Shown here piece after piece: positions 1 through 64,000 of a stretch of DNA of 64,000 nt. Position 1 is the first letter of the stretch. Every line of letters starts with the position of its first letter. The notes under the pieces are model-generated. The model did no database searches, was not told the DNA's origin, and was given only the letters and a program-made list of their open reading frames with translations. Source of the DNA: Spirochaetaceae bacterium (lineage in GTDB: Bacteria; Spirochaetota; Leptospiria; Leptospirales; Leptonemataceae); the NCBI GenBank assembly GCA_002729885.1, contig PBUB01000030.1:1-64000 (forward strand). The letters are read 5' to 3'. Position numbers and translations under genes: made by a program.

Positions 1-46
1 GATTGACTGGGTTGACGGCTTTTCAACTTTGTCATCGGGCGGATAG
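1..46 (+). CDS. C-terminal end of an upstream gene (partial)
   Basis: An open frame enters from the left edge (codons from base 2) and ends at TAG 44-46, directly before the ATG of the next gene. Its last residues read DWVDGFSTLSSGG. The tight stop-start junction looks like an operon neighbour, but the fragment is too short to identify and could be chance. Confidence 0.35.
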   Translation, partial: IDWVDGFSTLSSGG

Positions 47-295
47 ATGGGGAAGCTTTCCATAAGCTTCGCAATCCTCACATTAATACTCTGTGCATTT
101 CTGGGCTCGGTGGCCGGGTCTTTGCTGCACAGGGTTTTCGGGCTGGGCTTTCTGGATATCAGCCTGACCGGTGAACCGCTCACTGTAGCAAAGGATTTCT
201 ATATTATAAAGATCCTGGAAGTTACGGTTACTCCCGGAGCTGTGATTGGACTCCTGGTGGGTGGCTGGCTTCTATATAAGAAAGGAAAGAATTAA
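47..295 (+). CDS. Small membrane protein, DUF4321-like
   Basis: An 82-residue protein with two hydrophobic segments (about residues 5-28 and 58-77) separated by a short loop, ending in a Lys-rich cytoplasmic tail (YKKGKN). Size and layout resemble the DUF4321 family of small integral membrane proteins of unknown function; I make that match from memory. Its stop overlaps the rpsB start (TAATG), so the two are translationally coupled. There is no clear Shine-Dalgarno sequence, and the gene may itself be coupled to the frame ending at base 46. Confidence 0.7.
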
Positions 296-1206
296 TGTCG
301 ACCATCTCAATGAAAACCCTGCTGGAAGCTGGAGTTCACTTCGGGCATCAGACTCGCAAGTGGGATCCTCGCATGGCCCCCTATATATTCACTGCAAGAA
401 ATGGAATTCATATCATTGATCTGCAAAAGACCGTGCAAATGGCCAAGGTGGCCTACGAAGCACTGCGGGAAGCTACTCACCGCGGAAAGAAGGTACTTTT
501 CGTAGGAACCAAGAAGCAGGCAAGGGGCGCTGTAGAGCGTGAAGCCAAGCGCTGTAAAATGTTCTATGTAAATACTCGCTGGCCCGGTGGACTGCTCACC
601 AACTGGAATACTGTAAAGAAATCCATCGCCCGTCTCAAAAGACTGGAAGCCATGGAAGAAAGCGGAACTTTCGAGCAAGAAGCCAGAACCAAGAAAGAAG
701 TTCTGATGCTACAGCGAGAGCTGGATAACCTGCGAAAGAACCTTTCCGGAATCAAGGATATGGCAACGCCTCCGGATATCATGTTCGTAATCGATCCCAG
801 CAAAGAAGCCATTGCCATCCGCGAAGCGAAGAATCTGGGCATTCAGATCTATGCAGTAGTGGATTCCAACTGTAATCCTGAACTCATTGACTATCCAATT
901 CCTGGCAATGACGATGCCATTCGCGCCATTTCCCTGTTTCTCCAGACCATGGCCGATGCCATCATCGAAGGAACCGAAGGAATCGTAGGAACATCCGAGT
1001 TTACCGATGACGATGAGCAATTCGATCCAGATTCCATCCCTGTGGATTCCATCCGCTACAAAGGGGAATACGACGAATCTGGCGAGTTTATCGAGGATGC
1101 ACCTATTGCGCCAGGTTCAGCCGAGCCTGTAGATGAAGAGGCCAAAGCCTACATCAAAGGCGATGGAGAGGAAGAAACGGAAAAGGAAACGGAAGGGGAA
1201 GCATAA
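295..1206 (+). CDS. rpsB: 30S ribosomal protein S2
   Basis: Ribosomal protein S2 of the small subunit, needed to bring S1 to the 30S particle. The family signature is clear at the N-terminus ([19 protein letters not shown], then IHIIDLQKT), and the core runs to about residue 230. The protein has 303 residues against roughly 240-260 usually. The excess is an acidic, probably disordered tail (about 235-303) rich in Glu and Asp, ending in a run of Glu and Thr. The start overlaps the upstream stop by one base, and the stop overlaps the tsf start, as expected for the conserved rpsB-tsf pair. Confidence 0.97.
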
Positions 1207-1799
1207 TGGCCGCCGTAAGCACTGATCAAATTAAAGAACTGCGTGAGATGACCGGCGCTGGCATGATGGATTGCAAGCGCACCCTGGAAGAAACTGGCGG
1301 GGATATCAAAAAAGCTGCCGATGCGCTACGTTCCAAAGGTCTGGCCAAAGCTGCCAAAAGAATGGATCGCACTACCGGTGTTGGTCGCATCTTTTCCTAC
1401 ATTCATGGAGAAGGAAACATCGGAGTTCTGCTTCAACTGAACTGTGAAACCGACTTTGTTGCTAGAAATGAAGATTTTGGACAGCTGGGTAAGGATATCT
1501 GCATGCAGATTGCTGCTCAGGCTCCTCTGGCGGTAACGGCCGAAGAAATTCCAGAAGAAGAAGTGGAGCGTGAGAAGCAGGTAGTTGAAGCTCAGCTCAA
1601 AGAAGAAGGCAAAAAGCCAGAGCAGATCGAAAAGATCGTTCCCGGAAAAATGAAGAAATTCTATTCCGAAGTGGCTCTGCTGGAACAGCCCTATATCAAG
1701 GATCCCAAAACTACCATTCAGGATCTGGTTAAAGAATCCATTTCCAAATTCGGTGAGAATATCACCGTTGGAAGGTTCACCCGCTATCAGGTAGGTTGA
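1206..1799 (+). CDS. tsf: Elongation factor Ts
   Basis: Nucleotide exchange factor for EF-Tu. The N-terminal UBA-like domain (residues 5-45, LREMTGAGMMDCKRTL) and the EF-Tu-contacting TDFVAR motif (about residues 80-85) are present. At 197 residues it is a short-form EF-Ts lacking the second half of the core and the coiled-coil insert of the 280-residue enterobacterial protein; other bacteria also have short forms. The one-base overlap with rpsB indicates coupled translation. Confidence 0.96.
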   Translation: MAAVSTDQIKELREMTGAGMMDCKRTLEETGGDIKKAADALRSKGLAKAAKRMDRTTGVGRIFSYIHGEGNIGVLLQLNCETDFVARNEDFGQLGKDICMQIAAQAPLAVTAEEIPEEEVEREKQVVEAQLKEEGKKPEQIEKIVPGKMKKFYSEVALLEQPYIKDPKTTIQDLVKESISKFGENITVGRFTRYQVG

Positions 1800-1803
1800 T
1801 TCC

Positions 1804-2541
1804 ATGTCCGGTTTTCCCTATCGAAGAATCCTCCTGAAGCTTTCCGGAGAATCCTTCACTGTAAGGGGAAGCAACGGACTGGAGGTTGATCTGGTTCGTA
1901 AAGTGGCGGAGCAAATCAAGCTCTGCCACAAAGCCGGAGTGGCTGTCTCTGTAGTGATTGGAGGCGGAAACATCCTCCGGGGGTCCCAGTTCGCAGAAGC
2001 CGGCATGGACCGCGCCACTGCCGACTACATGGGCATGATAGGCACAGTCATCAATGCCCTTGCTCTTCAGGATGCCTGCGAAGGTATCGGGCTCATTACC
2101 AGAGTTCAATCCGCCATTGAAATGAAGTCCATCTGCGAATCCTATATTCGCAGAAAGGCCATGCGCCACCTGGAAAAGAATCGAATTGTAATCTTTGCAG
2201 GCGGTACTGGAAATCCCTATTTTACAACAGATACTACAGCGGCTCTGAGAGCTGTAGAAGTGGGAAGCCAGGTAATTCTGAAGGCCACCAAAGTGGATGG
2301 CGTCTATGATTCGGACCCGATGAAGAATCAGGATGCGAAGCGGTTCAAACATATTTCCTACATGGAATCCATTCAACGAAGACTGAAAGTCATGGATACC
2401 ACAGCACTGACTCTGTGCATGGAAAACAATCTGCCCATCATTGTATTTGATATTTTCAAAGAGGGAAACCTTGAGAAATTGATTGCCGGGGATGATATCG
2501 GTACTCTTATCTCGTCAAAGGAAGGACTGGAATATGCCTGA
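1804..2541 (+). CDS. pyrH: UMP kinase
   Basis: Hexameric bacterial UMP kinase (UMP + ATP to UDP + ADP) of the amino-acid-kinase fold. It shows the N-terminal LLKLSGES motif, the glycine-rich GGGNILRG loop (about residues 54-61), and the ATP/UMP-site segments GTGNPYFTTDTTAALRA and KATKVDGVYDSDP. Its 245 residues are normal. It lies four bases after tsf and its last eight bases overlap the frr start, the classic tsf-pyrH-frr order. Confidence 0.97.
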   Translation: MSGFPYRRILLKLSGESFTVRGSNGLEVDLVRKVAEQIKLCHKAGVAVSVVIGGGNILRGSQFAEAGMDRATADYMGMIGTVINALALQDACEGIGLITRVQSAIEMKSICESYIRRKAMRHLEKNRIVIFAGGTGNPYFTTDTTAALRAVEVGSQVILKATKVDGVYDSDPMKNQDAKRFKHISYMESIQRRLKVMDTTALTLCMENNLPIIVFDIFKEGNLEKLIAGDDIGTLISSKEGLEYA

Positions 2542-3097
2542 AGAAAGTGGCGTTGAAGAGATTCTGCTGGAAGCAGAAGAAAAGATGCAAAAGAGCATCG
2601 AGGCCTACAAACGAGATCTGGCCACCATTCGCGCAGCAAGGGCCACGCCCAATATGCTGGATGGAATTCAGGTGGAATACTACGGTACCCTTACGCCACT
2701 CAATCAGCTGGCCTCCCTGAGTATTCCAGAAGCTCGAATGATGCTTCTTTCTCCCTACGACAAGAGCGCTCTGGGCGATATCGAAAAAGCCATCCAGAAA
2801 AGTGATCTGGGGCTTACTCCCCAGAACGATGGTACCATGATTCGACTGGTGCTGCCAGAGCTTTCCATGGAACGCCGACAGGAACTGGTAAAGCAGGTAA
2901 AAGGTCGTCTGGAAGAAACCCGGGTGGCCATACGAAACGTTCGCAGGGATGCAAATGACCATGTTAAAAAGCTCAGCGGACTGCCCGAGGATGATGTAAA
3001 ATCTACTCAGGATGAGATCCAGAAGCTCACAGATCAGTCCATCGCAGAAGCAGAGAAGCTGGCAGAACAGAAAGAAGAAAGCATTCTCACCGTCTGA
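2534..3097 (+). CDS. frr: Ribosome recycling factor
   Basis: With EF-G it splits post-termination ribosomes. The 187-residue sequence matches the family over its whole length (YKRDLATIRAARATPNMLDGI, SLSIPEARMMLLSPYDKSA, NDGTMIRLVLPELSMERR, the DAND and DDVKSTQDEIQKLTD helices). I start at ATG 2534 rather than the in-frame ATG 2483, because the homologous region begins there and AAGGAAGG sits just upstream. The start lies inside the end of pyrH in another frame. The stop TGA 3095-3097 is followed in the same frame by uppS. Confidence 0.96.
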   Translation: MPEESGVEEILLEAEEKMQKSIEAYKRDLATIRAARATPNMLDGIQVEYYGTLTPLNQLASLSIPEARMMLLSPYDKSALGDIEKAIQKSDLGLTPQNDGTMIRLVLPELSMERRQELVKQVKGRLEETRVAIRNVRRDANDHVKKLSGLPEDDVKSTQDEIQKLTDQSIAEAEKLAEQKEESILTV

Positions 3098-3106
3098 GGT
3101 AATCCC

Positions 3107-3844
3107 CTGGGCCAGTCCCAAACCAATCCAAATCACATAGCCATCATCCTGGACGGGAACGGTCGCTGGGCTAAGTCCAGAGGCCTGTCCAGGCAGGAAG
3201 GTCATCGGGCCGGCGGCGAAGCTTTGCGGCGACTGCTGGATGATGTAATCGAGCAGGGCATTCCAGTGCTTTCCATGTATGCCTTTTCCACCGAAAACTG
3301 GAAGCGTCCGGACACTGAAGTCACAGCTCTCTGGGGATTGATGGAGGAGTTCTTTGGTAAGTATCTGGATGTTTGTCTGGAGAAGGGAGTGCGCATTCAG
3401 TGTAGTGGTGCCGTCAATCGTATTCCTCCTGGACCGTCTGGGGTTCTGAAAAGAGCCATGGAAGCCACTCGGAATCTAAAAACGCTTACGGCCAATTTCT
3501 GTATTAACTACGGCTCCCGAGCGGAAATCGTCCGTGCCTGCAATCATATCATCAAAAAGCGATCCGGGGGATGGTTTAGACGTTTGAAAGGAGCCATTCA
3601 GCCTGTCACAGAGGCAGAGCTGGAATCAGAGCTTTACACAGCCGGACTGGGGGATGTGGATTTACTGGTGCGTCCGGGAGGCGAATACAGGATTTCCAAT
3701 TTTCTACTGTGGCAGTGTGCCTATGCGGAACTCTACTTTACAGAGGTGTACTGGCCGGATTTTGATAGCACAGAACTGAACCGGGCTCTGGAATGGTTCC
3801 GAAGTCGTCAGCGTCGATTCGGAGGCATTCAGGAGGAGTCCTGA
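3107..3844 (+). CDS. uppS: Undecaprenyl pyrophosphate synthase, apparent CTG start
   Basis: Cis-prenyltransferase that makes C55-PP, the lipid carrier of peptidoglycan and O-antigen. The catalytic DGNGRW motif lies at 3152-3169, upstream of the first in-frame ATG (3224), so the gene must begin earlier. Between the frr stop and that motif the frame has no ATG, GTG or TTG. CTG 3107 has a Shine-Dalgarno-like TGAGGT (3095-3100) six bases before it and gives a normal 245-residue protein. Further family motifs are TENW near residue 65, an SRAE segment and the C-terminal RPGGEYRISNFLLWQ. The function is certain; the start is inferred. Confidence 0.93.
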   Translation: MGQSQTNPNHIAIILDGNGRWAKSRGLSRQEGHRAGGEALRRLLDDVIEQGIPVLSMYAFSTENWKRPDTEVTALWGLMEEFFGKYLDVCLEKGVRIQCSGAVNRIPPGPSGVLKRAMEATRNLKTLTANFCINYGSRAEIVRACNHIIKKRSGGWFRRLKGAIQPVTEAELESELYTAGLGDVDLLVRPGGEYRISNFLLWQCAYAELYFTEVYWPDFDSTELNRALEWFRSRQRRFGGIQEES

Positions 3845-4015
3845 ATGGAGAATTACTCTGGCAGGCCGGCGTTCCAGGATCCTCCGGGATTCAATAGCGC
3901 TTCGCCTGAGTTGGCTCAGACGGGGCTTCGATACACAGATTCAAGCAGAGTTGCAAGACAGAAAGGAGAAAGCCTGCCATGGGCGAAACAACGAAACGAA
4001 TCATTTCCGGACTAA
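3845..4015 (+). CDS. Possible 56-residue small ORF between uppS and cdsA
   Basis: The ATG directly abuts the uppS stop, six bases after a strong AGGAGGAG (3831-3838), and opens a 56-codon frame running 37 bases into cdsA in another frame. The product is hydrophilic, with no membrane segment or motif I recognise. It could be a small protein, or a translated leader that carries ribosomes towards the cdsA start at 3979. Codon content gives little support. Confidence 0.25.
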   Translation: MENYSGRPAFQDPPGFNSASPELAQTGLRYTDSSRVARQKGESLPWAKQRNESFPD

Positions 4016-4878
4016 CCATCGGCGCGGTGGTAATTGTTGCACTGTATTATAATACAGCGTTCTATTCCGCGGGTGTGGTCATTCTGGTAGGACTGGTATC
4101 CTTTCTGGGAGTGGAGGAATTCTATCGCTTGAGCGATCGTGGGCTGGAGGGAAAACCTCTCCGACTGCCGGGCTTCCTGATGATGGTTCTGATTCTGGTG
4201 AACTTCTATTTGATGTATGCGGCCCGAAAGCATCCGGAACTGGCTCTGGCCAGCGGACTGCCTGCTCAGTGGTTCACACCCTGGACAGGTACATTTCCGA
4301 TGATTCTAATCATCTCGGTCATTTTTACGGCCAGTCTTCAGCTGGTATTTCGACCCATAGATGGGGCCATTTTTTCGGCATCTACCACTATCTTTGCTCC
4401 GTTGTATGTGGCTCTACCGCTGGCTATGATCTTCCCTCTCTTTCAGCTAAAGATGGGAGTCTTTTACTTTGTATTCATTGCTCTGGCCACCATCATGACG
4501 GATGCAGGGGCCTATTTTGCCGGAAAATGGTTCGGAAAGCATAATGCAGGCCTGAAGGTAAGTCCCCGTAAAACCTACGAAGGCTATATTGGCGGGGTAG
4601 TGTTTGCGGTTGCTTTCAATCAGGGATTTCTCTACTCATGGCAGCATTTTACAGGCCATGGTGGCCACGAGATGTTAGGTTATGTTGAGGCAGGAGTACT
4701 GACTGCGGTACTCTCTGTGGTATCGGTTTTTGGAGATCTGGTGGAAAGCCAGCTCAAGCGGGATGCCAAAATCAAGGATTCGGCATCTATGATTCCAGGG
4801 CATGGTGGCATACTTGATTTGATCGACGCTCTGCTCTTTACCATACCACTGGGCACCGTATACTTTCTCTATCGGTAG
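3979..4878 (+). CDS. cdsA: Phosphatidate cytidylyltransferase (CDP-diacylglycerol synthase)
   Basis: Integral membrane enzyme (phosphatidate + CTP to CDP-diacylglycerol), the branch point of phospholipid synthesis. The 299-residue protein has about eight membrane segments. The family signature is at the C-terminal side: SPRKTYEGYIGG, then SQLKRDAKIKDSASMIPGHG and GGILDLIDALLF. An AAAGGAGAA ribosome site precedes the ATG by about seven bases. It is followed one base after its stop by dxr, as in many bacterial uppS-cdsA-dxr-rseP operons. Confidence 0.96.
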   Translation: MGETTKRIISGLTIGAVVIVALYYNTAFYSAGVVILVGLVSFLGVEEFYRLSDRGLEGKPLRLPGFLMMVLILVNFYLMYAARKHPELALASGLPAQWFTPWTGTFPMILIISVIFTASLQLVFRPIDGAIFSASTTIFAPLYVALPLAMIFPLFQLKMGVFYFVFIALATIMTDAGAYFAGKWFGKHNAGLKVSPRKTYEGYIGGVVFAVAFNQGFLYSWQHFTGHGGHEMLGYVEAGVLTAVLSVVSVFGDLVESQLKRDAKIKDSASMIPGHGGILDLIDALLFTIPLGTVYFLYR

Positions 4879-4879
4879 A

Positions 4880-6103
4880 ATGGATTTTTCATTAATCAGA
4901 CGCGACCAGGCTCAGCCCACGCAATCGTTGTGTCTGCTAGGCGCTTCCGGATCTGTTGGAGGCACCACAATTCGTTACCTAAAAAGGGTTCCGGGGATTC
5001 GCCTGGAATCTGTTAGCGTACATTCCTCTCTGGAAAAGCTGCAGCAGCTGCTACAGGAGTTTAGGCCTGAGCTTGCCTGCATCAGCCATGAGGATGCGTT
5101 TGACTACGGAATCGATGATCTAAAATCTCAGTTTCCTGCTGTGAGATTCTTTCGCGGGGCCGATGGCCTGGTAGAGATGGTGCAGGAAAGTAGAGCAGAT
5201 ACAGTGCTTACCGCTGTAGTGGGCGCCTGCGGCATTCGAGCCACTGTGGCTGGCATCGAGTCCGGAAAAAAGATCGCTCTTGCAAACAAAGAAACCCTGG
5301 TAACAGCAGGCCCTGCCATTCAGGCTCATCAAGCTTTCGCAAAGAACTCCAGCAGCACGGCCTGCATAGTACCGGTGGATTCCGAGCATAACTCTCTATT
5401 TCAGCTTCTGGAAGGTCAGAACCTGGATCATGTGCATCGAATTGTACTAACTGCATCCGGCGGCCCGTTTAGAGACTGGACGGCCGAACAAATTCAGAAG
5501 GCTCGTCGCGAAGAGGTTTTGAATCATCCCACGTGGACCATGGGACCCAAGATTACCGTGGATTCTGCTGGAATGATCAACAAGGGCCTGGAGCTAATCG
5601 AAGCCAGGTTTCTGTTTTCCTGCGAACCGGAACAGCTGGATGTTCGAATTCACCGAAATTCCATCGTTCATTCCATGATTCAACTCAAGGACGGAAGCTT
5701 TCATCTGTCCTGTAGCCAGCCAGATATGATCTTTCCTGTGGCTCATACGCTGCACTATCCGGAAAGTGTGCCCCGGGCCCACCCGGAAATGTCCTTTCCG
5801 GAAGCCTGGCCTGCATTATCTTTTGAAATGGTGGATGAGCGTTTCCCTGGATTCATGCTCTGTAGAAAAGCCATGGCAGCCGGCGGTACAGCGCCAGCGA
5901 TTCTAAATGCTGCCAATGAAGTGGCCGTGGATGCTTTTTTGAAGGATCGTATTTCTTTCAGTCAGATTCCGGAAACCATAGATCGGGCTTTGCAGTCCAT
6001 GCCCATTCAGCAAACCACCGAACTGGAAGAGCTTATCGCCGCGGATGAAAAAACAAGAAGCGATCTATTGCAAAAGCTGGGAGCCCTCAGTGCGAAGAAA
6101 TAG
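4880..6103 (+). CDS. dxr: 1-deoxy-D-xylulose 5-phosphate reductoisomerase
   Basis: NADPH-dependent second step of the MEP isoprenoid pathway, feeding the UppS reaction. The N-terminal Rossmann loop reads LLGASGSVGG (about residues 19-28). The metal site VDSEHNSLFQLL (around residue 165), TASGGPFRD, and the substrate-site segment ITVDSAGMINKGLELIEA are intact, followed by a C-terminal helical domain. The protein has 407 residues, near the usual 390-400. It begins one base after the cdsA stop. Confidence 0.96.
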   Translation: MDFSLIRRDQAQPTQSLCLLGASGSVGGTTIRYLKRVPGIRLESVSVHSSLEKLQQLLQEFRPELACISHEDAFDYGIDDLKSQFPAVRFFRGADGLVEMVQESRADTVLTAVVGACGIRATVAGIESGKKIALANKETLVTAGPAIQAHQAFAKNSSSTACIVPVDSEHNSLFQLLEGQNLDHVHRIVLTASGGPFRDWTAEQIQKARREEVLNHPTWTMGPKITVDSAGMINKGLELIEARFLFSCEPEQLDVRIHRNSIVHSMIQLKDGSFHLSCSQPDMIFPVAHTLHYPESVPRAHPEMSFPEAWPALSFEMVDERFPGFMLCRKAMAAGGTAPAILNAANEVAVDAFLKDRISFSQIPETIDRALQSMPIQQTTELEELIAADEKTRSDLLQKLGALSAKK

Positions 6104-6170
6104 CAGTGGAGACCTTAAAGAAATCATATCTACCCGGAGCACCGAGCTCCAACGATTGAGGAAGCAATAA

Positions 6171-7772
6171 ATGGTAATTACAATACTGGCCGGCATCTTC
6201 ATGCTAGGAGTCTGCATCATCATCCACGAACTGGGCCATCTGCTCATGGGCAAGGCTGTAGGAGTAAAAGCGGAGATCTTTTCTGTTGGTTATGGTCGCG
6301 GAATCTGGAAAAAGAAGATTGGCGATACTACCTGGCAGATCACGGCCATTCCTCTGGGCGGCTATGTAAAATTCTACGGAGATGATTACGAAGAAGGCCG
6401 GGACGTTCCAGGCGGATTCTTTTCGGTGCCTCCGCTCAAGCGAATTGTACCCGTACTGGGAGGCCCATTGTTTAATCTGATCCTGGGTGCTATTATCTTT
6501 CTGGGTCTGGGTATGTTTACGGCCCCTCCTTCCAACGAGGTGACCATTCTCGAGGAACTGGGTGTGGATTCGCCGGCGCATCAGGGAGGTCTTCGCACTG
6601 GCGACAGAGTCGTGGCCATTGCCGGCGAACCTGTGGAAAATTTCTACGATATCCAGAATAAGGTCATACTATCGGGCGGAAAGCCTCTGCCGTTTCAGGT
6701 AATGCGAGATGGCCAGTCAGTGGATCTGACCATTACTCCGGCTGTGGATGCTGCCGGTAGAGCTTCCATTGGAATTCGAGTACCCGGAGATCGATTGCTT
6801 CGAGTGGATTATCCGTTCGGGGCTGTTATGAGCTATCGATTCAACGAAATATTCGGAAAGACGCAGCCGCCGGATCATCTGCGCGCCTTGCCCTATCTTC
6901 ATGAAGGAGATGTAATCCTTTCGGTCGAAGGAACAACACCAACATCGGTGCTGGATCTACAGAGGCTTCTGGGACAGCATAGCGATGGCACTGTGGCGGT
7001 GCGAGTGAAAAGGGAAACGGCCTCCTGGCTGGCCCCCTGGTTTACAGAAGAAGTTACAGTCCAGGTACCGGTGGAAGGCGAGTACCGAGTCTGGCTACGA
7101 AACATCAAAGATGAAAAATACAATGCCCTGGTTCCGGATCAGCAGCTTGTATCCCATGCTCCGGCTCATCAGAGATTGCTGGGGGATCTAAAATTTGCCG
7201 ATGGACCATCTCTATCTTATAGAAGCCTGGCAGAAAGGTACGCTCAAAAGCGCCGAACCGAGCTGCGGTTAAATGACCATGAGTACGAAGCAGATGTACT
7301 CGGGGAAAAGATTGGCCTTATGGGCTTTCGTCCGGCCCAGGTAATTGATCCCCATACCGGGGAATTGCCCTCTGCCGGAGAAGGATTCAAGCGAGGCCTG
7401 GAAAGAACTTATCAGGCCGTGATGCTGTATCCTGAATTCTTTGGTCAGATCTTTGCCGGCAGGGTATCATTTATCGATAATGCGGCCGGACCCGTGCGAA
7501 TGTTTGCCTATGCCGGTGCCATCGCCCGTTCCAGTCTGACCGAGTATTTCCATTTAATGGCAGCCATTTCCATCGCCCTGATGGTGATCAACCTTCTTCC
7601 CTTTCCTGTTGTGGATGGAGGACACATTGTGTTTTTCCTGATGGAGGCCATAGCCGGTCGTCCCCTTTCTCGTAACGTGATGGAAGGTCTGTACCGATTC
7701 GGATTTATTGTTCTGGTAAGTCTGGGTCTCTGGATCATGTACAAAGACGTGGTGGATGTACTTACATTCTGA
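6171..7772 (+). CDS. rseP: Site-2 (RseP-type) intramembrane zinc metalloprotease
   Basis: Membrane protease of the RseP/MucP family, which cuts transmembrane anti-sigma factors and leftover signal peptides. The zinc-binding HELGH motif lies in the first membrane helix (residues 19-23), and the third metal ligand motif LLPFPVVDGG is near residues 474-483. Two PDZ-like domains lie between (about 120-205 and 225-300). At 533 residues it is longer than the 450-residue E. coli protein; the extra length falls between the second PDZ domain and the C-terminal helices (about 300-420) and looks soluble. Confidence 0.93.
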   Translation: MVITILAGIFMLGVCIIIHELGHLLMGKAVGVKAEIFSVGYGRGIWKKKIGDTTWQITAIPLGGYVKFYGDDYEEGRDVPGGFFSVPPLKRIVPVLGGPLFNLILGAIIFLGLGMFTAPPSNEVTILEELGVDSPAHQGGLRTGDRVVAIAGEPVENFYDIQNKVILSGGKPLPFQVMRDGQSVDLTITPAVDAAGRASIGIRVPGDRLLRVDYPFGAVMSYRFNEIFGKTQPPDHLRALPYLHEGDVILSVEGTTPTSVLDLQRLLGQHSDGTVAVRVKRETASWLAPWFTEEVTVQVPVEGEYRVWLRNIKDEKYNALVPDQQLVSHAPAHQRLLGDLKFADGPSLSYRSLAERYAQKRRTELRLNDHEYEADVLGEKIGLMGFRPAQVIDPHTGELPSAGEGFKRGLERTYQAVMLYPEFFGQIFAGRVSFIDNAAGPVRMFAYAGAIARSSLTEYFHLMAAISIALMVINLLPFPVVDGGHIVFFLMEAIAGRPLSRNVMEGLYRFGFIVLVSLGLWIMYKDVVDVLTF

Positions 7773-7808
7773 TTGTCCTCACAGAGACCGGGCTAATTCT
7801 CGTTCCAG

Positions 7809-9575
7809 ATGAAAGCTTCGCGTTTCCTGATCCCCACTCTTAGAGAAGATCCCCAGGATGCCCAGGTAGCATCCCACCGACTGATGCTTCGAGCCGGCCT
7901 TGTTCGCAAGGTCGGGGCCGGTCTGTACCATCTACTTCCAGCTGGCCTTCGAGTTATCCGAAAGATCGAAAACATAGTCCGGGAAGAAATGAACCGAAGC
8001 GGAGCCATGGAGTTTCAGCTTCCTGTGCTTATCCCTTCCGAACTCTGGGAAAAGTCCGGTCGATGGAATACCATGGGCAAGGAGATGTTCCGTGTCCAGG
8101 ACAGGCATGAAGTGTGGAACGTGCTGGGGCCCACTCATGAGGAGTCATTCACAGATCTAATGCAGCAGGTACTCCGATCCTACCGCGATCTACCTGTGAA
8201 CGTCTATCAGATTCATACTAAATTCAGAGATGAGATTCGCCCCAGATTTGGAGTGATTCGTTCCAGGGAATTTATCATGAAAGATGCCTATTCCTTTCAT
8301 GCAGATGAAGCCAGTCTGGATGATACCTACCAGGAGATGCGAAGGACCTATCGCCGAATCTTTCAAAGAGCAGGTCTGGAAACGGTCCCGGTAGAGGCAG
8401 ATTCAGGCGCCATGGGCGGAAGCGGATCCGAGGAGTTTATGGTGCCTTCGGAAATCGGAGAGGAGATTCTGCTACTTTCCGAGAAGTACCGAAGTAACCA
8501 GGAAAAGACCCCTGTGATCTACAATGAATCCCTGGAAGCAGGTGCGGAAACGAAGCGACCGAAGCCACCTGCGATTGAAGATATGGAATCTATCGATACT
8601 CCTAAAATCAAGACCATTGAAGAACTGGCAAAATTTCTGAAGGTCGATTCGGCGGAGTTGCTCAAGAGTGTATTGTATCGCACCGAGCATGGTCTGGTCT
8701 TCATTGGCATTCGCGGGGACCGGGACATCAACGAAGTGAAGCTGAAGAACCATTTGAAATGCAGCGAACTGGAACCGGCAGCCGATGAAGACTTCAAGAA
8801 GATTGGAAGCGTTACCGGAAGCGCCGGCCCCTTTGGCCTGAAAAACACTGACAATCTACAGATACTATTTGATCTTTCCGCGCTTACGCGCCCCCACTGG
8901 ATTACGGGAGGAAATGCCCGGGATCTTCATGTGAAGGGCTTCTGGCTTACCGATGAGCAGCGAAAAACCGCTGTGGATCTTGCACTGGCAGTGGACGGAG
9001 ATCCGTCGCCGGCAGGGGATGGCCCTCTCAAAGCCATGCGAGGCATCGAAGTAGGGCATATTTTCAAGCTGGGTAAGAAATACACGGAAGCCTTCAAAAT
9101 GACGGTTCTGGATCCGGATCAAAAGCCCATCACTCCGATAATGGGTTGCTATGGCGTGGGTATCAATCGCACCATGGCCACAGTAATCGAACAGAGCCAC
9201 GATGAAAAAGGAATTGTATGGCCCATTTCTGTAGCTCCTTTTGAGGTCTGTCTGGTAAGCATTACCAAAACCGATGAAGAAAAACAGGCGGCTCAGGACG
9301 TATACGATGCCTTTCTGAAAGAAGGAATCGATGTTCTGTGGGATGATCGGGATCTTAGACCTGGAGTTCGCTTCAATGATGCAGAGCTTCTGGGATATCC
9401 GATTCGAGTGACCCTGGGTAAATTCTTCTTTCAAGAGGGCCAGGCGGAATTGCAGATTCGCAAATCAGGCGAAAGCAGCAAGATAGAGGCGGGCAAAGGT
9501 TATTCGGGCTTAATTCAGGAGATTCAGAGAATTCGAAAGGAATTGTTCGAAGAGCTCAAGGCGGATGATTCCTGA
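7809..9575 (+). CDS. proS: Prolyl-tRNA synthetase
   Basis: Class II synthetase charging tRNA-Pro, bacterial type (588 residues) with the inserted editing domain (about residues 230-390). Visible elements are the N-terminal dimer segment (SHRLMLRAGLVRKVGAGLY), motif 2 (FRDEIRPRFGVIRSREF), motif 3 (GCYGVGINRTMATVIEQ, about 443-459) and the C-terminal anticodon-binding domain (VLWDDRDLRPGVRFNDAELLG). It closes the conserved dxr-rseP-proS run. No strong ribosome site precedes the ATG. Confidence 0.97.
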   Translation: MKASRFLIPTLREDPQDAQVASHRLMLRAGLVRKVGAGLYHLLPAGLRVIRKIENIVREEMNRSGAMEFQLPVLIPSELWEKSGRWNTMGKEMFRVQDRHEVWNVLGPTHEESFTDLMQQVLRSYRDLPVNVYQIHTKFRDEIRPRFGVIRSREFIMKDAYSFHADEASLDDTYQEMRRTYRRIFQRAGLETVPVEADSGAMGGSGSEEFMVPSEIGEEILLLSEKYRSNQEKTPVIYNESLEAGAETKRPKPPAIEDMESIDTPKIKTIEELAKFLKVDSAELLKSVLYRTEHGLVFIGIRGDRDINEVKLKNHLKCSELEPAADEDFKKIGSVTGSAGPFGLKNTDNLQILFDLSALTRPHWITGGNARDLHVKGFWLTDEQRKTAVDLALAVDGDPSPAGDGPLKAMRGIEVGHIFKLGKKYTEAFKMTVLDPDQKPITPIMGCYGVGINRTMATVIEQSHDEKGIVWPISVAPFEVCLVSITKTDEEKQAAQDVYDAFLKEGIDVLWDDRDLRPGVRFNDAELLGYPIRVTLGKFFFQEGQAELQIRKSGESSKIEAGKGYSGLIQEIQRIRKELFEELKADDS

Positions 9576-9648
9576 CATCGGATGACTTAAATCTCAAGAT
9601 GAAATCGTAATCCGAACGAATCGATACCCGGGAGATCGGAGCAGAACT

Positions 9649-10998
9649 ATGTTGAAATCAAAATCTAAGGATCGCAATGCAGCCCGGCAGAAATCAAAGG
9701 GCAAAAGCAAATCGGTGGAAATCAAGAGAGAAGGCTACTTTGGCCCCTACGGCGGCCGCTACAGCCCGGAAGTACTGATTCCGGCCATCGAAGAACTGGA
9801 AAAGGCCTACAGGAAATACAAGAAAGATCCGGGCTTTTTAAAGGAGTTCAAATCCTACCAGAAGGAATACATCGGTCGCCCTTCTTTATTAACCTATGCA
9901 CCCAATCTGAGCAATAAATGGGGAGCGGATATTTACCTCAAACGAGAGGATCTGAATCATACTGGAGCTCATAAGATTAACAATGCCATCGGTCAGGCGC
10001 TGCTGGCCCGAAGGATGGGTAAGAAGCGACTGATAGCAGAAACCGGGGCCGGTCAGCATGGCGTGGCCACAGCAACCGCAGCCGCCCGACTGGGTTTCGA
10101 ATGTGTTGTTTATATGGGCGCCGAAGATGTGCGTCGGCAAAAGTTAAACTGCTATAGAATGGAATTACTGGGTGCGAAAGTAGTGCCTGTAACCAGCGGA
10201 AATGCAACCTTGAAGGATGCCACCAATGAGGCTATGCGAGACTGGTCCAGGAATGCTCTGGATACGCATTATATTATTGGCTCCGCTATTGGTCCCCATC
10301 CGTTTCCTACAATTGTGCGCGATTTTCAATCCATGATTGGGTTTGAGGCCAGGAAGCAATTCAAAAAGGCCACAGGCGGGCTTCCCGATGCCGTGCTTGC
10401 ATGCGTGGGCGGAGGGTCCAACGCAATAGGTATTTTCTACGGTTTTATCAAGGACAAGAAGGTTCGCCTCATAGGTACAGAAGCCGGAGGTCGTGGGCTG
10501 GCCCCTGGAGAGAACTCCGCCAGCATTACCTTTGGTCGCCCCGGATATTTTCATGGAACGCGATCGCTCTATATTCAAAACAACGATGGTCAGATCGAAA
10601 ACGTTCACAGCGTAAGTGCAGGCCTGGATTATCCGGGTGTAGGACCGGAGCATGCCTGGCTGGCTGTAAGTGGTCGGGCCGAATATCGCATGGTAAACGA
10701 CGAATCTGCAGTGGATGCTTTCAAGGAAGTGTCTCGGCTGGAGGGCATTTTGCCAGCTCTGGAAACATCGCATACATTTGCCATGGCCCGGGAGCTGGCC
10801 CTGGAAGCCTCAGAAGCCAACTCTGGAAAAACTCTGGACTCTCAAAATGCGGGCGGACAGTCAAAGGGCGCAGATTCGCACAGCAAGAAGGCCAAACGGG
10901 GAAAGAAGAATAAGCGAATGAAGCTATTGATCTGTCTTTCTGGTCGGGGCGATAAGGATGTGGCCGAGGTGGCACGGCTATCTGGAATCGAGCTGTGA
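9649..10998 (+). CDS. trpB: Tryptophan synthase beta chain with a Lys-rich insert
   Basis: PLP enzyme condensing indole and serine to tryptophan. The PLP lysine is K109 in HTGAHKINN, the catalytic glutamate E131 in AETGAGQHG, the phosphate cup is GGGSNAIG, and [13 protein letters not shown] and LSGRGDKD are intact. At 449 residues it exceeds the usual 400. There is a Lys-rich N-terminal extension (about 1-25) and a charged insert of some 30 residues (about 385-417) between the last helix and the strand leading to LSGRGDKD. No trpA is adjacent, so this is an orphan trpB in the window. Confidence 0.95.
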
Positions 10999-11135
10999 AA
11001 TTAAAGGTGTTTTCCTTCAGGTCTGCAGTCGGACCGGGCGGGCAGGGGCCGAAAGCTCTTCTGCAGGGTCTGAAAGCTCATGAGTCTTTTCCAGAGGTCG
11101 GCTTTCCAGCGCAGCGGACAGGAAAGGTTGGCGCA

Positions 11136-11765
11136 GTGGCGCTTCGAGCGCTTTTACTGCTCAGCCTGCTCACGTCGGGACTGTACTGTTCCTCCGTAGA
11201 TGCATTCTGGTATGCCAGTCCGGATTTCTATTTTCGCGGACAGCAGGACGATCATGTGGCGGCAAAGTTGAATGCCCATGGAATCAATCATATACTCTGG
11301 GCCTATTCTGGAACCTACACCGTTATGCGAGGGCCCTGTCTAATTCCCATGTGGGATGCCGAGCCACCCATACTGAATCAGCAATATCTTATCTTGAACT
11401 GGCGCATAGAGGCATCCCCGGAATATTTTCCCCTGGAGATTCATAGAAACGATCTACAGCTAATGACTGCCGATGGGAATTTCGCAGGAAAATACGTTTA
11501 TGCCTGTGATGTTTCGGATGATTCCGTGCAGGGAAAAGATGATTACAACGATGGGGATACAAATACGATTACGGTCACCGGGCCAACGTGTCTGAGTGTT
11601 AGATACTACGATCTGTACTTTGGCGCAGTGGATGAGTTCTATATCACGCCCCGGGTCTCCAGGGATGGAAAGCCGGTAGATACTCCTACGGTGCGATTTC
11701 AGTTTAAAAGAGATTATGGCTATGATCCGTATGAATTCCCTTTTATGTTTATGCCCGTGCGCTGA
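11136..11765 (+). CDS. Secreted protein of unknown function
   Basis: Unrecognised. The frame is open from GTG 10995, which overlaps the trpB stop (GTGA). However, a signal-peptide-like segment (VALRALLLLSLLTSGLY) begins only at codon 48 of that frame. I therefore prefer GTG 11136, preceded by AGGAAAGG, giving about 209 residues. The mature part is rich in Tyr, Asp and Phe, has few cysteines, and looks like a beta-rich soluble domain (FWYASPDFYFRG, GTYTVMRGPC, VRYYDLYFGAVDEFYI). A cysteine near the end of the hydrophobic stretch does not form a convincing lipobox. A periplasmic or outer-membrane location is inferred. Confidence 0.7.
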   Translation: MALRALLLLSLLTSGLYCSSVDAFWYASPDFYFRGQQDDHVAAKLNAHGINHILWAYSGTYTVMRGPCLIPMWDAEPPILNQQYLILNWRIEASPEYFPLEIHRNDLQLMTADGNFAGKYVYACDVSDDSVQGKDDYNDGDTNTITVTGPTCLSVRYYDLYFGAVDEFYITPRVSRDGKPVDTPTVRFQFKRDYGYDPYEFPFMFMPVR

Positions 11766-11788
11766 TTCCGGAAGATCATCACCAGGAC

Positions 11789-12613
11789 TTAGTTTTTTTC
11801 GCCCCAGCTATCTTCGATTTCGGCGCCTGGATACATTAGCTTCTGCATGTCTTTAAGTATAAGCAGATTGTCTACCATGATGGAAACCGGGCCCTGCTCC
11901 TCGTGAGGATGGCTTCGAATTAGAAATCCGCGAAATTTCCCTCCGGAGCGAACTCTATTGTCCTTACCGCGGCGAAACTGAGATGCAGGCATATTCACCG
12001 TAATTCGCTTCCACCCTTTCCAGGTGAGGGCTCCCAGAGGTACCTCAACTTTCCGGCCATGTGGATCCAGAAACAGAGCTGAAAGAGAATGTTTTTGATC
12101 CTGCGCATGAACCCACAGAGATAATCGGAAAAGTTCCCCATCTAAATCCACGGGATGACGAAGCAAGACCTGATAGACCTGTTTTCCGGGAACATCAAAG
12201 GACGTGTGAATCATCAAGCAGCGATGGTAGGAGCTTTCCGGATCCACCCATCGATTCAGGATATCCATTTCTTCCAGAAATTCAGGGCCTTCCGGAGATC
12301 GATACGCATAGTCGATAATGCTGAGATCCGTGGAGGGCGCTCGTGTATAGTAATCCCTTTTGGATTCAAAAAGATCAATGGCCTGGAGTTTCATTCTCCG
12401 GGGCATTTCCTGAAGTAAGCCGGATAGCACTCGAATTTGATCCAGAGCTTCCTGCTTGCTCTCAGGCGAGATGGCCTGCAGATTCCTGGCTGGAGTTACA
12501 GAAGCGAACAGTAGAAGAAGGATGCTTGCCAGGGGAGGGACGATTGCCCGATGGCCAATGCTCATCAGCGGCCGAGCTCGGCAGGCTGAAATAGTGGGAA
12601 AACGGAACCTCAC
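11789..12613 (-). CDS. FlaA-family periplasmic flagellar sheath protein
   Basis: Resembles FlaA, the outer-layer protein of spirochaete periplasmic flagella. The family-like features are in the second half: FRLSLWVHAQDQKHSLS, then VPLGALTWKGWKRITVNMP, GFLIRSHPHEEQGPVSIMVDNL and an acidic tail ending EDSWGEKN, close to what I recall of Leptospira FlaA1/FlaA2. A signal peptide is present, and its n-region fits the internal ATG at 12565 better than GTG 12613, so the true start may be 12565. It is separate from the hook genes 38 kb away and convergent with the gene before it. Confidence 0.7.
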   Translation of the reverse strand: MRFRFPTISACRARPLMSIGHRAIVPPLASILLLLFASVTPARNLQAISPESKQEALDQIRVLSGLLQEMPRRMKLQAIDLFESKRDYYTRAPSTDLSIIDYAYRSPEGPEFLEEMDILNRWVDPESSYHRCLMIHTSFDVPGKQVYQVLLRHPVDLDGELFRLSLWVHAQDQKHSLSALFLDPHGRKVEVPLGALTWKGWKRITVNMPASQFRRGKDNRVRSGGKFRGFLIRSHPHEEQGPVSIMVDNLLILKDMQKLMYPGAEIEDSWGEKN

Positions 12614-12635
12614 ATCTATACTAACGGCCTATTCT

Positions 12636-13679
12636 CTAATTTCCTGAATGCCTGTGACCCGGTGGATTCCCTTTCCTTTTTTTGGGCCCTCGGCGCTTTT
12701 TCACAGCACTTCCCCGGGGCTGCCTTTCGGATGGATTTGCTTTCTTCGCAGTTCGGCCTTTTCCGGCGGGGCCTGCTGATTCGGACTTTTTCGCACCCTG
12801 ACCTTTTTCGCCGGGGCCGGTTGATTCGACCTTTTTTGCAGCTCTCCCTTTTCCAGCAGATCCAGATGACGGGGACTTTTTCGCCGGTTTTGCCTTCCCG
12901 GCAGGATTCGAGGAATCACCGCTTTTACTGGACTCCCACTGTTCCAGCTTTTTTCGCCAGGCATTCATTCCTGGATAATCCAGCCCGAATGGATCCGTTT
13001 CCTTGATGGTTTCCAGGCAAAGAGGATTCAGGAATTCCTCTCCTTCCCTGGGCAGATCTCTAAACTGGAATTGCTTGCCCTGTAGCTGAAATCTCAGTGC
13101 CAGAGCATGCAGATAGGTACGGTCCTCCTGGCGGGCCTCGCTAAAGGCATTGTAGAGAGGATCTCCCAGGATGGAAAAACCCACGCTTTTCAGCGCTACT
13201 CGAATCTGATGGGTCTTACCTGTAATGGGACGGACCCAGAGAAGCCTCAAGCCAGTTCGTTGCTCCTGCAAGGGTTCCGAAACAAAGGATGTACGGGCCG
13301 GATTTTCGCGGGTTCGCAGCAGTTTATAGGACCCCCGGCGGCTTTTCTCCATATCGCCAATAATCAAGCCTGCTTTTTTGAATCCGGGCCTGGCCGAAAG
13401 GGCAACATAGATCTTTTCTGCACGATGAAAGCGAAATTCATTCCCCAGTAGATTGGCATTCTTGCGACCTTTTGCACAAAGCAGGATTCCCGAGGTCACC
13501 TTATCCAGGCGATGCACAGGAAAAAGACGATTCGCCTGGTCCGAGCATAAAGCTCTCATTTCGTCCAGAAAGTCGGTTTTCTGCGAATCTTCAAAAAAGA
13601 CCAGACCGGCCGGTTTGTAGAACAGGGCAAAATCTTCTGTTTCCTGGATCAATATTACAGGATGTTTTGTGGCGCTCAT
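12636..13679 (-). CDS. RluA-family pseudouridine synthase with a Lys-rich repeat tail
   Basis: Converts uridine to pseudouridine in RNA; which rRNA or tRNA site cannot be told. The catalytic motif HRLDKVTSGILL (about residues 56-67, catalytic Asp in HRLD) and the later GKTHQIRV and LGDPLYN motifs are intact. No S4 domain precedes it. The catalytic domain ends near residue 230. The last hundred or so residues are a low-complexity tail built of about four copies of a 15-residue Gly-Lys-Ala-Lys-Lys-Ser/Glu unit, likely disordered and RNA-binding by charge. It lies 22 bases before the FlaA-like gene on the same strand. Confidence 0.9.
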   Translation of the reverse strand: MSATKHPVILIQETEDFALFYKPAGLVFFEDSQKTDFLDEMRALCSDQANRLFPVHRLDKVTSGILLCAKGRKNANLLGNEFRFHRAEKIYVALSARPGFKKAGLIIGDMEKSRRGSYKLLRTRENPARTSFVSEPLQEQRTGLRLLWVRPITGKTHQIRVALKSVGFSILGDPLYNAFSEARQEDRTYLHALALRFQLQGKQFQFRDLPREGEEFLNPLCLETIKETDPFGLDYPGMNAWRKKLEQWESSKSGDSSNPAGKAKPAKKSPSSGSAGKGRAAKKVESTGPGEKGQGAKKSESAGPAGKGRTAKKANPSERQPRGSAVKKRRGPKKRKGNPPGHRHSGN

Positions 13680-13738
13680 ACGAAAAGTCTCATAAGAAAA
13701 TGGTTTGTAGACCAGGGCAACGATGAGAAATCAGAAAC

Positions 13739-15085
13739 ATGTGCGATACGTTTGTGGTCAGTTCCCCAGGTTCTGGCCCGGTGATTTTTGGAAAGAATTC
13801 AGATCGTGAACCAAACGAGGCACAGGCCATAGAGAGAGTGCCTGCCCGAGATTACGATCTTAAAAACAATCCTCGATTAAAAACCACCTACATTGAGATC
13901 CCCCAGGTCGAACACACCAATGAGATTCTGATCTCCCGTCCTTTCCATATGTGGGGCGCTGAGATGGGTGTCAACGAGCATGGGTTGACGATTGGAAACG
14001 AGGCTGTTTTTACAAAGATTCCCATTCAAAAGAAGAATGATGGTTTGACCGGCATGGATTTACTGCGTCTGGCTCTGGAGCGCACCAACAGCGCCGAATC
14101 CGCCCTGGAGCTCATTACAACACTTCTGGAGAAGCACGGTCAGGATGCCTGTGGAGGTTACCAGGATCGAAAGTTTTATTATCATAACAGCTTCATAATT
14201 GCGGACCGTGAGAAAGCCTATGTACTGGAAACCGCCGATCGATTCTGGGTGGCAAGAGAAGTGGAGGGGCATGCTTCGATTTCCAATGGACTGACCATCG
14301 GAGAGGATTTTCACCTAAGCTCCTCGAATCTGGCGGATCAGGCGCGAAAGGCTGGCTATCTGAAGCCGGGAAAAGCCATGAACTTCGCAAAGGTGTTTTC
14401 TGACGGATTCTACACCAGGATGTCTGGCTGTGGCTATCGCCAGAAGAGCTCCTACACTCAGGCCGGTGCAAAAGCAGACAGTATGACTGCCAGAGAAGCG
14501 ATGCGAATCCTTCGCAGCCATGGTCAGTACGATGGAAAAAAAGGCTTTCATCCTTCAAAACCAGGAATGAAGAGTCTCTGTTTACATGCATCCGGTATCA
14601 CTGCTCCTTCGCAGACCACCGGCTCCATGGTGGTACAGATTGAGGAGAGACCTGTAGTGTGGCTCACCGGAACTGCGGCTCCCTGCCTATCTATTTTCAA
14701 ACCTTTCTTCTTTGGACACAGTAATCTTCAATCACCGGACTGGATCATACCAGGTGCGACGCCGGATGATAGTCTCTGGTGGAAGCATGAAAGAATGCAT
14801 CGTGCAGTGCTTTCGAATTTTATGAAGCATGCTCCAGACATTCAGGCTCGCAGAGATGCCCTGGAGTATGAGTTTATTTCGCGTCTTCCCGATAAGGATC
14901 AGCCCGTCGATGCAGTGGAACAGTATTCCAATCGCTGCCTGAATCGTGGTCGAGATATGCTTATGCAACAACTGGAACGATTGAAAGTGGATCCAGTTTC
15001 CAGAAGAAAGCTATTCTCCGGCAGCCTGGGCCATCCGCTGTATACAATGTTCTGGAAAGGCTTCGATCGAAAGATTCCTCATTAG
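13739..15085 (+). CDS. Secernin-like peptidase C69 family protein
   Basis: N-terminal-nucleophile hydrolase of the C69 dipeptidase/secernin group. The presumed nucleophile is Cys2 (MCDTFVV), exposed after Met removal, followed by the typical GPVIFGKNSDREPNEAQ segment. HMWGAEMGVNEHGLTIGNEAVF and HNSFIIADREKAYVLETA match the fold. Its 448 residues lack a signal peptide, so it is probably cytosolic. The substrate is unknown for most bacterial members. It is divergent from the RluA-family gene across 59 bases. Confidence 0.88.
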   Translation: MCDTFVVSSPGSGPVIFGKNSDREPNEAQAIERVPARDYDLKNNPRLKTTYIEIPQVEHTNEILISRPFHMWGAEMGVNEHGLTIGNEAVFTKIPIQKKNDGLTGMDLLRLALERTNSAESALELITTLLEKHGQDACGGYQDRKFYYHNSFIIADREKAYVLETADRFWVAREVEGHASISNGLTIGEDFHLSSSNLADQARKAGYLKPGKAMNFAKVFSDGFYTRMSGCGYRQKSSYTQAGAKADSMTAREAMRILRSHGQYDGKKGFHPSKPGMKSLCLHASGITAPSQTTGSMVVQIEERPVVWLTGTAAPCLSIFKPFFFGHSNLQSPDWIIPGATPDDSLWWKHERMHRAVLSNFMKHAPDIQARRDALEYEFISRLPDKDQPVDAVEQYSNRCLNRGRDMLMQQLERLKVDPVSRRKLFSGSLGHPLYTMFWKGFDRKIPH

Positions 15086-15093
15086 GAATTTTT
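15071..15093 (+). terminator. Candidate intrinsic terminator overlapping the C69 gene stop
   Basis: ATTCCT (15074-15079), a CATT loop, AGGAAT (15084-15089), then a T-run to 15093. Flanking A-T and G-T pairs can extend the stem to nine. The stop codon lies in the hairpin. The stem is AT-rich, so strength is doubtful. Confidence 0.4.
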
Positions 15094-15353
15094 CCCGAAA
15101 AGGCTTACGTTGAGTTCCATGGTCCCAGTTTAATCATCGAGCATGGTTCCGAGATTACCTGTGAAGAGCGGTTTCCGTCCGGGCTTGCCCCGATGCCGCT
15201 GATAGTCTTCTGGCTCCCGGAACCCATAGAGCCCAGGCCCTGATAAAAAAGCCAGCCCGGCAGTCCCTGAACCGCAGAACTGGCTCTGGTGAAATGGAAA
15301 GCAACGCACCGGAAGTGCATCGCTTTCTGTAGATCTGGAATCAGTAGCTGACT

Positions 15354-16748
15354 TTAGAGTTCGTCCGCTTTCAATTTCTCTCTTTCAATTTTGAAATTGT
15401 ACTTTTTGAATAGCTCATCCTGGATGGCCTGTACGGCGGTCTGGCTTTGAGCCTGTTGTAGCTGCTGGCGAATGGTTTCTTTAACCGCGGCCAGTGGCTT
15501 TCCGTTGAACTGATTGTGCTTTCTCAGGTCATAGTACTCTTGAATCTGTTCATCGGTGACCTGCATCTTCTCAATGCTTTTCTGGATATAGCGGCCTGCC
15601 AGTGCTTCATTCTTGTAGAAGGACTGAAGAAAATCATAGAGTTCGGTTTCCATTACTTCTTCATAGTCAGGCGAAAGCTTGAGAATCTCGGTGGGAATAT
15701 AGATGTTTTGAAGGATCTGGACCATGGTCGAATCGTTCAGATCGGTAGTATCTACGATCTTCTTAAAATCTGCCACGGTTCGCTTCTTTCCATCCAGTTC
15801 AATGATCCAGGTTTCTCCGGTGGCCTCGGAAAAGGATTCAGGCTTGAGATCCTCTCGATTGAGTTTGAATTCATGCTTCTTTTCCAGCTCTTCAATGTGT
15901 GACCAGAGTTTATCATTTTTCTGGCTCTGAGACCGCACCAGGCGATCCGCGTACTGCTGGGCCTGGGATTCGATCATGGCAGGGCTGATCTCCTTTTGAA
16001 GTCCTGCATCTTTTGCCCGCTGGGCCAGCTCATTAAAGTATTCCTGGTAGAATCCGCTGAGCTCATCGGCTTCCAGCTCATCGGTGGATATTCTTCGGGC
16101 CACATAGAAGGCATTCTCCGCATCGATTACAATGAATTGGCCTTCTTCGGCCTTCTTTAGGGGAGTGGTAATAAATTCCAGTAGGTCCGGCTGACAGGAG
16201 ATGCAATGAGGCACAATCTTTCCTGCATTCATTTTGGTTTCCTGACTTTCGCTGGCTTCAATCACAAGTTTTCCGATTTCCTCTTCGGAGCTCATGTCGT
16301 TGAGCTTCTTGGCCAGGGCCTCAGCTTCTGGCTTCCGATCCCGCTGAGGGTCTTTGCGCAGGATGGCTATCTGGATACTGATCAATTCAAAGGGGTCATC
16401 GCTGCGAAGGAAGCCCTGAAAGGAGCGCAGTAAAGCCTTGCGTTCAAACAAACTACCGTTCCGTTCCAGCCACTTCTGGGCTTCCTGATCATCCTCTAGC
16501 TCGTTGGCGGCCAGGCGATAGGTGGCGATCATTTTCAAGATTTCATTCTGCTGAGCTGTGGTAATTTTATCGGATGGCTGTCCGCTGGCTTCTACCAGTC
16601 GGCGCATATCTCCGCGTGTAATTTCGCCACCATCGTAGGTGGCCAGCACCTCTCCGTTTCCTCCACAGGAGATCAGGGAAAAGGACAGAAAGAAAACCAG
16701 GGTCAATAGTAGACCTTTTCTTCCTGCTTGATATAAGGATACATTCAT
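15354..16748 (-). CDS. SurA/PrsA-like lipoprotein with a parvulin-like domain
   Basis: A 464-residue lipoprotein: signal peptide to residue 27, lipid-modified Cys28 in a spirochaete-type lipobox (SLISC). A short strand (VLATYDGGEITRGDM) and helices then resemble the SurA/PrsA N-terminal chaperone domain. Residues about 120-220 resemble a degenerate parvulin domain, ending in the pattern LKKAEEGQFIVIDAENAFYVARR. A CxxC pair (C182, C185) interrupts this domain, which is unusual. The rest is helical and charged. It probably escorts outer-membrane or secreted proteins in the periplasm; isomerase activity is uncertain. Confidence 0.75.
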   Translation of the reverse strand: MNVSLYQAGRKGLLLTLVFFLSFSLISCGGNGEVLATYDGGEITRGDMRRLVEASGQPSDKITTAQQNEILKMIATYRLAANELEDDQEAQKWLERNGSLFERKALLRSFQGFLRSDDPFELISIQIAILRKDPQRDRKPEAEALAKKLNDMSSEEEIGKLVIEASESQETKMNAGKIVPHCISCQPDLLEFITTPLKKAEEGQFIVIDAENAFYVARRISTDELEADELSGFYQEYFNELAQRAKDAGLQKEISPAMIESQAQQYADRLVRSQSQKNDKLWSHIEELEKKHEFKLNREDLKPESFSEATGETWIIELDGKKRTVADFKKIVDTTDLNDSTMVQILQNIYIPTEILKLSPDYEEVMETELYDFLQSFYKNEALAGRYIQKSIEKMQVTDEQIQEYYDLRKHNQFNGKPLAAVKETIRQQLQQAQSQTAVQAIQDELFKKYNFKIEREKLKADEL

Positions 16749-16998
16749 AGGCCCAGGATCGGCGAAACGAATTCTGAGTCAAAGACTAAAGAAGTCGCTC
16801 AAGAAGGGTAAAGCAGCCCGGCCACCGGAGGAACATCGTTGCATAGAAGTGCTGGAGGTCGGGGCCAAAACACCAGGAGGAGCTTAGACCTTATTCGAGC
16901 ATATCAAATTGTTTTCAGAATGAAATTCAGAGCAGGGCCCGCTGCCGGACAGTCGACTGGCCCAATGAGTACGAGAGTGGCGGGACAATTGAACCAAT

Positions 16999-17484
16999 TC
17001 ATTCGAAGCGAAATTCGAATGCAGGTTTCTCTTCCTTTTGCTCTTTCTTTTCTGTTCTAACCGCAGTCGGTTGAGATTTGCGTTGTGATTTAGGTTTTGA
17101 ACGACCGTTACTGTTGGAGCCTTTTTCCGGAAGCTGGATGCTTACTTCGGCATTCCCAGAAGCCTCATCAGTGTCCGCTGTTTCTATAGCCGACGGATTG
17201 TCAGATATTACCCTCTGAGTCAGTATTTTCTGTTTAAAGTCTTTTAATCTGGAAGACTCCTCAATCAACGAATCACGTAGCCGAATGGAATACTCTCGGT
17301 CCATAGGAAGACCGGACAGCATACCATCCAGTTCCTCCAGATCTCGTTCGATCCGTTCCAGTCTCCTGAGTAGATGAATAACTTTTAACTTCAAGGGTCC
17401 CTTCTTACTGATGCATTCGTTTTCTGCTGTCAAGTCCCAAATAATCCGGTAAATGGTGGAAAAATGAGCAAGGCCATGAACCAT
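16999..17484 (-). CDS. Hypothetical coiled-coil protein
   Basis: Unrecognised 161-residue protein. A central coiled-coil segment (about 36-95, with LLRRLERIERDLEELDGML) is followed by a Ser/Lys/Glu-rich disordered stretch and a short aromatic end FEFRFE that may be a docking motif. No signal peptide. The start is uncertain: ATG 17484 lies only ten bases from the divergent gene, leaving no room for promoters, whereas TTG 17394 has an AGAAGG just upstream and starts right before the coiled coil. Confidence 0.6.
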   Translation of the reverse strand: MVHGLAHFSTIYRIIWDLTAENECISKKGPLKLKVIHLLRRLERIERDLEELDGMLSGLPMDREYSIRLRDSLIEESSRLKDFKQKILTQRVISDNPSAIETADTDEASGNAEVSIQLPEKGSNSNGRSKPKSQRKSQPTAVRTEKKEQKEEKPAFEFRFE

Positions 17485-17494
17485 TGCCTCGTTT

Positions 17495-18253
17495 ATGGGC
17501 CAGTCCGGCAGTTCCTTTAATTTTTATCGGAAAGCGTGGCACCTACTTGGACTCATTGTGCCTCTTTTTGTTTATGTGGATCCCATTCACATGATCTGGC
17601 CGGAGTTCAAGCATGGTTCCCGCTGGGTCGGCATAGGTCTGCTCGGATTCGGTACGGTCTTTCTGATCATTGTCGATAGCATAAGGCTGCACAACCCCTC
17701 CTTTAATCGATTCTTCATAAACCTGGTGGGCCCTTTAATGAAGGAAGAGGAAAGGGATCGATACAATGGTACAGTTCCCTACATGTTTGCCAATCTGCTG
17801 CTATATCTGTTTTTCTCCAATGAGATCGTGGTACTGTCCTGCCTTTTCTTGATGATCGGTGATCCGGCCGCTGCTTACTTTGGGATGCGCTTTGGTAAGA
17901 CCAGGTTCTTTAACGGAAAATCTGTAGAAGGAGCCCTGGGCTTCATATTTGCCGGTTTTCTGGCCTGCGCGGGTTTTCTGGCATTGCATACATATCTGGA
18001 AGCCGATTCCAGTGTCTTCTGGCTTTATGGCTCCCAGGTGGGACCTGGCTACTGGTGGCTGGCTATTCTGCTCTTGAGCTCTGCTGGCGCAGGCATCGCC
18101 GAGTTCTTCTCTGTCACTGGCTTTCGCGGACTGATAGACGATAACCTGATTGTCCCTCTGGCAGGTTGCCTCAGTCTGGCATTGCTGGGTCATGCGGCCG
18201 GGCTGCCCTGGTCGGATGTATTGTTTGATCCAGGCCGCCTGGGCAACTTCTAG
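17495..18253 (+). CDS. Polyprenol/diacylglycerol kinase-like integral membrane protein
   Basis: Membrane protein of the dolichol kinase (SEC59)/CDP-diglyceride-synthase-related group, 252 residues with about seven membrane segments. Family-like motifs are RKAWHLLGLIVP at the N-terminus, ERDRYNGTVPYM before the third segment, and the conserved GDPAAAYFGMRFGKT with GKSVEGALGF. It probably phosphorylates a lipid alcohol (CTP-dependent in characterised relatives), but the substrate is unknown. No Shine-Dalgarno precedes ATG 17495, and no other start lies nearby. The lptF/G-like gene follows after 36 bases. Confidence 0.8.
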   Translation: MGQSGSSFNFYRKAWHLLGLIVPLFVYVDPIHMIWPEFKHGSRWVGIGLLGFGTVFLIIVDSIRLHNPSFNRFFINLVGPLMKEEERDRYNGTVPYMFANLLLYLFFSNEIVVLSCLFLMIGDPAAAYFGMRFGKTRFFNGKSVEGALGFIFAGFLACAGFLALHTYLEADSSVFWLYGSQVGPGYWWLAILLLSSAGAGIAEFFSVTGFRGLIDDNLIVPLAGCLSLALLGHAAGLPWSDVLFDPGRLGNF

Positions 18254-18289
18254 TCGCGCGAGCTGATTTAACGGGAAGCCCGGAATCTG

Positions 18290-19375
18290 ATGAAAATCCT
18301 GGATCGCTACATTGGCTTTGAATTTCTCAAAGCATTTGCCCTGGCTCTTCTGGGCTTAACCATTGTATTTCTGGCTCTGCAGGTGCTGGATACTCAAAAG
18401 ATCGATAGCACAGAGCCCAAGGAGCTACTGCGCTGGCACTACCTGTACAGCCTGCCTCAGATCGCAGTTTTTGTTACTCCTGCGGCCATGATGTTTTCGG
18501 TCTGCTTTGTAGTAGCTCAATTCGCCATGGCCCGGGAGCTTGTGGCCATTTATTCAGCGGGCACATCCTTCTACAGAGCTATCGTTTCTATCTACGTTGT
18601 AGCTGCAGTTGTTAGTGTGGGTACCATCATTTTTCAGGATCAGGTAGTTACTCCGTCCAATCGTAGCGCCCAGGAGTACCTGGCCAAGTACAAGAAGAAT
18701 ACGCGGCAGGCGAGAGATGTAGTCTGGCAGCGAAATCTTCGAGGAAAAGAAGGATACTATTTCATCTATTTCTTTGACCGGGAGCGAAATCGCATTATAG
18801 GCGGATTCCACTACATGAAAGTGAATGAGCAGGATCGTCCGCTCCGGATGGTTCAGGCTCTTTCGGCCCAGTACAATCAGGATGGGTCCTGGACACTGAA
18901 TGTGGTCAAGGATGTGCACCTGGACGGCAAGCTTAACGTTACGAAAACAGACTTCAAGGAAAGTATGGTGATGCGCTTTCCGGAGGAGCTGGAGTTCTTT
19001 TCCAATCCCAAGGTGAATCCGGCGGAGCTAAGTCTGAGCGAACTTCAGGATGAAATCCAGTTCCGAGAGCAGTACGGATTTTCCACGGTGCAGTACAGGG
19101 TACATTTTCATCGCTCCCTTTCTTTTCCTTTTATGGTTCTAATCGTTGCGGTGGTAGGATCCGTGGCGGGCAGCATGGGCTCTCTTCGTTCCGGAGGACC
19201 GCTGATTCGAAGCCTCTTACTTTCTACCGCAACAATCTTCTTTTATCAGCTAACGTTCGAGATAGGGGAAAATCTGGGAATGGCCGGGGTAGTGCCACCG
19301 GTGGTGGCTGGATGGGGACCCACCGCGATATTCGCCATGATTGGCTTCTGGCTGATCTGGAAGCGCGGACGCTGA
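18290..19375 (+). CDS. LptF/LptG family permease
   Basis: Subunit of the inner-membrane ABC machine that extracts lipopolysaccharide and passes it to the Lpt bridge. The 361-residue protein has the YjgP/YjgQ layout: two helices and a third before a periplasmic beta-jellyroll (about residues 115-265), then three helices at the C-terminus. The N-terminus MKILDRYIGFEFLKAF is typical. I cannot tell LptF from LptG. No partner permease or lptB is adjacent. Confidence 0.9.
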   Translation: MKILDRYIGFEFLKAFALALLGLTIVFLALQVLDTQKIDSTEPKELLRWHYLYSLPQIAVFVTPAAMMFSVCFVVAQFAMARELVAIYSAGTSFYRAIVSIYVVAAVVSVGTIIFQDQVVTPSNRSAQEYLAKYKKNTRQARDVVWQRNLRGKEGYYFIYFFDRERNRIIGGFHYMKVNEQDRPLRMVQALSAQYNQDGSWTLNVVKDVHLDGKLNVTKTDFKESMVMRFPEELEFFSNPKVNPAELSLSELQDEIQFREQYGFSTVQYRVHFHRSLSFPFMVLIVAVVGSVAGSMGSLRSGGPLIRSLLLSTATIFFYQLTFEIGENLGMAGVVPPVVAGWGPTAIFAMIGFWLIWKRGR

Positions 19376-19467
19376 GCACGGTATAGACCTGGCATAGACT
19401 TCTGTAAAGATGTACAGTATTATCGGGATTGGCAGAATGCCTGGCTTGCACAGGGCTATATCGGTCC

Positions 19468-20541
19468 CTATACAGGTCGATTTCGTTCCAGGAGTCTGCT
19501 TTCAATGCGACGGAACACTTCCAGAGGTGTGATCCAGTTCATGCAGGCCAGATCTCTGCGATAACATTTCTTATTTCCAAAGATGGAGCAGGGCCGACAG
19601 GGCAGCTTTTCTACAGGAACTTCCATGATGGCCTTTTCATCCTGGCCGTAGGGACCAAAACCTGAGAAATGGTGCGTGGCTCCCCAGATCGAAAGCACTT
19701 TAGTTCCCAGAAGCGCTGCTATGTGCATGTTAAAGGAGTCCATGGCCACCATCAAATCCATTCGCATGATGAGAGCCATTTCTCCTTCGATGTTGAGATT
19801 CCCGGCCACCATTGTGGTCACATTGGGAAAGCTTTCTTCCAGTATCTTCAGTTGCTCGATTTCTTGTTTTCCGCCACCAAACAGGAAGATTCTGCACTTC
19901 ATGTTTCGGTTTAGCAGGCTAACCAGTTCATGAACATGCACAAAAGGCCAGGTCTTGGGTCGATGCCCCGCGAACGGGGCGATGCCAATCCAGTAGCCTT
20001 CTTTTCTACCAATATCGTTCTTTTTGAGAAAATCCGTGGCCAGGGCTCTGCTGCGAGTATCAGGACTGATCCAGGGACCCTTATCGGGCTTCGCATGAAA
20101 TCCCGCCCTTTCAAATACATGCATGTAACGCTCTACTACATGGGGAAGCGGATATAGTTTTTTCCTTTTTCGTCTGGTCTGTTTGAGCTTTTCTCTGCGT
20201 CCCTTTACGATGCTGGAAAACTTGAGCCCCTGGAACTTGAATAGAAACTTCAGGATGCGCGATCGAGTAGAGCCATGAACATCGATGCCAAAGTCGTAAG
20301 GACCCAGAACTCGGAGCTCCCGGAATAGTCGGTAGATTCCTTTGAGGCCGCGATACTGCGGCTGTTTGAGATCAACACCGATAACCTCAACTCCTGGAAT
20401 GTTAAAGAAGAATGGTTCGAAAGCCCTTCTGGTAACCAGAGTCATCCGAATGTTGCTGTATTTTCCTGCCAGTGCGCTGAGCACGGGTACCAGCAGGGCT
20501 ACATCGCCCATGGCGGAGAATCTGAGGATCAGAAGATGCAT
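19468..20541 (-). CDS. Glycosyltransferase family 9 (heptosyltransferase-like)
   Basis: GT-B glycosyltransferase of the ADP-heptose:LPS heptosyltransferase family. The N-terminal motif LILRFSAMGDVALLVPVL, DFGIDVHGSTRSRIL, the donor-site region IGIAPFAGHRPKTWP, and the segment DLMVAMDSFNMHIAALLGTK (classically D-S-G-P/M-H) are visible. 357 residues, cytoplasmic face of the inner membrane. The sugar and acceptor cannot be assigned. Its start is two bases after the stop of the DUF4254 gene, so the two form a unit. Confidence 0.92.
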   Translation of the reverse strand: MHLLILRFSAMGDVALLVPVLSALAGKYSNIRMTLVTRRAFEPFFFNIPGVEVIGVDLKQPQYRGLKGIYRLFRELRVLGPYDFGIDVHGSTRSRILKFLFKFQGLKFSSIVKGRREKLKQTRRKRKKLYPLPHVVERYMHVFERAGFHAKPDKGPWISPDTRSRALATDFLKKNDIGRKEGYWIGIAPFAGHRPKTWPFVHVHELVSLLNRNMKCRIFLFGGGKQEIEQLKILEESFPNVTTMVAGNLNIEGEMALIMRMDLMVAMDSFNMHIAALLGTKVLSIWGATHHFSGFGPYGQDEKAIMEVPVEKLPCRPCSIFGNKKCYRRDLACMNWITPLEVFRRIESRLLERNRPV

Positions 20542-20543
20542 TC

Positions 20544-21164
20544 TCAGTTCTTGGACTTGGCGTAAAGCACCGGATTCAATGACTCATCATTGTACATTTT
20601 CATCTGCCGGTAAACCTTGGCAAATCGCTTTCCGGCGCGAATGTCTTCGATGAGTTCGTTGAATGCCCGAATAAGATCGGACTTCTGTTCCATCAAGACA
20701 TCCAGCTTTGTCTGGCACTTCTGAATGTGCTCTGCAGAAGCATCGGTGCGTTCTACTTGCTCTTTCATATGGTAAATCTTTAGAGCAAGAATACTGAGTC
20801 TGTCCATGGCCCATCCAGGGCTCTCCGTATTCAGTCTGGCATCTGATGCAGGTTTTGCATCTTTCAGCATTTCGATGTACATATCATCTACCAGTTCCAC
20901 CACGTTTGTGCGGTCCTGATTGGAACTGTCAATCCTTCGTTTTAGAGCCAGGCCTTCATTGGGATCAATGGTAGGTTCCCGAACTATATCTTCCAGATGC
21001 CATTGAACTGTATCGATCCAGTTCTTTCTGTAGAGCAATGCCTCCAGGGAACCATCCGGATGCGGATTGTTCATGGGTGCATCCACATCGTCGGTCTTGT
21101 GGTAATCCAGGATGGTCTGTTCGAAGATTTTGAAGGCGGCTTCAGCGTTCATCTGGAGCAGCAT
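20544..21164 (-). CDS. DUF4254 family protein
   Basis: A 206-residue, mostly helical soluble protein matching what I recall of DUF4254, found in Bacteroidetes and Leptospira: WHLEDIVREPTIDPNEGLALKRRID followed by SNQDRTNVVE and a long amphipathic helix (KQKSDLIRAFNELIEDIRAGKR-like). Function unknown. Adjacency to a GT9 glycosyltransferase (two bases) suggests a role in surface glycan synthesis. ATG 21164 has an AGG seven bases upstream; ATG 21152 is an alternative. Confidence 0.85.
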   Translation of the reverse strand: MLLQMNAEAAFKIFEQTILDYHKTDDVDAPMNNPHPDGSLEALLYRKNWIDTVQWHLEDIVREPTIDPNEGLALKRRIDSSNQDRTNVVELVDDMYIEMLKDAKPASDARLNTESPGWAMDRLSILALKIYHMKEQVERTDASAEHIQKCQTKLDVLMEQKSDLIRAFNELIEDIRAGKRFAKVYRQMKMYNDESLNPVLYAKSKN

Positions 21165-21204
21165 CGACAGCCTGCATGGCGGCTCAAGGAAAAAACCCTG
21201 TTCA

Positions 21205-22002
21205 TTAGCTCTCTTTTCGACCCAGTTCCCGGCTACGATCTGCAGCCGCCTCCACTGCTCGAATCACTGCGCCCCGAACTCCGTGATCCTCCAGTGCAGC
21301 CAGGCCTTCAATGGTAGTCCCGGCCGGGGAACTCACCCGGGTAATCCACTGAGCTGGATGCTCCCCTGATTCGAGATACAGATCCATGGCCGCCCGGATG
21401 GTGCGGGCTGCCATTTCAAAGGATTGCCCGGCCGGAAGACCCTGCTTGATGCCAGCTTCGCCCATACTCTGAAGAAACAGGAATGCATAGGCAGGTCCGG
21501 AACCGGATAGTGCAGTCACTCCGTGCAGCAGATCTTCCTTCTGCACCGCAAAAGCCATTCCGATGCTGGAAAACAAATCCAGGGTCGTTGCCTGGAGATC
21601 TTCCACGGGACAGTAAACACCACTGACGCTCTGATTTATTGTGGCCCCCAGGTTGGGCATGACCCGGGCTACCCGGGCCCGGGCATTGGGAAGATAGGAT
21701 ATGATTTCTGAAACAGATACGCCTGCTGCGATGGAGATGTAATCCTTGTTGCCTTCTAGAGGACTGAGGGCACTGCTCAGATCCTGAGGCTTCACACAGA
21801 TTAGTAGTATGTCGGACGATGTTTCCAGCTCACGGGCTGTGGGGCTGCGGTCCACTTTCCATTCTGTCGCGCGAGAATGTAGCTCCGCAGTTCCGGGAGC
21901 AGCATCGAAATAGTGCATCCGAAATCCCTTATCGGAAATCCCGGCTGCAATGGATTGAGCCATTTTACCGAATCCCAGAAAACCAATATCTTTGCCGCTC
22001 AT
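21205..22002 (-). CDS. proC: Pyrroline-5-carboxylate reductase
   Basis: Last step of proline synthesis. The N-terminal Rossmann motif IGFLGFGKMAQSIAAG, the segment ILLICVKPQ and the C-terminal signature (VTALSGSGPAYAFLFLQSMGEAGIKQGL, then SPAGTTIEGLAALE) are all present. The frame is open further upstream to 22116, but homology begins at ATG 22002, preceded by AGGATCCGG, giving 265 residues, the normal size. Confidence 0.95.
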   Translation of the reverse strand: MSGKDIGFLGFGKMAQSIAAGISDKGFRMHYFDAAPGTAELHSRATEWKVDRSPTARELETSSDILLICVKPQDLSSALSPLEGNKDYISIAAGVSVSEIISYLPNARARVARVMPNLGATINQSVSGVYCPVEDLQATTLDLFSSIGMAFAVQKEDLLHGVTALSGSGPAYAFLFLQSMGEAGIKQGLPAGQSFEMAARTIRAAMDLYLESGEHPAQWITRVSSPAGTTIEGLAALEDHGVRGAVIRAVEAAADRSRELGRKES

Positions 22003-22199
22003 AGTCCGGATCCTGGAATGAATGCGCACAGCGTAAATACTTTTATGACCGCATGGAACTGACTCTGGCTCAATGCATCCGCCGAAGAACAGACCAGGCT
22101 GCGAAGAGTGTGGCAAATTCCACTTGATCCATAAAGCACTGAATTATTATACTTGTTACAGAGACGTGGGTTTGAGCGAACCACTCTCAGGGGGATATC

Positions 22200-22565
22200 A
22201 TGACTACTCAAACGGCTACTGTGGAAAAAGCGGTCCCGGAACAATCCTGGGCAACCTATAAGGAATTCTGGCATTTCTATCTGGGCGAACATGCAGATCC
22301 CATGAATCGGGCCATACACTTTGCCGGCACAGCCGGTGTATTTATTATTCTGGGCCTTGCCATAGCGCTGCAAAACTGGTGGCTACTTCTGGCCATGCCA
22401 GTGTGCGGTTATGGATTTGCCTGGTTCGGTCATTTCTTTATAGAGAAAAACCGTCCGGCCACATTCAAGGCACCATTTCGTTCTCTGTTCTCAGATTTCA
22501 GAATGTTTTTTTGCATTCTGACGTTTCGCATTGGAAAGCATCTCAAGGAAGCGGGAGTTAAGTAG
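22200..22565 (+). CDS. Mpo1-like (DUF962) membrane protein
   Basis: A 121-residue protein with two adjacent membrane segments. It matches the DUF962/YGL010w (Mpo1) family: FYLGEHADPMNRAIHFAGT near residue 28, then GYGFAWFGHFFIEKNRPATFK with the conserved histidines. The yeast member is an Fe(II) dioxygenase that alpha-oxidises 2-hydroxy fatty acids; whether this one does is inferred. It is the only + gene between proC and ddl, in a 197-base divergent spacing from proC. AGGGGGAT precedes the ATG. Confidence 0.88.
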   Translation: MTTQTATVEKAVPEQSWATYKEFWHFYLGEHADPMNRAIHFAGTAGVFIILGLAIALQNWWLLLAMPVCGYGFAWFGHFFIEKNRPATFKAPFRSLFSDFRMFFCILTFRIGKHLKEAGVK

Positions 22566-22578
22566 AACGGCAAGTAGT

Positions 22579-22605
22579 GGCCGTCCAGGATTAAGCCGGA
22601 CGGCC
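22579..22605. terminator. GC-rich hairpin between convergent genes
   Basis: Perfect eight-base inverted repeat GGCCGTCC (22579-22586) and GGACGGCC (22598-22605) with an 11-base loop. It lies between the DUF962 stop and the converging ddl stop. No T-run follows on either strand, so it may be a factor-aided terminator or a transcript-end stabiliser. Confidence 0.5.
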
Positions 22606-22621
22606 GCATCTTCAGAATCTA

Positions 22622-23743
22622 TCAATGTCTGGTTTCCAGGGCATCCTGGCGTTTCTTTCGTTGCAATGCTAGATCCAGCAGCGCCTTTAGAAGGTCCGGT
22701 CGACTCAAACCGGTCTTCTCCCACAGCGTAGGATACATACTAATATTTGTGAACCCGGGCAGAGTATTGATTTCGTTAATATAGATTTCGCCTTTATCCG
22801 TTAGAAAGCAATCCACCCTTGCCAGGCCTTCGCAGTACAGCGTGCGAAATGTTTGCAGAGCCAGCTTTTGAACCGCAGAGGACTCTGCTTCTGTAATGTC
22901 CGCGGGAATCAGAAGTTTGGCTCCATCTGCATCGATGTACTTGGATTCGTAGGAATAAAATCCATCCTTTGGCAGAATCTGTCCTATGATACTGGCTCGC
23001 GGGCTTTCATTGCCCAGTACCGCGCATTCTATTTCCTTTCCCAGGATCTGTTCCTCAATCAGAATGCAATTGTCGAACCGAAAAGCCATCTCGCAGGCCT
23101 TCTTAAAACTCTCCTCATCTGTGGCTCGGCTCACTCCTACCGAAGATCCCTGACGAGCTGGCTTCACAAAAAGAGGTAAGCCCAGCTCCTGCTGAATTTC
23201 GCTAAATCGAATGGAATCCTTTTCATGAACAAAGAAAGTACGATGTCTCGCAGAGGGGATGCCTGCTTCTTTCAGATGGACCTTCATGGCAGATTTATCC
23301 ATCCCCAGTGACGATGCGAATACATCGCATCCTACAAATGGACGATCCAGGGTATGAAACAGTCCCTGTAGAATTCCGTCTTCTCCTCCGGTTCCGTGAA
23401 CAATGGGTAGAAAGATATCGATGTCAATGGTCTCGCCGTTTTCAGTCTTGCGTACCGGATTAAAGGTTCCCGGATGGAGACTCAATGGATGACCTTTCAG
23501 TGCTCCTGCTTTGATTGCTGCCGTGGCATCCGAACTTTCGCTCAGTTCATTTAGCTTTTCCAGATCATCCGCTTCCGGAAAGTCCCGGCTTTCGATTAGA
23601 AAAAAGGCTCCCCGGCGATTCATATAGATTCGCACTACCTTCATGGGGATTTGACTTAAAATATGATTGATGTTTTTTGCAGAAATAACAGAGATTTCAT
23701 GCTCCGCTGATTTTCCGCCAAATACCAGGCCCACACTTTGCAT
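22622..23743 (-). CDS. ddl: D-alanine--D-alanine ligase
   Basis: ATP-grasp enzyme making the D-Ala-D-Ala dipeptide for peptidoglycan. The N-terminal VGLVFGGKSAEHEISVISA, the ATP-grasp segment LPLFVKPARQGSSVGVS, the EEQILGKEIECAVLGN strand and the metal/substrate loop YINEINTLPGFT are intact. Its 373 residues match the longer DdlA-type group. The start faces a 146-base gap after meaB (same strand). Confidence 0.96.
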   Translation of the reverse strand: MQSVGLVFGGKSAEHEISVISAKNINHILSQIPMKVVRIYMNRRGAFFLIESRDFPEADDLEKLNELSESSDATAAIKAGALKGHPLSLHPGTFNPVRKTENGETIDIDIFLPIVHGTGGEDGILQGLFHTLDRPFVGCDVFASSLGMDKSAMKVHLKEAGIPSARHRTFFVHEKDSIRFSEIQQELGLPLFVKPARQGSSVGVSRATDEESFKKACEMAFRFDNCILIEEQILGKEIECAVLGNESPRASIIGQILPKDGFYSYESKYIDADGAKLLIPADITEAESSAVQKLALQTFRTLYCEGLARVDCFLTDKGEIYINEINTLPGFTNISMYPTLWEKTGLSRPDLLKALLDLALQRKKRQDALETRH

Positions 23744-23889
23744 AATTACCTACTTTTTGCGTTATAACGTTTGATTGCTACGGAGAACTTCTGGAACTCT
23801 ACACTTTGTTTACAATGGGATGCCTCAAACCTCGCCCGGAACAGACCGCTTAGAGATTCCAGCATTGACGACGCACCTACAATCCTTCC

Positions 23890-24900
23890 TCAAGTTTTTG
23901 GAGACAATGAGTCCGTCACTTCCGATTCCAGTTTTTCCAGAGATTGTTGCACAGCCTCCAGGATGGCCTTTTGAGCCCCGTCAAATCCGCCGGCCCGGTC
24001 CATCAGTTCTCGGGCACCGCCCAGATCACCCAGCATTCTCAATCCCTGTCGACCCAGTTCATCCTTTACCCATTTTTCGAAATAGTAAACCTCTCGTCTG
24101 TAAAGCGATGCATCCAGGGTCACAGGGTCCTTTCGGGAATCCAGGAGCTTCTGAAAATAGGCCAGTAGCTCGGAAAGCCCCATTCCTGTAATTGCGCTGG
24201 TGCGAAAGATAGGTACCTTTGCCTCTCCCGGGCGAATCAACTGAAGGCTTGCACGCAGGGCATGAAATGTTCTTTCGGCTGCTTCTTTTTCATCGGACTT
24301 ATTAATAATGAAGCAATCCGGTATTTCCATGATCCCGGCTTTCATGAACTGAATCTGATCGCCGGCCATGGGCTGAAGCAATAGAAACACTCGATCTGCG
24401 GTCTGCTGAATCTCAATTTCGCTTTGACCAATTCCTACAGTCTCTACCACCACTACATCAAACAGATGGTACAGTAGACGAAGCACAGAAAATGTAGTTC
24501 GACTGATTCCGCCCAGTTCCTGGTCCGAAGCCTGGCTACGAAAATAAAGCCGATTGTCTCCATGACTGAATCGAACCCTGGTTCGATCGCCGAGTATGGA
24601 TCCACCGGATACATGGCTGGATGGATCTACGGCAAGTACCGCCAGGCATTTCTCCGGATTCTCTGAGATAAATCGATTGGCCAGCTCTCCGACCAGGGTG
24701 GATTTACCGGCTCCCGGAGTGCCGGTAAATCCCAGAAACAGTCCTCTTCTGGACTGCCCGGAGGATTGCATGGTTTCCAGCACCTGCTTTCTCTGCAGGG
24801 CGGCTTCCGGTCGCGGATCTTCGAAAAGGGAAATCAATCGTGCAATGGCAAATTTCTGTCTTTCGAAGGCGGATGGAATGAGTGAACTATAATCTGGCAT
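23890..24900 (-). CDS. meaB: MeaB/ArgK-type GTPase, chaperone of a B12-dependent acyl-CoA mutase
   Basis: G3E-family GTPase that loads and protects adenosylcobalamin-dependent acyl-CoA mutases. P-loop GTPGAGKS (residues 60-67 from the chosen start), AVDPSSHVSGGSILGDRTR, VETVGIGQSE and the NKSD base-specificity motif are present. I start at ATG 24900, where homology begins, although the frame is open to 24996; this gives 336 residues. It lies downstream of meaA on the same strand with a 287-base gap holding a terminator-like hairpin, so it may have its own promoter. Confidence 0.94.
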   Translation of the reverse strand: MPDYSSLIPSAFERQKFAIARLISLFEDPRPEAALQRKQVLETMQSSGQSRRGLFLGFTGTPGAGKSTLVGELANRFISENPEKCLAVLAVDPSSHVSGGSILGDRTRVRFSHGDNRLYFRSQASDQELGGISRTTFSVLRLLYHLFDVVVVETVGIGQSEIEIQQTADRVFLLLQPMAGDQIQFMKAGIMEIPDCFIINKSDEKEAAERTFHALRASLQLIRPGEAKVPIFRTSAITGMGLSELLAYFQKLLDSRKDPVTLDASLYRREVYYFEKWVKDELGRQGLRMLGDLGGARELMDRAGGFDGAQKAILEAVQQSLEKLESEVTDSLSPKT

Positions 24901-25149
24901 TCGATGAGATCTCTCAGGGGGCTGCCCGGATAATCTTCTGCGATAGGGCCTGGAGTCAAAAAGATTAACTGCACCGTGGTCCAGCCCGGGCCGCATTAGC
25001 TGAGCTGGATTGAGACTAGAAACACTGGTGGGCTCAAGTGCATTCCCATCCCTGGGCTATAAATATGGCGGCCGCTAAATGTCAGGCGGTATGCAGCAGG
25101 CTGCCTGTAGGAGCCATTGCGCGCCTTGCCCTGAAGGCGAATGCGCTGT

Positions 25150-25181
25150 GAAAAGATAAGCCCCGTCCGGAGACGAGGCTT
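25150..25181 (-). terminator. Intrinsic terminator of meaA
   Basis: Stem AAGCCCCGTC (25158-25167), CGGA loop, GACGAGGCTT (25172-25181), nine of ten positions paired. On the minus strand it is followed by TATCTTTT. It starts seven bases beyond the meaA stop. The rest of the gap to meaB (24901-25149) shows no gene. Confidence 0.75.
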
Positions 25182-25187
25182 TACGAA

Positions 25188-27209
25188 TTATACCAGAGCG
25201 CTTTGATTCTGCTCTACGATATCAAAAATCTTTTCCATGATATCGATGAGCTCAAAGTCCGATGGAGTAAAGATTTTCTTGATTCCTTTGGCCGTCAGAC
25301 TTTCAAAATCTGCCTTTGGAATAATGCCACCGAATACCACTGGAATATGTTCGTAGGCGCCTGCTTTCTTGAGCTCTTCTACGATTTGATCGGCCAGTTC
25401 CATATGCGAACCGGACAGCACAGAAACTCCAATGATATCTGCATTCTCTTCCACGGCGCTTTGAACGATTTCTTCCGGGGTCAGTCGAATTCCAGAATAG
25501 ATTACATCAAAGCCTGTATGGCGAGCTGATACTGCAATCATCTCGGCCCCATTGCTGTGACCGTCAAGACCTGGTTTGCCGACTACTATGCGTGGTCTGT
25601 GACCTGCTCGCGACGTAAAATCTTCCACACGCTTTCGAAGAGCATTTACCCGGTCATTTTCCAGAGAGAGCTTCTGTCCTTCGATTCCTGTTGGAGGTCG
25701 GTATTCGCCGAACACCTGGCGCAATGCATCCGCCCATTCACCGGTGGTAACTCGAGCAAGCGCACATTCCACCGAGGGCTCCATAAGATTGCTTCCATCG
25801 TTGGCGGCTTTCTTCAGCGCTTCCAGAGCTTTCTTAACTCTTTCTGGATCGCGCTTGCTGCGTGTTTCTTCCATGGACTGGACTGTGCGAGCAGCGCTTT
25901 CAGCATCTACCTTGAATACACCGCCATCTTCGCCACCGAGAAGCGGACTATCTATACCGTCTGTCCACTTGTTCACGCCTACGACAATCTGTTCGCCGGT
26001 GTTGATGCGGCTCATTCGTTCGGACATGGATTTTACCAGAGCAGACTTCATGTATCCGGACTCTACGGCAGAGCGAATACCGCCCATTTTCAGGATCCGG
26101 TCGATTTCGCTGCGGGCTTCATCCTTGAGCTCGGCCACCTTGGATTCTACAACTTTGCTGCCGTCAAATAGATCGGGATATTCCAGAAGATCGGTTTCGT
26201 AAGCCAGGATTTGCTGAAGTCTCAAAGACCATTGCTGATCCCAGGGGCGGGGCAGGGAAAGAGCTTCGTTCCAGGCCGGAAGCTGAAGAGCGCGGCACCT
26301 TGCATTCTTGCTCATGGTTACGCCCAGGGTTTCCATAAGGATTCTCCAGGCATTGTTTTCTGGCTGATTCTCGGTGAGTCCCAGGGAATTCACCTGCACC
26401 CCATAGCGAAACCTACGGAACTTGGGATTTTCAACGCCGTATCGTTCGCGGGTAATCTCTTCCCAGAGTTCCGTAAAAGCGCGCATCTTGCACATCTCTT
26501 CTACGAACCGAATTCCAGCGTTAACGAAGAAGCTAATACGACCTACAACCTGCTCGAACTGATCTTTTTCCAGGTTGCCTCTTTCTTTAATAATATCCAG
26601 CAGGCCGATGGCGTTGGCCAGAGCAAAGGCCAGTTCCTGGGCCGGCGTGGCGCCTGCTTCTTGAAGGTGATAGGAACAAATGTTAGAAGGATTCCATTTG
26701 GGGATTTCTTTGATGCAATATTCATACATCTCGGAGATCAGGCGAAAGCTGGCATCTGGAGGAAAGATATAAGTTCCCCGGGCCAGATATTCCTTTACCA
26801 GATCGTTTTGTGTGGTTCCCTGAAGTTTGTCCAGTTCCACTCCTTTTTCCCGGGCCAGGGCAACGTACAGAGCAAGTAACCACATGGCGGTGCCATTGAT
26901 GGTCATGGATGTGTTCATTTCTTCGATGGGGATTTGATCGAATAAGACGTGAAAGTCGTCCAGGGAGTTGATGGGCACTCCCACTTTGCCCACTTCTGGC
27001 TTGGCCAGGCTATGGCTGGAACTGTAACCACACTGAGTGGGTAGATCAAATGCTATGGAAAGTCCGGTCTGGCCGCGGCTGAGTCCTTCGCGATACAGCT
27101 TATTGGTTTCCCAGACGTTTGTATGACCGCCATAGGTTCGAAAGATCCACGGCCGATCCCTGTTTGGATTGCCTTCTTTATCATAAATCACATGGTCTTT
27201 CCTGGACAT
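25188..27209 (-). CDS. meaA: MeaA/Ecm-type adenosylcobalamin-dependent acyl-CoA mutase
   Basis: 673-residue mutase with the catalytic TIM-barrel first (WIFRTYGGHT, FDLPTQCGYS, GKVGVPI, TSMTINGTAMWLLALY, GTTQNDLVKEYLARGTYI) and a C-terminal B12 domain (about 535-673) carrying the base-off motif GKPGLDGHSNG, GVSVLSG and VFGGIIP. The PTQxGY and GKVGVP signatures fit the MeaA/ethylmalonyl-CoA mutase group rather than classical methylmalonyl-CoA mutase; the expected reaction is ethylmalonyl-CoA to methylsuccinyl-CoA. The partner GTPase MeaB lies downstream, and a crotonyl-CoA carboxylase/reductase, which would make the substrate, is 14 kb away. Confidence 0.9.
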   Translation of the reverse strand: MSRKDHVIYDKEGNPNRDRPWIFRTYGGHTNVWETNKLYREGLSRGQTGLSIAFDLPTQCGYSSSHSLAKPEVGKVGVPINSLDDFHVLFDQIPIEEMNTSMTINGTAMWLLALYVALAREKGVELDKLQGTTQNDLVKEYLARGTYIFPPDASFRLISEMYEYCIKEIPKWNPSNICSYHLQEAGATPAQELAFALANAIGLLDIIKERGNLEKDQFEQVVGRISFFVNAGIRFVEEMCKMRAFTELWEEITRERYGVENPKFRRFRYGVQVNSLGLTENQPENNAWRILMETLGVTMSKNARCRALQLPAWNEALSLPRPWDQQWSLRLQQILAYETDLLEYPDLFDGSKVVESKVAELKDEARSEIDRILKMGGIRSAVESGYMKSALVKSMSERMSRINTGEQIVVGVNKWTDGIDSPLLGGEDGGVFKVDAESAARTVQSMEETRSKRDPERVKKALEALKKAANDGSNLMEPSVECALARVTTGEWADALRQVFGEYRPPTGIEGQKLSLENDRVNALRKRVEDFTSRAGHRPRIVVGKPGLDGHSNGAEMIAVSARHTGFDVIYSGIRLTPEEIVQSAVEENADIIGVSVLSGSHMELADQIVEELKKAGAYEHIPVVFGGIIPKADFESLTAKGIKKIFTPSDFELIDIMEKIFDIVEQNQSALV

Positions 27210-27302
27210 ACAAACCTCCGGCCAGTGCCTTTTGCAGAGTAACTACTTGATGGCTCCAATCTTCTGAACAGGGCCCGGATGAAAATGGTTTTTTCCTGTT
27301 GT

Positions 27303-27336
27303 GGATGCCAATTTTTTCTTCCATCACTTGGCATCC
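27303..27336. promoter_or_regulatory. Inverted repeat in the meaA / thioredoxin-lipoprotein intergenic region
   Basis: Perfect nine-base inverted repeat GGATGCCAA (27303-27311) and TTGGCATCC (27328-27336), 16-base T-rich loop, with another GGCATCC copy just after. It lies in the 216-base divergent region between meaA and the + lipoprotein gene. It could be an operator or an RNA hairpin. Confidence 0.4.
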
Positions 27337-27425
27337 GGGCATCCGGATCATTTATTGAACCAGCTGAATTTGCTCAGCGCTTCCGCAACTAAAGTAAATA
27401 CAAAGACTGGACGGAAACCAGACAA

Positions 27426-28001
27426 ATGAATCAAAATTCAAAGCATGCGCCAACAAACAACCGCGGCAGGATTATCCTCACTCTTTTCCTGATTTCTACG
27501 GCCTGGATTGTGACCGGCTGCAAGGATTCTGCTACAGAAATGGCCGCCAGCTACGGAGCCCAGAGAACCGATGCCGAATTGGATGAAGTGCTGCTACAGG
27601 CATGTATGCAGTCCAATCGAACGGACAAACCTATCCTGCTTCAGTTCGGCGCAGACTGGTGCAGTGATTGTAGAAGAGTAGAGGCCCTGAAGCAGGACTC
27701 TGCGCTAAAGGAGGAATTGCAGAACTGGGTGGATATCAAAGTGAATGTGGGTCAATATGATCGGCACAAAGATCTAATCCAGGGCTTTTCGGTGACTTCC
27801 ATATCGCGGTGGATTGCACTGCGGCCCAATCCCGAGACCAGAGAGAACGGATGCAATAGCAATCCAGGACGATGGATCGTGCTACAGGATACGGTGCTGG
27901 AACCGGTGAGCGATGCAAAGTCTCTCAAAACCAGTTCGGAAATCGTGGCCTGGCTTCGGCAGGCCGGGGAAAAGAACCAGGGGCCTGGCGACTTTCATTG
28001 A
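27426..28001 (+). CDS. Thioredoxin-like lipoprotein
   Basis: 191-residue lipoprotein: hydrophobic signal segment, lipobox IVTGC (Cys32), then a thioredoxin-fold domain with the redox motif FGADWCSDCRRVE (about residues 74-86). The place where thioredoxins carry the cis-proline (usually I/V-P-T) reads FSVTSISRWIAL, with Ser instead of Pro, so redox behaviour may be altered. Extra cysteines (QACMQS, NGCNSN) could pair in the mature protein. It converges with two cysteine-rich lipoprotein genes. A periplasmic membrane-anchored site is expected. Confidence 0.85.
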   Translation: MNQNSKHAPTNNRGRIILTLFLISTAWIVTGCKDSATEMAASYGAQRTDAELDEVLLQACMQSNRTDKPILLQFGADWCSDCRRVEALKQDSALKEELQNWVDIKVNVGQYDRHKDLIQGFSVTSISRWIALRPNPETRENGCNSNPGRWIVLQDTVLEPVSDAKSLKTSSEIVAWLRQAGEKNQGPGDFH

Positions 28002-28088
28002 TTGCCACGGAGCAGGACAGGCGGATGACCAGACCATAGCAGGCCCGCCGCGGCTCGATTTGCTTTGGCGAGCGGGAAAGCAGGGGCG

Positions 28089-28439
28089 TCAGGAATCAAT
28101 CATTTCGCAATCGAAGCTATCTTTGTTTTTTTCCAGTTTGCAGAGCTCCCGGTGTTTTTCGCAATAAGGCTCTGCTTCCGGATGGGCCCCACTCAAGTTC
28201 TGTGTTTGGCAAACCAGATTGCAGGCGGCCGGGTCTCCATTTTCAAAGCATTGGGATTGACCCAGTTCTGCCTCTTCAAGACAGGCCTCTTCATTTCCCT
28301 TTTCGCACAGATATTTGCATGAACCAATTCTATCCTGCTGAAAGCAAGAGTCCGATTCCTCGCTTCCGCAATTGGCTAGCAGTATAGTCGAAAACAAAAT
28401 GGCGCTCAGAACGCCCATGGTCTTTGTTGTGAACTTCAT
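28089..28439 (-). CDS. Cysteine-rich small lipoprotein, copy A
   Basis: 116-residue lipoprotein from ATG 28439, which follows a perfect AGGAGGTC ribosome site; the frame is open to 28490, but that upstream part precedes the signal peptide. Lipobox LLANC (Cys24). The mature part has ten cysteines (32, 41, 45, 53, 64, 73, 77, 93, 100, 111), enough for five disulfides. It is a clear paralogue of the next minus-strand gene, with identical cysteine spacing, and the GNEEAC segment recalls short repeat proteins. Function unknown; surface or periplasmic. Confidence 0.85.
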   Translation of the reverse strand: MKFTTKTMGVLSAILFSTILLANCGSEESDSCFQQDRIGSCKYLCEKGNEEACLEEAELGQSQCFENGDPAACNLVCQTQNLSGAHPEAEPYCEKHRELCKLEKNKDSFDCEMIDS

Positions 28440-28540
28440 TCTTGACCTCCTGAACCTGTTGCCGATCTTATTAAAAACCAACAGATTCAAGAAATCTAAG
28501 AGTAAAAAAAAGTATGTAAAGGAAATTCTTCCAGGCGGAT

Positions 28541-28589
28541 CGGAAAAAGCTAACCCGGAAAACCGCTGAGAAATTGAATGATCCGGGTT
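28541..28589 (-). terminator. Candidate terminator after cysteine-rich lipoprotein copy B
   Basis: AACCCGG (28552-28558) pairs with CCGGGTT (28583-28589) across a 24-base loop. On the minus strand the stem is followed by AGCTTTTT. The long loop makes it moderate. Confidence 0.4.
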
Positions 28590-28617
28590 TCAAGCCCAAA
28601 CGCCTTTGAATTGCTTT

Positions 28618-28959
28618 TCAGGGCTCGCGATACAGCTGACATTCTTCATGGTCGCTGTACTGGCCGCTACGACACAGCGATTCAATTTTCTGGCAAAAAG
28701 GATCTGAAGGAGGATGGCTTCCTTCCAGCTCGGAGGTATAGCAGACCTGCGTGCAGGCATCGATATTTCCCTGTTCCAGGCATTGCTGTTGTCCCAGGGG
28801 CATTTCCAGGGCACAGGCCCTGTTGTTTCCCTGGTGACATAGATACACACAGTCGCCCAGATTTTTATCTTCGAAGCAGGATTTTTCGGCTTCGCTCTGG
28901 CAGGCTGTGAACATTAGAAAGAGAATGGGGGCAACAAGTAGATAGATGAGTTTTTTCAA
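28618..28959 (-). CDS. Cysteine-rich small lipoprotein, copy B
   Basis: 113-residue lipoprotein with a TTG start (28957-28959) preceded by GGAAGGAAAA. The Lys-initiated signal peptide ends in lipobox MFTAC (Cys20). Cysteines at 28, 37, 41, 49, 60, 69, 73, 89, 96 and 107 have exactly the spacing of copy A. Shared stretches include CHQGNNRAC against CEKGNEEAC, LGQQQC against LGQSQC, and a SHPPSDPFC / AHPEAEPYC segment. A tandem duplication that has diverged while keeping its disulfide frame. No known function. Confidence 0.83.
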   Translation of the reverse strand: MKKLIYLLVAPILFLMFTACQSEAEKSCFEDKNLGDCVYLCHQGNNRACALEMPLGQQQCLEQGNIDACTQVCYTSELEGSHPPSDPFCQKIESLCRSGQYSDHEECQLYREP

Positions 28960-28984
28960 TTTTCCTTCCGATTTTTTTCTCGTA

Positions 28985-29007
28985 AGCCTGGATTGCGAAT
29001 CCAGGCT
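28985..29007. repeat. Perfect palindrome between ilvD and cysteine-rich lipoprotein B
   Basis: AGCCTGGATT (28985-28994), GCG, AATCCAGGCT (28998-29007): a perfect ten-base stem with a three-base loop. Neither strand has a T-run directly after it, though A/T runs flank both sides. It may be the 3' end structure of the ilvD transcript or an operator for the lipoprotein gene. Confidence 0.55.
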
Positions 29008-29024
29008 GTAAAGAAAAAACCGGG

Positions 29025-30734
29025 TCAGACCGTTTCAGGAAAGACATTATCCGTTACTGCACCGAACTCAGCAGAGCCTACCAGACTTGCATACTTGGCG
29101 ATCACTCCTCTGCGATAGCGAGGTGGCTTCTCTTTCCATTCCTTTCGTCGCACTTCCAATTCTGCTTCTGTGATATGAATCTGCAACAGATTGTCCTCTG
29201 CATCGATAGTAATGATTTCGCCTTCGCGAACAAGTGCGATGGGACCACCAAGAGCCGCTTCCGGAGCGACGTGACCCACAACCATTCCGTATGTGCCGCC
29301 AGAGAATCTTCCGTCTGTAATCAATCCTACGCTATCCCCCAGGCCTTTTCCTATGAGCGCTGAAGTGGGAGAAAGCATTTCTCGCATACCTGGACCGCCC
29401 CTGGGACCTTCGTATCGGATTACGATAATATCTCCTGGTGCGATCTGATCGGACAGGATTGCATCCATGCATTGCTCTTCGGAATCAAAGATTCGCGCAG
29501 GACCGCTAATGGCAGGCTTCGCAACTCCGGAGATCTTGGCCACCGCTCCACCCGGAGCCAGATTGCCTCTAAGGATGACCAGGTGCCCTCGTTTGTACAT
29601 GGGCTTGTCCAGCGGATAAATCAGATCCTGGTTTTCGGGAACTCCGGAGGGAATATCTGCCAGGTTTTCTGCGACGGTTTTTCCGGTGCAGGTCAAACAA
29701 TCGCCATGGATAAGGCCCGCATCCAGAAGCATTTTCATACCCCGGGGAACGCCTCCCAGCCGATGCAGATCCACGGCCAGGTATTTTCCCGAAGGTTTCA
29801 TATCCAGGATATGGGGGACCTTCTTTGCAATCCTTTCAAAATCATCGATGGAGAGCTCCACATTCATGTCATGAGCGATAGCCAGTAGATGAAGCACTGC
29901 ATTGGTAGAACCTCCCATGGCCATCACAACTGTGATGGCATTCTCGAAGGCCTTTCTGGTCATAATGTCCGATGGACGAATATTCTGTTTTAGCAGTTCG
30001 TATACTGCTTTGCCGCTTTCGCCGGCGGAATCTGCCTTTTCTTTATCCGGGCTACCCATGGTGGAGAAACCAGGAAGACTCATTCCCAGGGCTTCGACGG
30101 CACTGGACATGGTATTGGCCGTATACATCCCGCCGCAGCTCCCGGTTCCAGGGCATGCATGCTTTTCAATCTGTTCAAATTCATCCTGATCGATTCGGCC
30201 GGCCTGGTATTGACCTACGGATTCAAAAACGGAAACTATGTTAAGATCCCGATCCCTGTAATGTCCTGGATAGATGGTGCCGCCGTATACGAAAATAGAT
30301 GGGATGTTCAGGCGTGCGATGGCCATCATGGCACCCGGCATGTTCTTGTCGCATCCGCCAATGGCTACCAGTGCATCCATATGCTGACCGCGACATACCG
30401 TTTCTATAGAGTCTGCAATCACTTCCCGGCTTACCAGAGAAAACTTCATTCCTTCGGAACCCATGGAAATTCCGTCAGAAATGGTGATGGTGCCAAATAT
30501 CTGTGCCATGCCGCCGGCAGCGAAGATTCCTTTTTCTGCTGCCTGCTCCAGGGGTCGAATGCCAGCGTTGCAGGGAGTAATGGTGGAATGACCGCTGGCT
30601 ACGGCAATTACCGGTTTGCGAAAATCATCATCGCTAAACCCTACCGCTCGCAGCATGGCACGGTTGGGTGCACGGCGATCTCCATCCGTTATGTTTTTAG
30701 AATTCCAGTTTAGCTGATCTTGCCGGGTTTGCAT
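29025..30734 (-). CDS. ilvD: Dihydroxy-acid dehydratase
   Basis: Iron-sulfur enzyme of valine, leucine and isoleucine synthesis, dehydrating 2,3-dihydroxy acids to 2-keto acids. Cluster and active-site motifs are visible: [69 protein letters not shown]. 569 residues, a normal length for the 2Fe-2S-type branch. Its start is 56 bases from the stop of the membrane protein gene upstream on the same strand. Confidence 0.96.
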
Positions 30735-30790
30735 GGCCCGAGCTTGCCTGGCGGGCCTGCAAGGTCAATGCATTCCTCGAATGCCCCCGT

Positions 30791-32281
30791 TCAATCATTG
30801 TTGCTCTTGCTATCCCGGTTTATCGATTCTGGTGAAATGGAACTTGCGTGCCGTTTTCCTCCAAACATGGATGCGGTGATCTCGCTTAGTTGTTGTTGCA
30901 GAGTCTTACTGCCTTCTGCCAGGAGTTCGCGGTTCACAAACTGACCTTTTAGTTCTTCCAGACTATTGTAAGTGAGCTTTTGAATAAGCCCGGCCGTTTT
31001 TTCTCCGTCGGTGCCTCGCAACGAATCCAGCATCTGATCCACGATCCCTCCAATGGCTTCCTTTCCTTCCTGGCTTTCCACTGTGGCGGCGATGGTTTCA
31101 AATAGAGAATCCACAACGTCATTTCCTGCCCTCTGCAATACAGGTCTCAGGATTGCATTGGGCACAAAGCGAAAAGCACTGGAATCCAGAGATTTTTCCA
31201 GACTTACCTGAACCAGTGCTGCTACCCGCGGGCGAAACGGAAGAATGCGTTCCCTGGTAAGTTTTTCCGTTTGTTCTAAAACCACATCTTTGATCTCATC
31301 CCGGTGCGGCTCCAGGGAATCTGCCAGGAACTGTCCTTCCCGGTCCTTTTGCACCTCTGTCTGTAGCTGGGAAATAATCTGGATGGCCACCATGCCGGAG
31401 ATTTCTCTGGAAAGCAAATCCGTGTAGCTCTTGATGGTACGCAGCACCAGCCCATCGCCGGAGGCCAAAAGTTCGCTCTGCTGGAGACGGGCCCAGATGG
31501 CCATAACGCGAAACAGGCGTAAGAGACGCAGCCAGCTGGAAGGAAATAGACTTAGAAAATCGTACCAGTTATAGACTAAAAATAGAAACCATCTAGCAGG
31601 AACCTTGCGAAAGAAGAGCAGGAATCGTACCAGGAAATCTGATGCAAAGAAAATCAAGAAAGGTAAATCTATTGTGCTCCAGAACAGATTTACGAAATCC
31701 CCATCAATATCCCGGTGACGAAAATAGTTTATTTCCATCAAAGGTGCAATTTCCTGATCGAAGTAATCCAGCCTTGCACGATAGTTCTGCGAATCCAGCT
31801 TCCAGAAATACTGAAATGCTTCTCGATAGGATTCAATTTCCTGACTGGTTTCGTTCGTTACAAACTGCCGAATGCGCCCCTTGATCTTTTCCAGATTCTT
31901 GCTCAAGCCTGCGGTCTGGAAGGGGTTGTCTCTCAACATTTGAGAAGAAAGGCGGGCCAGTTCATCGGATTGTTGTAGCGTTTCTTCGCTCAATGCATTG
32001 CGATTCTCCAGGTCGGAAAAAATCGAAGCTTCCAGTTCATTTACCCGGTGGAGGTAGTCGGTTGTAAATGGGTTCTCCTCTATGCCTTTGAGCTGATCGT
32101 AGTTCTGCACCAATTCCGGAGCGTAGTAATACAGGTAGGGCCGTAATCTTAGATACATCAAGTCAAAGGAAATCAAAGTCAGGTTGCTTACAGCGATGAG
32201 TATCATCACTACATCCCAGATTATGCTTCCCAGTTGACCTTCTTCACGAATCTTTTTCCATCTTTGCATAGAGCATCCCAA
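30791..32281 (-). CDS. Membrane protein resembling a voltage-sensor domain without a pore
   Basis: 496 residues. A first membrane segment (about 19-43) is followed by a charged 150-residue insert, then three closely spaced segments with voltage-sensor-like signatures: S2 (198-225, SDFLVRFLL with D215 and R219), S3 (230-247, NWYDFLSLFP, the N-x-x-D...P pattern) and S4 (249-266, arginines 252, 255, 258 and 265 at mostly three-residue steps). No pore helices follow; the last 230 residues are soluble, charged and helical. It may be an ion-transporter-family relative that lost its pore and couples voltage to something else. Assignment is by motif reading only. Confidence 0.7.
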   Translation of the reverse strand: MGCSMQRWKKIREEGQLGSIIWDVVMILIAVSNLTLISFDLMYLRLRPYLYYYAPELVQNYDQLKGIEENPFTTDYLHRVNELEASIFSDLENRNALSEETLQQSDELARLSSQMLRDNPFQTAGLSKNLEKIKGRIRQFVTNETSQEIESYREAFQYFWKLDSQNYRARLDYFDQEIAPLMEINYFRHRDIDGDFVNLFWSTIDLPFLIFFASDFLVRFLLFFRKVPARWFLFLVYNWYDFLSLFPSSWLRLLRLFRVMAIWARLQQSELLASGDGLVLRTIKSYTDLLSREISGMVAIQIISQLQTEVQKDREGQFLADSLEPHRDEIKDVVLEQTEKLTRERILPFRPRVAALVQVSLEKSLDSSAFRFVPNAILRPVLQRAGNDVVDSLFETIAATVESQEGKEAIGGIVDQMLDSLRGTDGEKTAGLIQKLTYNSLEELKGQFVNRELLAEGSKTLQQQLSEITASMFGGKRHASSISPESINRDSKSNND

Positions 32282-32498
32282 GTTTGGCTTATGGGCGCTG
32301 GCATTGAAATCAAAAAATATGTATCCTGCTCTTGCGAAGAAATCTTCTGGGAACCGGCCATCCCGGTCTATTTCCGGCTGTTATGGGGACTTACAGGTAT
32401 CTCAGGATGCGATGCCGTTTATTGAAAATGAGGCTTTGGCTCAAGATATCTGGGTGCCGAATCTATGGCTTTGTTTCTATGGCTTTGCGTGGTGGCTT

Positions 32499-33431
32499 TT
32501 ACCCTAAATTCCGGGATTTCCTGTCCAGAGCTGATTCCAGATTCGGATAGAGAAACTGGAATCCATCATTCATCAACCTGCCAGGAATCACATAGCGACC
32601 GTACAGCGCCAGGTCTGGATCGGTTCGCATGAGTAAAGGAGCGCCCAGGCGTACCATCCATCCGGCTGCCGGCAGGCCGATGGGCATGCGCATGGACTTC
32701 CGCAGTGCTCTCATGAATTCTTTCTGGCTTCTGGGTTCTGGTGCGCTGGCAATGTAGGGTCCTTTCATTTTCCTGTCTTCTATTGCCATTTGAAAAAGCC
32801 GATTCATATCCTCTTCATGGATCCAGCTCATACCCTGTTTTCCATGACCTACCGTGCCTCCCAGTCCCAGGCGAACCAGCAAAGCCAGTCTTTGCAGTGC
32901 GCCACCCGATGGTCCGATGACAAAGCTTGTTCTGAGAATGACCCCCCGCATGCCACGAGGCAAGGCCCGGTTAAAAGTTTCCTCCCAGGCCCGGCCAACA
33001 TCCGGCGCCAGACCGTAGCCAAATGCGGAGCGTTCATCGCATAGCTCCAGCGAGTCTCCGTAGATATGGGCTGTGGACATCTGTACCCAGACGGAAGGCT
33101 TCTTTCTTACAGTTTTCAGGGCTTCACCCAGAATTGCGGTGGATTCTACCCTGGAGCGCAGTATTTGATCCATGGTTTCTGGAGTCTTGATGCAATCTAC
33201 CGTTCGTCCTGTCAGATTAACCAGTGCGTGGCACCCCTCCAGGTTCGCTGCCCAGTCACCGAGCGTGCGACCATCCCAGTTGATATGTTTCGCCCCGGTC
33301 GGGATATCCTTCGGAACCTTTCGCGAAAGAATCGAGACTGAATAACCTGAATGCAATAGATACCTGGCCAGATTTAATCCCAGGTATCCACTTCCACCGG
33401 CGATGATTACTGTTCGATTGCTTGGGGCCAT
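32499..33431 (-). CDS. TIGR01777-type NAD(P)-dependent epimerase/oxidoreductase
   Basis: Extended short-chain dehydrogenase of the YfcH/TIGR01777 group. N-terminal Rossmann motif [17 protein letters not shown], then NLTGRTVDC, the STAHIYGD region, and a C-terminal DUF1731-like end ([19 protein letters not shown]). 310 residues, cytosolic. The substrate is unknown for this family. The 217 bases between it and the upstream membrane protein gene hold nothing I can identify. Confidence 0.88.
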
Positions 33432-33550
33432 TATGGATTGTAATGCAATGATGTGCGGGTGTCTCTAACTTTCTGAAAACCGAGCATAGGATAAACAGAT
33501 TCAATGATTGGCCATTAGCCACGAGACAGTGTCAGCCAATGCAGAGAATA

Positions 33551-35950
33551 TTAGCCAAGGGAATCCAGCTCTTCCTGAAATCCGGAAGATAGAATGGGAA
33601 ATCGAAAGTAGGTTCTTGGATCTATGTTTTCATCATCCAGATGAAAGGACACTGCAATGCGCTCTCGTTTCCATTGATTGCGAGACCATAGCTGGAAGTA
33701 CTTTCGAATGGACTGTATCAACTCTGTGCGACTGTAATCGTTTTGAAATGGTCGATAGTTCGTTGTGCCCGGGAACTGCGGGTCTGAGCCAGATACGGGC
33801 GATGCAGGTATTTCGTTTTCTGCATTGGATGGATTCGATGTGCCGGATTTGCTTCTTACCGGAAGTTTTAGATCGCCCATGAGCCGTTCCAGGATCTCGG
33901 CCGGTCCCATGCGATCTCGCACAGCCAGTTTCTGGATTCGGTTTAATAGGTCATAGGCCATGAGATCGGATTCATCGGTTTGATGCTGATCTTCCGGTCG
34001 CAGCTCTGCTGTAGGTTGTTGTTCGTTGATGGCTTTCAGGGAGGGAATGGAACCGAACCAGGGATCCCCCTGTTTTTCCATAAAGATCAACCAGGCACGA
34101 ATGAAGTTTTTGTCTATACCTGCAATGGGGGCAATTCCTCCGGAAGTGTCACCATCCATGGTGCAATACCCTACAGCCCCTTCGCTGCGATTACCGGTGG
34201 CGATGAGCAAACTTCCTGTGGCGTTTGCCAGCATCCATACGAAAGGACTTCTGGCTCTGGCCTGAATATTTTGAAGCACCAGATCATCGCTATTCCAGTC
34301 CAGTTTGCGATCATAGGCCTGCTCGTAGGCCCCGATGTAATCCGCTACAATGTTCTGGATCTGCACATCCTGATGATGGCTACCCAGAGAGTCTGCAATC
34401 ACATTTGCAGCATCCCTGGTGGTATCGGAGCTTTGATCGGTGCCCTGGTATACGGTGAACAGGAGATGTTTCACCAGGGCTTCAGGCCCGGCTGCTTCAT
34501 CGGCGCTCTGCGCATCTGAACTCTGCAATTCGCCGCGAATCCGTTCATCCTCAAGCAAGTCTTCTCTGTGAATGGCTTCCAGGAACCCTTTGAGGCCCAG
34601 TTCAGCAATGCCAAAGCGAACCATTCTTTCTACCAGAACGGCGCAGGCTCCGCTATCGGCCCCGCCTGAAAGCGAAAGCGCGTAGCCCCTGGATCGGCTT
34701 TTTCTCAAATAATCGAAAAGAGCCAGGGTAGTTGCATAGGTAAATTCCAGATAGGCATCGCCATGGCGTTTGACGATTCTTTCGTCGGCTCCCGGGCCGG
34801 CAGTTACTTCGGTGCGATTCTGCGCTGTTCTGTCGATATTGCTCTCTGCGCTGGATGAGCCCTGCGATGCTCCGGACCCCGAGCTTTCTGAGCTGGATGA
34901 ACCGGTATTGACGCTGCTGGATTTCTGGAATCCAGGGGAAGACCGGGAGTCTGAAAACCCAATGGAGCGTTCTTTGCTTCTAGATCGTGAACTGCTGGAA
35001 TGGTTTGAATCAGCTGTTTCTTCTCCAGGCAGACGAAATCCGAATTCCTTCTTGAAATGGGTTTCCAATCTTACAGTGGCGGACTCCAGAACGCTCCCAG
35101 GAGGAATGCTGATGGACTCTCTAAAGCTGTGGGTCTGAACTCTTCTCGATCGATTGGGATCTGGATCGAATTCAATGGTATGGACTGTATAGGGCTGAAA
35201 GGAAAAAGCGGGGCTTTCCAGAAGCAATTGACCTGTCTGGCAGGCCAGGGTCTGTCCATCGTAGATGGCTCTCCCGGCCTCGTTTCCTAAAAGATTAACA
35301 GATACGTAGGTGCAATGAAACGCTCTGGATGATTCCAGGGCAATCTGTCTGCGAATCCTTTGCTTGCCAATAGCGAAGTGCGAAGCCGTAGGGCTCAAGA
35401 TAACATCAAAAGAAGAACCGGCATGCTGACTGGCAGGCCGATTGTCCACCCAGGAGTCCTCGCATATCTCTACCAGGAAGCGAAACCGGCCGGTATCAAA
35501 AATACAGGGGCCGAAGGGCAGACCCTCGGAGCCGGTTTGATCCGGGCCGGACTTGTGAGGATGAAACCACCTGGGCTCATAGTGAATTCCATCCCCTGCC
35601 AGATGCTGCTTGGGCACCACCGCCGCTATTGAGCCTGCATGAACGATGGCGGACACATTATATAATAGTCCCTGATGCATCCAGGGAAGGCCCACAATTA
35701 CAGGAACCGTTCCAGCAATTCCATTGAGCTTTTCGCACAGAATATCCAGACTTTCCCGGCTACGAGTCCAGACCTCCGGCATATGAAATGCATCTTCGCA
35801 TCCATAACCGGAAATACATAGTTCAGGAAAAAGGATGGCCTCCGGTCCTGATTCCATGGCCTTCTCGGCCGCATCCTGGATTCGTCTGCGATTGCCTGCC
35901 CAGTCCATGGGGATCTGGTTTACAGAAGCTGTGGACAGGCGGATGAGCAT
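33551..35950 (-). CDS. nadE: Glutamine-dependent NAD+ synthetase with a Ser-rich linker
   Basis: Two-domain enzyme making NAD from deamido-NAD. The nitrilase-like glutaminase domain has the triad E43 (FPELC), K114 (VPKQH) and C163 (VEICED). The synthetase domain has the ATP P-loop SGGADS (428-433), and the NRSEGAVGYCTMDGDTSGGI region is intact. At 799 residues it is well above the usual 550-680: a Ser-rich low-complexity linker (about 310-390) joins the domains, and a second Asn/Pro/Ser stretch lies near 700-735. The start follows the purQ stop with no gap. Confidence 0.94.
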   Translation of the reverse strand: MLIRLSTASVNQIPMDWAGNRRRIQDAAEKAMESGPEAILFPELCISGYGCEDAFHMPEVWTRSRESLDILCEKLNGIAGTVPVIVGLPWMHQGLLYNVSAIVHAGSIAAVVPKQHLAGDGIHYEPRWFHPHKSGPDQTGSEGLPFGPCIFDTGRFRFLVEICEDSWVDNRPASQHAGSSFDVILSPTASHFAIGKQRIRRQIALESSRAFHCTYVSVNLLGNEAGRAIYDGQTLACQTGQLLLESPAFSFQPYTVHTIEFDPDPNRSRRVQTHSFRESISIPPGSVLESATVRLETHFKKEFGFRLPGEETADSNHSSSSRSRSKERSIGFSDSRSSPGFQKSSSVNTGSSSSESSGSGASQGSSSAESNIDRTAQNRTEVTAGPGADERIVKRHGDAYLEFTYATTLALFDYLRKSRSRGYALSLSGGADSGACAVLVERMVRFGIAELGLKGFLEAIHREDLLEDERIRGELQSSDAQSADEAAGPEALVKHLLFTVYQGTDQSSDTTRDAANVIADSLGSHHQDVQIQNIVADYIGAYEQAYDRKLDWNSDDLVLQNIQARARSPFVWMLANATGSLLIATGNRSEGAVGYCTMDGDTSGGIAPIAGIDKNFIRAWLIFMEKQGDPWFGSIPSLKAINEQQPTAELRPEDQHQTDESDLMAYDLLNRIQKLAVRDRMGPAEILERLMGDLKLPVRSKSGTSNPSNAENEIPASPVSGSDPQFPGTTNYRPFQNDYSRTELIQSIRKYFQLWSRNQWKRERIAVSFHLDDENIDPRTYFRFPILSSGFQEELDSLG

Positions 35951-36610
35951 CTAGGCTGCCTGCATAGAATTTAGAATGGCTTCCATGATCGGTTTTCCCT
36001 GGGTTTTGCCATTCACCGGATCGGTGGCTCGCTCCGGATGAGGCATCATGCCCATCACACGGCCATCTTTACTGGTAATACCTGCAATGTTCTCTATCGA
36101 ACCATTGGGGTTATCCTGGTAGCGAAAGGCAATCTGGCTGTTATCCTGAAGAGACTTCAGAGTATCTTCATCGGCGCGATAGTTTCCTTCGCCGTGAGAA
36201 ACAGGAATGGAAAGCGGCCCCTGCAATTTGCCAAATACTTTGTTGCTGGATTCCGGCAGCAGGGAAACATCCTTGCAGATGTGCTTCAAGTTCTGATTTC
36301 GAATGAGAGCTCCAGGCAGAAGATGCGATTCGCAAAGTATCTGAAAGCCGTTGCAAATCCCCAGGACATAGCCACCTTTCTGTGAATGCTTCAAAAGATC
36401 CTGCATGGCCGGAGCAAAACGAGCAATGGCACCGGCGCGAAGATAGTCTCCGTAAGAGAATCCGCCTGGCACTACCAGCAGATCGTAGGAGCCCTGAATC
36501 GAATCTGCATGCCAGAGCATATCTGTAGGAACCTTGAAAAAATTCTCTAGAATGGTTTGTATATCGCGGTCGCAGTTGGAACCGGGAAATGTAATTACGC
36601 CTGCTTTCAT
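35951..36610 (-). CDS. purQ: FGAM synthase glutaminase subunit
   Basis: Class I amidotransferase subunit of formylglycinamidine ribonucleotide synthase (purine pathway step 4), supplying ammonia to PurL. The N-terminal ITFPGSNCDRD, nucleophile region GICNGFQILCE (Cys in GxCNG) and C-terminal MMPHPERA (catalytic His and Glu) are present. 219 residues. purS lies 18 bases upstream, and nadE starts immediately after this stop, so the three are probably co-transcribed. purL is not in the window. Confidence 0.96.
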   Translation of the reverse strand: MKAGVITFPGSNCDRDIQTILENFFKVPTDMLWHADSIQGSYDLLVVPGGFSYGDYLRAGAIARFAPAMQDLLKHSQKGGYVLGICNGFQILCESHLLPGALIRNQNLKHICKDVSLLPESSNKVFGKLQGPLSIPVSHGEGNYRADEDTLKSLQDNSQIAFRYQDNPNGSIENIAGITSKDGRVMGMMPHPERATDPVNGKTQGKPIMEAILNSMQAA

Positions 36611-36628
36611 GGACGGTGGACTCTCCCG

Positions 36629-36913
36629 TTAGCCTGCCAGCACTTTGCCGTCTGAATCAATAAGATCAAAGCGAAAGGACTCGATCACTGGATTGGAGAG
36701 CAGCTTTTTGCTCATTTCATCCACCTGATTTCTGGCCTGATCCGCAGAAGATGCATCCAGCTTTAGTTCAATGTACTTTCCTATGCGCACATCCTGCACC
36801 GATTCGTAGCCCATGTGATGGAGTGCTGTGTTTACTGCCTGGCCCTGGGGATCCAGTACCGACTCTTTTAGCGTAACGTATACCCTTGCATTGATCACAG
36901 GGACGGTGTACAT
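36629..36913 (-). CDS. purS: FGAM synthase subunit PurS
   Basis: Small bridging subunit of the PurL-PurQ-PurS complex. The 94-residue sequence shows the family pattern: ARVYVTLKESVLDPQGQAV, then MGYESVQDVRIGKYIEL and a C-terminal acidic strand (SFRFDLI). First gene of the purS-purQ-nadE run, with a divergent MBL-hydrolase gene 65 bases away. Confidence 0.94.
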   Translation of the reverse strand: MYTVPVINARVYVTLKESVLDPQGQAVNTALHHMGYESVQDVRIGKYIELKLDASSADQARNQVDEMSKKLLSNPVIESFRFDLIDSDGKVLAG

Positions 36914-36978
36914 TCCGGCGGCTCAGGAGAAACTCTTTTTTAATTCCCAGGGATGGACCGTACCACTATGCTGGAGGT

Positions 36979-37983
36979 ATGTCTTTGTCTCCGAAACTGC
37001 CAGACTGGATGGAGGAGGTTGGCCCTGACCTTTACTGCATCGATTGCGATTACGTTCAGCCCAGACTGGCCTGCGTCTATTTGATGATAAACGATGCTGG
37101 CCGTGCCGCTTTTCTGGAAACCAATACATCCCGAGCGGTGTCTCGCTTTCTGGAAGCTCTGAAGGTGCTGGGATACAGCACGGACGATGTGGACTGGATC
37201 ATACCCACACATGTTCATCTGGATCATGCCGGAGGGGCCGGGGCCCTTTTGCGCGAATGCTCGCGGGCAACGGTGCTTGCTCATCCACGGGCGGCGAAGC
37301 ATTTGATCAACCCGGACCGATTGATTCAGAGTTCCATCCAGGTCTATGGCCAGGAAACCTTCGAGAAGCTTTATGGAGAAATTGTGCCATGCCCTGAATC
37401 CAGGGTGCGAATCATGGCGGATGGCGAATCGCTACACTGGGGAAACCGGACTCTGGAGTTTCTCTACACACGAGGACATGCCAATCATCACTTTTGCATT
37501 TATGAAAAGACCAGCGGAGTGTTCACCGGAGACAGCTTTGGAATCGCCTATCCGGATCTCCAATCAGGAGGCCCCTTTCTTTTTGCCTCCAGCACTCCTA
37601 CGGACTTTGATCCACCGGCGGCCCATGAAAGTCTGGACCGAATTCGCAATACGGGAACGGGCTCAGTGTTCTTGACTCACTTTGGCCGGCTGGATTCGCT
37701 GGAAGAGGCCGGCCGTCAATTGCACGAAAGCCTGCAATTCCTGACCGGGCTTTATGACGATGCCAGGGCCAGATTCAAATCGGCTGAGGATAAGGCGGCT
37801 CCGGAGTTGAAGCAATCTCTGGAAGAAGAAGTGCGGACTCGAATTCTGGATTCCTGGGTTGATCAGCTGCTCAGTCGAGGTTTCCCGGATGCTTCGGCCA
37901 TTCAGGAGCGCCTGGGTATGGATGCGGCTCTGAATGCAGGTGGCATTGTTTTTGCTGCTCAGAGATCTCTAAAGAAGGGATAA
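36979..37983 (+). CDS. MBL-fold metallo-hydrolase
   Basis: Zinc hydrolase of the metallo-beta-lactamase fold. The metal motif THVHLDHAGG (about residues 74-83), a later TRGHANHHFCIY (third His) and TGDSFG (bridging Asp) are visible. No signal peptide, so cytosolic. The 334 residues have a helical C-terminal part of 100 residues. The family includes glyoxalase II, lactonases and thioesterases; the substrate cannot be told. Confidence 0.88.
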   Translation: MSLSPKLPDWMEEVGPDLYCIDCDYVQPRLACVYLMINDAGRAAFLETNTSRAVSRFLEALKVLGYSTDDVDWIIPTHVHLDHAGGAGALLRECSRATVLAHPRAAKHLINPDRLIQSSIQVYGQETFEKLYGEIVPCPESRVRIMADGESLHWGNRTLEFLYTRGHANHHFCIYEKTSGVFTGDSFGIAYPDLQSGGPFLFASSTPTDFDPPAAHESLDRIRNTGTGSVFLTHFGRLDSLEEAGRQLHESLQFLTGLYDDARARFKSAEDKAAPELKQSLEEEVRTRILDSWVDQLLSRGFPDASAIQERLGMDAALNAGGIVFAAQRSLKKG

Positions 37984-38063
37984 GTAGGCCTCCGGAAAAA
38001 TGCCCCTGGAAGATTTCTGAAAATCCAGGCGGACAAATGGTCATCCCTGTCGTCTAAGGCCAC

Positions 38064-39152
38064 ATGCGCTTTTCAAGAGATTCGGACATTGCCAGTCATC
38101 CATCGGCCCGGTCAGACAATCGGGATTGTCAGGAAATGAAGGCCTCCTCCCATTCTGGCCTCTTTAAATTCGTCATTCTCCTTGGTCTGATTCTACTTAG
38201 CACGACGGCCATCTGGGCCTGGCCTTCCAAACTTCTGTATGAGGTACGATTCGATGAGGCGCAGGTGGTCACTCTGGCTTTTGCCGATGAAGGGGATCAG
38301 CTGATAACCGGCCATGCGGATGGGAAAGTGGCCGTGCGAGATGCAGACGATGGTGATGTACTGCGCAGTTTTCAGGCTCATAAAGGACGTGTCTATCAGC
38401 TGGCTGCACAATTGAACGGAGATCTAATTGCCACCGGAACCCTGGGAAAAGACAATGTCAAGGTCTGGGATGCAGCCAGCGGTGACCTGGAGTTTTCGTT
38501 AACTCAGTACGATGAAACCTTTGGACTGGCTTTTTCGCCGGACAACAAATACCTGGTTATCTCCGGATCTTCGTCCGGCCGCACTTCGGTGGAGCTCTGG
38601 AATCTGGAAAGCAAGAAAAAGGTAGCTACCCTGGGTTCCTTTCCTGTTGGTCAGTTTGTCCCTGGAAGGATTCTATTTTCCGCAGACTCAAAGAAGATCT
38701 TTGTTTCTGCACAGAATCAATTGCATGGAATCCATATCTGGGCTGTATCGGGACAAAAGTTGAAGTCCATCCCATTCAGCGATGACATCATTTCCATGAG
38801 CCTCCATAAAAATGAGTCCATTGCAGTGTGCGCTACTTTCAAAAGCCAGGTTGCGGTCATTGATTTAAATTCCGGCCGGGTGCTTCGTACCATGTCCGGC
38901 CATAAAGGCCATGTTACTTCAGTTGATCGAGTGGATGAAAACCATGCTGTGAGCGTAAGCTACAGACGAGACGATACAGGGCCATTCATTATCTGGGATA
39001 TTCGCACCGGTGCGAAAGTAGGAACCGTCAACGACAAGATCTCATCGGTAAATCAGGTGGCCGTGAACCCCAAAACAGGAGCCATCGCAATGGCCTTGAA
39101 TACGTTTGGAAATCTGGGAAATCCATCTACCCTGGTGGTGTACGGACGTTGA
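38064..39152 (+). CDS. Secreted WD40-like beta-propeller protein
   Basis: 362 residues: hydrophobic signal segment (FVILLGLILLSTTAIWA), then repeated blades in which WD40-type patterns recur, for example GHADGKVAVRDADDGDVLRSF, TGTLGKDNVKVWDAASGDLEF, SSSGRTSVELWNLESKKKV and GHKGHVTSVD, suggesting about seven blades. Probably a periplasmic binding scaffold. Start uncertain: ATG 38064 has an AAGG five bases upstream but puts 24 residues before the n-region; ATG 38136 fits the signal peptide better. Confidence 0.82.
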   Translation: MRFSRDSDIASHPSARSDNRDCQEMKASSHSGLFKFVILLGLILLSTTAIWAWPSKLLYEVRFDEAQVVTLAFADEGDQLITGHADGKVAVRDADDGDVLRSFQAHKGRVYQLAAQLNGDLIATGTLGKDNVKVWDAASGDLEFSLTQYDETFGLAFSPDNKYLVISGSSSGRTSVELWNLESKKKVATLGSFPVGQFVPGRILFSADSKKIFVSAQNQLHGIHIWAVSGQKLKSIPFSDDIISMSLHKNESIAVCATFKSQVAVIDLNSGRVLRTMSGHKGHVTSVDRVDENHAVSVSYRRDDTGPFIIWDIRTGAKVGTVNDKISSVNQVAVNPKTGAIAMALNTFGNLGNPSTLVVYGR

Positions 39153-39192
39153 ACAATTGTCCGGGTAAAAGATCTCAGTGCCGAATAATGGA

Positions 39193-39978
39193 TTAGATAT
39201 TGCCCGGTGGTCTTAAAAACCATCCTCGATTCAATCCTCCATCAATCGGAAGAACGGTTCCATTTATAAAAGCGGCCTCTTCGGAGGCCAGAAAGCAAAC
39301 GGCCGCTGCCACCTCTTGTGGTACACCCGCACGTCCAGGAAGATTCATAGCGGAAAGTCTTTCGATTGCCTCTTCGCTGTAGTTGCTGCGCACCCCTGGT
39401 GTATCGATGAAACCCGGTCGAATGATATTGGCGGTAATTCCATTATGCCCCTGTTCCACCGCAATGGTGCGGATCAATGCCTCCTGCGAAGCCTTAACTG
39501 CAGTATAAATTCCCTGACCGGGTCCACCCAGCTCGGCTACTGCGGAGCTAATCAGGATCCATCTGCCATAGTTTCGCTTCTTTTGTTCCGCTAGAAATTC
39601 GCTGTAGAGCTTTAATGGGAGGGCACAGTTTTGCTCGATAGCACCGCTCAAATTCTGACCATTGAGAGCATCCAGGCGTTGCAATGGGCTTCGCACATAA
39701 AAGTTCCAGATAACAATATCCGGGCAGCTCTCCGCATTACAGAAATGCAATATTTTGGTTGCGCTTTCTGGGGCGGACAGATCGGCACTCAGCATTTCAT
39801 GGCCCTTACCATCCAGCTGTGCATGTATCGATTCCAGATCCTGCAGGTTCCGGGCCACCAAAAGGACTCGGGCACCACTCCTGGCCAGGTGCAGGGCGGA
39901 TGCGGCTCCAATGCCCCGGCTGGCTCCCAGGACAAGGGCTGTCTTTCCATCTAGCAATAAGGGCTTTTGTTCCAACAT
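39193..39978 (-). CDS. Short-chain dehydrogenase/reductase (FabG-like)
   Basis: NAD(P)-dependent SDR of 261 residues. Cofactor loop LVLGASRGIGAASALHLA, a catalytic Ser region LISSAVAELGG, Tyr/Lys in YTAVKASQEALIR, and PGFIDTPG and INGTVLPIDGG are all present. GGGAGAA precedes the ATG by three bases. It follows a KASIII gene on the same strand (58-base gap), so a beta-ketoacyl intermediate is a plausible substrate. Confidence 0.9.
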   Translation of the reverse strand: MLEQKPLLLDGKTALVLGASRGIGAASALHLARSGARVLLVARNLQDLESIHAQLDGKGHEMLSADLSAPESATKILHFCNAESCPDIVIWNFYVRSPLQRLDALNGQNLSGAIEQNCALPLKLYSEFLAEQKKRNYGRWILISSAVAELGGPGQGIYTAVKASQEALIRTIAVEQGHNGITANIIRPGFIDTPGVRSNYSEEAIERLSAMNLPGRAGVPQEVAAAVCFLASEEAAFINGTVLPIDGGLNRGWFLRPPGNI

Positions 39979-40036
39979 ATTTCTCCCGGGTTAACTTAGT
40001 CTGCTTTAGCGCTTCAGGCCGGGGCCCTACCAGAGA

Positions 40037-41083
40037 TTAGACACTGATTAATAAGCTGCCCCAGGCAAGGCCACCACCCACAGCATTCAGGAAAATACGC
40101 ATTCCCGGTGAGAAACCATTTTCCAGGGCCTCGGACAGAGCAATAGGGATTGTTGCCGAACCGCAGTTGCCAAATCGTTCCAGACAGCGATAAAGCTTTC
40201 CTGAATGAGAGCCCATGGAGTCGGATAGCATATCCAGAATGGAGGAACTGGTCTGATGAGGGATATAGAGATCAATGTCATCCATGGTTCGCTCTTTTCC
40301 ATCTATTATGGCCTCCTGAGATTCCAACCATCGCGGCCTTACATCCGATGCTAAATTGGCGGATTGCCCCATAAAGTACAATCCTTGATCCAGTGCTTCA
40401 CGGATAGGCGGTAGAATTCCCGGTACTCCCATGGCATCTGCATAGCTTCCATCTGAATCCAGAAAACCAGCCAATAGCCCTCTTTGCGGATCTTTACCTT
40501 TCTGCAGTATAAGTGCTCCGGCTCCGTCCCCCGCAGCATATATGAAGGGACCATTCCTGGAAATTACTCGGCTCAAAGTTTCTGCAGAGGCAATGAGTAC
40601 GCTTCTGGCCGGTCCTGCCAGAAACTGATAGGCAATGCTTATGGCATAGATGGTACTGGAACAGCCGGATTTCATTTCAAAGGTGGCGCCCCTGTATCCC
40701 AGCATTCCTGCCACCAGAGTTCCCAGGGAAGAGGTATACCTGGGCGATGTTGTGGAAACAGCGATAAATAGATCTATTTCGCTTATATTTACACCGGTTT
40801 GCAGCAGGACCTCCTGGGCCGCTCGGTGCATCAAATCCGCGGAGTTTTCTTCATCTCCGGTCCTGGGGGATTCTGGCGGAAGGGTCCAGTGTCTCCGGGA
40901 AAAGCCTTTCCTCCGCGGATGTTCTGGATCCAGTCCCTGCTCAATCATGTTAGATTTCCAGTGGTCTCCATAAAGCAGAGCATGAATATCATCGTTACTT
41001 ACCCAGCTACCTGAAGCTGCGAAGGCTCTGGTTGCGCCCAGAAGTGCGACTCCAGGCACCGGTGTAAGTTTCAATCCAGCCAT
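40037..41083 (-). CDS. KASIII-type beta-ketoacyl synthase, copy 1
   Basis: Thiolase-fold synthase of the FabH/OleA/CerJ-like group, 348 residues. The catalytic triad reads Cys141 (MKSGCSST), His276 (IPHQTSSS) and Asn306 (FGNCGSAT). These enzymes decarboxylatively condense malonyl derivatives or join two acyl-CoAs. The N-terminal half departs from housekeeping FabH, including an Arg/His/Pro-rich stretch around residue 55-70, suggesting another acyl acceptor. It is transcribed away from the CCR gene across a 180-base shared promoter region, with the SDR downstream. Confidence 0.88.
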   Translation of the reverse strand: MAGLKLTPVPGVALLGATRAFAASGSWVSNDDIHALLYGDHWKSNMIEQGLDPEHPRRKGFSRRHWTLPPESPRTGDEENSADLMHRAAQEVLLQTGVNISEIDLFIAVSTTSPRYTSSLGTLVAGMLGYRGATFEMKSGCSSTIYAISIAYQFLAGPARSVLIASAETLSRVISRNGPFIYAAGDGAGALILQKGKDPQRGLLAGFLDSDGSYADAMGVPGILPPIREALDQGLYFMGQSANLASDVRPRWLESQEAIIDGKERTMDDIDLYIPHQTSSSILDMLSDSMGSHSGKLYRCLERFGNCGSATIPIALSEALENGFSPGMRIFLNAVGGGLAWGSLLISV

Positions 41084-41184
41084 TTTTCTTTTTTGGGATT
41101 CAGCACTTTACATTGATAGAAATTTTTTGAGCTTTCACCGTTTTTGAAGCTGAAGGGTAGGCAAAGCAAGCCCGGTGAAAACTA

Positions 41185-41218
41185 CAATATGCTAATATTG
41201 AATTATGATTGATATACT
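41185..41218. promoter_or_regulatory. Palindrome and -10-like box in the CCR/KASIII divergent region
   Basis: CAATATGCTAATATTG (41185-41200) is an inverted repeat of six-base arms around GCTA. A -10-like TATACT (41213-41218) follows for the CCR direction, without a good -35. The 41084-41263 region is AT-rich compared with its surroundings and holds no gene. An operator shared by both directions is plausible. Confidence 0.4.
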
Positions 41219-41263
41219 TTGCATTCCCGGGCATAACAGCAATCAGGAGCACTGCTACCTGGT

Positions 41264-42469
41264 ATGAATTCACTGGCCAAACCTCCCGCTCTAGGCGTGC
41301 TCCCTGCACCCGGCCCCGTGCCGGAGAGGATGCACGCTCAGGTTATTCGTCGGGAAAGATATGGAGATCCGGCGGCCGCTTTTCAAATGGAAGAGGTACC
41401 GGTTCCGCTACCGGGACCGGATGAGGTGCTGGTGGCCGTAAAAAGAGCGGGGCTGAATTATAACAATGTATGGGCTGCCCTGGGTCATCCTGTGGACGTT
41501 ATCTCCATGCGTATGAAGCAAGGGGCCAGCGAAGATTTTCATATTGGCGGATCCGATGCAGCAGGAATCGTTTATGCCACCGGTGACCGGGTAAAGGACT
41601 TCCATCCCGGAGATGAAGTGGTGGTATCGCCTGCCCGCTGGGATGCGGAGGATCCATACATTCAGGCCGGTGGGGATCCATCCATGGCGCCCAGCCTGCG
41701 TGCCTGGGGTTACGAAACGAACTGGGGATCATTCGCGCAGTTCTGTCTTGTAAAATCCTGGCAGCTGTATCCCCGGCTTCAATCATTGAACTGGGATCAG
41801 AGTGCGGTATATCTATTGTGCGGGGCCACCGCTGTGCGAATGCTTCTTCACTGGTCTCCCAATACAGTGGAATCCGGCATGCCTGTGCTGATCTGGGGCG
41901 GAGCCGGCGGGGTAGGGTCCATGGCCGTGCAGATCGTGCGAAGCGTTGGAGGGCTTCCCGTTGCAGTGGTAAACTCGCAAGAAAAGCGCACTCTGGTTGA
42001 ATCCCTGGGTGCAAAAGTTATCAACCGTTCTGAGTTTCCGGTACCTGGATTGCGGGAGGTGGCGGAGGAAAGAGGGTGGACGGTGAAAGCCGAAGCATTT
42101 CGAGAAGAATTGCTTCGATTAACAGGAGGCATATTACCTGAAATCGTTGTAGAACATCCCGGGCAGAATACCATTCCCTTATCTCAATTCTGTTGCGCCC
42201 CAGGAGGAATGATCGTTATTTGCGCGGGCACTACAGGCTATATGGCTCAGTTAAACGGATATTCTTTTGGCTCTGGAAGCCAGCGTCTCCAGGGCTCCCA
42301 TTTCGCCAGCCGGGAAGAAATTGAGACTCTACATCAAATGATTGAAGAAGGCAGGGTGGCTCCTCATCTGGGAGCTGTACATTCCTTTGAAGAAATCGGT
42401 GCCGTCCATGGAAAGATGCGAAGAAATGAACATCCTCCGGGAAATACAGCTTTTATTATCGCGGATTGA
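41264..42469 (+). CDS. ccr: Crotonyl-CoA carboxylase/reductase family enzyme
   Basis: NADPH-dependent reductive carboxylase making alkylmalonyl-CoA from enoyl-CoA. The family is recognised by GLNYNNVWAALGHPVDV, GGSDAAGIV, WGYETNWGSFAQF, LIWGGAGGVGSMAVQIV, VVEHPGQNT, VICAGTTGY, RLQGSHFA and MRRNEHPPGN. The residues I associate with CO2 binding (Asn in NYN, Glu in GYET, His in GSHF) are kept, so carboxylation is expected rather than simple reduction. 401 residues, slightly short (usually 410-450). It is the first + gene of a divergent cluster with two KASIII, an SDR and an acyl ligase. Confidence 0.9.
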   Translation: MNSLAKPPALGVLPAPGPVPERMHAQVIRRERYGDPAAAFQMEEVPVPLPGPDEVLVAVKRAGLNYNNVWAALGHPVDVISMRMKQGASEDFHIGGSDAAGIVYATGDRVKDFHPGDEVVVSPARWDAEDPYIQAGGDPSMAPSLRAWGYETNWGSFAQFCLVKSWQLYPRLQSLNWDQSAVYLLCGATAVRMLLHWSPNTVESGMPVLIWGGAGGVGSMAVQIVRSVGGLPVAVVNSQEKRTLVESLGAKVINRSEFPVPGLREVAEERGWTVKAEAFREELLRLTGGILPEIVVEHPGQNTIPLSQFCCAPGGMIVICAGTTGYMAQLNGYSFGSGSQRLQGSHFASREEIETLHQMIEEGRVAPHLGAVHSFEEIGAVHGKMRRNEHPPGNTAFIIAD

Positions 42470-42588
42470 TCCATGCAGGGAAATCTCACCACTCAACATA
42501 TCTTCCGGGAGACATCCTTGAATTTCTATTTAGTTCGTGGAATTGCCTGGATGGGCAGAGCAAATCTGACCGGAGCGAAGGTATCTCC

Positions 42589-43617
42589 ATGAGTCAACGT
42601 TACACCAGGAGAAGGCCCGGTTATCCGTCCGGCATTGTAATTTCGGGTTCCGGAGGCTTCCTACCGTCAGATCCAGTGGATAATGACACTCTGATCCAAA
42701 TGCATTCCCTGGACACTACAGCGGAATGGATTGAAAGTCATATTGGAGTGCGCCAACGCCATTTTGCAGCGGCGGATCTGGCCACCAGCGATCTGGGAGC
42801 CAGCGCTGCAAGGAGAGCCCTGGATGATGCGGGCCTGGATGCCAGAGATCTGGACCATATTCTGCTCTGTACCACCACGGGAGACTGGACATCGCCTGCT
42901 GCTGCCAATCGAATTCAGAATTTGATCGGTGCAGATTGTCCGGCGGAGGATAAACAATCCGCCTGCGCAAGCTTTCTTTTTGGTCTGGATCATGGTGCCC
43001 GTCTCATCGCCACCGGTTTAAAGCATGTAATGGTTATTGGAGCAGACATCAAATCCAGGTTTGTAAACCCCGGTGATCGACGTCTGGGGCCCATCTTCGC
43101 AGACGGTGGGGGTGCCATTGTGCTTTCCCGAGGCCAGGGCCCGGCCGGGTTGATGGGCTGCGAACTCTGGTCCGATGGCTCTCGAGCATTGAATCTGTAC
43201 ACTCCGGCCGGAGGAAGTGCTATGCCCGCTTCTGCAGAAACCGTGGCGAAGGGTTTGCATTCGGTTCAAATGACTGTGGATGGACATCAGATTTTTTCCG
43301 ACGCTGTGGAGGCCATGACCGAGCTTTGCCGACTTGTATGCGAAGAAGCCAGACTGCCCCTGGATGAGGTGGATTGCTTCATTCCACACCAGGCAAATCT
43401 AAAGATTATGAAGACCGTAGGTCAAAGATTGGGAATAGCCGAAAGTAAAACCGTGGTTACTATTGATTATACAGGCAATACCACATCGGGTACCCTTCCT
43501 TATGCCCTTGATGTGGCTCGCAGAACAGGAATGGTTTTTCCGGGAGCAAGGGTGCTTCTCACAGCCGCGGGAGCAGGATATTCCGGCGGGGCCGCCCTGT
43601 ATCAGGAGAGTACATAA
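42589..43617 (+). CDS. KASIII-type beta-ketoacyl synthase, copy 2
   Basis: 342-residue FabH-like synthase from ATG 42589 (AAGGT eight bases before); the frame is open to 42466, but the upstream part is not family-like. The FabH pattern WIESHIGVRQRHFA is present. The triad is Cys126 (KQSACASF), His267 (IPHQANLK) and Asn297 (YTGNTTSG). It is clearly different from copy 1, so the two may form a heteromeric pair or act in sequence. The ligase gene follows after 52 bases. Confidence 0.9.
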   Translation: MSQRYTRRRPGYPSGIVISGSGGFLPSDPVDNDTLIQMHSLDTTAEWIESHIGVRQRHFAAADLATSDLGASAARRALDDAGLDARDLDHILLCTTTGDWTSPAAANRIQNLIGADCPAEDKQSACASFLFGLDHGARLIATGLKHVMVIGADIKSRFVNPGDRRLGPIFADGGGAIVLSRGQGPAGLMGCELWSDGSRALNLYTPAGGSAMPASAETVAKGLHSVQMTVDGHQIFSDAVEAMTELCRLVCEEARLPLDEVDCFIPHQANLKIMKTVGQRLGIAESKTVVTIDYTGNTTSGTLPYALDVARRTGMVFPGARVLLTAAGAGYSGGAALYQEST

Positions 43618-43669
43618 TGGACTCTCAGAAACCGTGGACGGTCCTTCAAAATCAGGCACCGGAGGAAAT

Positions 43670-45223
43670 ATGTATCATTCTCTAATCGAGGTTCTGGAAT
43701 ATCGTGCTCGGTTTAGTCCGGACCGGATGGCGCTTCAAGGTGGGGCAGAAGCCACCTACGGGGAACTAAAGGCACTGTCCGTTCGCATGGCCGGCCAGCT
43801 TAGAAGCATGGGGTTCGAGCCGGGAGATCGGGTGGGACTTCTGGCATTCAACGATGCAGCTGCCATTCAACTACTGCTGGGCAGTGCCTACGCAGGCGTC
43901 ATCCCGGTAATACTGAACTGGAGGTTATCCAGGGAAGAAACGGATTTCATCCTGGAGGATGCGAATTGCAATACTGTCTTCGTTGGAAAAGACTTCCTTC
44001 CCCTGGTAGCAGATTCCGGCCGCCGGGTAGAGGAAATGCCAGTTGGTTTCTGGTCCTCTGAATCAACGGAAAGCTCGATTCAGGATGCCTGGGAATTGCC
44101 CGGGAGGGATCAGACATTTCTACAGCTCTACACTTCCGGAACTACCAGTCGGCCCAAAGGGGTGCCCATGAGCCATGCCAATGTTATGGCTTTGCTGGAG
44201 CAATTACGTCTGGAGGTGCCTTCCTTTGGATTCGGGTCGGTTAACCTGGTCTGTGCACCGTTCTTTCATATTGCCGGTATTGGTATACTATCTCTGGGCA
44301 TTCTGGGTGGCGCCACAAATGTCATTGTTCCCCGCTTTGAGCCCGGAGCTGTGATTGATGCAATTCAGACCCATCGTATAAGCCATGGACTGATGGTGCC
44401 TGCCATGCAGCAGGCTGTCATCAACCATCCAGATGCAGAAAAAGCCGATTTCTCATCATTGAAGCATCTAGTGTACGGAGCATCGCCCATCTCTCGACCA
44501 TTGCTGGAAGCGGCCCATGCACGCTTCCAATGCGATTATACCCAGGCTTACGGTCTGACCGAAACCACCGGCGTTGCAACGATTCTATCCGTCCAGGATC
44601 ATCTGGATATTCTGGGAAAGGAATCTGCCTCCACAATTGCACAGGGAAAGAGTCCGAAATCGGATAAAAGTTCCTCTGCCGGAAAGGCTGCTGCAGGAAT
44701 CGAAATACAGATTCGCAGCGAAGGCAAAATCTGCGAGGCCGGGCAAACCGGTGAGGTCTTTATTCGAGGAGCAACGGTGGTCGACTCATACTGGAACCGT
44801 CCGGATGAAAACCGAGAGAGCTTTGATAATGGTTGGTTTGCTTCCGGGGACATTGGATACCTGGACGATGAGGGATATCTATTTCTAATGGATCGAAAGA
44901 ATGATCTCATCATTTCCAAGGGAGAAAAAATCTATCCAATCGAGGTAGAACGATTCCTGGCAGAGCATCCAGATATCAACGACGTATCGGTGGTTGGAAT
45001 TCCGGATGATGAATATGGAGAAGCGGTGTGCGCATTTATTGTCGCGAATCGAAAATTCGATGTCCAGGAACTACGCGTGTGGCAACCGGATGGGCTGGCT
45101 CAGTACAAGCGGCCCAGAAGACTGGAGCATATTGATGTCCTCCCCAGAAATCCGTCCGGCAAGGTTCTTCGCAGGCAGTTAAGGGAACCTTTCTGGGCCG
45201 GCGAAGGCCGCTCGATTCACTAG
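43670..45223 (+). CDS. AMP-dependent acyl-CoA ligase/synthetase
   Basis: ANL-superfamily adenylating enzyme that activates a carboxylic acid (fatty or hydroxy acid) as acyl-AMP and usually acyl-CoA. Motifs: LYTSGTTSRPKG (about residue 153), QAYGLTETTGV (about 292), SGDIGYLDDEGY (about 392), KGEKIYPIEVE hinge, and the catalytic lysine in NPSGKVLRRQL (about 497). I start at ATG 43670 because a GGAGG precedes it and homology begins there; the frame is open to 43463, overlapping the KASIII gene. 517 residues. Last gene of the + side of the cluster. Confidence 0.93.
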   Translation: MYHSLIEVLEYRARFSPDRMALQGGAEATYGELKALSVRMAGQLRSMGFEPGDRVGLLAFNDAAAIQLLLGSAYAGVIPVILNWRLSREETDFILEDANCNTVFVGKDFLPLVADSGRRVEEMPVGFWSSESTESSIQDAWELPGRDQTFLQLYTSGTTSRPKGVPMSHANVMALLEQLRLEVPSFGFGSVNLVCAPFFHIAGIGILSLGILGGATNVIVPRFEPGAVIDAIQTHRISHGLMVPAMQQAVINHPDAEKADFSSLKHLVYGASPISRPLLEAAHARFQCDYTQAYGLTETTGVATILSVQDHLDILGKESASTIAQGKSPKSDKSSSAGKAAAGIEIQIRSEGKICEAGQTGEVFIRGATVVDSYWNRPDENRESFDNGWFASGDIGYLDDEGYLFLMDRKNDLIISKGEKIYPIEVERFLAEHPDINDVSVVGIPDDEYGEAVCAFIVANRKFDVQELRVWQPDGLAQYKRPRRLEHIDVLPRNPSGKVLRRQLREPFWAGEGRSIH

Positions 45224-45263
45224 GCTCTTCCATTCACGGAAAGGCCAATATTAGAAGGAGGCA

Positions 45264-46415
45264 TTAATTCTCTTCCAGAAGGCGCACTACCTCTCTGGCT
45301 ACATCCGGAAAGCACATACTTTTCAGATGGTAGGAATCAATTAAATCCAGACAGGGAAATCCCTGAATCTGCATGGGATCCAGAATATGAAAGCTTGCGC
45401 CTGGATGTTCTCTTTCCAGAGAACCGGTAAACTCAATGAGATTTGCTCTATGGCGGTCAAATAGATCTGCATCCTTCATCGCCTGGCGCAGTCCAGGAGT
45501 GGAAGGTGGCCAGTAGAGGATGACTTTCTTTTGATTTCTGGCCAGCATTCGAAGCGTTCTCTTAAAAAAAATCATCTGGGATCTGGCCAGGCTTAAATAC
45601 TGAATGTGCATTCGGCTGGTGATTCTTTCGTGGGAGGCCAGATCCTCGGGATCAGGGTCTGGCTGAAAATATGTTGGTCGACCTCCGCGATATTCTTTAA
45701 GGGTTTCCCTGGATTCCTGTATCAGTTGCTGCTTGATTTCCCATTGATGGAGGGCCTTCATTTCGCCGGAACCGGTGGGCACCAGGGCTACCTTGCGATT
45801 CTCAATAATGTTTCCCGGGTTGAGCGGATACTTGCTCAGCGAGATGTACTGTTTTACGAAGAATGTTTCTGCCTCATCCACACTGAATCCGCTTCCTTCA
45901 GCATCCCAGATATCTACAGGTCGGGAATCGTCCAGATCCAGGTTTTCCAGGATGAATTGAGCATCATAGGAATAGGCGAGGGAAACCTTTGTATTGGTTT
46001 TGTTTAGAATTGTGGGATCGAACTCCAGGAAAACAAAATCTACACGGTCCAGCAGTCCTGCTTCCTGAATTCTTTTCAGCCAGTAGAAATAGTAGGATGG
46101 AGTAGCCGCCGGTGCGGCGAAATTGTAGGTGTAATGTTTGCCTGTTAATCGATCGATTTCCGTATTGTTAAACTCCATGATTCGCGAGGTTCCGAACAGA
46201 AGCCCTGGCTTCAGGCCCTCCGCTTCCCGATCCGCAGCCTCAGCCAGAAATTGGCGAAAAAGCATTTCTTTGAACTGGTAATTTTCGCGTTCGAAGTTGG
46301 TCCATCGAACTGTATACTTTACAATTTCTGGATTCTTGAGAAAACGATCGGCTGTAAAGAGACCCATGATCATCAATAGTGGAATAAACAGTATTCTATA
46401 GCGTATGAAGTCCAT
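45264..46415 (-). CDS. DUF1574 / SGNH-like membrane-anchored protein
   Basis: 383 residues: one N-terminal membrane anchor (about 8-24), then a periplasmic domain with SGNH-hydrolase-like marks, LLFGTSRIMEF (Ser of block I, about residue 76) and DSYHLKS near the C-terminus (Asp-x-x-His). It resembles DUF1574, common in Leptospira and usually beside MBOAT genes, analogous to AlgJ/AlgX in alginate acetylation. It likely transfers or removes acyl groups on an exported glycan. It lies 91 bases after the MBOAT gene. Confidence 0.8.
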   Translation of the reverse strand: MDFIRYRILFIPLLMIMGLFTADRFLKNPEIVKYTVRWTNFERENYQFKEMLFRQFLAEAADREAEGLKPGLLFGTSRIMEFNNTEIDRLTGKHYTYNFAAPAATPSYYFYWLKRIQEAGLLDRVDFVFLEFDPTILNKTNTKVSLAYSYDAQFILENLDLDDSRPVDIWDAEGSGFSVDEAETFFVKQYISLSKYPLNPGNIIENRKVALVPTGSGEMKALHQWEIKQQLIQESRETLKEYRGGRPTYFQPDPDPEDLASHERITSRMHIQYLSLARSQMIFFKRTLRMLARNQKKVILYWPPSTPGLRQAMKDADLFDRHRANLIEFTGSLEREHPGASFHILDPMQIQGFPCLDLIDSYHLKSMCFPDVAREVVRLLEEN

Positions 46416-46506
46416 TATCTCACCTTTGTATGTGGCTGGCCCTGATCGGCGTTTACCCTCACCTTTCTAAACCACCGGTCCTTTCCTGAATCTACCAGTA
46501 CCCTAT

Positions 46507-47961
46507 TTAAAACTTAAAGTAGAAAAAATCCTCTGAACCCGGCGCGAAAGAGCCCAGCAGGGCAGCCACGATGAAGCCCAGAACGAATAAGGCCGGATAA
46601 TAGATCCAGATTCTTTGCTCCTTGATCCTGTAAGGGCGGAACTGAAAAAGATTGAAAACCATGGCAGCCAGAAATGCACTGAAGAACCATCCCGTGTACA
46701 CGGATCGTTCTCCCCGGGCTCCAGAAAACATTCGTTCATACATGGTACCGGCTGTTTCCATATCCGGCGTAATAAACATGACGAAGCCGGCTCCCAGTAT
46801 CAACAATGTGTAGATCGGACCTGTAATAGCCTGGAGACTGCGAAGCCAGGGCCATTTCTCGGACAGAACCGGAACAAGGCCCTGTTTTTGGAATCTTCGA
46901 TACTGAATTTCCAGGGCAATGAAGCAGCCATGATACACCCCCAGAAGCAGATAGTTATAGGAGGCCCCATGCCAGAGACCTACCATGGCCCAGGTCAGAA
47001 TTACATTGAACTGAGTGCGAAGGAAAGACACCGATTGTCCACCCATGGCAATGTAAACATAGTCGCGAAGCCAGGAAGTAAGTGTACGGTGCCAGTTGTT
47101 CCAGAGAGCGCGAACGGAACGGCTGAAATAGGGAGCAAAGAAGTTTTCAGGAAGTTCAATGCCCAGTAGCTTTCCCTGTCCCCGGGCCAGGTCCGTATAG
47201 CCAGAGAAATCGCAATACAACTGGGCTCCAAAGGCAAAACAGCCGGCCACCAGTGTGAACCAGTCAAAGCGTTCCGGCTGACCGAAAATAAGAGCTGTAT
47301 GAGGTACCAGGTTGTCGGCAATCAGGATCTTTTTAACTACTCCCTGAATTATTAGATAGATTCCAGAAATTAGTTTTTGATGGTCCGGCTTGATGGAGTA
47401 AGGATCCTCAATCTGGTGAAAAAACTCGCTGTGTCGCACGATGGGGCCGGCTACCAGCTGAGGAAAGAACGTAATGAATGTCAGATATTGCAGAAGACTG
47501 TGTCGACCGGAGATTTCGCCCCGGTAGGTGTCCACTGCGTAAGCGATTAACTGAAAGGTATAGAAGCTAATCGCCAGCGGTAGTATGATTCCCTTGACCG
47601 AGAATTCGGAGATCAGCAATTCGTTGAAAGCTTCCCTTTGAAACAGAGCAATACCGGTGATGTCCTGCAGTATTTGAAGGAAGAAGTAAAAATACTTGAA
47701 GAAGAACAGATTGCCCGCATCCAGAGTTACGAGAGCGATAAGCCAGCCCTTTTTCGCCGGTGATTTCCGAATCTGAACAACAAGAAAGTAGTTTAGAAGT
47801 ACAATGGAAAGAAAGTGCACGGCGAAGGGTGGAGACCAGAAGCCGTAGAAAAATATGGAAGAGAGGACGACGAGATAGAGTTTAGCGGATCCGCGGACAC
47901 TCCAGTATATTACATAGATAAATACAAAGAAAATTAGAAATATTGCTGTGTTGAATAGCAT
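46507..47961 (-). CDS. MBOAT family O-acyltransferase (AlgI-like)
   Basis: Multi-pass membrane acyltransferase, 484 residues with about ten membrane segments. AlgI-like features are PLAISFYTFQLIAYAVD near the first third, FPQLVAGPIVRH, the PENFFAPYFSRSVRALWNNWHRTLTSWLRDY block, and the catalytic histidine in GLWHGASYNYLLLG. It passes an acyl group across the membrane for O-acylation of an envelope glycan. It starts 14 bases after the purC stop and is followed by its likely periplasmic partner (DUF1574). Confidence 0.93.
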   Translation of the reverse strand: MLFNTAIFLIFFVFIYVIYWSVRGSAKLYLVVLSSIFFYGFWSPPFAVHFLSIVLLNYFLVVQIRKSPAKKGWLIALVTLDAGNLFFFKYFYFFLQILQDITGIALFQREAFNELLISEFSVKGIILPLAISFYTFQLIAYAVDTYRGEISGRHSLLQYLTFITFFPQLVAGPIVRHSEFFHQIEDPYSIKPDHQKLISGIYLIIQGVVKKILIADNLVPHTALIFGQPERFDWFTLVAGCFAFGAQLYCDFSGYTDLARGQGKLLGIELPENFFAPYFSRSVRALWNNWHRTLTSWLRDYVYIAMGGQSVSFLRTQFNVILTWAMVGLWHGASYNYLLLGVYHGCFIALEIQYRRFQKQGLVPVLSEKWPWLRSLQAITGPIYTLLILGAGFVMFITPDMETAGTMYERMFSGARGERSVYTGWFFSAFLAAMVFNLFQFRPYRIKEQRIWIYYPALFVLGFIVAALLGSFAPGSEDFFYFKF

Positions 47962-47975
47962 GCGGCAATCCAGAC

Positions 47976-48893
47976 CTACACAGAATCCAGAGCCGCATCA
48001 ATCCTTTTTTTAATCTCTTCGTATAGGCTAACCGTGTTCAGAATCACAGGCTTCGGGAGCTTCGGGGCCGGAGGAGTCTTATCCCATCCCAGTTCTTCAA
48101 CGTAATCTCGAATGTATTGCTTATCAAATCCGGCCTGGTTTTTTCCTGGCTCATATTTGGAGGCATCCCAGTATCTACTGGAATCCGGAGTCAGCATTTC
48201 GTCTATCAGATAGATTTCATCGTTAAGCAGTCCAAACTCGAACTTTGTATCGCATAGAAGAATATCTCGGGTAGCCATTAACTCCGATGCCGCTTTGAAA
48301 ATCGAGATGGATATCTCCTTGAGTCGATGAGCCAGTTCTCCCAGTTTCTTTTCCATTACCTCGAATCCAACGTTTTCATCGTGATCGCCTACTTCGGCTT
48401 TTGTGGCAGGAGTGAAGATTGGCTCCGGTAATCGATCCCCAAGTCTGAGTCCAGCAGGCAGTTCGATGCCACAAATCGCTCCGTTTTTTTGATAATCCTT
48501 CCATCCGGAGCCGGCAATGTATCCCCGCACCACGCATTCAAAGTCGATTCGCTGTGTCTTTTTGACCAGGGAGCTGCGGCCTTCAAGGTCAGGCATTGTA
48601 TTGAAAGGGGATGGAAAATCACTCCTTGAGGCGCTGATCCAGTGATCTTTGAATCCCAGCTCTTCCTGTAGTCCGGACTTTCGCAGCCATTGAAACCATT
48701 TGCTGGATACCTGATTCAGAATAATGCCTTTTCCGGGAATGGTGTCCGGAAACACCACATCGAATGCGGATAATCGGTCCGTAGAAACCAGAAGAATATT
48801 CTGCCCCAGGTCATATAGATCTCGTACTTTTCCTCGGTAGCTCGGTTCCTGCGATTCCATGGGACATTCCGGACAGGCTCCGGTTCCGATCAA
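47976..48893 (-). CDS. purC: SAICAR synthase
   Basis: ATP-dependent ligase joining aspartate to CAIR in purine synthesis. GKVRDLYDLG, LVSTDRLSAFDVVFPDTIPGKG, RIDFECVVRGYIAGSGWKDY and LCDTKFEFGL with DEMLTPDSSRYW are all typical. The 305-residue protein is the longer form also seen in yeast. ATG 48893 is used; an internal ATG 33 bases on would remove a Cys-containing N-terminus (MIGTGACPECP). It is not linked to purS/purQ 11 kb away. Confidence 0.96.
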   Translation of the reverse strand: MIGTGACPECPMESQEPSYRGKVRDLYDLGQNILLVSTDRLSAFDVVFPDTIPGKGIILNQVSSKWFQWLRKSGLQEELGFKDHWISASRSDFPSPFNTMPDLEGRSSLVKKTQRIDFECVVRGYIAGSGWKDYQKNGAICGIELPAGLRLGDRLPEPIFTPATKAEVGDHDENVGFEVMEKKLGELAHRLKEISISIFKAASELMATRDILLCDTKFEFGLLNDEIYLIDEMLTPDSSRYWDASKYEPGKNQAGFDKQYIRDYVEELGWDKTPPAPKLPKPVILNTVSLYEEIKKRIDAALDSV

Positions 48894-48969
48894 TTCTTTT
48901 GGAGCATCAATATCGAATGAAAGGGAGCTGATTCAAGGCTCTAACTGCTCTTCAGATCTCCCGGAAAGA

Positions 48970-49461
48970 TCAAAGCATTATGGGGCGATCTGTGTTCTGT
49001 TGAGGTTCCAGGAATTGCTTTTCGGTCTTTCTTACCTTTCGAGTCACGGTTTCCGGGCTGATGGGCCTGCCCTTACCGGACATGGTCCCCGGGCATTCCT
49101 TCTTTAGCTGACGAAAGTTGGCTTTGCTTTGAAAGTTAGATGGCCAGAATGGATAGGTACTACACTGCATGGGCCGTACCGGATAAACCGAACATTTATT
49201 ATCTTCGAGAAGAATACAGGCATCCCCGGATCTGTGAACATAGTAACCGGGAATCTTTTCCTGGATGAGCTTTCGCTTTAACCTTGAGAACGCAAATGCG
49301 CTTAATTGGAGATAATCCTTGATGGCCTGGAGATCCTCTTCTGTGAAATACACATCTCCCGGGCCCTTGCAACAGTGGCCACAGGCCGTACATTTAAAAT
49401 CAAAGCTCCCATATTCCAGGGTTTGCTCTACTCGCTCCTGGCTGGTTTTGGGCTCATGCAT
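48970..49461 (-). CDS. YkgJ-type cysteine-cluster protein
   Basis: 163-residue soluble protein with the Zn/Fe-chelating pattern of the YkgJ (UPF0153) family: FKCTACGHCCKGPGDVYFT (CxxCxxCC), then CSVYPVRPMQCSTYPFWP near the middle. It probably binds a metal or Fe-S cluster; function unknown. It is followed by purC after 76 bases on the same strand. Confidence 0.88.
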   Translation of the reverse strand: MHEPKTSQERVEQTLEYGSFDFKCTACGHCCKGPGDVYFTEEDLQAIKDYLQLSAFAFSRLKRKLIQEKIPGYYVHRSGDACILLEDNKCSVYPVRPMQCSTYPFWPSNFQSKANFRQLKKECPGTMSGKGRPISPETVTRKVRKTEKQFLEPQQNTDRPIML

Positions 49462-49896
49462 GATGTCAGTGGTAAAGCGGAGCTATCAGTGTCAAGTTCT
49501 GAGAGTTCTCAGACGCCTCTTCGCAAAGCGGCAGATGCACCGGTCATAACCAGAGGGGCGGCTCCCGTTTTGGGGATGCAGAGCCGAGCGGCGGCGCCCG
49601 TTATCGGTTTGCAGGCCCGAGCTGGATTTTCGTTCCAGCTATTGAGATAAGTAATGTGACCCGATTGGGACCCGGCAAGAATCCTGGATGCAGTTCTCCG
49701 AATCCGCTCCAATGAAGCCGGGCCACAAAGCTCCATGGAATTAGCTGCCAGCTTGAAAGCTTTATGTCACCTCCGAAAAGACGCTTATGTCGCCTTAAGC
49801 ACCAGTTTTAAAAAAAATCCCGTTTAGCCGTTCGGTGCCTCCTGGATCCATCAAATTCACTTATGGAAGAGGGCAAAATTTACGAATCAAAGAACG
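49462..49896. other. Intergenic region with a short degenerate repeat, upstream of fliK
   Basis: 435 bases without a convincing gene. Two 30-base near-copies lie at 49558-49587 and 49591-49620 (period 33), with a weaker third copy just before. A + frame through them (from ATG 49456, 64 codons) reads as 11-residue units such as APVLGMQSRAA, but has no ribosome site. Near 49809 TAAA, then 14 bases, then GCCG resembles a sigma-28 promoter weakly; its distance to the fliK ATG is about 65 bases. Confidence 0.5.
49558..49620. repeat. Two-copy 33-base imperfect tandem repeat
   Basis: Copies at 49558-49587 and 49591-49620 share GCGGC-CCCGTT...TGCAG-CCGA with several substitutions. Lies between the YkgJ-like gene and fliK. 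Divergence between copies suggests an old duplication. Confidence 0.6.
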
Positions 49897-51729
49897 ATGC
49901 AAAGTGCAATGCTTCCATTAATCACCGGTCAGAAAAGTCCGGAAGGAACCACCACTTCCAGGGGAAATCCAGAAGCCCCGCAGGGCCTGAGCTTTGTCAG
50001 TCTACTGGGTGCTTCCGATCCTGAAGGCAGAGGTATCTCCGGGGCCAGGAGTTTTCCCGGTGAGTTCAATCCTGCCAGAGACTCGTTTAATCCGGTGGCT
50101 CTTGCTCCGGTGACTCCCACCGAGGCAGATCCGGCTAATCAGCCTGCAAGCCAGTTTCAGTTCAGCATTCCTCCGCAGACGGAGAAGGTCCGAGATTCCC
50201 AGAGCTACTTTTATGCCGCAAACATGGACGGAGCCGACGGATCCCAGCGGGAATCCAGCGACATCAGAAATAATAACGATACAGAAAGCTACGTTTCCGA
50301 GCAGCGAAACCACCTGGAAGAAAGCCAGAACCGTGCTCAGGAGCTAAGAGATAGCGACGCCAGGCAACAGAAGAAAGAGGCCGCCCGAGATCGAGAAGCT
50401 GCAGCCAGGGAAAAGGAAGAGAAAAGCCGGGCCCTGGATGAGCGTGCTCGGGATCAGGAAAAGCGAACCGAAGAAAAACAGGCCTCAGACAAAGAGAAGG
50501 CTCAGGAAAAGGCTGAAAAGCTACAGAGCGCCCGGGACAGCCGTCAGGAAAAAAGCAAGACCACTGAAGAATCAAAGTCAGACGATAAGTCAAAAGAAGC
50601 CGGCACCATCGCAGGAATTAGCGGTAACTTCAACCAGCAGACTCGTAAGTCAGCGGATGTGCAGGAGTCTGCACTGGTAGATGCCATCATGAAGAAGGCC
50701 CTGAAGGATTCCCAGGGAAGTGAGAAAGCTCAGGAGTCTGGATCAGATAAATCCGGCAGCGGGCTGTGGGATAAACTTAGCTCACTGGATCGACCGGAAA
50801 TTAAAGATCTAAGAGAGAAGATCCAGGCGCATCCAGAATTCGAAAAAGCCATGAAGGCCCTGAAGGATGGAAAGGATCTGGAAAGTGTTGTCCAGCGAAT
50901 CGCCGATGAGCTGGACAGTAAAGATATCAAGAATCTTAAAGAACTGGTTCAGGCCAGCAATCGCCCCGGGGCCGATGTAAATGTGGCCGGAAATACCCTG
51001 GGCGGACGTCAGGTGCCTGACAATAAATGGACCGTAGAAGGTCCCACGCTTTCTTCCGAGATGCGAGTTCGCACAGATGAAAAGGCTTCTACCAGCGGTA
51101 AAGGCGGAGATCAGCAGAATCAGCAGCAATCTCGATCCGACGGACAGAGCTTGAATTTTAGAATGGATTCTGTGGCTGCAGCCAATGCGAAAGCCAGTGC
51201 ATCCACCGATGCGAAAGAGCAATTGCCTTTCGATCGCAAGCAATTCCAGCAAATGGTTGAGCAGGCCCGGGTTCGCATGGGTTCCGATGGTAGATCCACA
51301 GCACAGATCCGCATGAATCCAGAGCATCTGGGTCGTATGCATCTGGATCTGGTAATGAAGGACAATGTGATTACCGGAAAGCTCCTGGTGGAAAACCAGC
51401 AGGCTTTCAAAATGATCAAGGAAGACATTGAGAACCTGCGCCAGGAACTGGCCCGACATGGCATTCAGCTGGATAATCTAAGCATCAAGACAAGAGAATC
51501 CCTGCAAAGCCAGATGCAGCAGGACAATCGGCAATCTATGAACTTCCAGGGACAGAATCTGGAAAACGGAAATAGTCAGCAACGAGAAGGAAACTCACCT
51601 TCAGAAAAAATGGAAAATACCGAGAAGTACGATAATGACGGACCTTCCTGGGAAGAACGCTCCATCTCCGATGTAAGCGAAAGTCTTCTGATGGCAGGTG
51701 GAGCCGGCAGAATCGATCTGAGTGTGTGA
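49897..51729 (+). CDS. fliK: Flagellar hook-length control protein
   Basis: 610 residues. A long N-terminal region of low complexity, with a charged Lys/Glu/Arg/Gln-rich stretch (about 125-235) likely forming a long helix or disordered ruler, precedes the conserved C-terminal hook-length domain. The domain is recognised by TAQIRMNPEHLGRMHLDLVMKDNVITGKLLVENQ (about 468-505) and LRQELARHGIQLDNLSI. FliK measures the hook and switches export to filament proteins. First gene of fliK-flgD-flgE. ATG 49897 or the in-frame ATG 49909; no clear ribosome site. Confidence 0.92.
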   Translation: MQSAMLPLITGQKSPEGTTTSRGNPEAPQGLSFVSLLGASDPEGRGISGARSFPGEFNPARDSFNPVALAPVTPTEADPANQPASQFQFSIPPQTEKVRDSQSYFYAANMDGADGSQRESSDIRNNNDTESYVSEQRNHLEESQNRAQELRDSDARQQKKEAARDREAAAREKEEKSRALDERARDQEKRTEEKQASDKEKAQEKAEKLQSARDSRQEKSKTTEESKSDDKSKEAGTIAGISGNFNQQTRKSADVQESALVDAIMKKALKDSQGSEKAQESGSDKSGSGLWDKLSSLDRPEIKDLREKIQAHPEFEKAMKALKDGKDLESVVQRIADELDSKDIKNLKELVQASNRPGADVNVAGNTLGGRQVPDNKWTVEGPTLSSEMRVRTDEKASTSGKGGDQQNQQQSRSDGQSLNFRMDSVAAANAKASASTDAKEQLPFDRKQFQQMVEQARVRMGSDGRSTAQIRMNPEHLGRMHLDLVMKDNVITGKLLVENQQAFKMIKEDIENLRQELARHGIQLDNLSIKTRESLQSQMQQDNRQSMNFQGQNLENGNSQQREGNSPSEKMENTEKYDNDGPSWEERSISDVSESLLMAGGAGRIDLSV

Positions 51730-51841
51730 CAGTGAATTTGAAGCACCGTCAGTGTTTTATAAGCGAGACTGCGGCCTTAGAACGAATGGCAAACATAGAG
51801 AGATAGATTCGAGTTAGCGAAAGAATTGAAATATAAACGAT

Positions 51842-52936
51842 ATGGAACCAGTAGATCTAAAAGCGAAAGACCAGTACCTCCAGCAGGACAGATCCGTAAG
51901 CATCAAAAATGAGCTGGAGAAGCAGCAAAAGCTCAAAGACAGCGGACTGAATGGCGTCGAAGTACGTCAAACAGTGAAGTCTCTGGGAAAGGAGGACTTT
52001 CTCAAGTTACTGGTAACTCAATTAACTCATCAAGATCCAACCAAACCTCAGACGGACCAGGAGTTCATCGCCCAGATGGCTCAGTTCTCATCTCTGGAGC
52101 AGATGCAGAATGTGTCCAAGAATCTAAGCAAACTCAGCGAAAGACAATCGGCGAACCTGGTGGGAAAATTCATTGTAGGTAAAGACTTCGTTACCGGCCA
52201 GGAAGTGACCGGTGTTGCTGCAGCTATTTTCTATGATGGATCTGGCGAAGGATTCGTTAAGGTCCGTGGCCGCACCATCAATCTAAATGACATCTCCTTG
52301 ATTGGAGATCCGCATCAATTCAAGAAAGAATACGGTGGCTATGGTCCCGACGGAGGACCGGCCAGCCAGAGAACTCCTACGCAGCCCGGAAATCAGGCAA
52401 ACTATGAGTCCGATCCTTCAGCCATTAATCCACCGGCCAATCCGGCGCGAAATCCTGCAAGCGGACAACCCGGGGGGCCGGTTCAGCCCGGAAATAATAA
52501 TCCTGCCAATCCTGGCATCCCTGATAGCGGCGAAACCACAGCTCCTGGCACCCGGGGGCCTGAGACCAGAATACCGGAAGGTCAGCCTGGAGCCAAAGAG
52601 CTGAATCAAACCACTGAAGAACTATTGAAGCATATTCCAGAGATTCAAGCGAACCCTGAGTCAACCAGGCAGCCTTCGGCGGAGAATCGGCCAGCGGCAG
52701 AAAATCGCCCGGGCCCTGTGAATGGCAGTTCTGATCCTGCAACGATCCATCAAGATGTCCCCGTTGAAAAATCTGCTCCGGTGGAGCAACCGGTGAATCC
52801 GGCGGCGGTTCCCCAGCAGAATTCAACGCCACAAACTTCTGAGCCGGCGAAGGAAAATCCGTCCAGTCAGTCTTATTACAATCATCTGTATCAAACAAAT
52901 AAAGAGGGGTCCAGAGCCATGTCTCTGGCAGTATAA
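51842..52936 (+). CDS. flgD: Flagellar hook capping protein
   Basis: Scaffold needed for hook assembly. The conserved part is the first 165 residues: LGKEDFLKLLVTQLTHQDPTKPQTDQEFIAQMAQFSSLEQMQNV, then NLVGKFIVGKDF. After it comes an unusual 190-residue tail rich in Pro, Asn, Gln, Gly and Glu, with no recognisable domain. The 112-base gap after fliK contains no terminator, so the genes are probably one operon. No Shine-Dalgarno is visible before the ATG. Confidence 0.93.
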   Translation: MEPVDLKAKDQYLQQDRSVSIKNELEKQQKLKDSGLNGVEVRQTVKSLGKEDFLKLLVTQLTHQDPTKPQTDQEFIAQMAQFSSLEQMQNVSKNLSKLSERQSANLVGKFIVGKDFVTGQEVTGVAAAIFYDGSGEGFVKVRGRTINLNDISLIGDPHQFKKEYGGYGPDGGPASQRTPTQPGNQANYESDPSAINPPANPARNPASGQPGGPVQPGNNNPANPGIPDSGETTAPGTRGPETRIPEGQPGAKELNQTTEELLKHIPEIQANPESTRQPSAENRPAAENRPGPVNGSSDPATIHQDVPVEKSAPVEQPVNPAAVPQQNSTPQTSEPAKENPSSQSYYNHLYQTNKEGSRAMSLAV

Positions 52937-52951
52937 GGAGCAAAGAAGCTT

Positions 52952-54343
52952 ATGATGCGTTCACTTTATTCAGGCGTTTCGGGCTTAAAGAACCACCAGG
53001 TTCGGATGGATGTCATTGGTCATAACGTGGCCAACGTGAACACTCATGGATACAAATCCGAAAGAGTGAATTTCATGGATATGATCAGCCAGGAACTGAG
53101 CGGTGCCTCGGAGCCGAAAGAGAACATTGGCGGTATTAACCCAATGCAGGTTGGTCTGGGTTCTATGATTTCTTCAATAGATAAGATCATGACTCAGGGA
53201 TCTCTGCAAACAACGGGCAAGAACACCGACGTTGCCATCTCCGGCGAAGGCTTCTTTGTGATTCGCGACGGCGATAAGCAATTCTATACCAGAGCTGGAT
53301 TCTTTAACATCGATAAAGATGGTAACTACGTGCATCCGGGCACCGGTCTGCATGTGCAGGGCTGGAATGCTCGTATGGATGAAAACGAGAATGCCTATGT
53401 AAACACCTCTGCATCCATCGAAGATATCAAAATTCCTCTTTATTCCAAGAAGCCGGCCAAGGCTACTCAGGAAGTGGTATTTCAGTCCAACCTGAACCAG
53501 GCAGTGGATATTGTTCCTGCGGATGCTACTGAAGAGCAGATCAATCAATGGATCAGTGGACCTCCGGATCAGCGTCGTGGACATGCAACCACTATCAACG
53601 TTTATGATCCGGAAGGAAATAAGCGAGAACTTCGTCTGGAAATGTGGAAGACCGATGAGAACCGCTGGACCGGTCGAGTGAACCTGGATGGCGCAGAGAA
53701 TGTATCTGTGAATGTAGTAGGACCGGCAGGACAGGACACCGCGGTTCCAGGAAATAATAACTTCGAACTGGGATTTTCCAGCGATGGTCGCTTGATGAAT
53801 GTAAGCGATGGAGTGGACAGCCTGAACGATGGAAAACTCGAAATCCAGGTATCCTTTCGCATTCCAGGAAACCCTGAAACCCAGACCTTTACCATGGATA
53901 TGGGAGAGGCCGGCCAGGTAAAAGGTGTAACCCAGTATGCATCCGATTTCACAACAAAAGCAGTGGAGCAGGATGGATATCCCATGGGCTATCTGGAAGC
54001 TTTCTCCATCGATAATACTGGAACCATTACAGGAACCTATTCCAATGGCGTGAAAGAGCCTCTGGCAAAGATTGCTCTGGCAACCTTTACCAATCCGGCG
54101 GGTCTGGATAAAGCGGGAGAAACCAAATTCGCTTATTCCATGAACTCGGGAGAGGCAAACATCGGCGAAGCTGGTCTTGCTGGAAAAGGTAAGATCAATG
54201 CAGGTCTACTGGAGATGTCCAACGTGGATCTGGCAGATCAGTTTACAGACATGATCGTAACGCAGAGAGGCTTTCAGGCCAACTCCAGAACCATCACTAC
54301 CACGGATCAAATGATCCAGGAAGTGCTGGGTCTAAAACGATAA
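52952..54343 (+). CDS. flgE: Flagellar hook protein
   Basis: 463-residue hook subunit. The N-terminal rod/hook signature is [40 protein letters not shown], and the C-terminal coiled part reads [33 protein letters not shown]. The middle forms the hook surface domains. A conserved cysteine that crosslinks hooks as lysinoalanine in other spirochaetes is not evident; I see no Cys in the translation. AAGGAG lies before the ATG. The operon ends in a terminator. Confidence 0.96.
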
Positions 54344-54356
54344 TCGATAGTAAAGC

Positions 54357-54393
54357 GAAGCCTGCCTGATGAGTATTCCTAGGGCGGGTTTTT
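54357..54393 (+). terminator. Intrinsic terminator of the fliK-flgD-flgE operon
   Basis: AAGCCTGCCT (54358-54367) pairs with AGGGCGGGTT (54381-54390), two wobble pairs, 13-base loop, then TTTTT. It lies 14 bases after the flgE stop. Confidence 0.75.
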
Positions 54394-54575
54394 CGCAATT
54401 CGATTCAAGCAGAACTCCGTGACCAGGAAGCAATCGGTCCCCCGGAATCTGAAAGAAGTCTGGTTGGGACCTGGAGAACCGCTGAATTGAGAGCCAGCGC
54501 AATTGTAGATCAGACCGCTAGCGGCATCTTTTTTCGCTCAAAACAGTCGACCACAGAGTCGCAGAAATGACCAAA

Positions 54576-54608
54576 AAAGGCTTTCGGACACGAAAGCCTT
54601 TCTTTTTT
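54576..54608. terminator. Strong hairpin terminator just before gspK
   Basis: Perfect 11-base stem AAAGGCTTTCG (54576-54586) and CGAAAGCCTTT (54591-54601), GACA tetraloop, followed by CTTTTTT. The A-run before it makes it work on both strands. It ends eight bases before the gspK ATG, an odd place unless it closes a short upstream transcript or attenuates gspK. Between the two terminators (54394-54575) a second palindrome CCGCTAGCGG followed by CATCTTTTTT lies at 54518-54535. Confidence 0.8.
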
Positions 54609-54616
54609 ATCGAAGT

Positions 54617-55762
54617 ATGAGAGCACCGGCAGCAAGGCGTCGGAGGCCCTTTTCTAGAAGGGGACGGCGAGGGGCCATTGTGATTTTCCTTTGCATGGTT
54701 ATGGGTGTAACGGCCCTGCAGTTTATTGCGGTGCCGTTTCAGGAGAAAAGCCTCGGTCAATTCAAGGCCGCTCAGGTGCTTTCGGAAGGCTTCAAGGCCA
54801 GGCTCCTGGCTCATGCAGGCTTTCAGGCGGGACTGGCCGCCATCCGCAATGTTCCGGAAGAATATCTCTACAGTAGCGGTCTGGTCCTGAATCCACCCAA
54901 CATCTCCATTAGCGAAAAATGCAAAGGATGCTTTATTAGCTACCGCATCCAACCAGAGGATGGAAAGATCAATATCAATAACCTGGTGCTCACATTCGAG
55001 GACCGGCCCAACGAAACCTATCGCGCTATGCTCAGGCGATTGTTTCAACCTCTGGCCCTGGATATTCCCGTTGAAAATGTAGATACCCTCATCGACTGGA
55101 TCGATGAAAACGATACAGTGGAAGGCCGGGGCGCCGAGCGATCCTACTATGACTCATTGCAGCCTCCCAGAAAGATCAAGAACTTCAGGCTGTTCAGCCT
55201 TTCGGAACTCACTATGGTGAAGGGATTTAGCCAGGAGATGATCTACGAGTCCAGAGCTCCTGAAGGCTGGGCCGAGGAGCAGGAAGAACTGGCCTTTCAG
55301 ACCATCGATGAGAAGAATCTAAAAACCCTGGAAGACTATGTTCTGGCCAACAACATCACCGCCTATCTGCCGCCTCCAGGAGACAATGGAAGAATTAATA
55401 TTAACGCAGCCAGATACCATACAATACTGGCTCTCAGTAATGCCATGAGTCAGAAAGCGGTGCTGGAATTGTTCAAACTCCGGCGGCAGAACAATGGCTA
55501 CATCGATGACATTGCCAAGCTTCGAGAATTGCCTTCCTTTCAGGTCCAGACAGAGCTGGGAATCACTCTGTACGAAGAAATTACCGGCGGAGGAGGGGAA
55601 AACACCTCATTAATTAAGACAGAAGGAGACATTTACCGCATTGTAGGAATCGGGACGGTGGACCTGGGTTCCGATAAAGGAAAAGAGGAACTGGTGGTAC
55701 GCCGAGTGGTGGGCCTGTACGACAGAAAAAACGCACGGCTGCTGTATTATAGAGAGGACTGA
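54617..55762 (+). CDS. gspK: Type II secretion minor pseudopilin K
   Basis: 381 residues. A basic N-terminus (RRRRPFSRRGRRGAIVIF) resembles a pseudopilin leader, with the hydrophobic helix at about 19-38. Then IQPEDGKININNLVL, IDWIDENDTVEGRGAE and DNGRININAARY, typical of GspK, which caps the pseudopilus tip. The classical G/F cleavage is not perfect (RRGAIVIFL). No ribosome site is evident; the strong terminator ends eight bases upstream. Confidence 0.9.
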   Translation: MRAPAARRRRPFSRRGRRGAIVIFLCMVMGVTALQFIAVPFQEKSLGQFKAAQVLSEGFKARLLAHAGFQAGLAAIRNVPEEYLYSSGLVLNPPNISISEKCKGCFISYRIQPEDGKININNLVLTFEDRPNETYRAMLRRLFQPLALDIPVENVDTLIDWIDENDTVEGRGAERSYYDSLQPPRKIKNFRLFSLSELTMVKGFSQEMIYESRAPEGWAEEQEELAFQTIDEKNLKTLEDYVLANNITAYLPPPGDNGRININAARYHTILALSNAMSQKAVLELFKLRRQNNGYIDDIAKLRELPSFQVQTELGITLYEEITGGGGENTSLIKTEGDIYRIVGIGTVDLGSDKGKEELVVRRVVGLYDRKNARLLYYRED

Positions 55763-55817
55763 GCCTGGAGTATTGAGCTACTGGGCCGGGGAACGGATAG
55801 ATCGGACAGATTGAACG

Positions 55818-57479
55818 ATGGCATTATTTCAGAACAGATACTTGATCATAGATTGTGGAAATCGATACATTAAAGGACTTCTGGTTCAGGAAGGACTGGG
55901 CGCGCGAACCATTTTGCGGGCCGAGATGCTTCCTGCAGTGACCCGGGCGGATCGAAATCCAGATGCAGAAAACGAAGAAGAAGCGGCAAGGGACGATTAC
56001 GAATACAACCTGGTGCGTTTCATTCAGTCCTTCTTTCCCGAAGAAGCCAGTTATGTGCTGGCATTACCCTTGAGCGAAGCCTATGTGCGCGATATTGAGA
56101 TTCCCGTGGTGCATCCGGTGCAGGCCCTGGAGATTCTTCCAAACGAAGTAGAAAACAAGGTTCCCATTTCTCTGGAGGATGCCGAGGTCATCGGCGAATA
56201 CTGGAAGTCCGACGAAGAGAACAGTCATTTTATCTCCTACACAGCTCCACTGAATGCCATCCAGGATGCTGTGGATCCCTTGATTCGTAGCGGCGGAAAC
56301 GTCCGCATGCTGACTGTGCCAACGGCTGCCCTGGCCAGTGCAATTCAGATGCTTCCAGAGCATCTGTATCTGGGAAAGATCCTGGGCCAGGCCGAAATTG
56401 GCTACCAGGACACCCTGATTAACATTCTGGATTCCGGTGCGGTATGCTTCACTCGAAGCATTCCCTTTGGCCTGCATGCGCTGCTGGAGGAGATTCAAGA
56501 AGTCACCGGATTTGAACTGGAAAAGACCGAATCACTTCTGAAAGACCTGGAACTGGATGTAAGCGAAAGCAAATCCGGCGGATACAATGAAGCCGTGCTG
56601 GCCATGTATCGACTGAACAAGGAAGATGCAAAAAAGATCATCCGCAAAACCAAGGACTTCTATAGAGAGATTGGATCGGAAATCGAAAGAACTCTGATTT
56701 CTGCTCCCGTCCCTTCACCGGATTCCATCTATATATCTGGCGGCGGAGCTACACTTCCTGGCTGCGATGATTTTCTGGAAACCAATCTGGGCATTCCTGT
56801 AAACCTATACCCTCTGCAGTTAGAAACGGATAACATCGCACCCTGGGTCATGTCTCTGGGCATGATGGAGCATTTTGCGCGCAAGCAAAAGGAACGCATC
56901 GATTTTCTTTCTACTCCGTTTGGTATGACCCTGCGAAGGGGAGAAATCAGACTGACGGCTTTCTCAACACCTCTTTACATCGCATCTGCCGGACTGGTGG
57001 TTCTATTAATCGGATTCATATTTGGCATTGTGTCGGATAGACAGCGGTTGCAGGATTTTCGGGCTCAGGCTCAGCAGGAAGCGCAGCGAATTGTGCCCGG
57101 ATATAAGCCAGGTCCCATGAGTGCCGTGCAGGCGGTTCAGAAAGTCTGCCAGGAGCGATTGGCCATGGCCCAGACTCGCTATGGAGGCTTTCGCAGTCTG
57201 GACATACTCAAGGAGATCTCAGATAAAACCCCCGGACGGGGTGAACTCGGTAATCTAAAGGTAAAGGTGCTGCACTATAGAGAGGATCAGGTGGATCTTG
57301 GTCTGGAACTGGAAAAATCCACTCAAATCGCCCAGGTGCAGCAGGCTCTACGAGAGAGTAAGATGTTTTCCGCTGTGACCGAGAGTCGGTCCGATGAACT
57401 ACCAGGGCAAAAAGTACGAGTGCGATTCACCATCAACCTGGCCAACGACAGCGCCACATCTGGAGTAAACTGTAACTGA
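55818..57479 (+). CDS. gspL: Type II secretion assembly protein GspL/PilM-like
   Basis: 553 residues. An actin-like cytoplasmic domain (LIIDCGNRYIKGLL at the start; VLALPLSEAYVRDIEIP; DSIYISGGGATLPGCDDFLE) is followed by one membrane helix (about 388-410) and a periplasmic ferredoxin-like end. In T2SS, GspL recruits the GspE ATPase to the membrane and binds GspM. It could equally be called PilM-like; the context (gspK before, gspM and gspN after) decides for GspL. Its stop overlaps the gspM start. Confidence 0.88.
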   Translation: MALFQNRYLIIDCGNRYIKGLLVQEGLGARTILRAEMLPAVTRADRNPDAENEEEAARDDYEYNLVRFIQSFFPEEASYVLALPLSEAYVRDIEIPVVHPVQALEILPNEVENKVPISLEDAEVIGEYWKSDEENSHFISYTAPLNAIQDAVDPLIRSGGNVRMLTVPTAALASAIQMLPEHLYLGKILGQAEIGYQDTLINILDSGAVCFTRSIPFGLHALLEEIQEVTGFELEKTESLLKDLELDVSESKSGGYNEAVLAMYRLNKEDAKKIIRKTKDFYREIGSEIERTLISAPVPSPDSIYISGGGATLPGCDDFLETNLGIPVNLYPLQLETDNIAPWVMSLGMMEHFARKQKERIDFLSTPFGMTLRRGEIRLTAFSTPLYIASAGLVVLLIGFIFGIVSDRQRLQDFRAQAQQEAQRIVPGYKPGPMSAVQAVQKVCQERLAMAQTRYGGFRSLDILKEISDKTPGRGELGNLKVKVLHYREDQVDLGLELEKSTQIAQVQQALRESKMFSAVTESRSDELPGQKVRVRFTINLANDSATSGVNCN

Positions 57480-57994
57480 TGCTGGATAAATTAAACGATA
57501 GAGAAAGGATGTTTGTGGTCGTTGGCGGCTTTGTGGCTGCTCTTGCCATCTTGATCATGGGCGTGGTCACAATTCTAAGGCACAGGGCCACTCTGCGCGA
57601 AGAGGTGCAGACCGCCCGGCAAGATCTACAGAAGATTCGGGAAATGGGACAGCTTATTCAGAGATTGCCTTCCGGGCAGCAGGCGCCTACAGAGGAGCAG
57701 CTGAAAAACACTCTGCGACAGATGATTGAAAGCCAGGGACTGCAGAGATCCAGCATGAACTCCAATGTAACCCAGGTCAGCAAAGGCCAGGAAAAGGTTC
57801 AGGTAGATATCAGTTTTAATTCGGAGAAGCTTGTAGATATTTTTCAATTTCTCTACCAGGTAGAGGTTACCGGCGCTGTGTCAGCCCGGGTTGAGGATTT
57901 ACAGATAACCAGGCCCTACGCAGAAAAGGAAGTCTATGATGTGCGCATGAAGATCACGGTGCAAAGACCATCCCAGGGCGGAGGAGACCGGTAG
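57479..57994 (+). CDS. gspM: Type II secretion protein GspM
   Basis: 171 residues: short cytoplasmic start (MLDKLNDRERMF, the NDRER pattern is common in GspM), one membrane helix (about 13-33), a coiled coil, and a small alpha/beta periplasmic domain that pairs with GspL. The ATG overlaps the gspL stop (TGATG), and the stop TAG overlaps the next GTG start. Confidence 0.82.
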   Translation: MLDKLNDRERMFVVVGGFVAALAILIMGVVTILRHRATLREEVQTARQDLQKIREMGQLIQRLPSGQQAPTEEQLKNTLRQMIESQGLQRSSMNSNVTQVSKGQEKVQVDISFNSEKLVDIFQFLYQVEVTGAVSARVEDLQITRPYAEKEVYDVRMKITVQRPSQGGGDR

Positions 57995-59013
57995 TGGCTG
58001 ACGAAGAGCTGTTAGAAGAACAGGAAGAGATTTCTGCTCAGACGGTGGAGCCAGATCCTGCGCTACTGGATGAGCCGGGTCTGGAGCTGGATGACGATTT
58101 TGAAGAAACGGAACTTACGGGCCGGCAGAAGATCTGGATCGGGGTTTCGGTTATTTCCTCCTTTGTACTCTTTTTCATTTTACTTTTTCCCCTGGACATT
58201 GTAATTCGCAAATTGCTGCAGAACCCGGAAATCGGAATGCAGGCTGATTTCACATCTTTGAATCTAAATGCATTTGGTTCCGATGACATACAGGGCTTTC
58301 AGTTCCGGGCCGGCAACTTCGCCATTTCCAGTCCACAGGTAGAATCCACGGTATCCTGGACCGGATTGCTCCGGGACGATCTCACAGGAATTGTCACTTT
58401 AAATGGTCCTTTTGATTTGCAGGCCGGTGATGTGGCTGTGCAGGGTAAGAAGGCCCTATTAAAGCTCAATCTGCCGGATTCCATGGCTCAGCCAGCTTCC
58501 ACCTGGGTGGGTGACATCGAACTGGAACTGCAGGGTGTAAATTTTACAGCTCTACCATCCGGCATTCCGCTGCCTCTGTCTCCTTCTGATCTAAAAGTAA
58601 GTCAGGGCCGCATTCGGATGGGCTTCGATGGCGGAGGAGTGAATTTTGAGGGTAGTTCTCTACAGACCAATCTGTTCAATATCCGACTCACGGGCCGGGG
58701 CACCATTCGGGGACCTCTGGCCACCATGCAGCTCAATGGACGAATCTGTTTGAGGCCGGTATCAGATTTACAGCAGGAGAACCCTGCCATTTATGACTTC
58801 TACACAGCCTTTGGTGGCGCCGGCGGCGGCGAACTGTGCTTTAAACTGGAGGGGAATCTTTCCAGTCCCAGGTTCTTGCCCGAATCCAATCCGTTGCAAA
58901 ACAATGGGAATCCGGATTCCGAAGAAAAGCCAGGCCCAACAGACCAGCCAGAGAGCGCTGACAGTAGCGATGAAGAAGCCAACCCCGACACTGGAGAACA
59001 AGAGGGCCCGTAG
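57994..59013 (+). CDS. gspN: Type II secretion protein GspN
   Basis: 339 residues from a GTG start that overlaps the gspM stop. An acidic N-terminus, one membrane helix (about 48-69), then a beta-rich periplasmic domain with the segment GDIELELQGVNFTALPSGIPLPLS and LNGRICLRP, as in GspN proteins of unclear role in T2SS. A Pro/Glu/Asp-rich tail (about 300-339) may be disordered. Its end overlaps the smpB start in another frame by 44 bases. Confidence 0.83.
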   Translation: MADEELLEEQEEISAQTVEPDPALLDEPGLELDDDFEETELTGRQKIWIGVSVISSFVLFFILLFPLDIVIRKLLQNPEIGMQADFTSLNLNAFGSDDIQGFQFRAGNFAISSPQVESTVSWTGLLRDDLTGIVTLNGPFDLQAGDVAVQGKKALLKLNLPDSMAQPASTWVGDIELELQGVNFTALPSGIPLPLSPSDLKVSQGRIRMGFDGGGVNFEGSSLQTNLFNIRLTGRGTIRGPLATMQLNGRICLRPVSDLQQENPAIYDFYTAFGGAGGGELCFKLEGNLSSPRFLPESNPLQNNGNPDSEEKPGPTDQPESADSSDEEANPDTGEQEGP

Positions 59014-59431
59014 AAACTACGAAGTGCTGGAAACCCTGGAAGCAGGCATTGCCCTTCAGGGAACGGAAGTAAAAAGCCTTCGCGAAGGGGGAGGGGATCT
59101 GCTGGATTCCTATGCCACCATTCAGGGCGATGAATTGTTTTTGCTGAATCTAAGGATTCAGCCCTATCGTAACGCCACACATTTTAATCATGAAGAAACC
59201 AGGACCCGAAAGCTTCTGGTTCATCGCAAGGAAATCGATAAGCTAACAAGCAAGATTCGAGAAAAGAAGCTAACGGCTGTTCCTTTGAAGCTCTATTTCA
59301 ATGATCGGGGAAAGGTGAAGATTCTTCTGGGCATTTGCCGCGGTAAGCAGAAGGCCGATAAGCGTCAGGACGAGAAAAAGAAAGAAGCGGACCGGGAAAT
59401 GGCACGGGCACTCCGGGATGCCAATCGCTAG
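58970..59431 (+). CDS. smpB: SsrA-binding protein
   Basis: tmRNA partner in trans-translation. 153 residues from ATG 58970 (the frame is open to 58793, but homology starts here). ENKRARRNYEVLETLEAGIALQGTEVKSLR and SYATIQGDELFLLNLRIQPY are family-like, and the basic C-terminal tail GKQKADKRQDEKKKEADREMARAL is expected. The gene starts inside gspN; AGAGAGCG-type sites upstream are weak. No ssrA gene was seen in the window. Confidence 0.95.
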   Translation: MKKPTPTLENKRARRNYEVLETLEAGIALQGTEVKSLREGGGDLLDSYATIQGDELFLLNLRIQPYRNATHFNHEETRTRKLLVHRKEIDKLTSKIREKKLTAVPLKLYFNDRGKVKILLGICRGKQKADKRQDEKKKEADREMARALRDANR

Positions 59432-59446
59432 ACCGGATACTCAAGC

Positions 59447-61117
59447 ATGGCAAAGCATATTCCAGTAATTGGTCTGGCCGGACGCAGAAATGCAGGCAAA
59501 TCCTCTCTGTTCAACGCACTTCTGGGCAAGAACCGGGCCCTCACCCATGAAACTCCTGGCCTTACCCGGGATGTGCTTCGTGGCGAAATGAATCGCTACG
59601 GGATGCGCTTTCAGGTTCTGGATCTTCCTGGACTGGACCTGGAACCGGAGCATGGGCTTGATGATGCAATCCTTGCAAGAGCCCGGGAGAATCTTAACTC
59701 TGTAGATCTTGTGGTTTATCTGATGGAGCCTCCGGCGGCTGCTCCCTTTGATCTGGATTTCATTCAATGGCTTAGAAAAGAAAACCGGCCTCTCATTCTT
59801 GCAGTTAACAAAATTGACGCTCCTGAAAAGGAATCCGATATCTACGGTTTCTACGAAGATGGTCTGGATCCTTTGCCCGTCTCGGCAGCCAGTAAATATC
59901 ATCTAAAAGACTTGTGCGAAGCCATTAAGGCCAGTCTGGAAGAAAGAGACATTCGCGTACCTCCTGCTATTCTTCGCGATCCTGATCTCGTGAATCGTCT
60001 ACCACCCTGGAAGAGGAAAAAAGCAAGCAAAGACCAAATGGATGATGGTCGAATTGAAAGCGAGCAAAGCGATCCGGACCAGGGCCTTTCCGGCAGCGAA
60101 GGTGCAGCCCATGAGGATGAGGAGCCGGAATTTCTCGAAATAGAGATAGGCGATGAGGCAGAAGGAGACGATGCACGCGATGCGCACGACCTGGAAACGG
60201 AAGCTTCCAGCGATTCACCGGCCACCGGTTTACAGTCTATTTTAACTGAAGAAGAGATAGAAGACCTGTGGAAGAATCGTCAGCGAAATAAGGAGATTCG
60301 TTCCACAACAATTAGCGACGACAGGCTCAGCGATCTCAGAATCAGCCTGGTTGGTAAGCAGAACGCTGGCAAATCGTCTCTTTTTAATCGCCTGGTGGAT
60401 GAAGAGATGTCACTGGTTTCGGACATCGCCGGTACTACCCGGGATACCCTGGATACTGTGTTTAAATATCATGGAAAGTCCATTCGAATCATAGACACCG
60501 CCGGGCTGAAGAAGCGGGGCGCTGTCAAGAATGCCACGGATTTCTATTCCATGCGAAGAAGCCTGCGCGCCATGCAGGATAGCGAAATTGTGATTCATTT
60601 GATCGACGGATTGAAAGGAATCAGCGATTACGATAAGAAGATTCAGGCCATGATAGCTCGGTTTGCTCGTCCCTGTATCCTGGTGATCAACAAATGGGAT
60701 GCTGTGCCAGATAAGGACCATAAGACTCAGAAGAACTTCCTTCTGGATTTGAAGGCCGCCTTTCGTTTCCTGGAAAACGTGCCGGTATTATTCGTTTCAG
60801 CACTTACAGGCAAGAATACTCTGAACATTCTTAAAGAAGCATTCGCATTAAAAGAGAAATCCGCATTTCGTGTAAGTACTTCGCAATTGAACAACAGGAT
60901 CAAAGTCTGGTTCAGGGATTGGCCGGGAAAAAATGCAGGTTTTAGAATTCTTTATGCGACTCAACCAGATGCCAATCCGCCTGTTTTTCTTTTCTTTATA
61001 AATGACAAAGAAAAGATGCAAAAGGGATTTCCTCGCTTCATAGAGAACAAGATTCGCCAGGATTTTAGTTTGCAGGGAATTCCCATACGGGTATTCTTTC
61101 GTCAGCGGAGCGGCTGA
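59447..61117 (+). CDS. der: GTPase Der (EngA) with an acidic interdomain linker
   Basis: Two G domains in tandem and a KH-like C-terminal domain; needed for 50S assembly. First G1 GRRNAGKSSLFN, first NKID; second G1 GKQNAGKSSLFN (about 302-313), DTAGLKKRG, second NKWD. At 556 residues it exceeds the usual 440-490. The excess is a linker between the G domains (about 183-285), very rich in Glu, Asp and Ser, probably disordered. The stop overlaps the next ATG. Confidence 0.95.
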   Translation: MAKHIPVIGLAGRRNAGKSSLFNALLGKNRALTHETPGLTRDVLRGEMNRYGMRFQVLDLPGLDLEPEHGLDDAILARARENLNSVDLVVYLMEPPAAAPFDLDFIQWLRKENRPLILAVNKIDAPEKESDIYGFYEDGLDPLPVSAASKYHLKDLCEAIKASLEERDIRVPPAILRDPDLVNRLPPWKRKKASKDQMDDGRIESEQSDPDQGLSGSEGAAHEDEEPEFLEIEIGDEAEGDDARDAHDLETEASSDSPATGLQSILTEEEIEDLWKNRQRNKEIRSTTISDDRLSDLRISLVGKQNAGKSSLFNRLVDEEMSLVSDIAGTTRDTLDTVFKYHGKSIRIIDTAGLKKRGAVKNATDFYSMRRSLRAMQDSEIVIHLIDGLKGISDYDKKIQAMIARFARPCILVINKWDAVPDKDHKTQKNFLLDLKAAFRFLENVPVLFVSALTGKNTLNILKEAFALKEKSAFRVSTSQLNNRIKVWFRDWPGKNAGFRILYATQPDANPPVFLFFINDKEKMQKGFPRFIENKIRQDFSLQGIPIRVFFRQRSG

Positions 61118-61710
61118 TGGATTCCTATTATGATTTAGTCGAACAGACAGATGACGTTACTCCGGAATATAAGACCGAAACCGGAGAATGGTTTCTGGAT
61201 ATGTATCCGGCTCAGAAGGCGGTTGATCTGTATCACTGGCTGTATCTGGGCGAATTTGGCTATGGCGGTGAGGCCCCTCCCAGTGCTCTGGATCAGCTTA
61301 CCGAGGATATCCGCATAGCACGTTTCAATCCGCCGAAGTATTCCGGTGTCTGGGAACCTCTGGGTCTGGCAGGCCGTCTGCTAAAAATCAACCTGGTGGC
61401 CTATTCGGATGCTGGCTGCCCGCTGCCTCGATTGATTCAGCTTTCGGAACGGGTGAAGGAACTGCGACCCAACAGTTTGCGATTTAAGGGTGACTGGAAC
61501 TTTATGAAAACCATCGTGGTTCCGGGTATGGAATTGACCCTGGATCAAATTCATCAGTTTGAGAATCAAATCCCTCTTCATATGACTCCATATATGGGAT
61601 TCACCGAGGAGTTCGAGAGGGTGTATGGCCAGGCATTTCGCATAGTCCCGAGAAAGTCATTCTTTCAGTATTTTCCGGAGTTTCAAGATGACTCATTTAG
61701 CCGCCACTGA
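61117..61710 (+). CDS. Conserved-looking hypothetical protein
   Basis: Not recognised. 197 residues, no signal peptide or membrane segment, neutral composition. The sequence has many aromatics (MDSYYDLVEQ, WFLDMYPAQKAVDLYHWLYLGEFGYGG). A DLYHWLYLGEFGYGG segment and later PSLRFKGDWNF-like motifs look conserved. ATG overlaps the der stop by one base, and its end overlaps the mtnA start by 23 bases, so it is firmly in an operon. A cytosolic enzyme or regulator is possible; no function can be given. Confidence 0.8.
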   Translation: MDSYYDLVEQTDDVTPEYKTETGEWFLDMYPAQKAVDLYHWLYLGEFGYGGEAPPSALDQLTEDIRIARFNPPKYSGVWEPLGLAGRLLKINLVAYSDAGCPLPRLIQLSERVKELRPNSLRFKGDWNFMKTIVVPGMELTLDQIHQFENQIPLHMTPYMGFTEEFERVYGQAFRIVPRKSFFQYFPEFQDDSFSRH

Positions 61711-62791
61711 GATCCCCCGTGCATTCCTCTGGAAAGGGGATCATCTGGCCCTGCTGGATCAGACCAGGCTTCCTACAGAGCAACACTGGCTAATGCTCAG
61801 AAATCTGGAAGAGGTAGCTGAGGCAATCAAGATGCTGCGCGTTCGTGGTGCGCCAGCCATTGGAGTGGCCGGAGCCTACGGTGCAGTACTTGCCATTCGA
61901 AACGCATGGAAAGATCAATCCGCGGAAGCCTCGGACTGGCTGAATGGGTTTCTGGAAATTACAGAGGCATTGCGACAAACCAGACCCACCGCTGTGAATC
62001 TGTTTCATTGCATGGATCGCATGGATCGAGTGGCAAGGGTATTTGTTGAAGATGCCAGGGGAACCGAATCCGGAATGAAAAGATTTGATCCCGCGGCAGC
62101 TGCAGAGCGCCTGGAGTCTGAAGCAGTGGCCATCCATAGAGAAGATGAGGAGCTATGCAGTCGTATGGGTTCCCATGGCGCCGAGTTGATTCCGGATGGG
62201 GCCCGAATTCTAACGCATTGTAATACCGGTGCGGTAGCCACAGGTGGTCTGGGAACGGCCCTGGGTGCCATCTATACCGCTCATCTCTCCGGTAAGAAAA
62301 TTCAAGTCTATGCCGATGAAACCCGGCCCTTGCTTCAGGGTGGACGTATTACTGCCTGGGAACTCTTTGAAGCCGGCATTCCTGTGAAACTCATTACTGA
62401 TAGTATGGCTGCTTCTGTAATGGCGGATGGAAAGGTGGATCTGATCATGGTGGGTGCCGATCGCATTGCGGCCAATGGTGATACAGCCAACAAGATCGGT
62501 ACCCTGGGTCTGGGAGTTCTTGCGAAACACTTTGGAATCCCCATGTATGTTGTGGCCCCTACAACTACCCTGGATCCGGCTCTGGCCTCCGGACAGGAGA
62601 TTGTAATTGAAGAGCGAAAGGCCGATGAGGTTCGTCAGTTTCAGGGACAGTACAGCGCGCCCCCGGAAGTGGATGTCTTTAATCCTGCTTTCGATGTTAC
62701 TCCGGGGGAGTTTATCAGTGGAATCGTCACTGAGCTTGGAGTGCATCGGCCACCCTATGATTTTCGCACATTAATGGCCGGTAAAGGGTAA
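61688..62791 (+). CDS. mtnA: Methylthioribose-1-phosphate isomerase
   Basis: Aldose-ketose isomerase of methionine salvage, eIF2B-like fold. LRVRGAPAIGVAGAYG, the catalytic Cys in LTHCNTGAVATGGLGTA, and the Asp in VGADRIAANGDTANKIGT are intact. 367 residues. It overlaps the preceding gene by 23 bases in another frame and ends the + operon; the cca-like gene converges on it across 135 bases. Confidence 0.94.
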   Translation: MTHLAATEIPRAFLWKGDHLALLDQTRLPTEQHWLMLRNLEEVAEAIKMLRVRGAPAIGVAGAYGAVLAIRNAWKDQSAEASDWLNGFLEITEALRQTRPTAVNLFHCMDRMDRVARVFVEDARGTESGMKRFDPAAAAERLESEAVAIHREDEELCSRMGSHGAELIPDGARILTHCNTGAVATGGLGTALGAIYTAHLSGKKIQVYADETRPLLQGGRITAWELFEAGIPVKLITDSMAASVMADGKVDLIMVGADRIAANGDTANKIGTLGLGVLAKHFGIPMYVVAPTTTLDPALASGQEIVIEERKADEVRQFQGQYSAPPEVDVFNPAFDVTPGEFISGIVTELGVHRPPYDFRTLMAGKG

Positions 62792-62926
62792 CCTGTTTCT
62801 TGCGTCTCAGGCCGGGAAATACGTCAGTCCATCGGTAGAGCTTCCTGAGGCAAACCTGGTCTGTTGTCCTTAACTTGGTTGACTCATCACCCGCCCAGAA
62901 CGTGGCCATAACGCGCCTGTGTGACA

Positions 62927-64000
62927 TTATTCCGGGCGGCCGACAATCTCCAGCAACCTATCCCGGGAATTCAGCGTCGGATCCTCCCATACTTTCTCCA
63001 GGCATCTCTGCAGCACATTTCCAATCTCTTTGCCCTGAAAGCCCAGTTCCATTAGATCCTTGCCATTCACATTGAGGTCCTTGATTCTAAATGGGTCTCG
63101 GTAGCCAGCCTGTAGTTCCTGGAGGCATTCGCGCTTACTCGTAGCTTCAGCTGCAAAGGAGTCCAGATAGGCAATCCAGGAAAATAGAAAGTCCTCCAGG
63201 CGATGGTCCAGGATTCGAAAAAGCTGAAATAGAGTCTGTCGGATGAGGGCGCGGTAGCTGAGCCATTCCCGGGACGGTTCAGTTGATGAGTCTGCCAGGG
63301 TCGCCCGCTCCTTTGACGGCGAATTGCCCTGCGAATCTGCGAATGCTGTCTTCGGGGGAACTGGGAGAGTCATGAGAAGGGCACTGGCCTCCATACAGAG
63401 CATAGTATGGTTGGGAAATTTCCATCTCCTTAATAAGCCGATGAGTTCCTGGTAAGGCAGTCCGGGAAATATCGCGCGAAGCCAGCAAAAAATGCGAATA
63501 TCAATCAGCCAGTCCGAAGAGTCTGAAATGGATTGCGTCTGCTTTTCATAATGCGCCAGCATGTTCTCCCTGGCCAGAATCGGTTGTTCTGGCATCTCGG
63601 GATGTTTGGTAAGTATCGCCTGAATACAGAGTTCAGTCCGGGAGAGCTCTACAGGCGGAGTCTGTAGATTGGCTCGATTCAAGAAGATCTGTAGTAAGCC
63701 GGTGCTTTGTATCGTGGAAAGCATGGGTAATGGATTTGCGCTCTTTAAGCCTTTACGAAGCTCCTCGGTAAACCGTTCTATAGCCACCAGGGCGGTTCTA
63801 TTGTGGATTTCGGTGTTTGAAAGGGCCTTCTCTGTGTCTTTTTCCAGGCGAAAGTCCAGAGTGGAGAGGAATCGGCAGGCCCGGATGGGTCGCAGTCCAT
63901 CCTCAAAGAATCGGTCCTCTGGCTTTCCGATAGTGCGAATCAAACGCTGTTGCAGATCGGCCAATCCACCGTGTTCGTCTATGAGCATCGAGGAAACGGG
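62927..64000 (-). CDS. tRNA nucleotidyltransferase/poly(A) polymerase family protein (partial)
   Basis: The right window edge cuts this gene; the frame stays open past the first internal ATG (63988) to base 64000. The visible part starts just after the catalytic head (LIDEHGGLADLQQRLIRTIGKPEDRFFEDGLRPIRACRFLSTLDF), which matches the end of the palm domain of class II CCA-adding enzymes, followed by the helical neck and body. It adds CCA to tRNA 3' ends or adenylates RNA; the catalytic DxD is outside the window. Confidence 0.9.
   Translation of the reverse strand, partial: PVSSMLIDEHGGLADLQQRLIRTIGKPEDRFFEDGLRPIRACRFLSTLDFRLEKDTEKALSNTEIHNRTALVAIERFTEELRKGLKSANPLPMLSTIQSTGLLQIFLNRANLQTPPVELSRTELCIQAILTKHPEMPEQPILARENMLAHYEKQTQSISDSSDWLIDIRIFCWLRAIFPGLPYQELIGLLRRWKFPNHTMLCMEASALLMTLPVPPKTAFADSQGNSPSKERATLADSSTEPSREWLSYRALIRQTLFQLFRILDHRLEDFLFSWIAYLDSFAAEATSKRECLQELQAGYRDPFRIKDLNVNGKDLMELGFQGKEIGNVLQRCLEKVWEDPTLNSRDRLLEIVGRPE

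Follow-up and report, generated by a model that had tools for sequence, protein, structure and literature searches.

A seven-gene island in Leptospirales that may link acyl-CoA synthesis to envelope acylation

Organization of the locus

The window, i.e., the whole stretch of DNA analysed (64,000 nucleotides of contig PBUB01000030.1, from a Leptospirales genome referred to below as G000), contains two minus-strand genes, encoding an SDR and a first KASIII (KASIII-1), which diverge from three plus-strand genes encoding a crotonyl-CoA carboxylase/reductase (CCR), a second KASIII (KASIII-2), and an ANL acyl-CoA ligase (Table 1). The original prediction, made from the sequence, described these five genes; all of them were found at the positions given, as was the 180-bp gap between KASIII-1 and CCR, measured start to start, and the catalytic residues are intact, as claimed, in both KASIIIs (Cys-His-Asn) and in the CCR, including its CO2 pocket. 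The boundary proposed at 45223 was, however, wrong, since DUF1574 and MBOAT genes share the same inserted block, which brings the unit to seven genes.

For KASIII-2 and the ligase, the listed TTG starts were mechanical ORF calls. On the basis of ribosome-binding sites and orthologs, they were moved from TTG 42466 to ATG 42589 and from TTG 43463 to ATG 43670 (with GGAGG just upstream), respectively, and the apparent 155-nt overlap is, therefore, not real. No sigma-70-like promoter was called in the divergent region, where AATTATGATTGATATACT (41201-41218), with 17 of its 18 positions common to the congener G004, constitutes a possible promoter. Compared with their G004 orthologs, these genes show pN values of 0.12-0.29, with synonymous sites near saturation, and are under purifying selection.

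Table 1. Features of the island (positions in the window)
Feature	Coordinates	Strand	Evidence
SDR reductase, FabG-like	39193..39978	-	PF13561, motifs, orthologs
KASIII-1, divergent KASIII subfamily	40037..41083	-	C141/H276/N306 intact
Divergent intergenic region, 180 bp	41084..41263	.	possible promoter
CCR, crotonyl-CoA carboxylase/reductase	41264..42469	+	TIGR01751
KASIII-2, FabH-like	42589..43617	+	C126/H267/N297 (numbered from ATG 42589)
ANL acyl-CoA ligase	43670..45223	+	PF00501 and motifs
DUF1574 protein, SGNH clan	45264..46415	-	PF07611
MBOAT	46507..47961	-	PF03062, LWHG, FFYFKF
Whole 8.8-kb island	39153..47975	.	present/absent comparison among congeners

Insertion and conservation

Two of the five species of this spirochaete genus, G000 and G004, carry the island, while the same site is empty in G001 and G003. 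There, the WD40 gene abuts purC, so that the flanks touch, which makes the island one clean insertion of seven genes; the status of the seven as a single unit, with all of them found at this site or none, is well supported. The GC content of the island equals that of the rest (0.505 vs. 0.503), and thus does not point to recent acquisition from a foreign source. Two neighbouring genes, MBL and WD40, were considered as cluster members (the idea of a PqsE counterpart), and rejected, as both stay put where the island is absent.

The locus had been predicted to be an acyl or lipid biosynthetic one; it is a conserved acyl-biosynthetic unit, and its homologues are not scattered: the ANL-SDR-KASIII-2-KASIII-1 core is contiguous in three other Leptospirales genomes (G007, G023, and G029). 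KASIII-1 and KASIII-2 co-occur in all five carrier genomes: they are direct neighbours in three of these, and in the remaining two the CCR lies between them, separating them by about 1.5 kb. The SDR orthologs (38-61%) adjoin KASIII-2 in G007, G023, and G029, and lie inside the island in G004. A CCR accompanies the core in four of the five carriers, none being found near the G007 core. For G023 and G029, an MBOAT, a DUF1574, a fatty-acid desaturase, and the CCR are located within the same ~10-12 kb; a protein of ~400 aa adjoining the MBOAT was discarded as an SGNH-like candidate, as it has neither a Pfam or NCBIfam match nor similarity to DUF1574.

Of 30 genomes of the order, only 5 gave a full-length KASIII-1 match, and 296 genomes of the phylum added none. 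One scan with a narrow pattern, covering 84,980 species genomes and extending beyond the order, recovered no loci besides the four known ones, and the family may occur more widely outside the order. All four carriers with a named record come from metagenome assemblies.

The KASIII pair

KASIII-1 matches PF08541 and PF08545, and scores 148 bits against the FabH model PRK09352, below the cut-off of 249. KASIII-2 reaches 281 bits with this model, over the cut-off, and 250 with TIGR00747, under the cut-off of the latter. The N-terminal stretch of KASIII-1 (approximately residues 30-64) is family-specific. Both proteins resemble housekeeping FabH in their fold, catalytic triad, and best solved-structure matches, but differ from it in their patchy distribution, in being always paired and clustered, and in their phylogeny, each forming its own clade with 100/100 support.

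It is very improbable that KASIII-2, with KASIII-1, is the housekeeping FabH system of the species, moved beside a spare CCR. KASIII-2 scores above the FabH subfamily cut-off and no other FabH is encoded by G000, but both KASIIIs are absent from the congeners G001 and G003, and in the tree KASIII-2 falls exclusively with the copies from the cluster loci, separate from the FabH of other spirochaetes. FabH is, in addition, wholly absent from many relatives, and distribution and tree together speak against a housekeeping identity for the pair. Replacement of FAS-II by a type-I FAS across the order was rejected as a general explanation for the absent FabH, since no more than 3 of the 48 genomes examined in the class carry a type-I FAS. 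The G023 copy of KASIII-1 has an Asn at the catalytic His position, and decarboxylating condensation may thus not be the role of KASIII-1 in every genome.

The presence of an SDR and an AMP-ligase, like OleD and OleC, together with a KASIII fold that also matches OleA, is reminiscent of OleABCD-like head-to-head condensation, yielding olefins or beta-lactones. This is extremely improbable, and had already been doubted: the island has no alpha/beta-hydrolase OleB, KASIII-1 is far closer to FabH (110 bits) than to OleA (~39 bits), and an OleABCD set does not need a CCR.

CCR, SDR, and ligase

The CCR matches TIGR01751 over its full length (429 bits, over the 378.55 cut-off). Its CO2-pocket residues N67, Y150, E151, and H346 are kept, matching N77/F166/E167/H361 of CinF, and are the counterpart of N81/F170/E171/H365 in KsCcr (PMC10966969). 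Like the CCR of the Rhodobacter ethylmalonyl-CoA pathway, it retains the pocket, with a Tyr (Y150), and a Phe (F347) after the catalytic His. It differs in being a second, fast-evolving paralog, a more conserved CCR being encoded elsewhere in the genome (C35), and in its loop, where the canonical LRYLWMRQKR becomes NGYSFGSGSQR. F347 and A147 give mixed hints on the acyl-chain size. A possible single origin of the cluster CCRs receives 95/96 support in the full tree, but long branches meet there, and the pairs separate when built apart.

The SDR (PF13561, 129 bits), with GASRGIG at residue 18, S144-145, and Y158-x3-K162, is a proposed 3-oxoacyl reductase. The ANL ligase (PF00501) scores 440 bits against PRK06187, under the 476 cut-off, and displays the motifs YTSGTTSRPKG, YGLTETTG, GDIGYLD, and PSGKVL, its best matches being fatty-acyl-CoA ligases.

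A FabH homologue (RevR), an acyl-CoA ligase (RevS), and a CCR (RevT) have been implicated in the making of alkylmalonyl-CoA extenders (PMC5187497). The island likewise brings a FabH-like KASIII, an acyl-CoA ligase, and a CCR together, and differs in having two KASIIIs instead of one, an added SDR, an attached MBOAT/SGNH pair, and no PKS in either the cluster or the genome. An extender cassette for a PKS was, thus, rejected; as originally predicted, no PKS was found, the sole strong PF00109 ketosynthase of the genome being part of a type-I FAS. The KASIII/CCR/ligase/SDR set could instead supply an alkylmalonyl-CoA extender to a fatty acid synthase, leading to branched membrane lipids, for which the Rev precedent and the type-I FAS encoded in G000 argue. 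This is improbable: no trace of a type-I FAS was seen in G004, which carries this cassette and whose genome is 92% complete, one KASIII would suffice, the genome has no PKS, and the G007 core lacks a nearby CCR. That the set works without an ACP, as had also been suggested, holds for the cluster, but not for the genome, which encodes a free-standing ACP beside a FabG-like SDR, as well as an ACP domain in the type-I FAS.

MBOAT and DUF1574

The MBOAT (PF03062, 108 bits) keeps LWHG, with the universal catalytic His (His331), and carries, as FFYFKF (residues 479-484, including Tyr481), the C-terminal acyl-shuttle motif FXYXXF (PMC12148441). Its DltB score (149 bits) is under the 375 cut-off. DUF1574 (PF07611) is an SGNH family without known activity (PMC9487903). 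An N-terminal helix is predicted for the window member, in which S77, N98, D360, and H363 are conserved, with S77, D360, and H363 invariant in four cluster copies. In a fold search using a 66-pLDDT model, SGNH esterases and PatB were among the highest-ranking hits, with weak E-values of 4e-3 or worse. Judging from these motifs, the two proteins look like an envelope O-acyltransferase pair, in which we propose MBOAT as the trans-membrane acyl carrier and DUF1574 as the final acyl transferase.

In PatA/PatB, AlgI/AlgJ/AlgX, and DltB/DltD, an MBOAT with the conserved His and a C-terminal FXYXXF is likewise found next to an SGNH protein with Ser/Asp/His. These known envelope acyltransferases use acetyl-CoA or a D-Ala-carrier (PMC12148441), and the window pair differs from them in being accompanied by five enzymes of acyl synthesis. 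Neither a DltA-type ligase nor a DltC carrier, as in Dlt D-alanylation, is present in the island, which has no carrier, and whose ligase is nearest to fatty-acyl-CoA ligases. The earlier view of an acyl or lipid biosynthetic locus is supported as regards acyl making, but DUF1574 and MBOAT, which had been missed, point to extracytoplasmic O-acylation instead of a free lipid.

The ortholog of the window MBOAT (83%) was found only in the one congener with the cassette. An MBOAT is located near the cassette in all five genomes, at 4.5 kb from the core in G007. As these MBOATs belong to different subfamilies, the association arose at least twice. Genomes of 3.6-5.8 Mb encode 9-13 MBOATs each, from which we estimate the chance of such a neighbour at a few percent per locus. 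DUF1574 genes typically number 4-8 per genome in the order.

Proposed function

The explanation that we favour, with about an even chance of being right, is an acyl-synthesis cassette (ANL, KASIII-1/KASIII-2, SDR, and CCR) coupled to an MBOAT-DUF1574 envelope acyltransferase. The coupling to export is moderately supported, because the seven genes are inherited as a block, the MBOAT ortholog occurs only with the cassette, the MBOAT association is repeated, and the motifs are kept. Against it, genes for MBOAT and DUF1574 proteins abound in the order, so a single adjacency could be due to chance, and G007 has a distant MBOAT and no CCR found near its core.

We infer the order of the enzymes, the product, the acceptor, and the use of CoA as acyl donor, as follows. 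The ANL ligase would activate an acid to an acyl-CoA, which would be extended by the two adjacent KASIIIs, perhaps acting together as a heteromeric condensing enzyme. The SDR would then reduce the 3-oxo group, and the CCR would reductively carboxylate an enoyl-CoA to an alkylmalonyl-CoA extender. The product would be a reduced, probably alpha-alkyl-branched acyl-CoA, providing an alpha-alkyl-3-hydroxyacyl group or a short branched group of a similar kind. Tyr481 of the MBOAT FFYFKF motif would take this acyl group and transfer it through the membrane to DUF1574, where Ser77 would receive it; this SGNH protein would then acylate a glycan or protein at the surface. A weakness of the scheme is that the cluster encodes no dehydratase that could supply the CCR with its enoyl-CoA.

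A bolder and rather improbable version is an undescribed envelope modification, in which the new-subfamily KASIII pair and the dedicated CCR make an alpha-alkyl-beta-hydroxyacyl group, attached outside the membrane by MBOAT/DUF1574. This would be the mycolate-type motif, obtained here by reductive carboxylation and not via an acyl-CoA carboxylase and a PKS.

If the favoured explanation is right, MBOAT-SGNH pairs would not be restricted to acetyl or D-alanyl groups from central metabolism, but could be packaged along with their own custom-acyl factory; the functionless DUF1574 family, abundant in Leptospirales, would gain a testable role, and the use of CCRs would extend beyond polyketide extenders and carbon assimilation.

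Alternatively, the cassette could make a diffusible small molecule, of the signal or alkyl-ketone type, with MBOAT-DUF1574 an unrelated envelope-acetylation pair sharing the island, which is unlikely but deserves consideration. The PqsABCD alkylquinolone pathway similarly combines an ANL with more than one FabH-like protein, PqsBC being a FabH-like condensing enzyme (PMC4807248). Of the solved KASIII structures, PqsD is one of those nearer to KASIII-1, and the G007 core has no directly adjacent MBOAT. The island differs from PqsABCD in its added CCR and SDR, in the catalytic Cys retained in both KASIIIs, and in having no PqsE-like MBL, the nearby MBL gene lying outside it and, therefore, being no PqsE counterpart. 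Moreover, the MBOAT gene is found within the G023 and G029 clusters themselves, between KASIII-1 and CCR.

Island borders and gene content

Between a WD40 gene and purC, the window and one congener (G004) hold exactly seven genes, encoding an SDR, KASIII-1, a crotonyl-CoA carboxylase/reductase (CCR), KASIII-2, an AMP-dependent acyl ligase (ANL), a DUF1574 protein, and an MBOAT. The gene order in the congeners G001 and G003 is nadE-purQ-purS-MBL-WD40-purC-(163-aa gene)-fliK, with WD40 directly abutting purC (gap of ~150 bp in locus L054); in the congener G002, purC is directly adjoined by MBL, and the island is absent there too. The borders were set by this empty-site comparison, with no functional assumption, and as the MBL and WD40 genes remain without the island, they lie outside it. 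The island has the GC content of its surroundings, and may have been gained by the window's own genome (G000) and G004, or lost by the other congeners. The purC gene of G003 contains one in-frame TGA, perhaps an assembly error. Elsewhere in the window, a long Ser-rich low-complexity stretch separates the two domains of a glutamine-dependent NAD synthetase.

Coordinates of the island and of related features (window positions, unless a contig or locus is named)
Feature	Position	Strand	Residues or start
Island	39153-47975		
NAD synthetase	33551-35950		
SDR	39193..39978	-	Y158/K162
KASIII-1	40037..41083	-	C141/H276/N306
AATTATGATTGATATACT	41201-41218		
CCR	41264..42469	+	
KASIII-2	42589..43617	+	C126/H267/N297; ATG 42589
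ANL ligase	43670..45223	+	ATG 43670
DUF1574	45264..46415	-	Ser77, Asn98, Asp360, His363
MBOAT	46507..47961	-	LWHG His; FFYFKF
Second CCR	G000:C35:55014-56204 (L021)		
Type-I fatty acid synthase	G000:C28, L031:8257-18432	-	
Fused carboxylase	L031:2004-7871	-	
G023 KASIII-1	L029:10373-11437		Asn for catalytic His
G004 KASIII-2 ortholog	L022:10947-11969		
G007 Lsa25-like gene	L030:14455-15123		
G003 purC	G003:C6:2999-3874		

The five enzyme genes

The original prediction described five of these genes as a divergent cluster; all five positions match the ORFs found, and profile matches confirm the families. The 180 bp between the starts of the minus-strand pair and the plus-strand trio was recovered, as were the intact active sites of both KASIIIs and the CCR. 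The SDR also keeps its catalytic pair, and the ligase motifs are intact. The KASIII-2 and ligase starts were placed by ribosome-binding sites and orthologs, the mechanical ORF-list starts being too far upstream. In the G004 ortholog of KASIII-2, the first 60-odd codons include no ATG, GTG, or TTG, and alignment suggests an ATT start. Upstream of the CCR, AATTATGATTGATATACT has 17 of its 18 positions in common with G004, the rest of the intergenic region having diverged, and is a candidate promoter or operator.

Distribution and phylogeny

Full-length KASIII-1 family matches occur in only 5 of the 30 genomes of the order, with no further one among 296 genomes of the phylum, and ANL, SDR, and KASIII-2 accompany KASIII-1 in all five; the named carrier records are metagenome assemblies. 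Three other Leptospirales (G007, G023, and G029) have ANL-SDR-KASIII-2-KASIII-1 contiguous on one strand. CCR paralogs lie within the clusters of G000, G004, G023, and G029, and none was found near the core in G007, where the gene adjoining KASIII-1 weakly matches the leptospiral surface adhesin Lsa25 (59.6 bits vs. a cut-off of 260). The G023 and G029 clusters additionally hold DUF1574, MBOAT, a fatty-acid desaturase, and a ~400-aa protein of no known family (two copies in G023).

KASIII-1 and KASIII-2 each form one clade (100/100 support) that includes neither the FabH sequences from other spirochaetes nor the order's other KASIIIs. The G023 KASIII-1 has lost its catalytic His and is fast-evolving (end branch 1.12). 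The order-wide search found no FabH-type KASIII above thiolase-level noise in G001, G005, G008, G009, G022, and G024.

The MBOAT-DUF1574 pair

The C-terminal end of the window MBOAT, which has the LWHG His, fits the FXYXXF acyl-shuttle motif, in which the acyl group is carried on Tyr, as shown in PatA; this shuttle has been proposed for other bacterial MBOAT-SGNH pairs. DUF1574 is classed as an SGNH family without known activity; the window protein has a predicted N-terminal helix and four residues conserved across the cluster copies. In a fold search, its best solved matches were SGNH/GDSL esterases and PatB, but the model was modest and none of these matches had an E-value better than 4e-3. 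Both gene types are frequent in the order, and all of its MBOATs that were read end in such a motif, so there is nothing unusual in the pair by itself. What is not ordinary is the co-inheritance with the acyl-synthesis genes, with which the pair is jointly present or absent in the genus, together with the different MBOAT subfamily inside the G023 and G029 clusters. How often an MBOAT would lie this near by chance was estimated by arithmetic from MBOAT counts, at a few percent per locus under random placement. A search of the open-access literature found no paper that names crotonyl-CoA carboxylase and MBOAT together.

Proposed function and possible role of the CCR

The cassette would make a particular acyl-CoA, and the MBOAT-SGNH pair would place the acyl group outside the membrane, with a dehydratase supplied from elsewhere. 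The CCR could act as an enoyl reductase only, or could provide the alkylmalonyl extender for an alpha-branched chain. It keeps all four CO2-holding residues defined in the Kitasatospora enzyme, with Tyr replacing Phe, as in the Rhodobacter CCR. Phe follows the catalytic His, again as in Rhodobacter, unlike the Gly of CinF and the Val350 of AntE (assigned to this column via the sole residue differing between two AntE chains), whose change to Gly widens the substrate range. From sequence, this Phe hints at a short substrate, weakly so, because Ala at position 147 is shared with CinF. The LRYLWMRQKR of most CCRs is NGYSFGSGSQR here. In the tree, the cluster CCRs nest inside the CCR family of the order, and their single origin is possible, not secure. 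Since G007 has no nearby CCR and the G023 KASIII-1 no His, the product is probably not the same in every lineage; alternatively, KASIII-1 may be a partner subunit.

The genome's second, family-wide CCR adjoins an ABC transporter, a response regulator, and an HD-domain gene; no ethylmalonyl-CoA pathway gene was recognised among the five neighbours scanned. A genome search found no free-standing FabF-type ketosynthase in G000. Its contig C28 encodes a type-I fatty acid synthase of 3391 aa, of the sort seen in fungi and mycobacteria, adjoined by a 1955-aa fused biotin-dependent carboxylase; such a synthase occurs in only 3 of the 48 genomes of the class (G000, G001, and G010).
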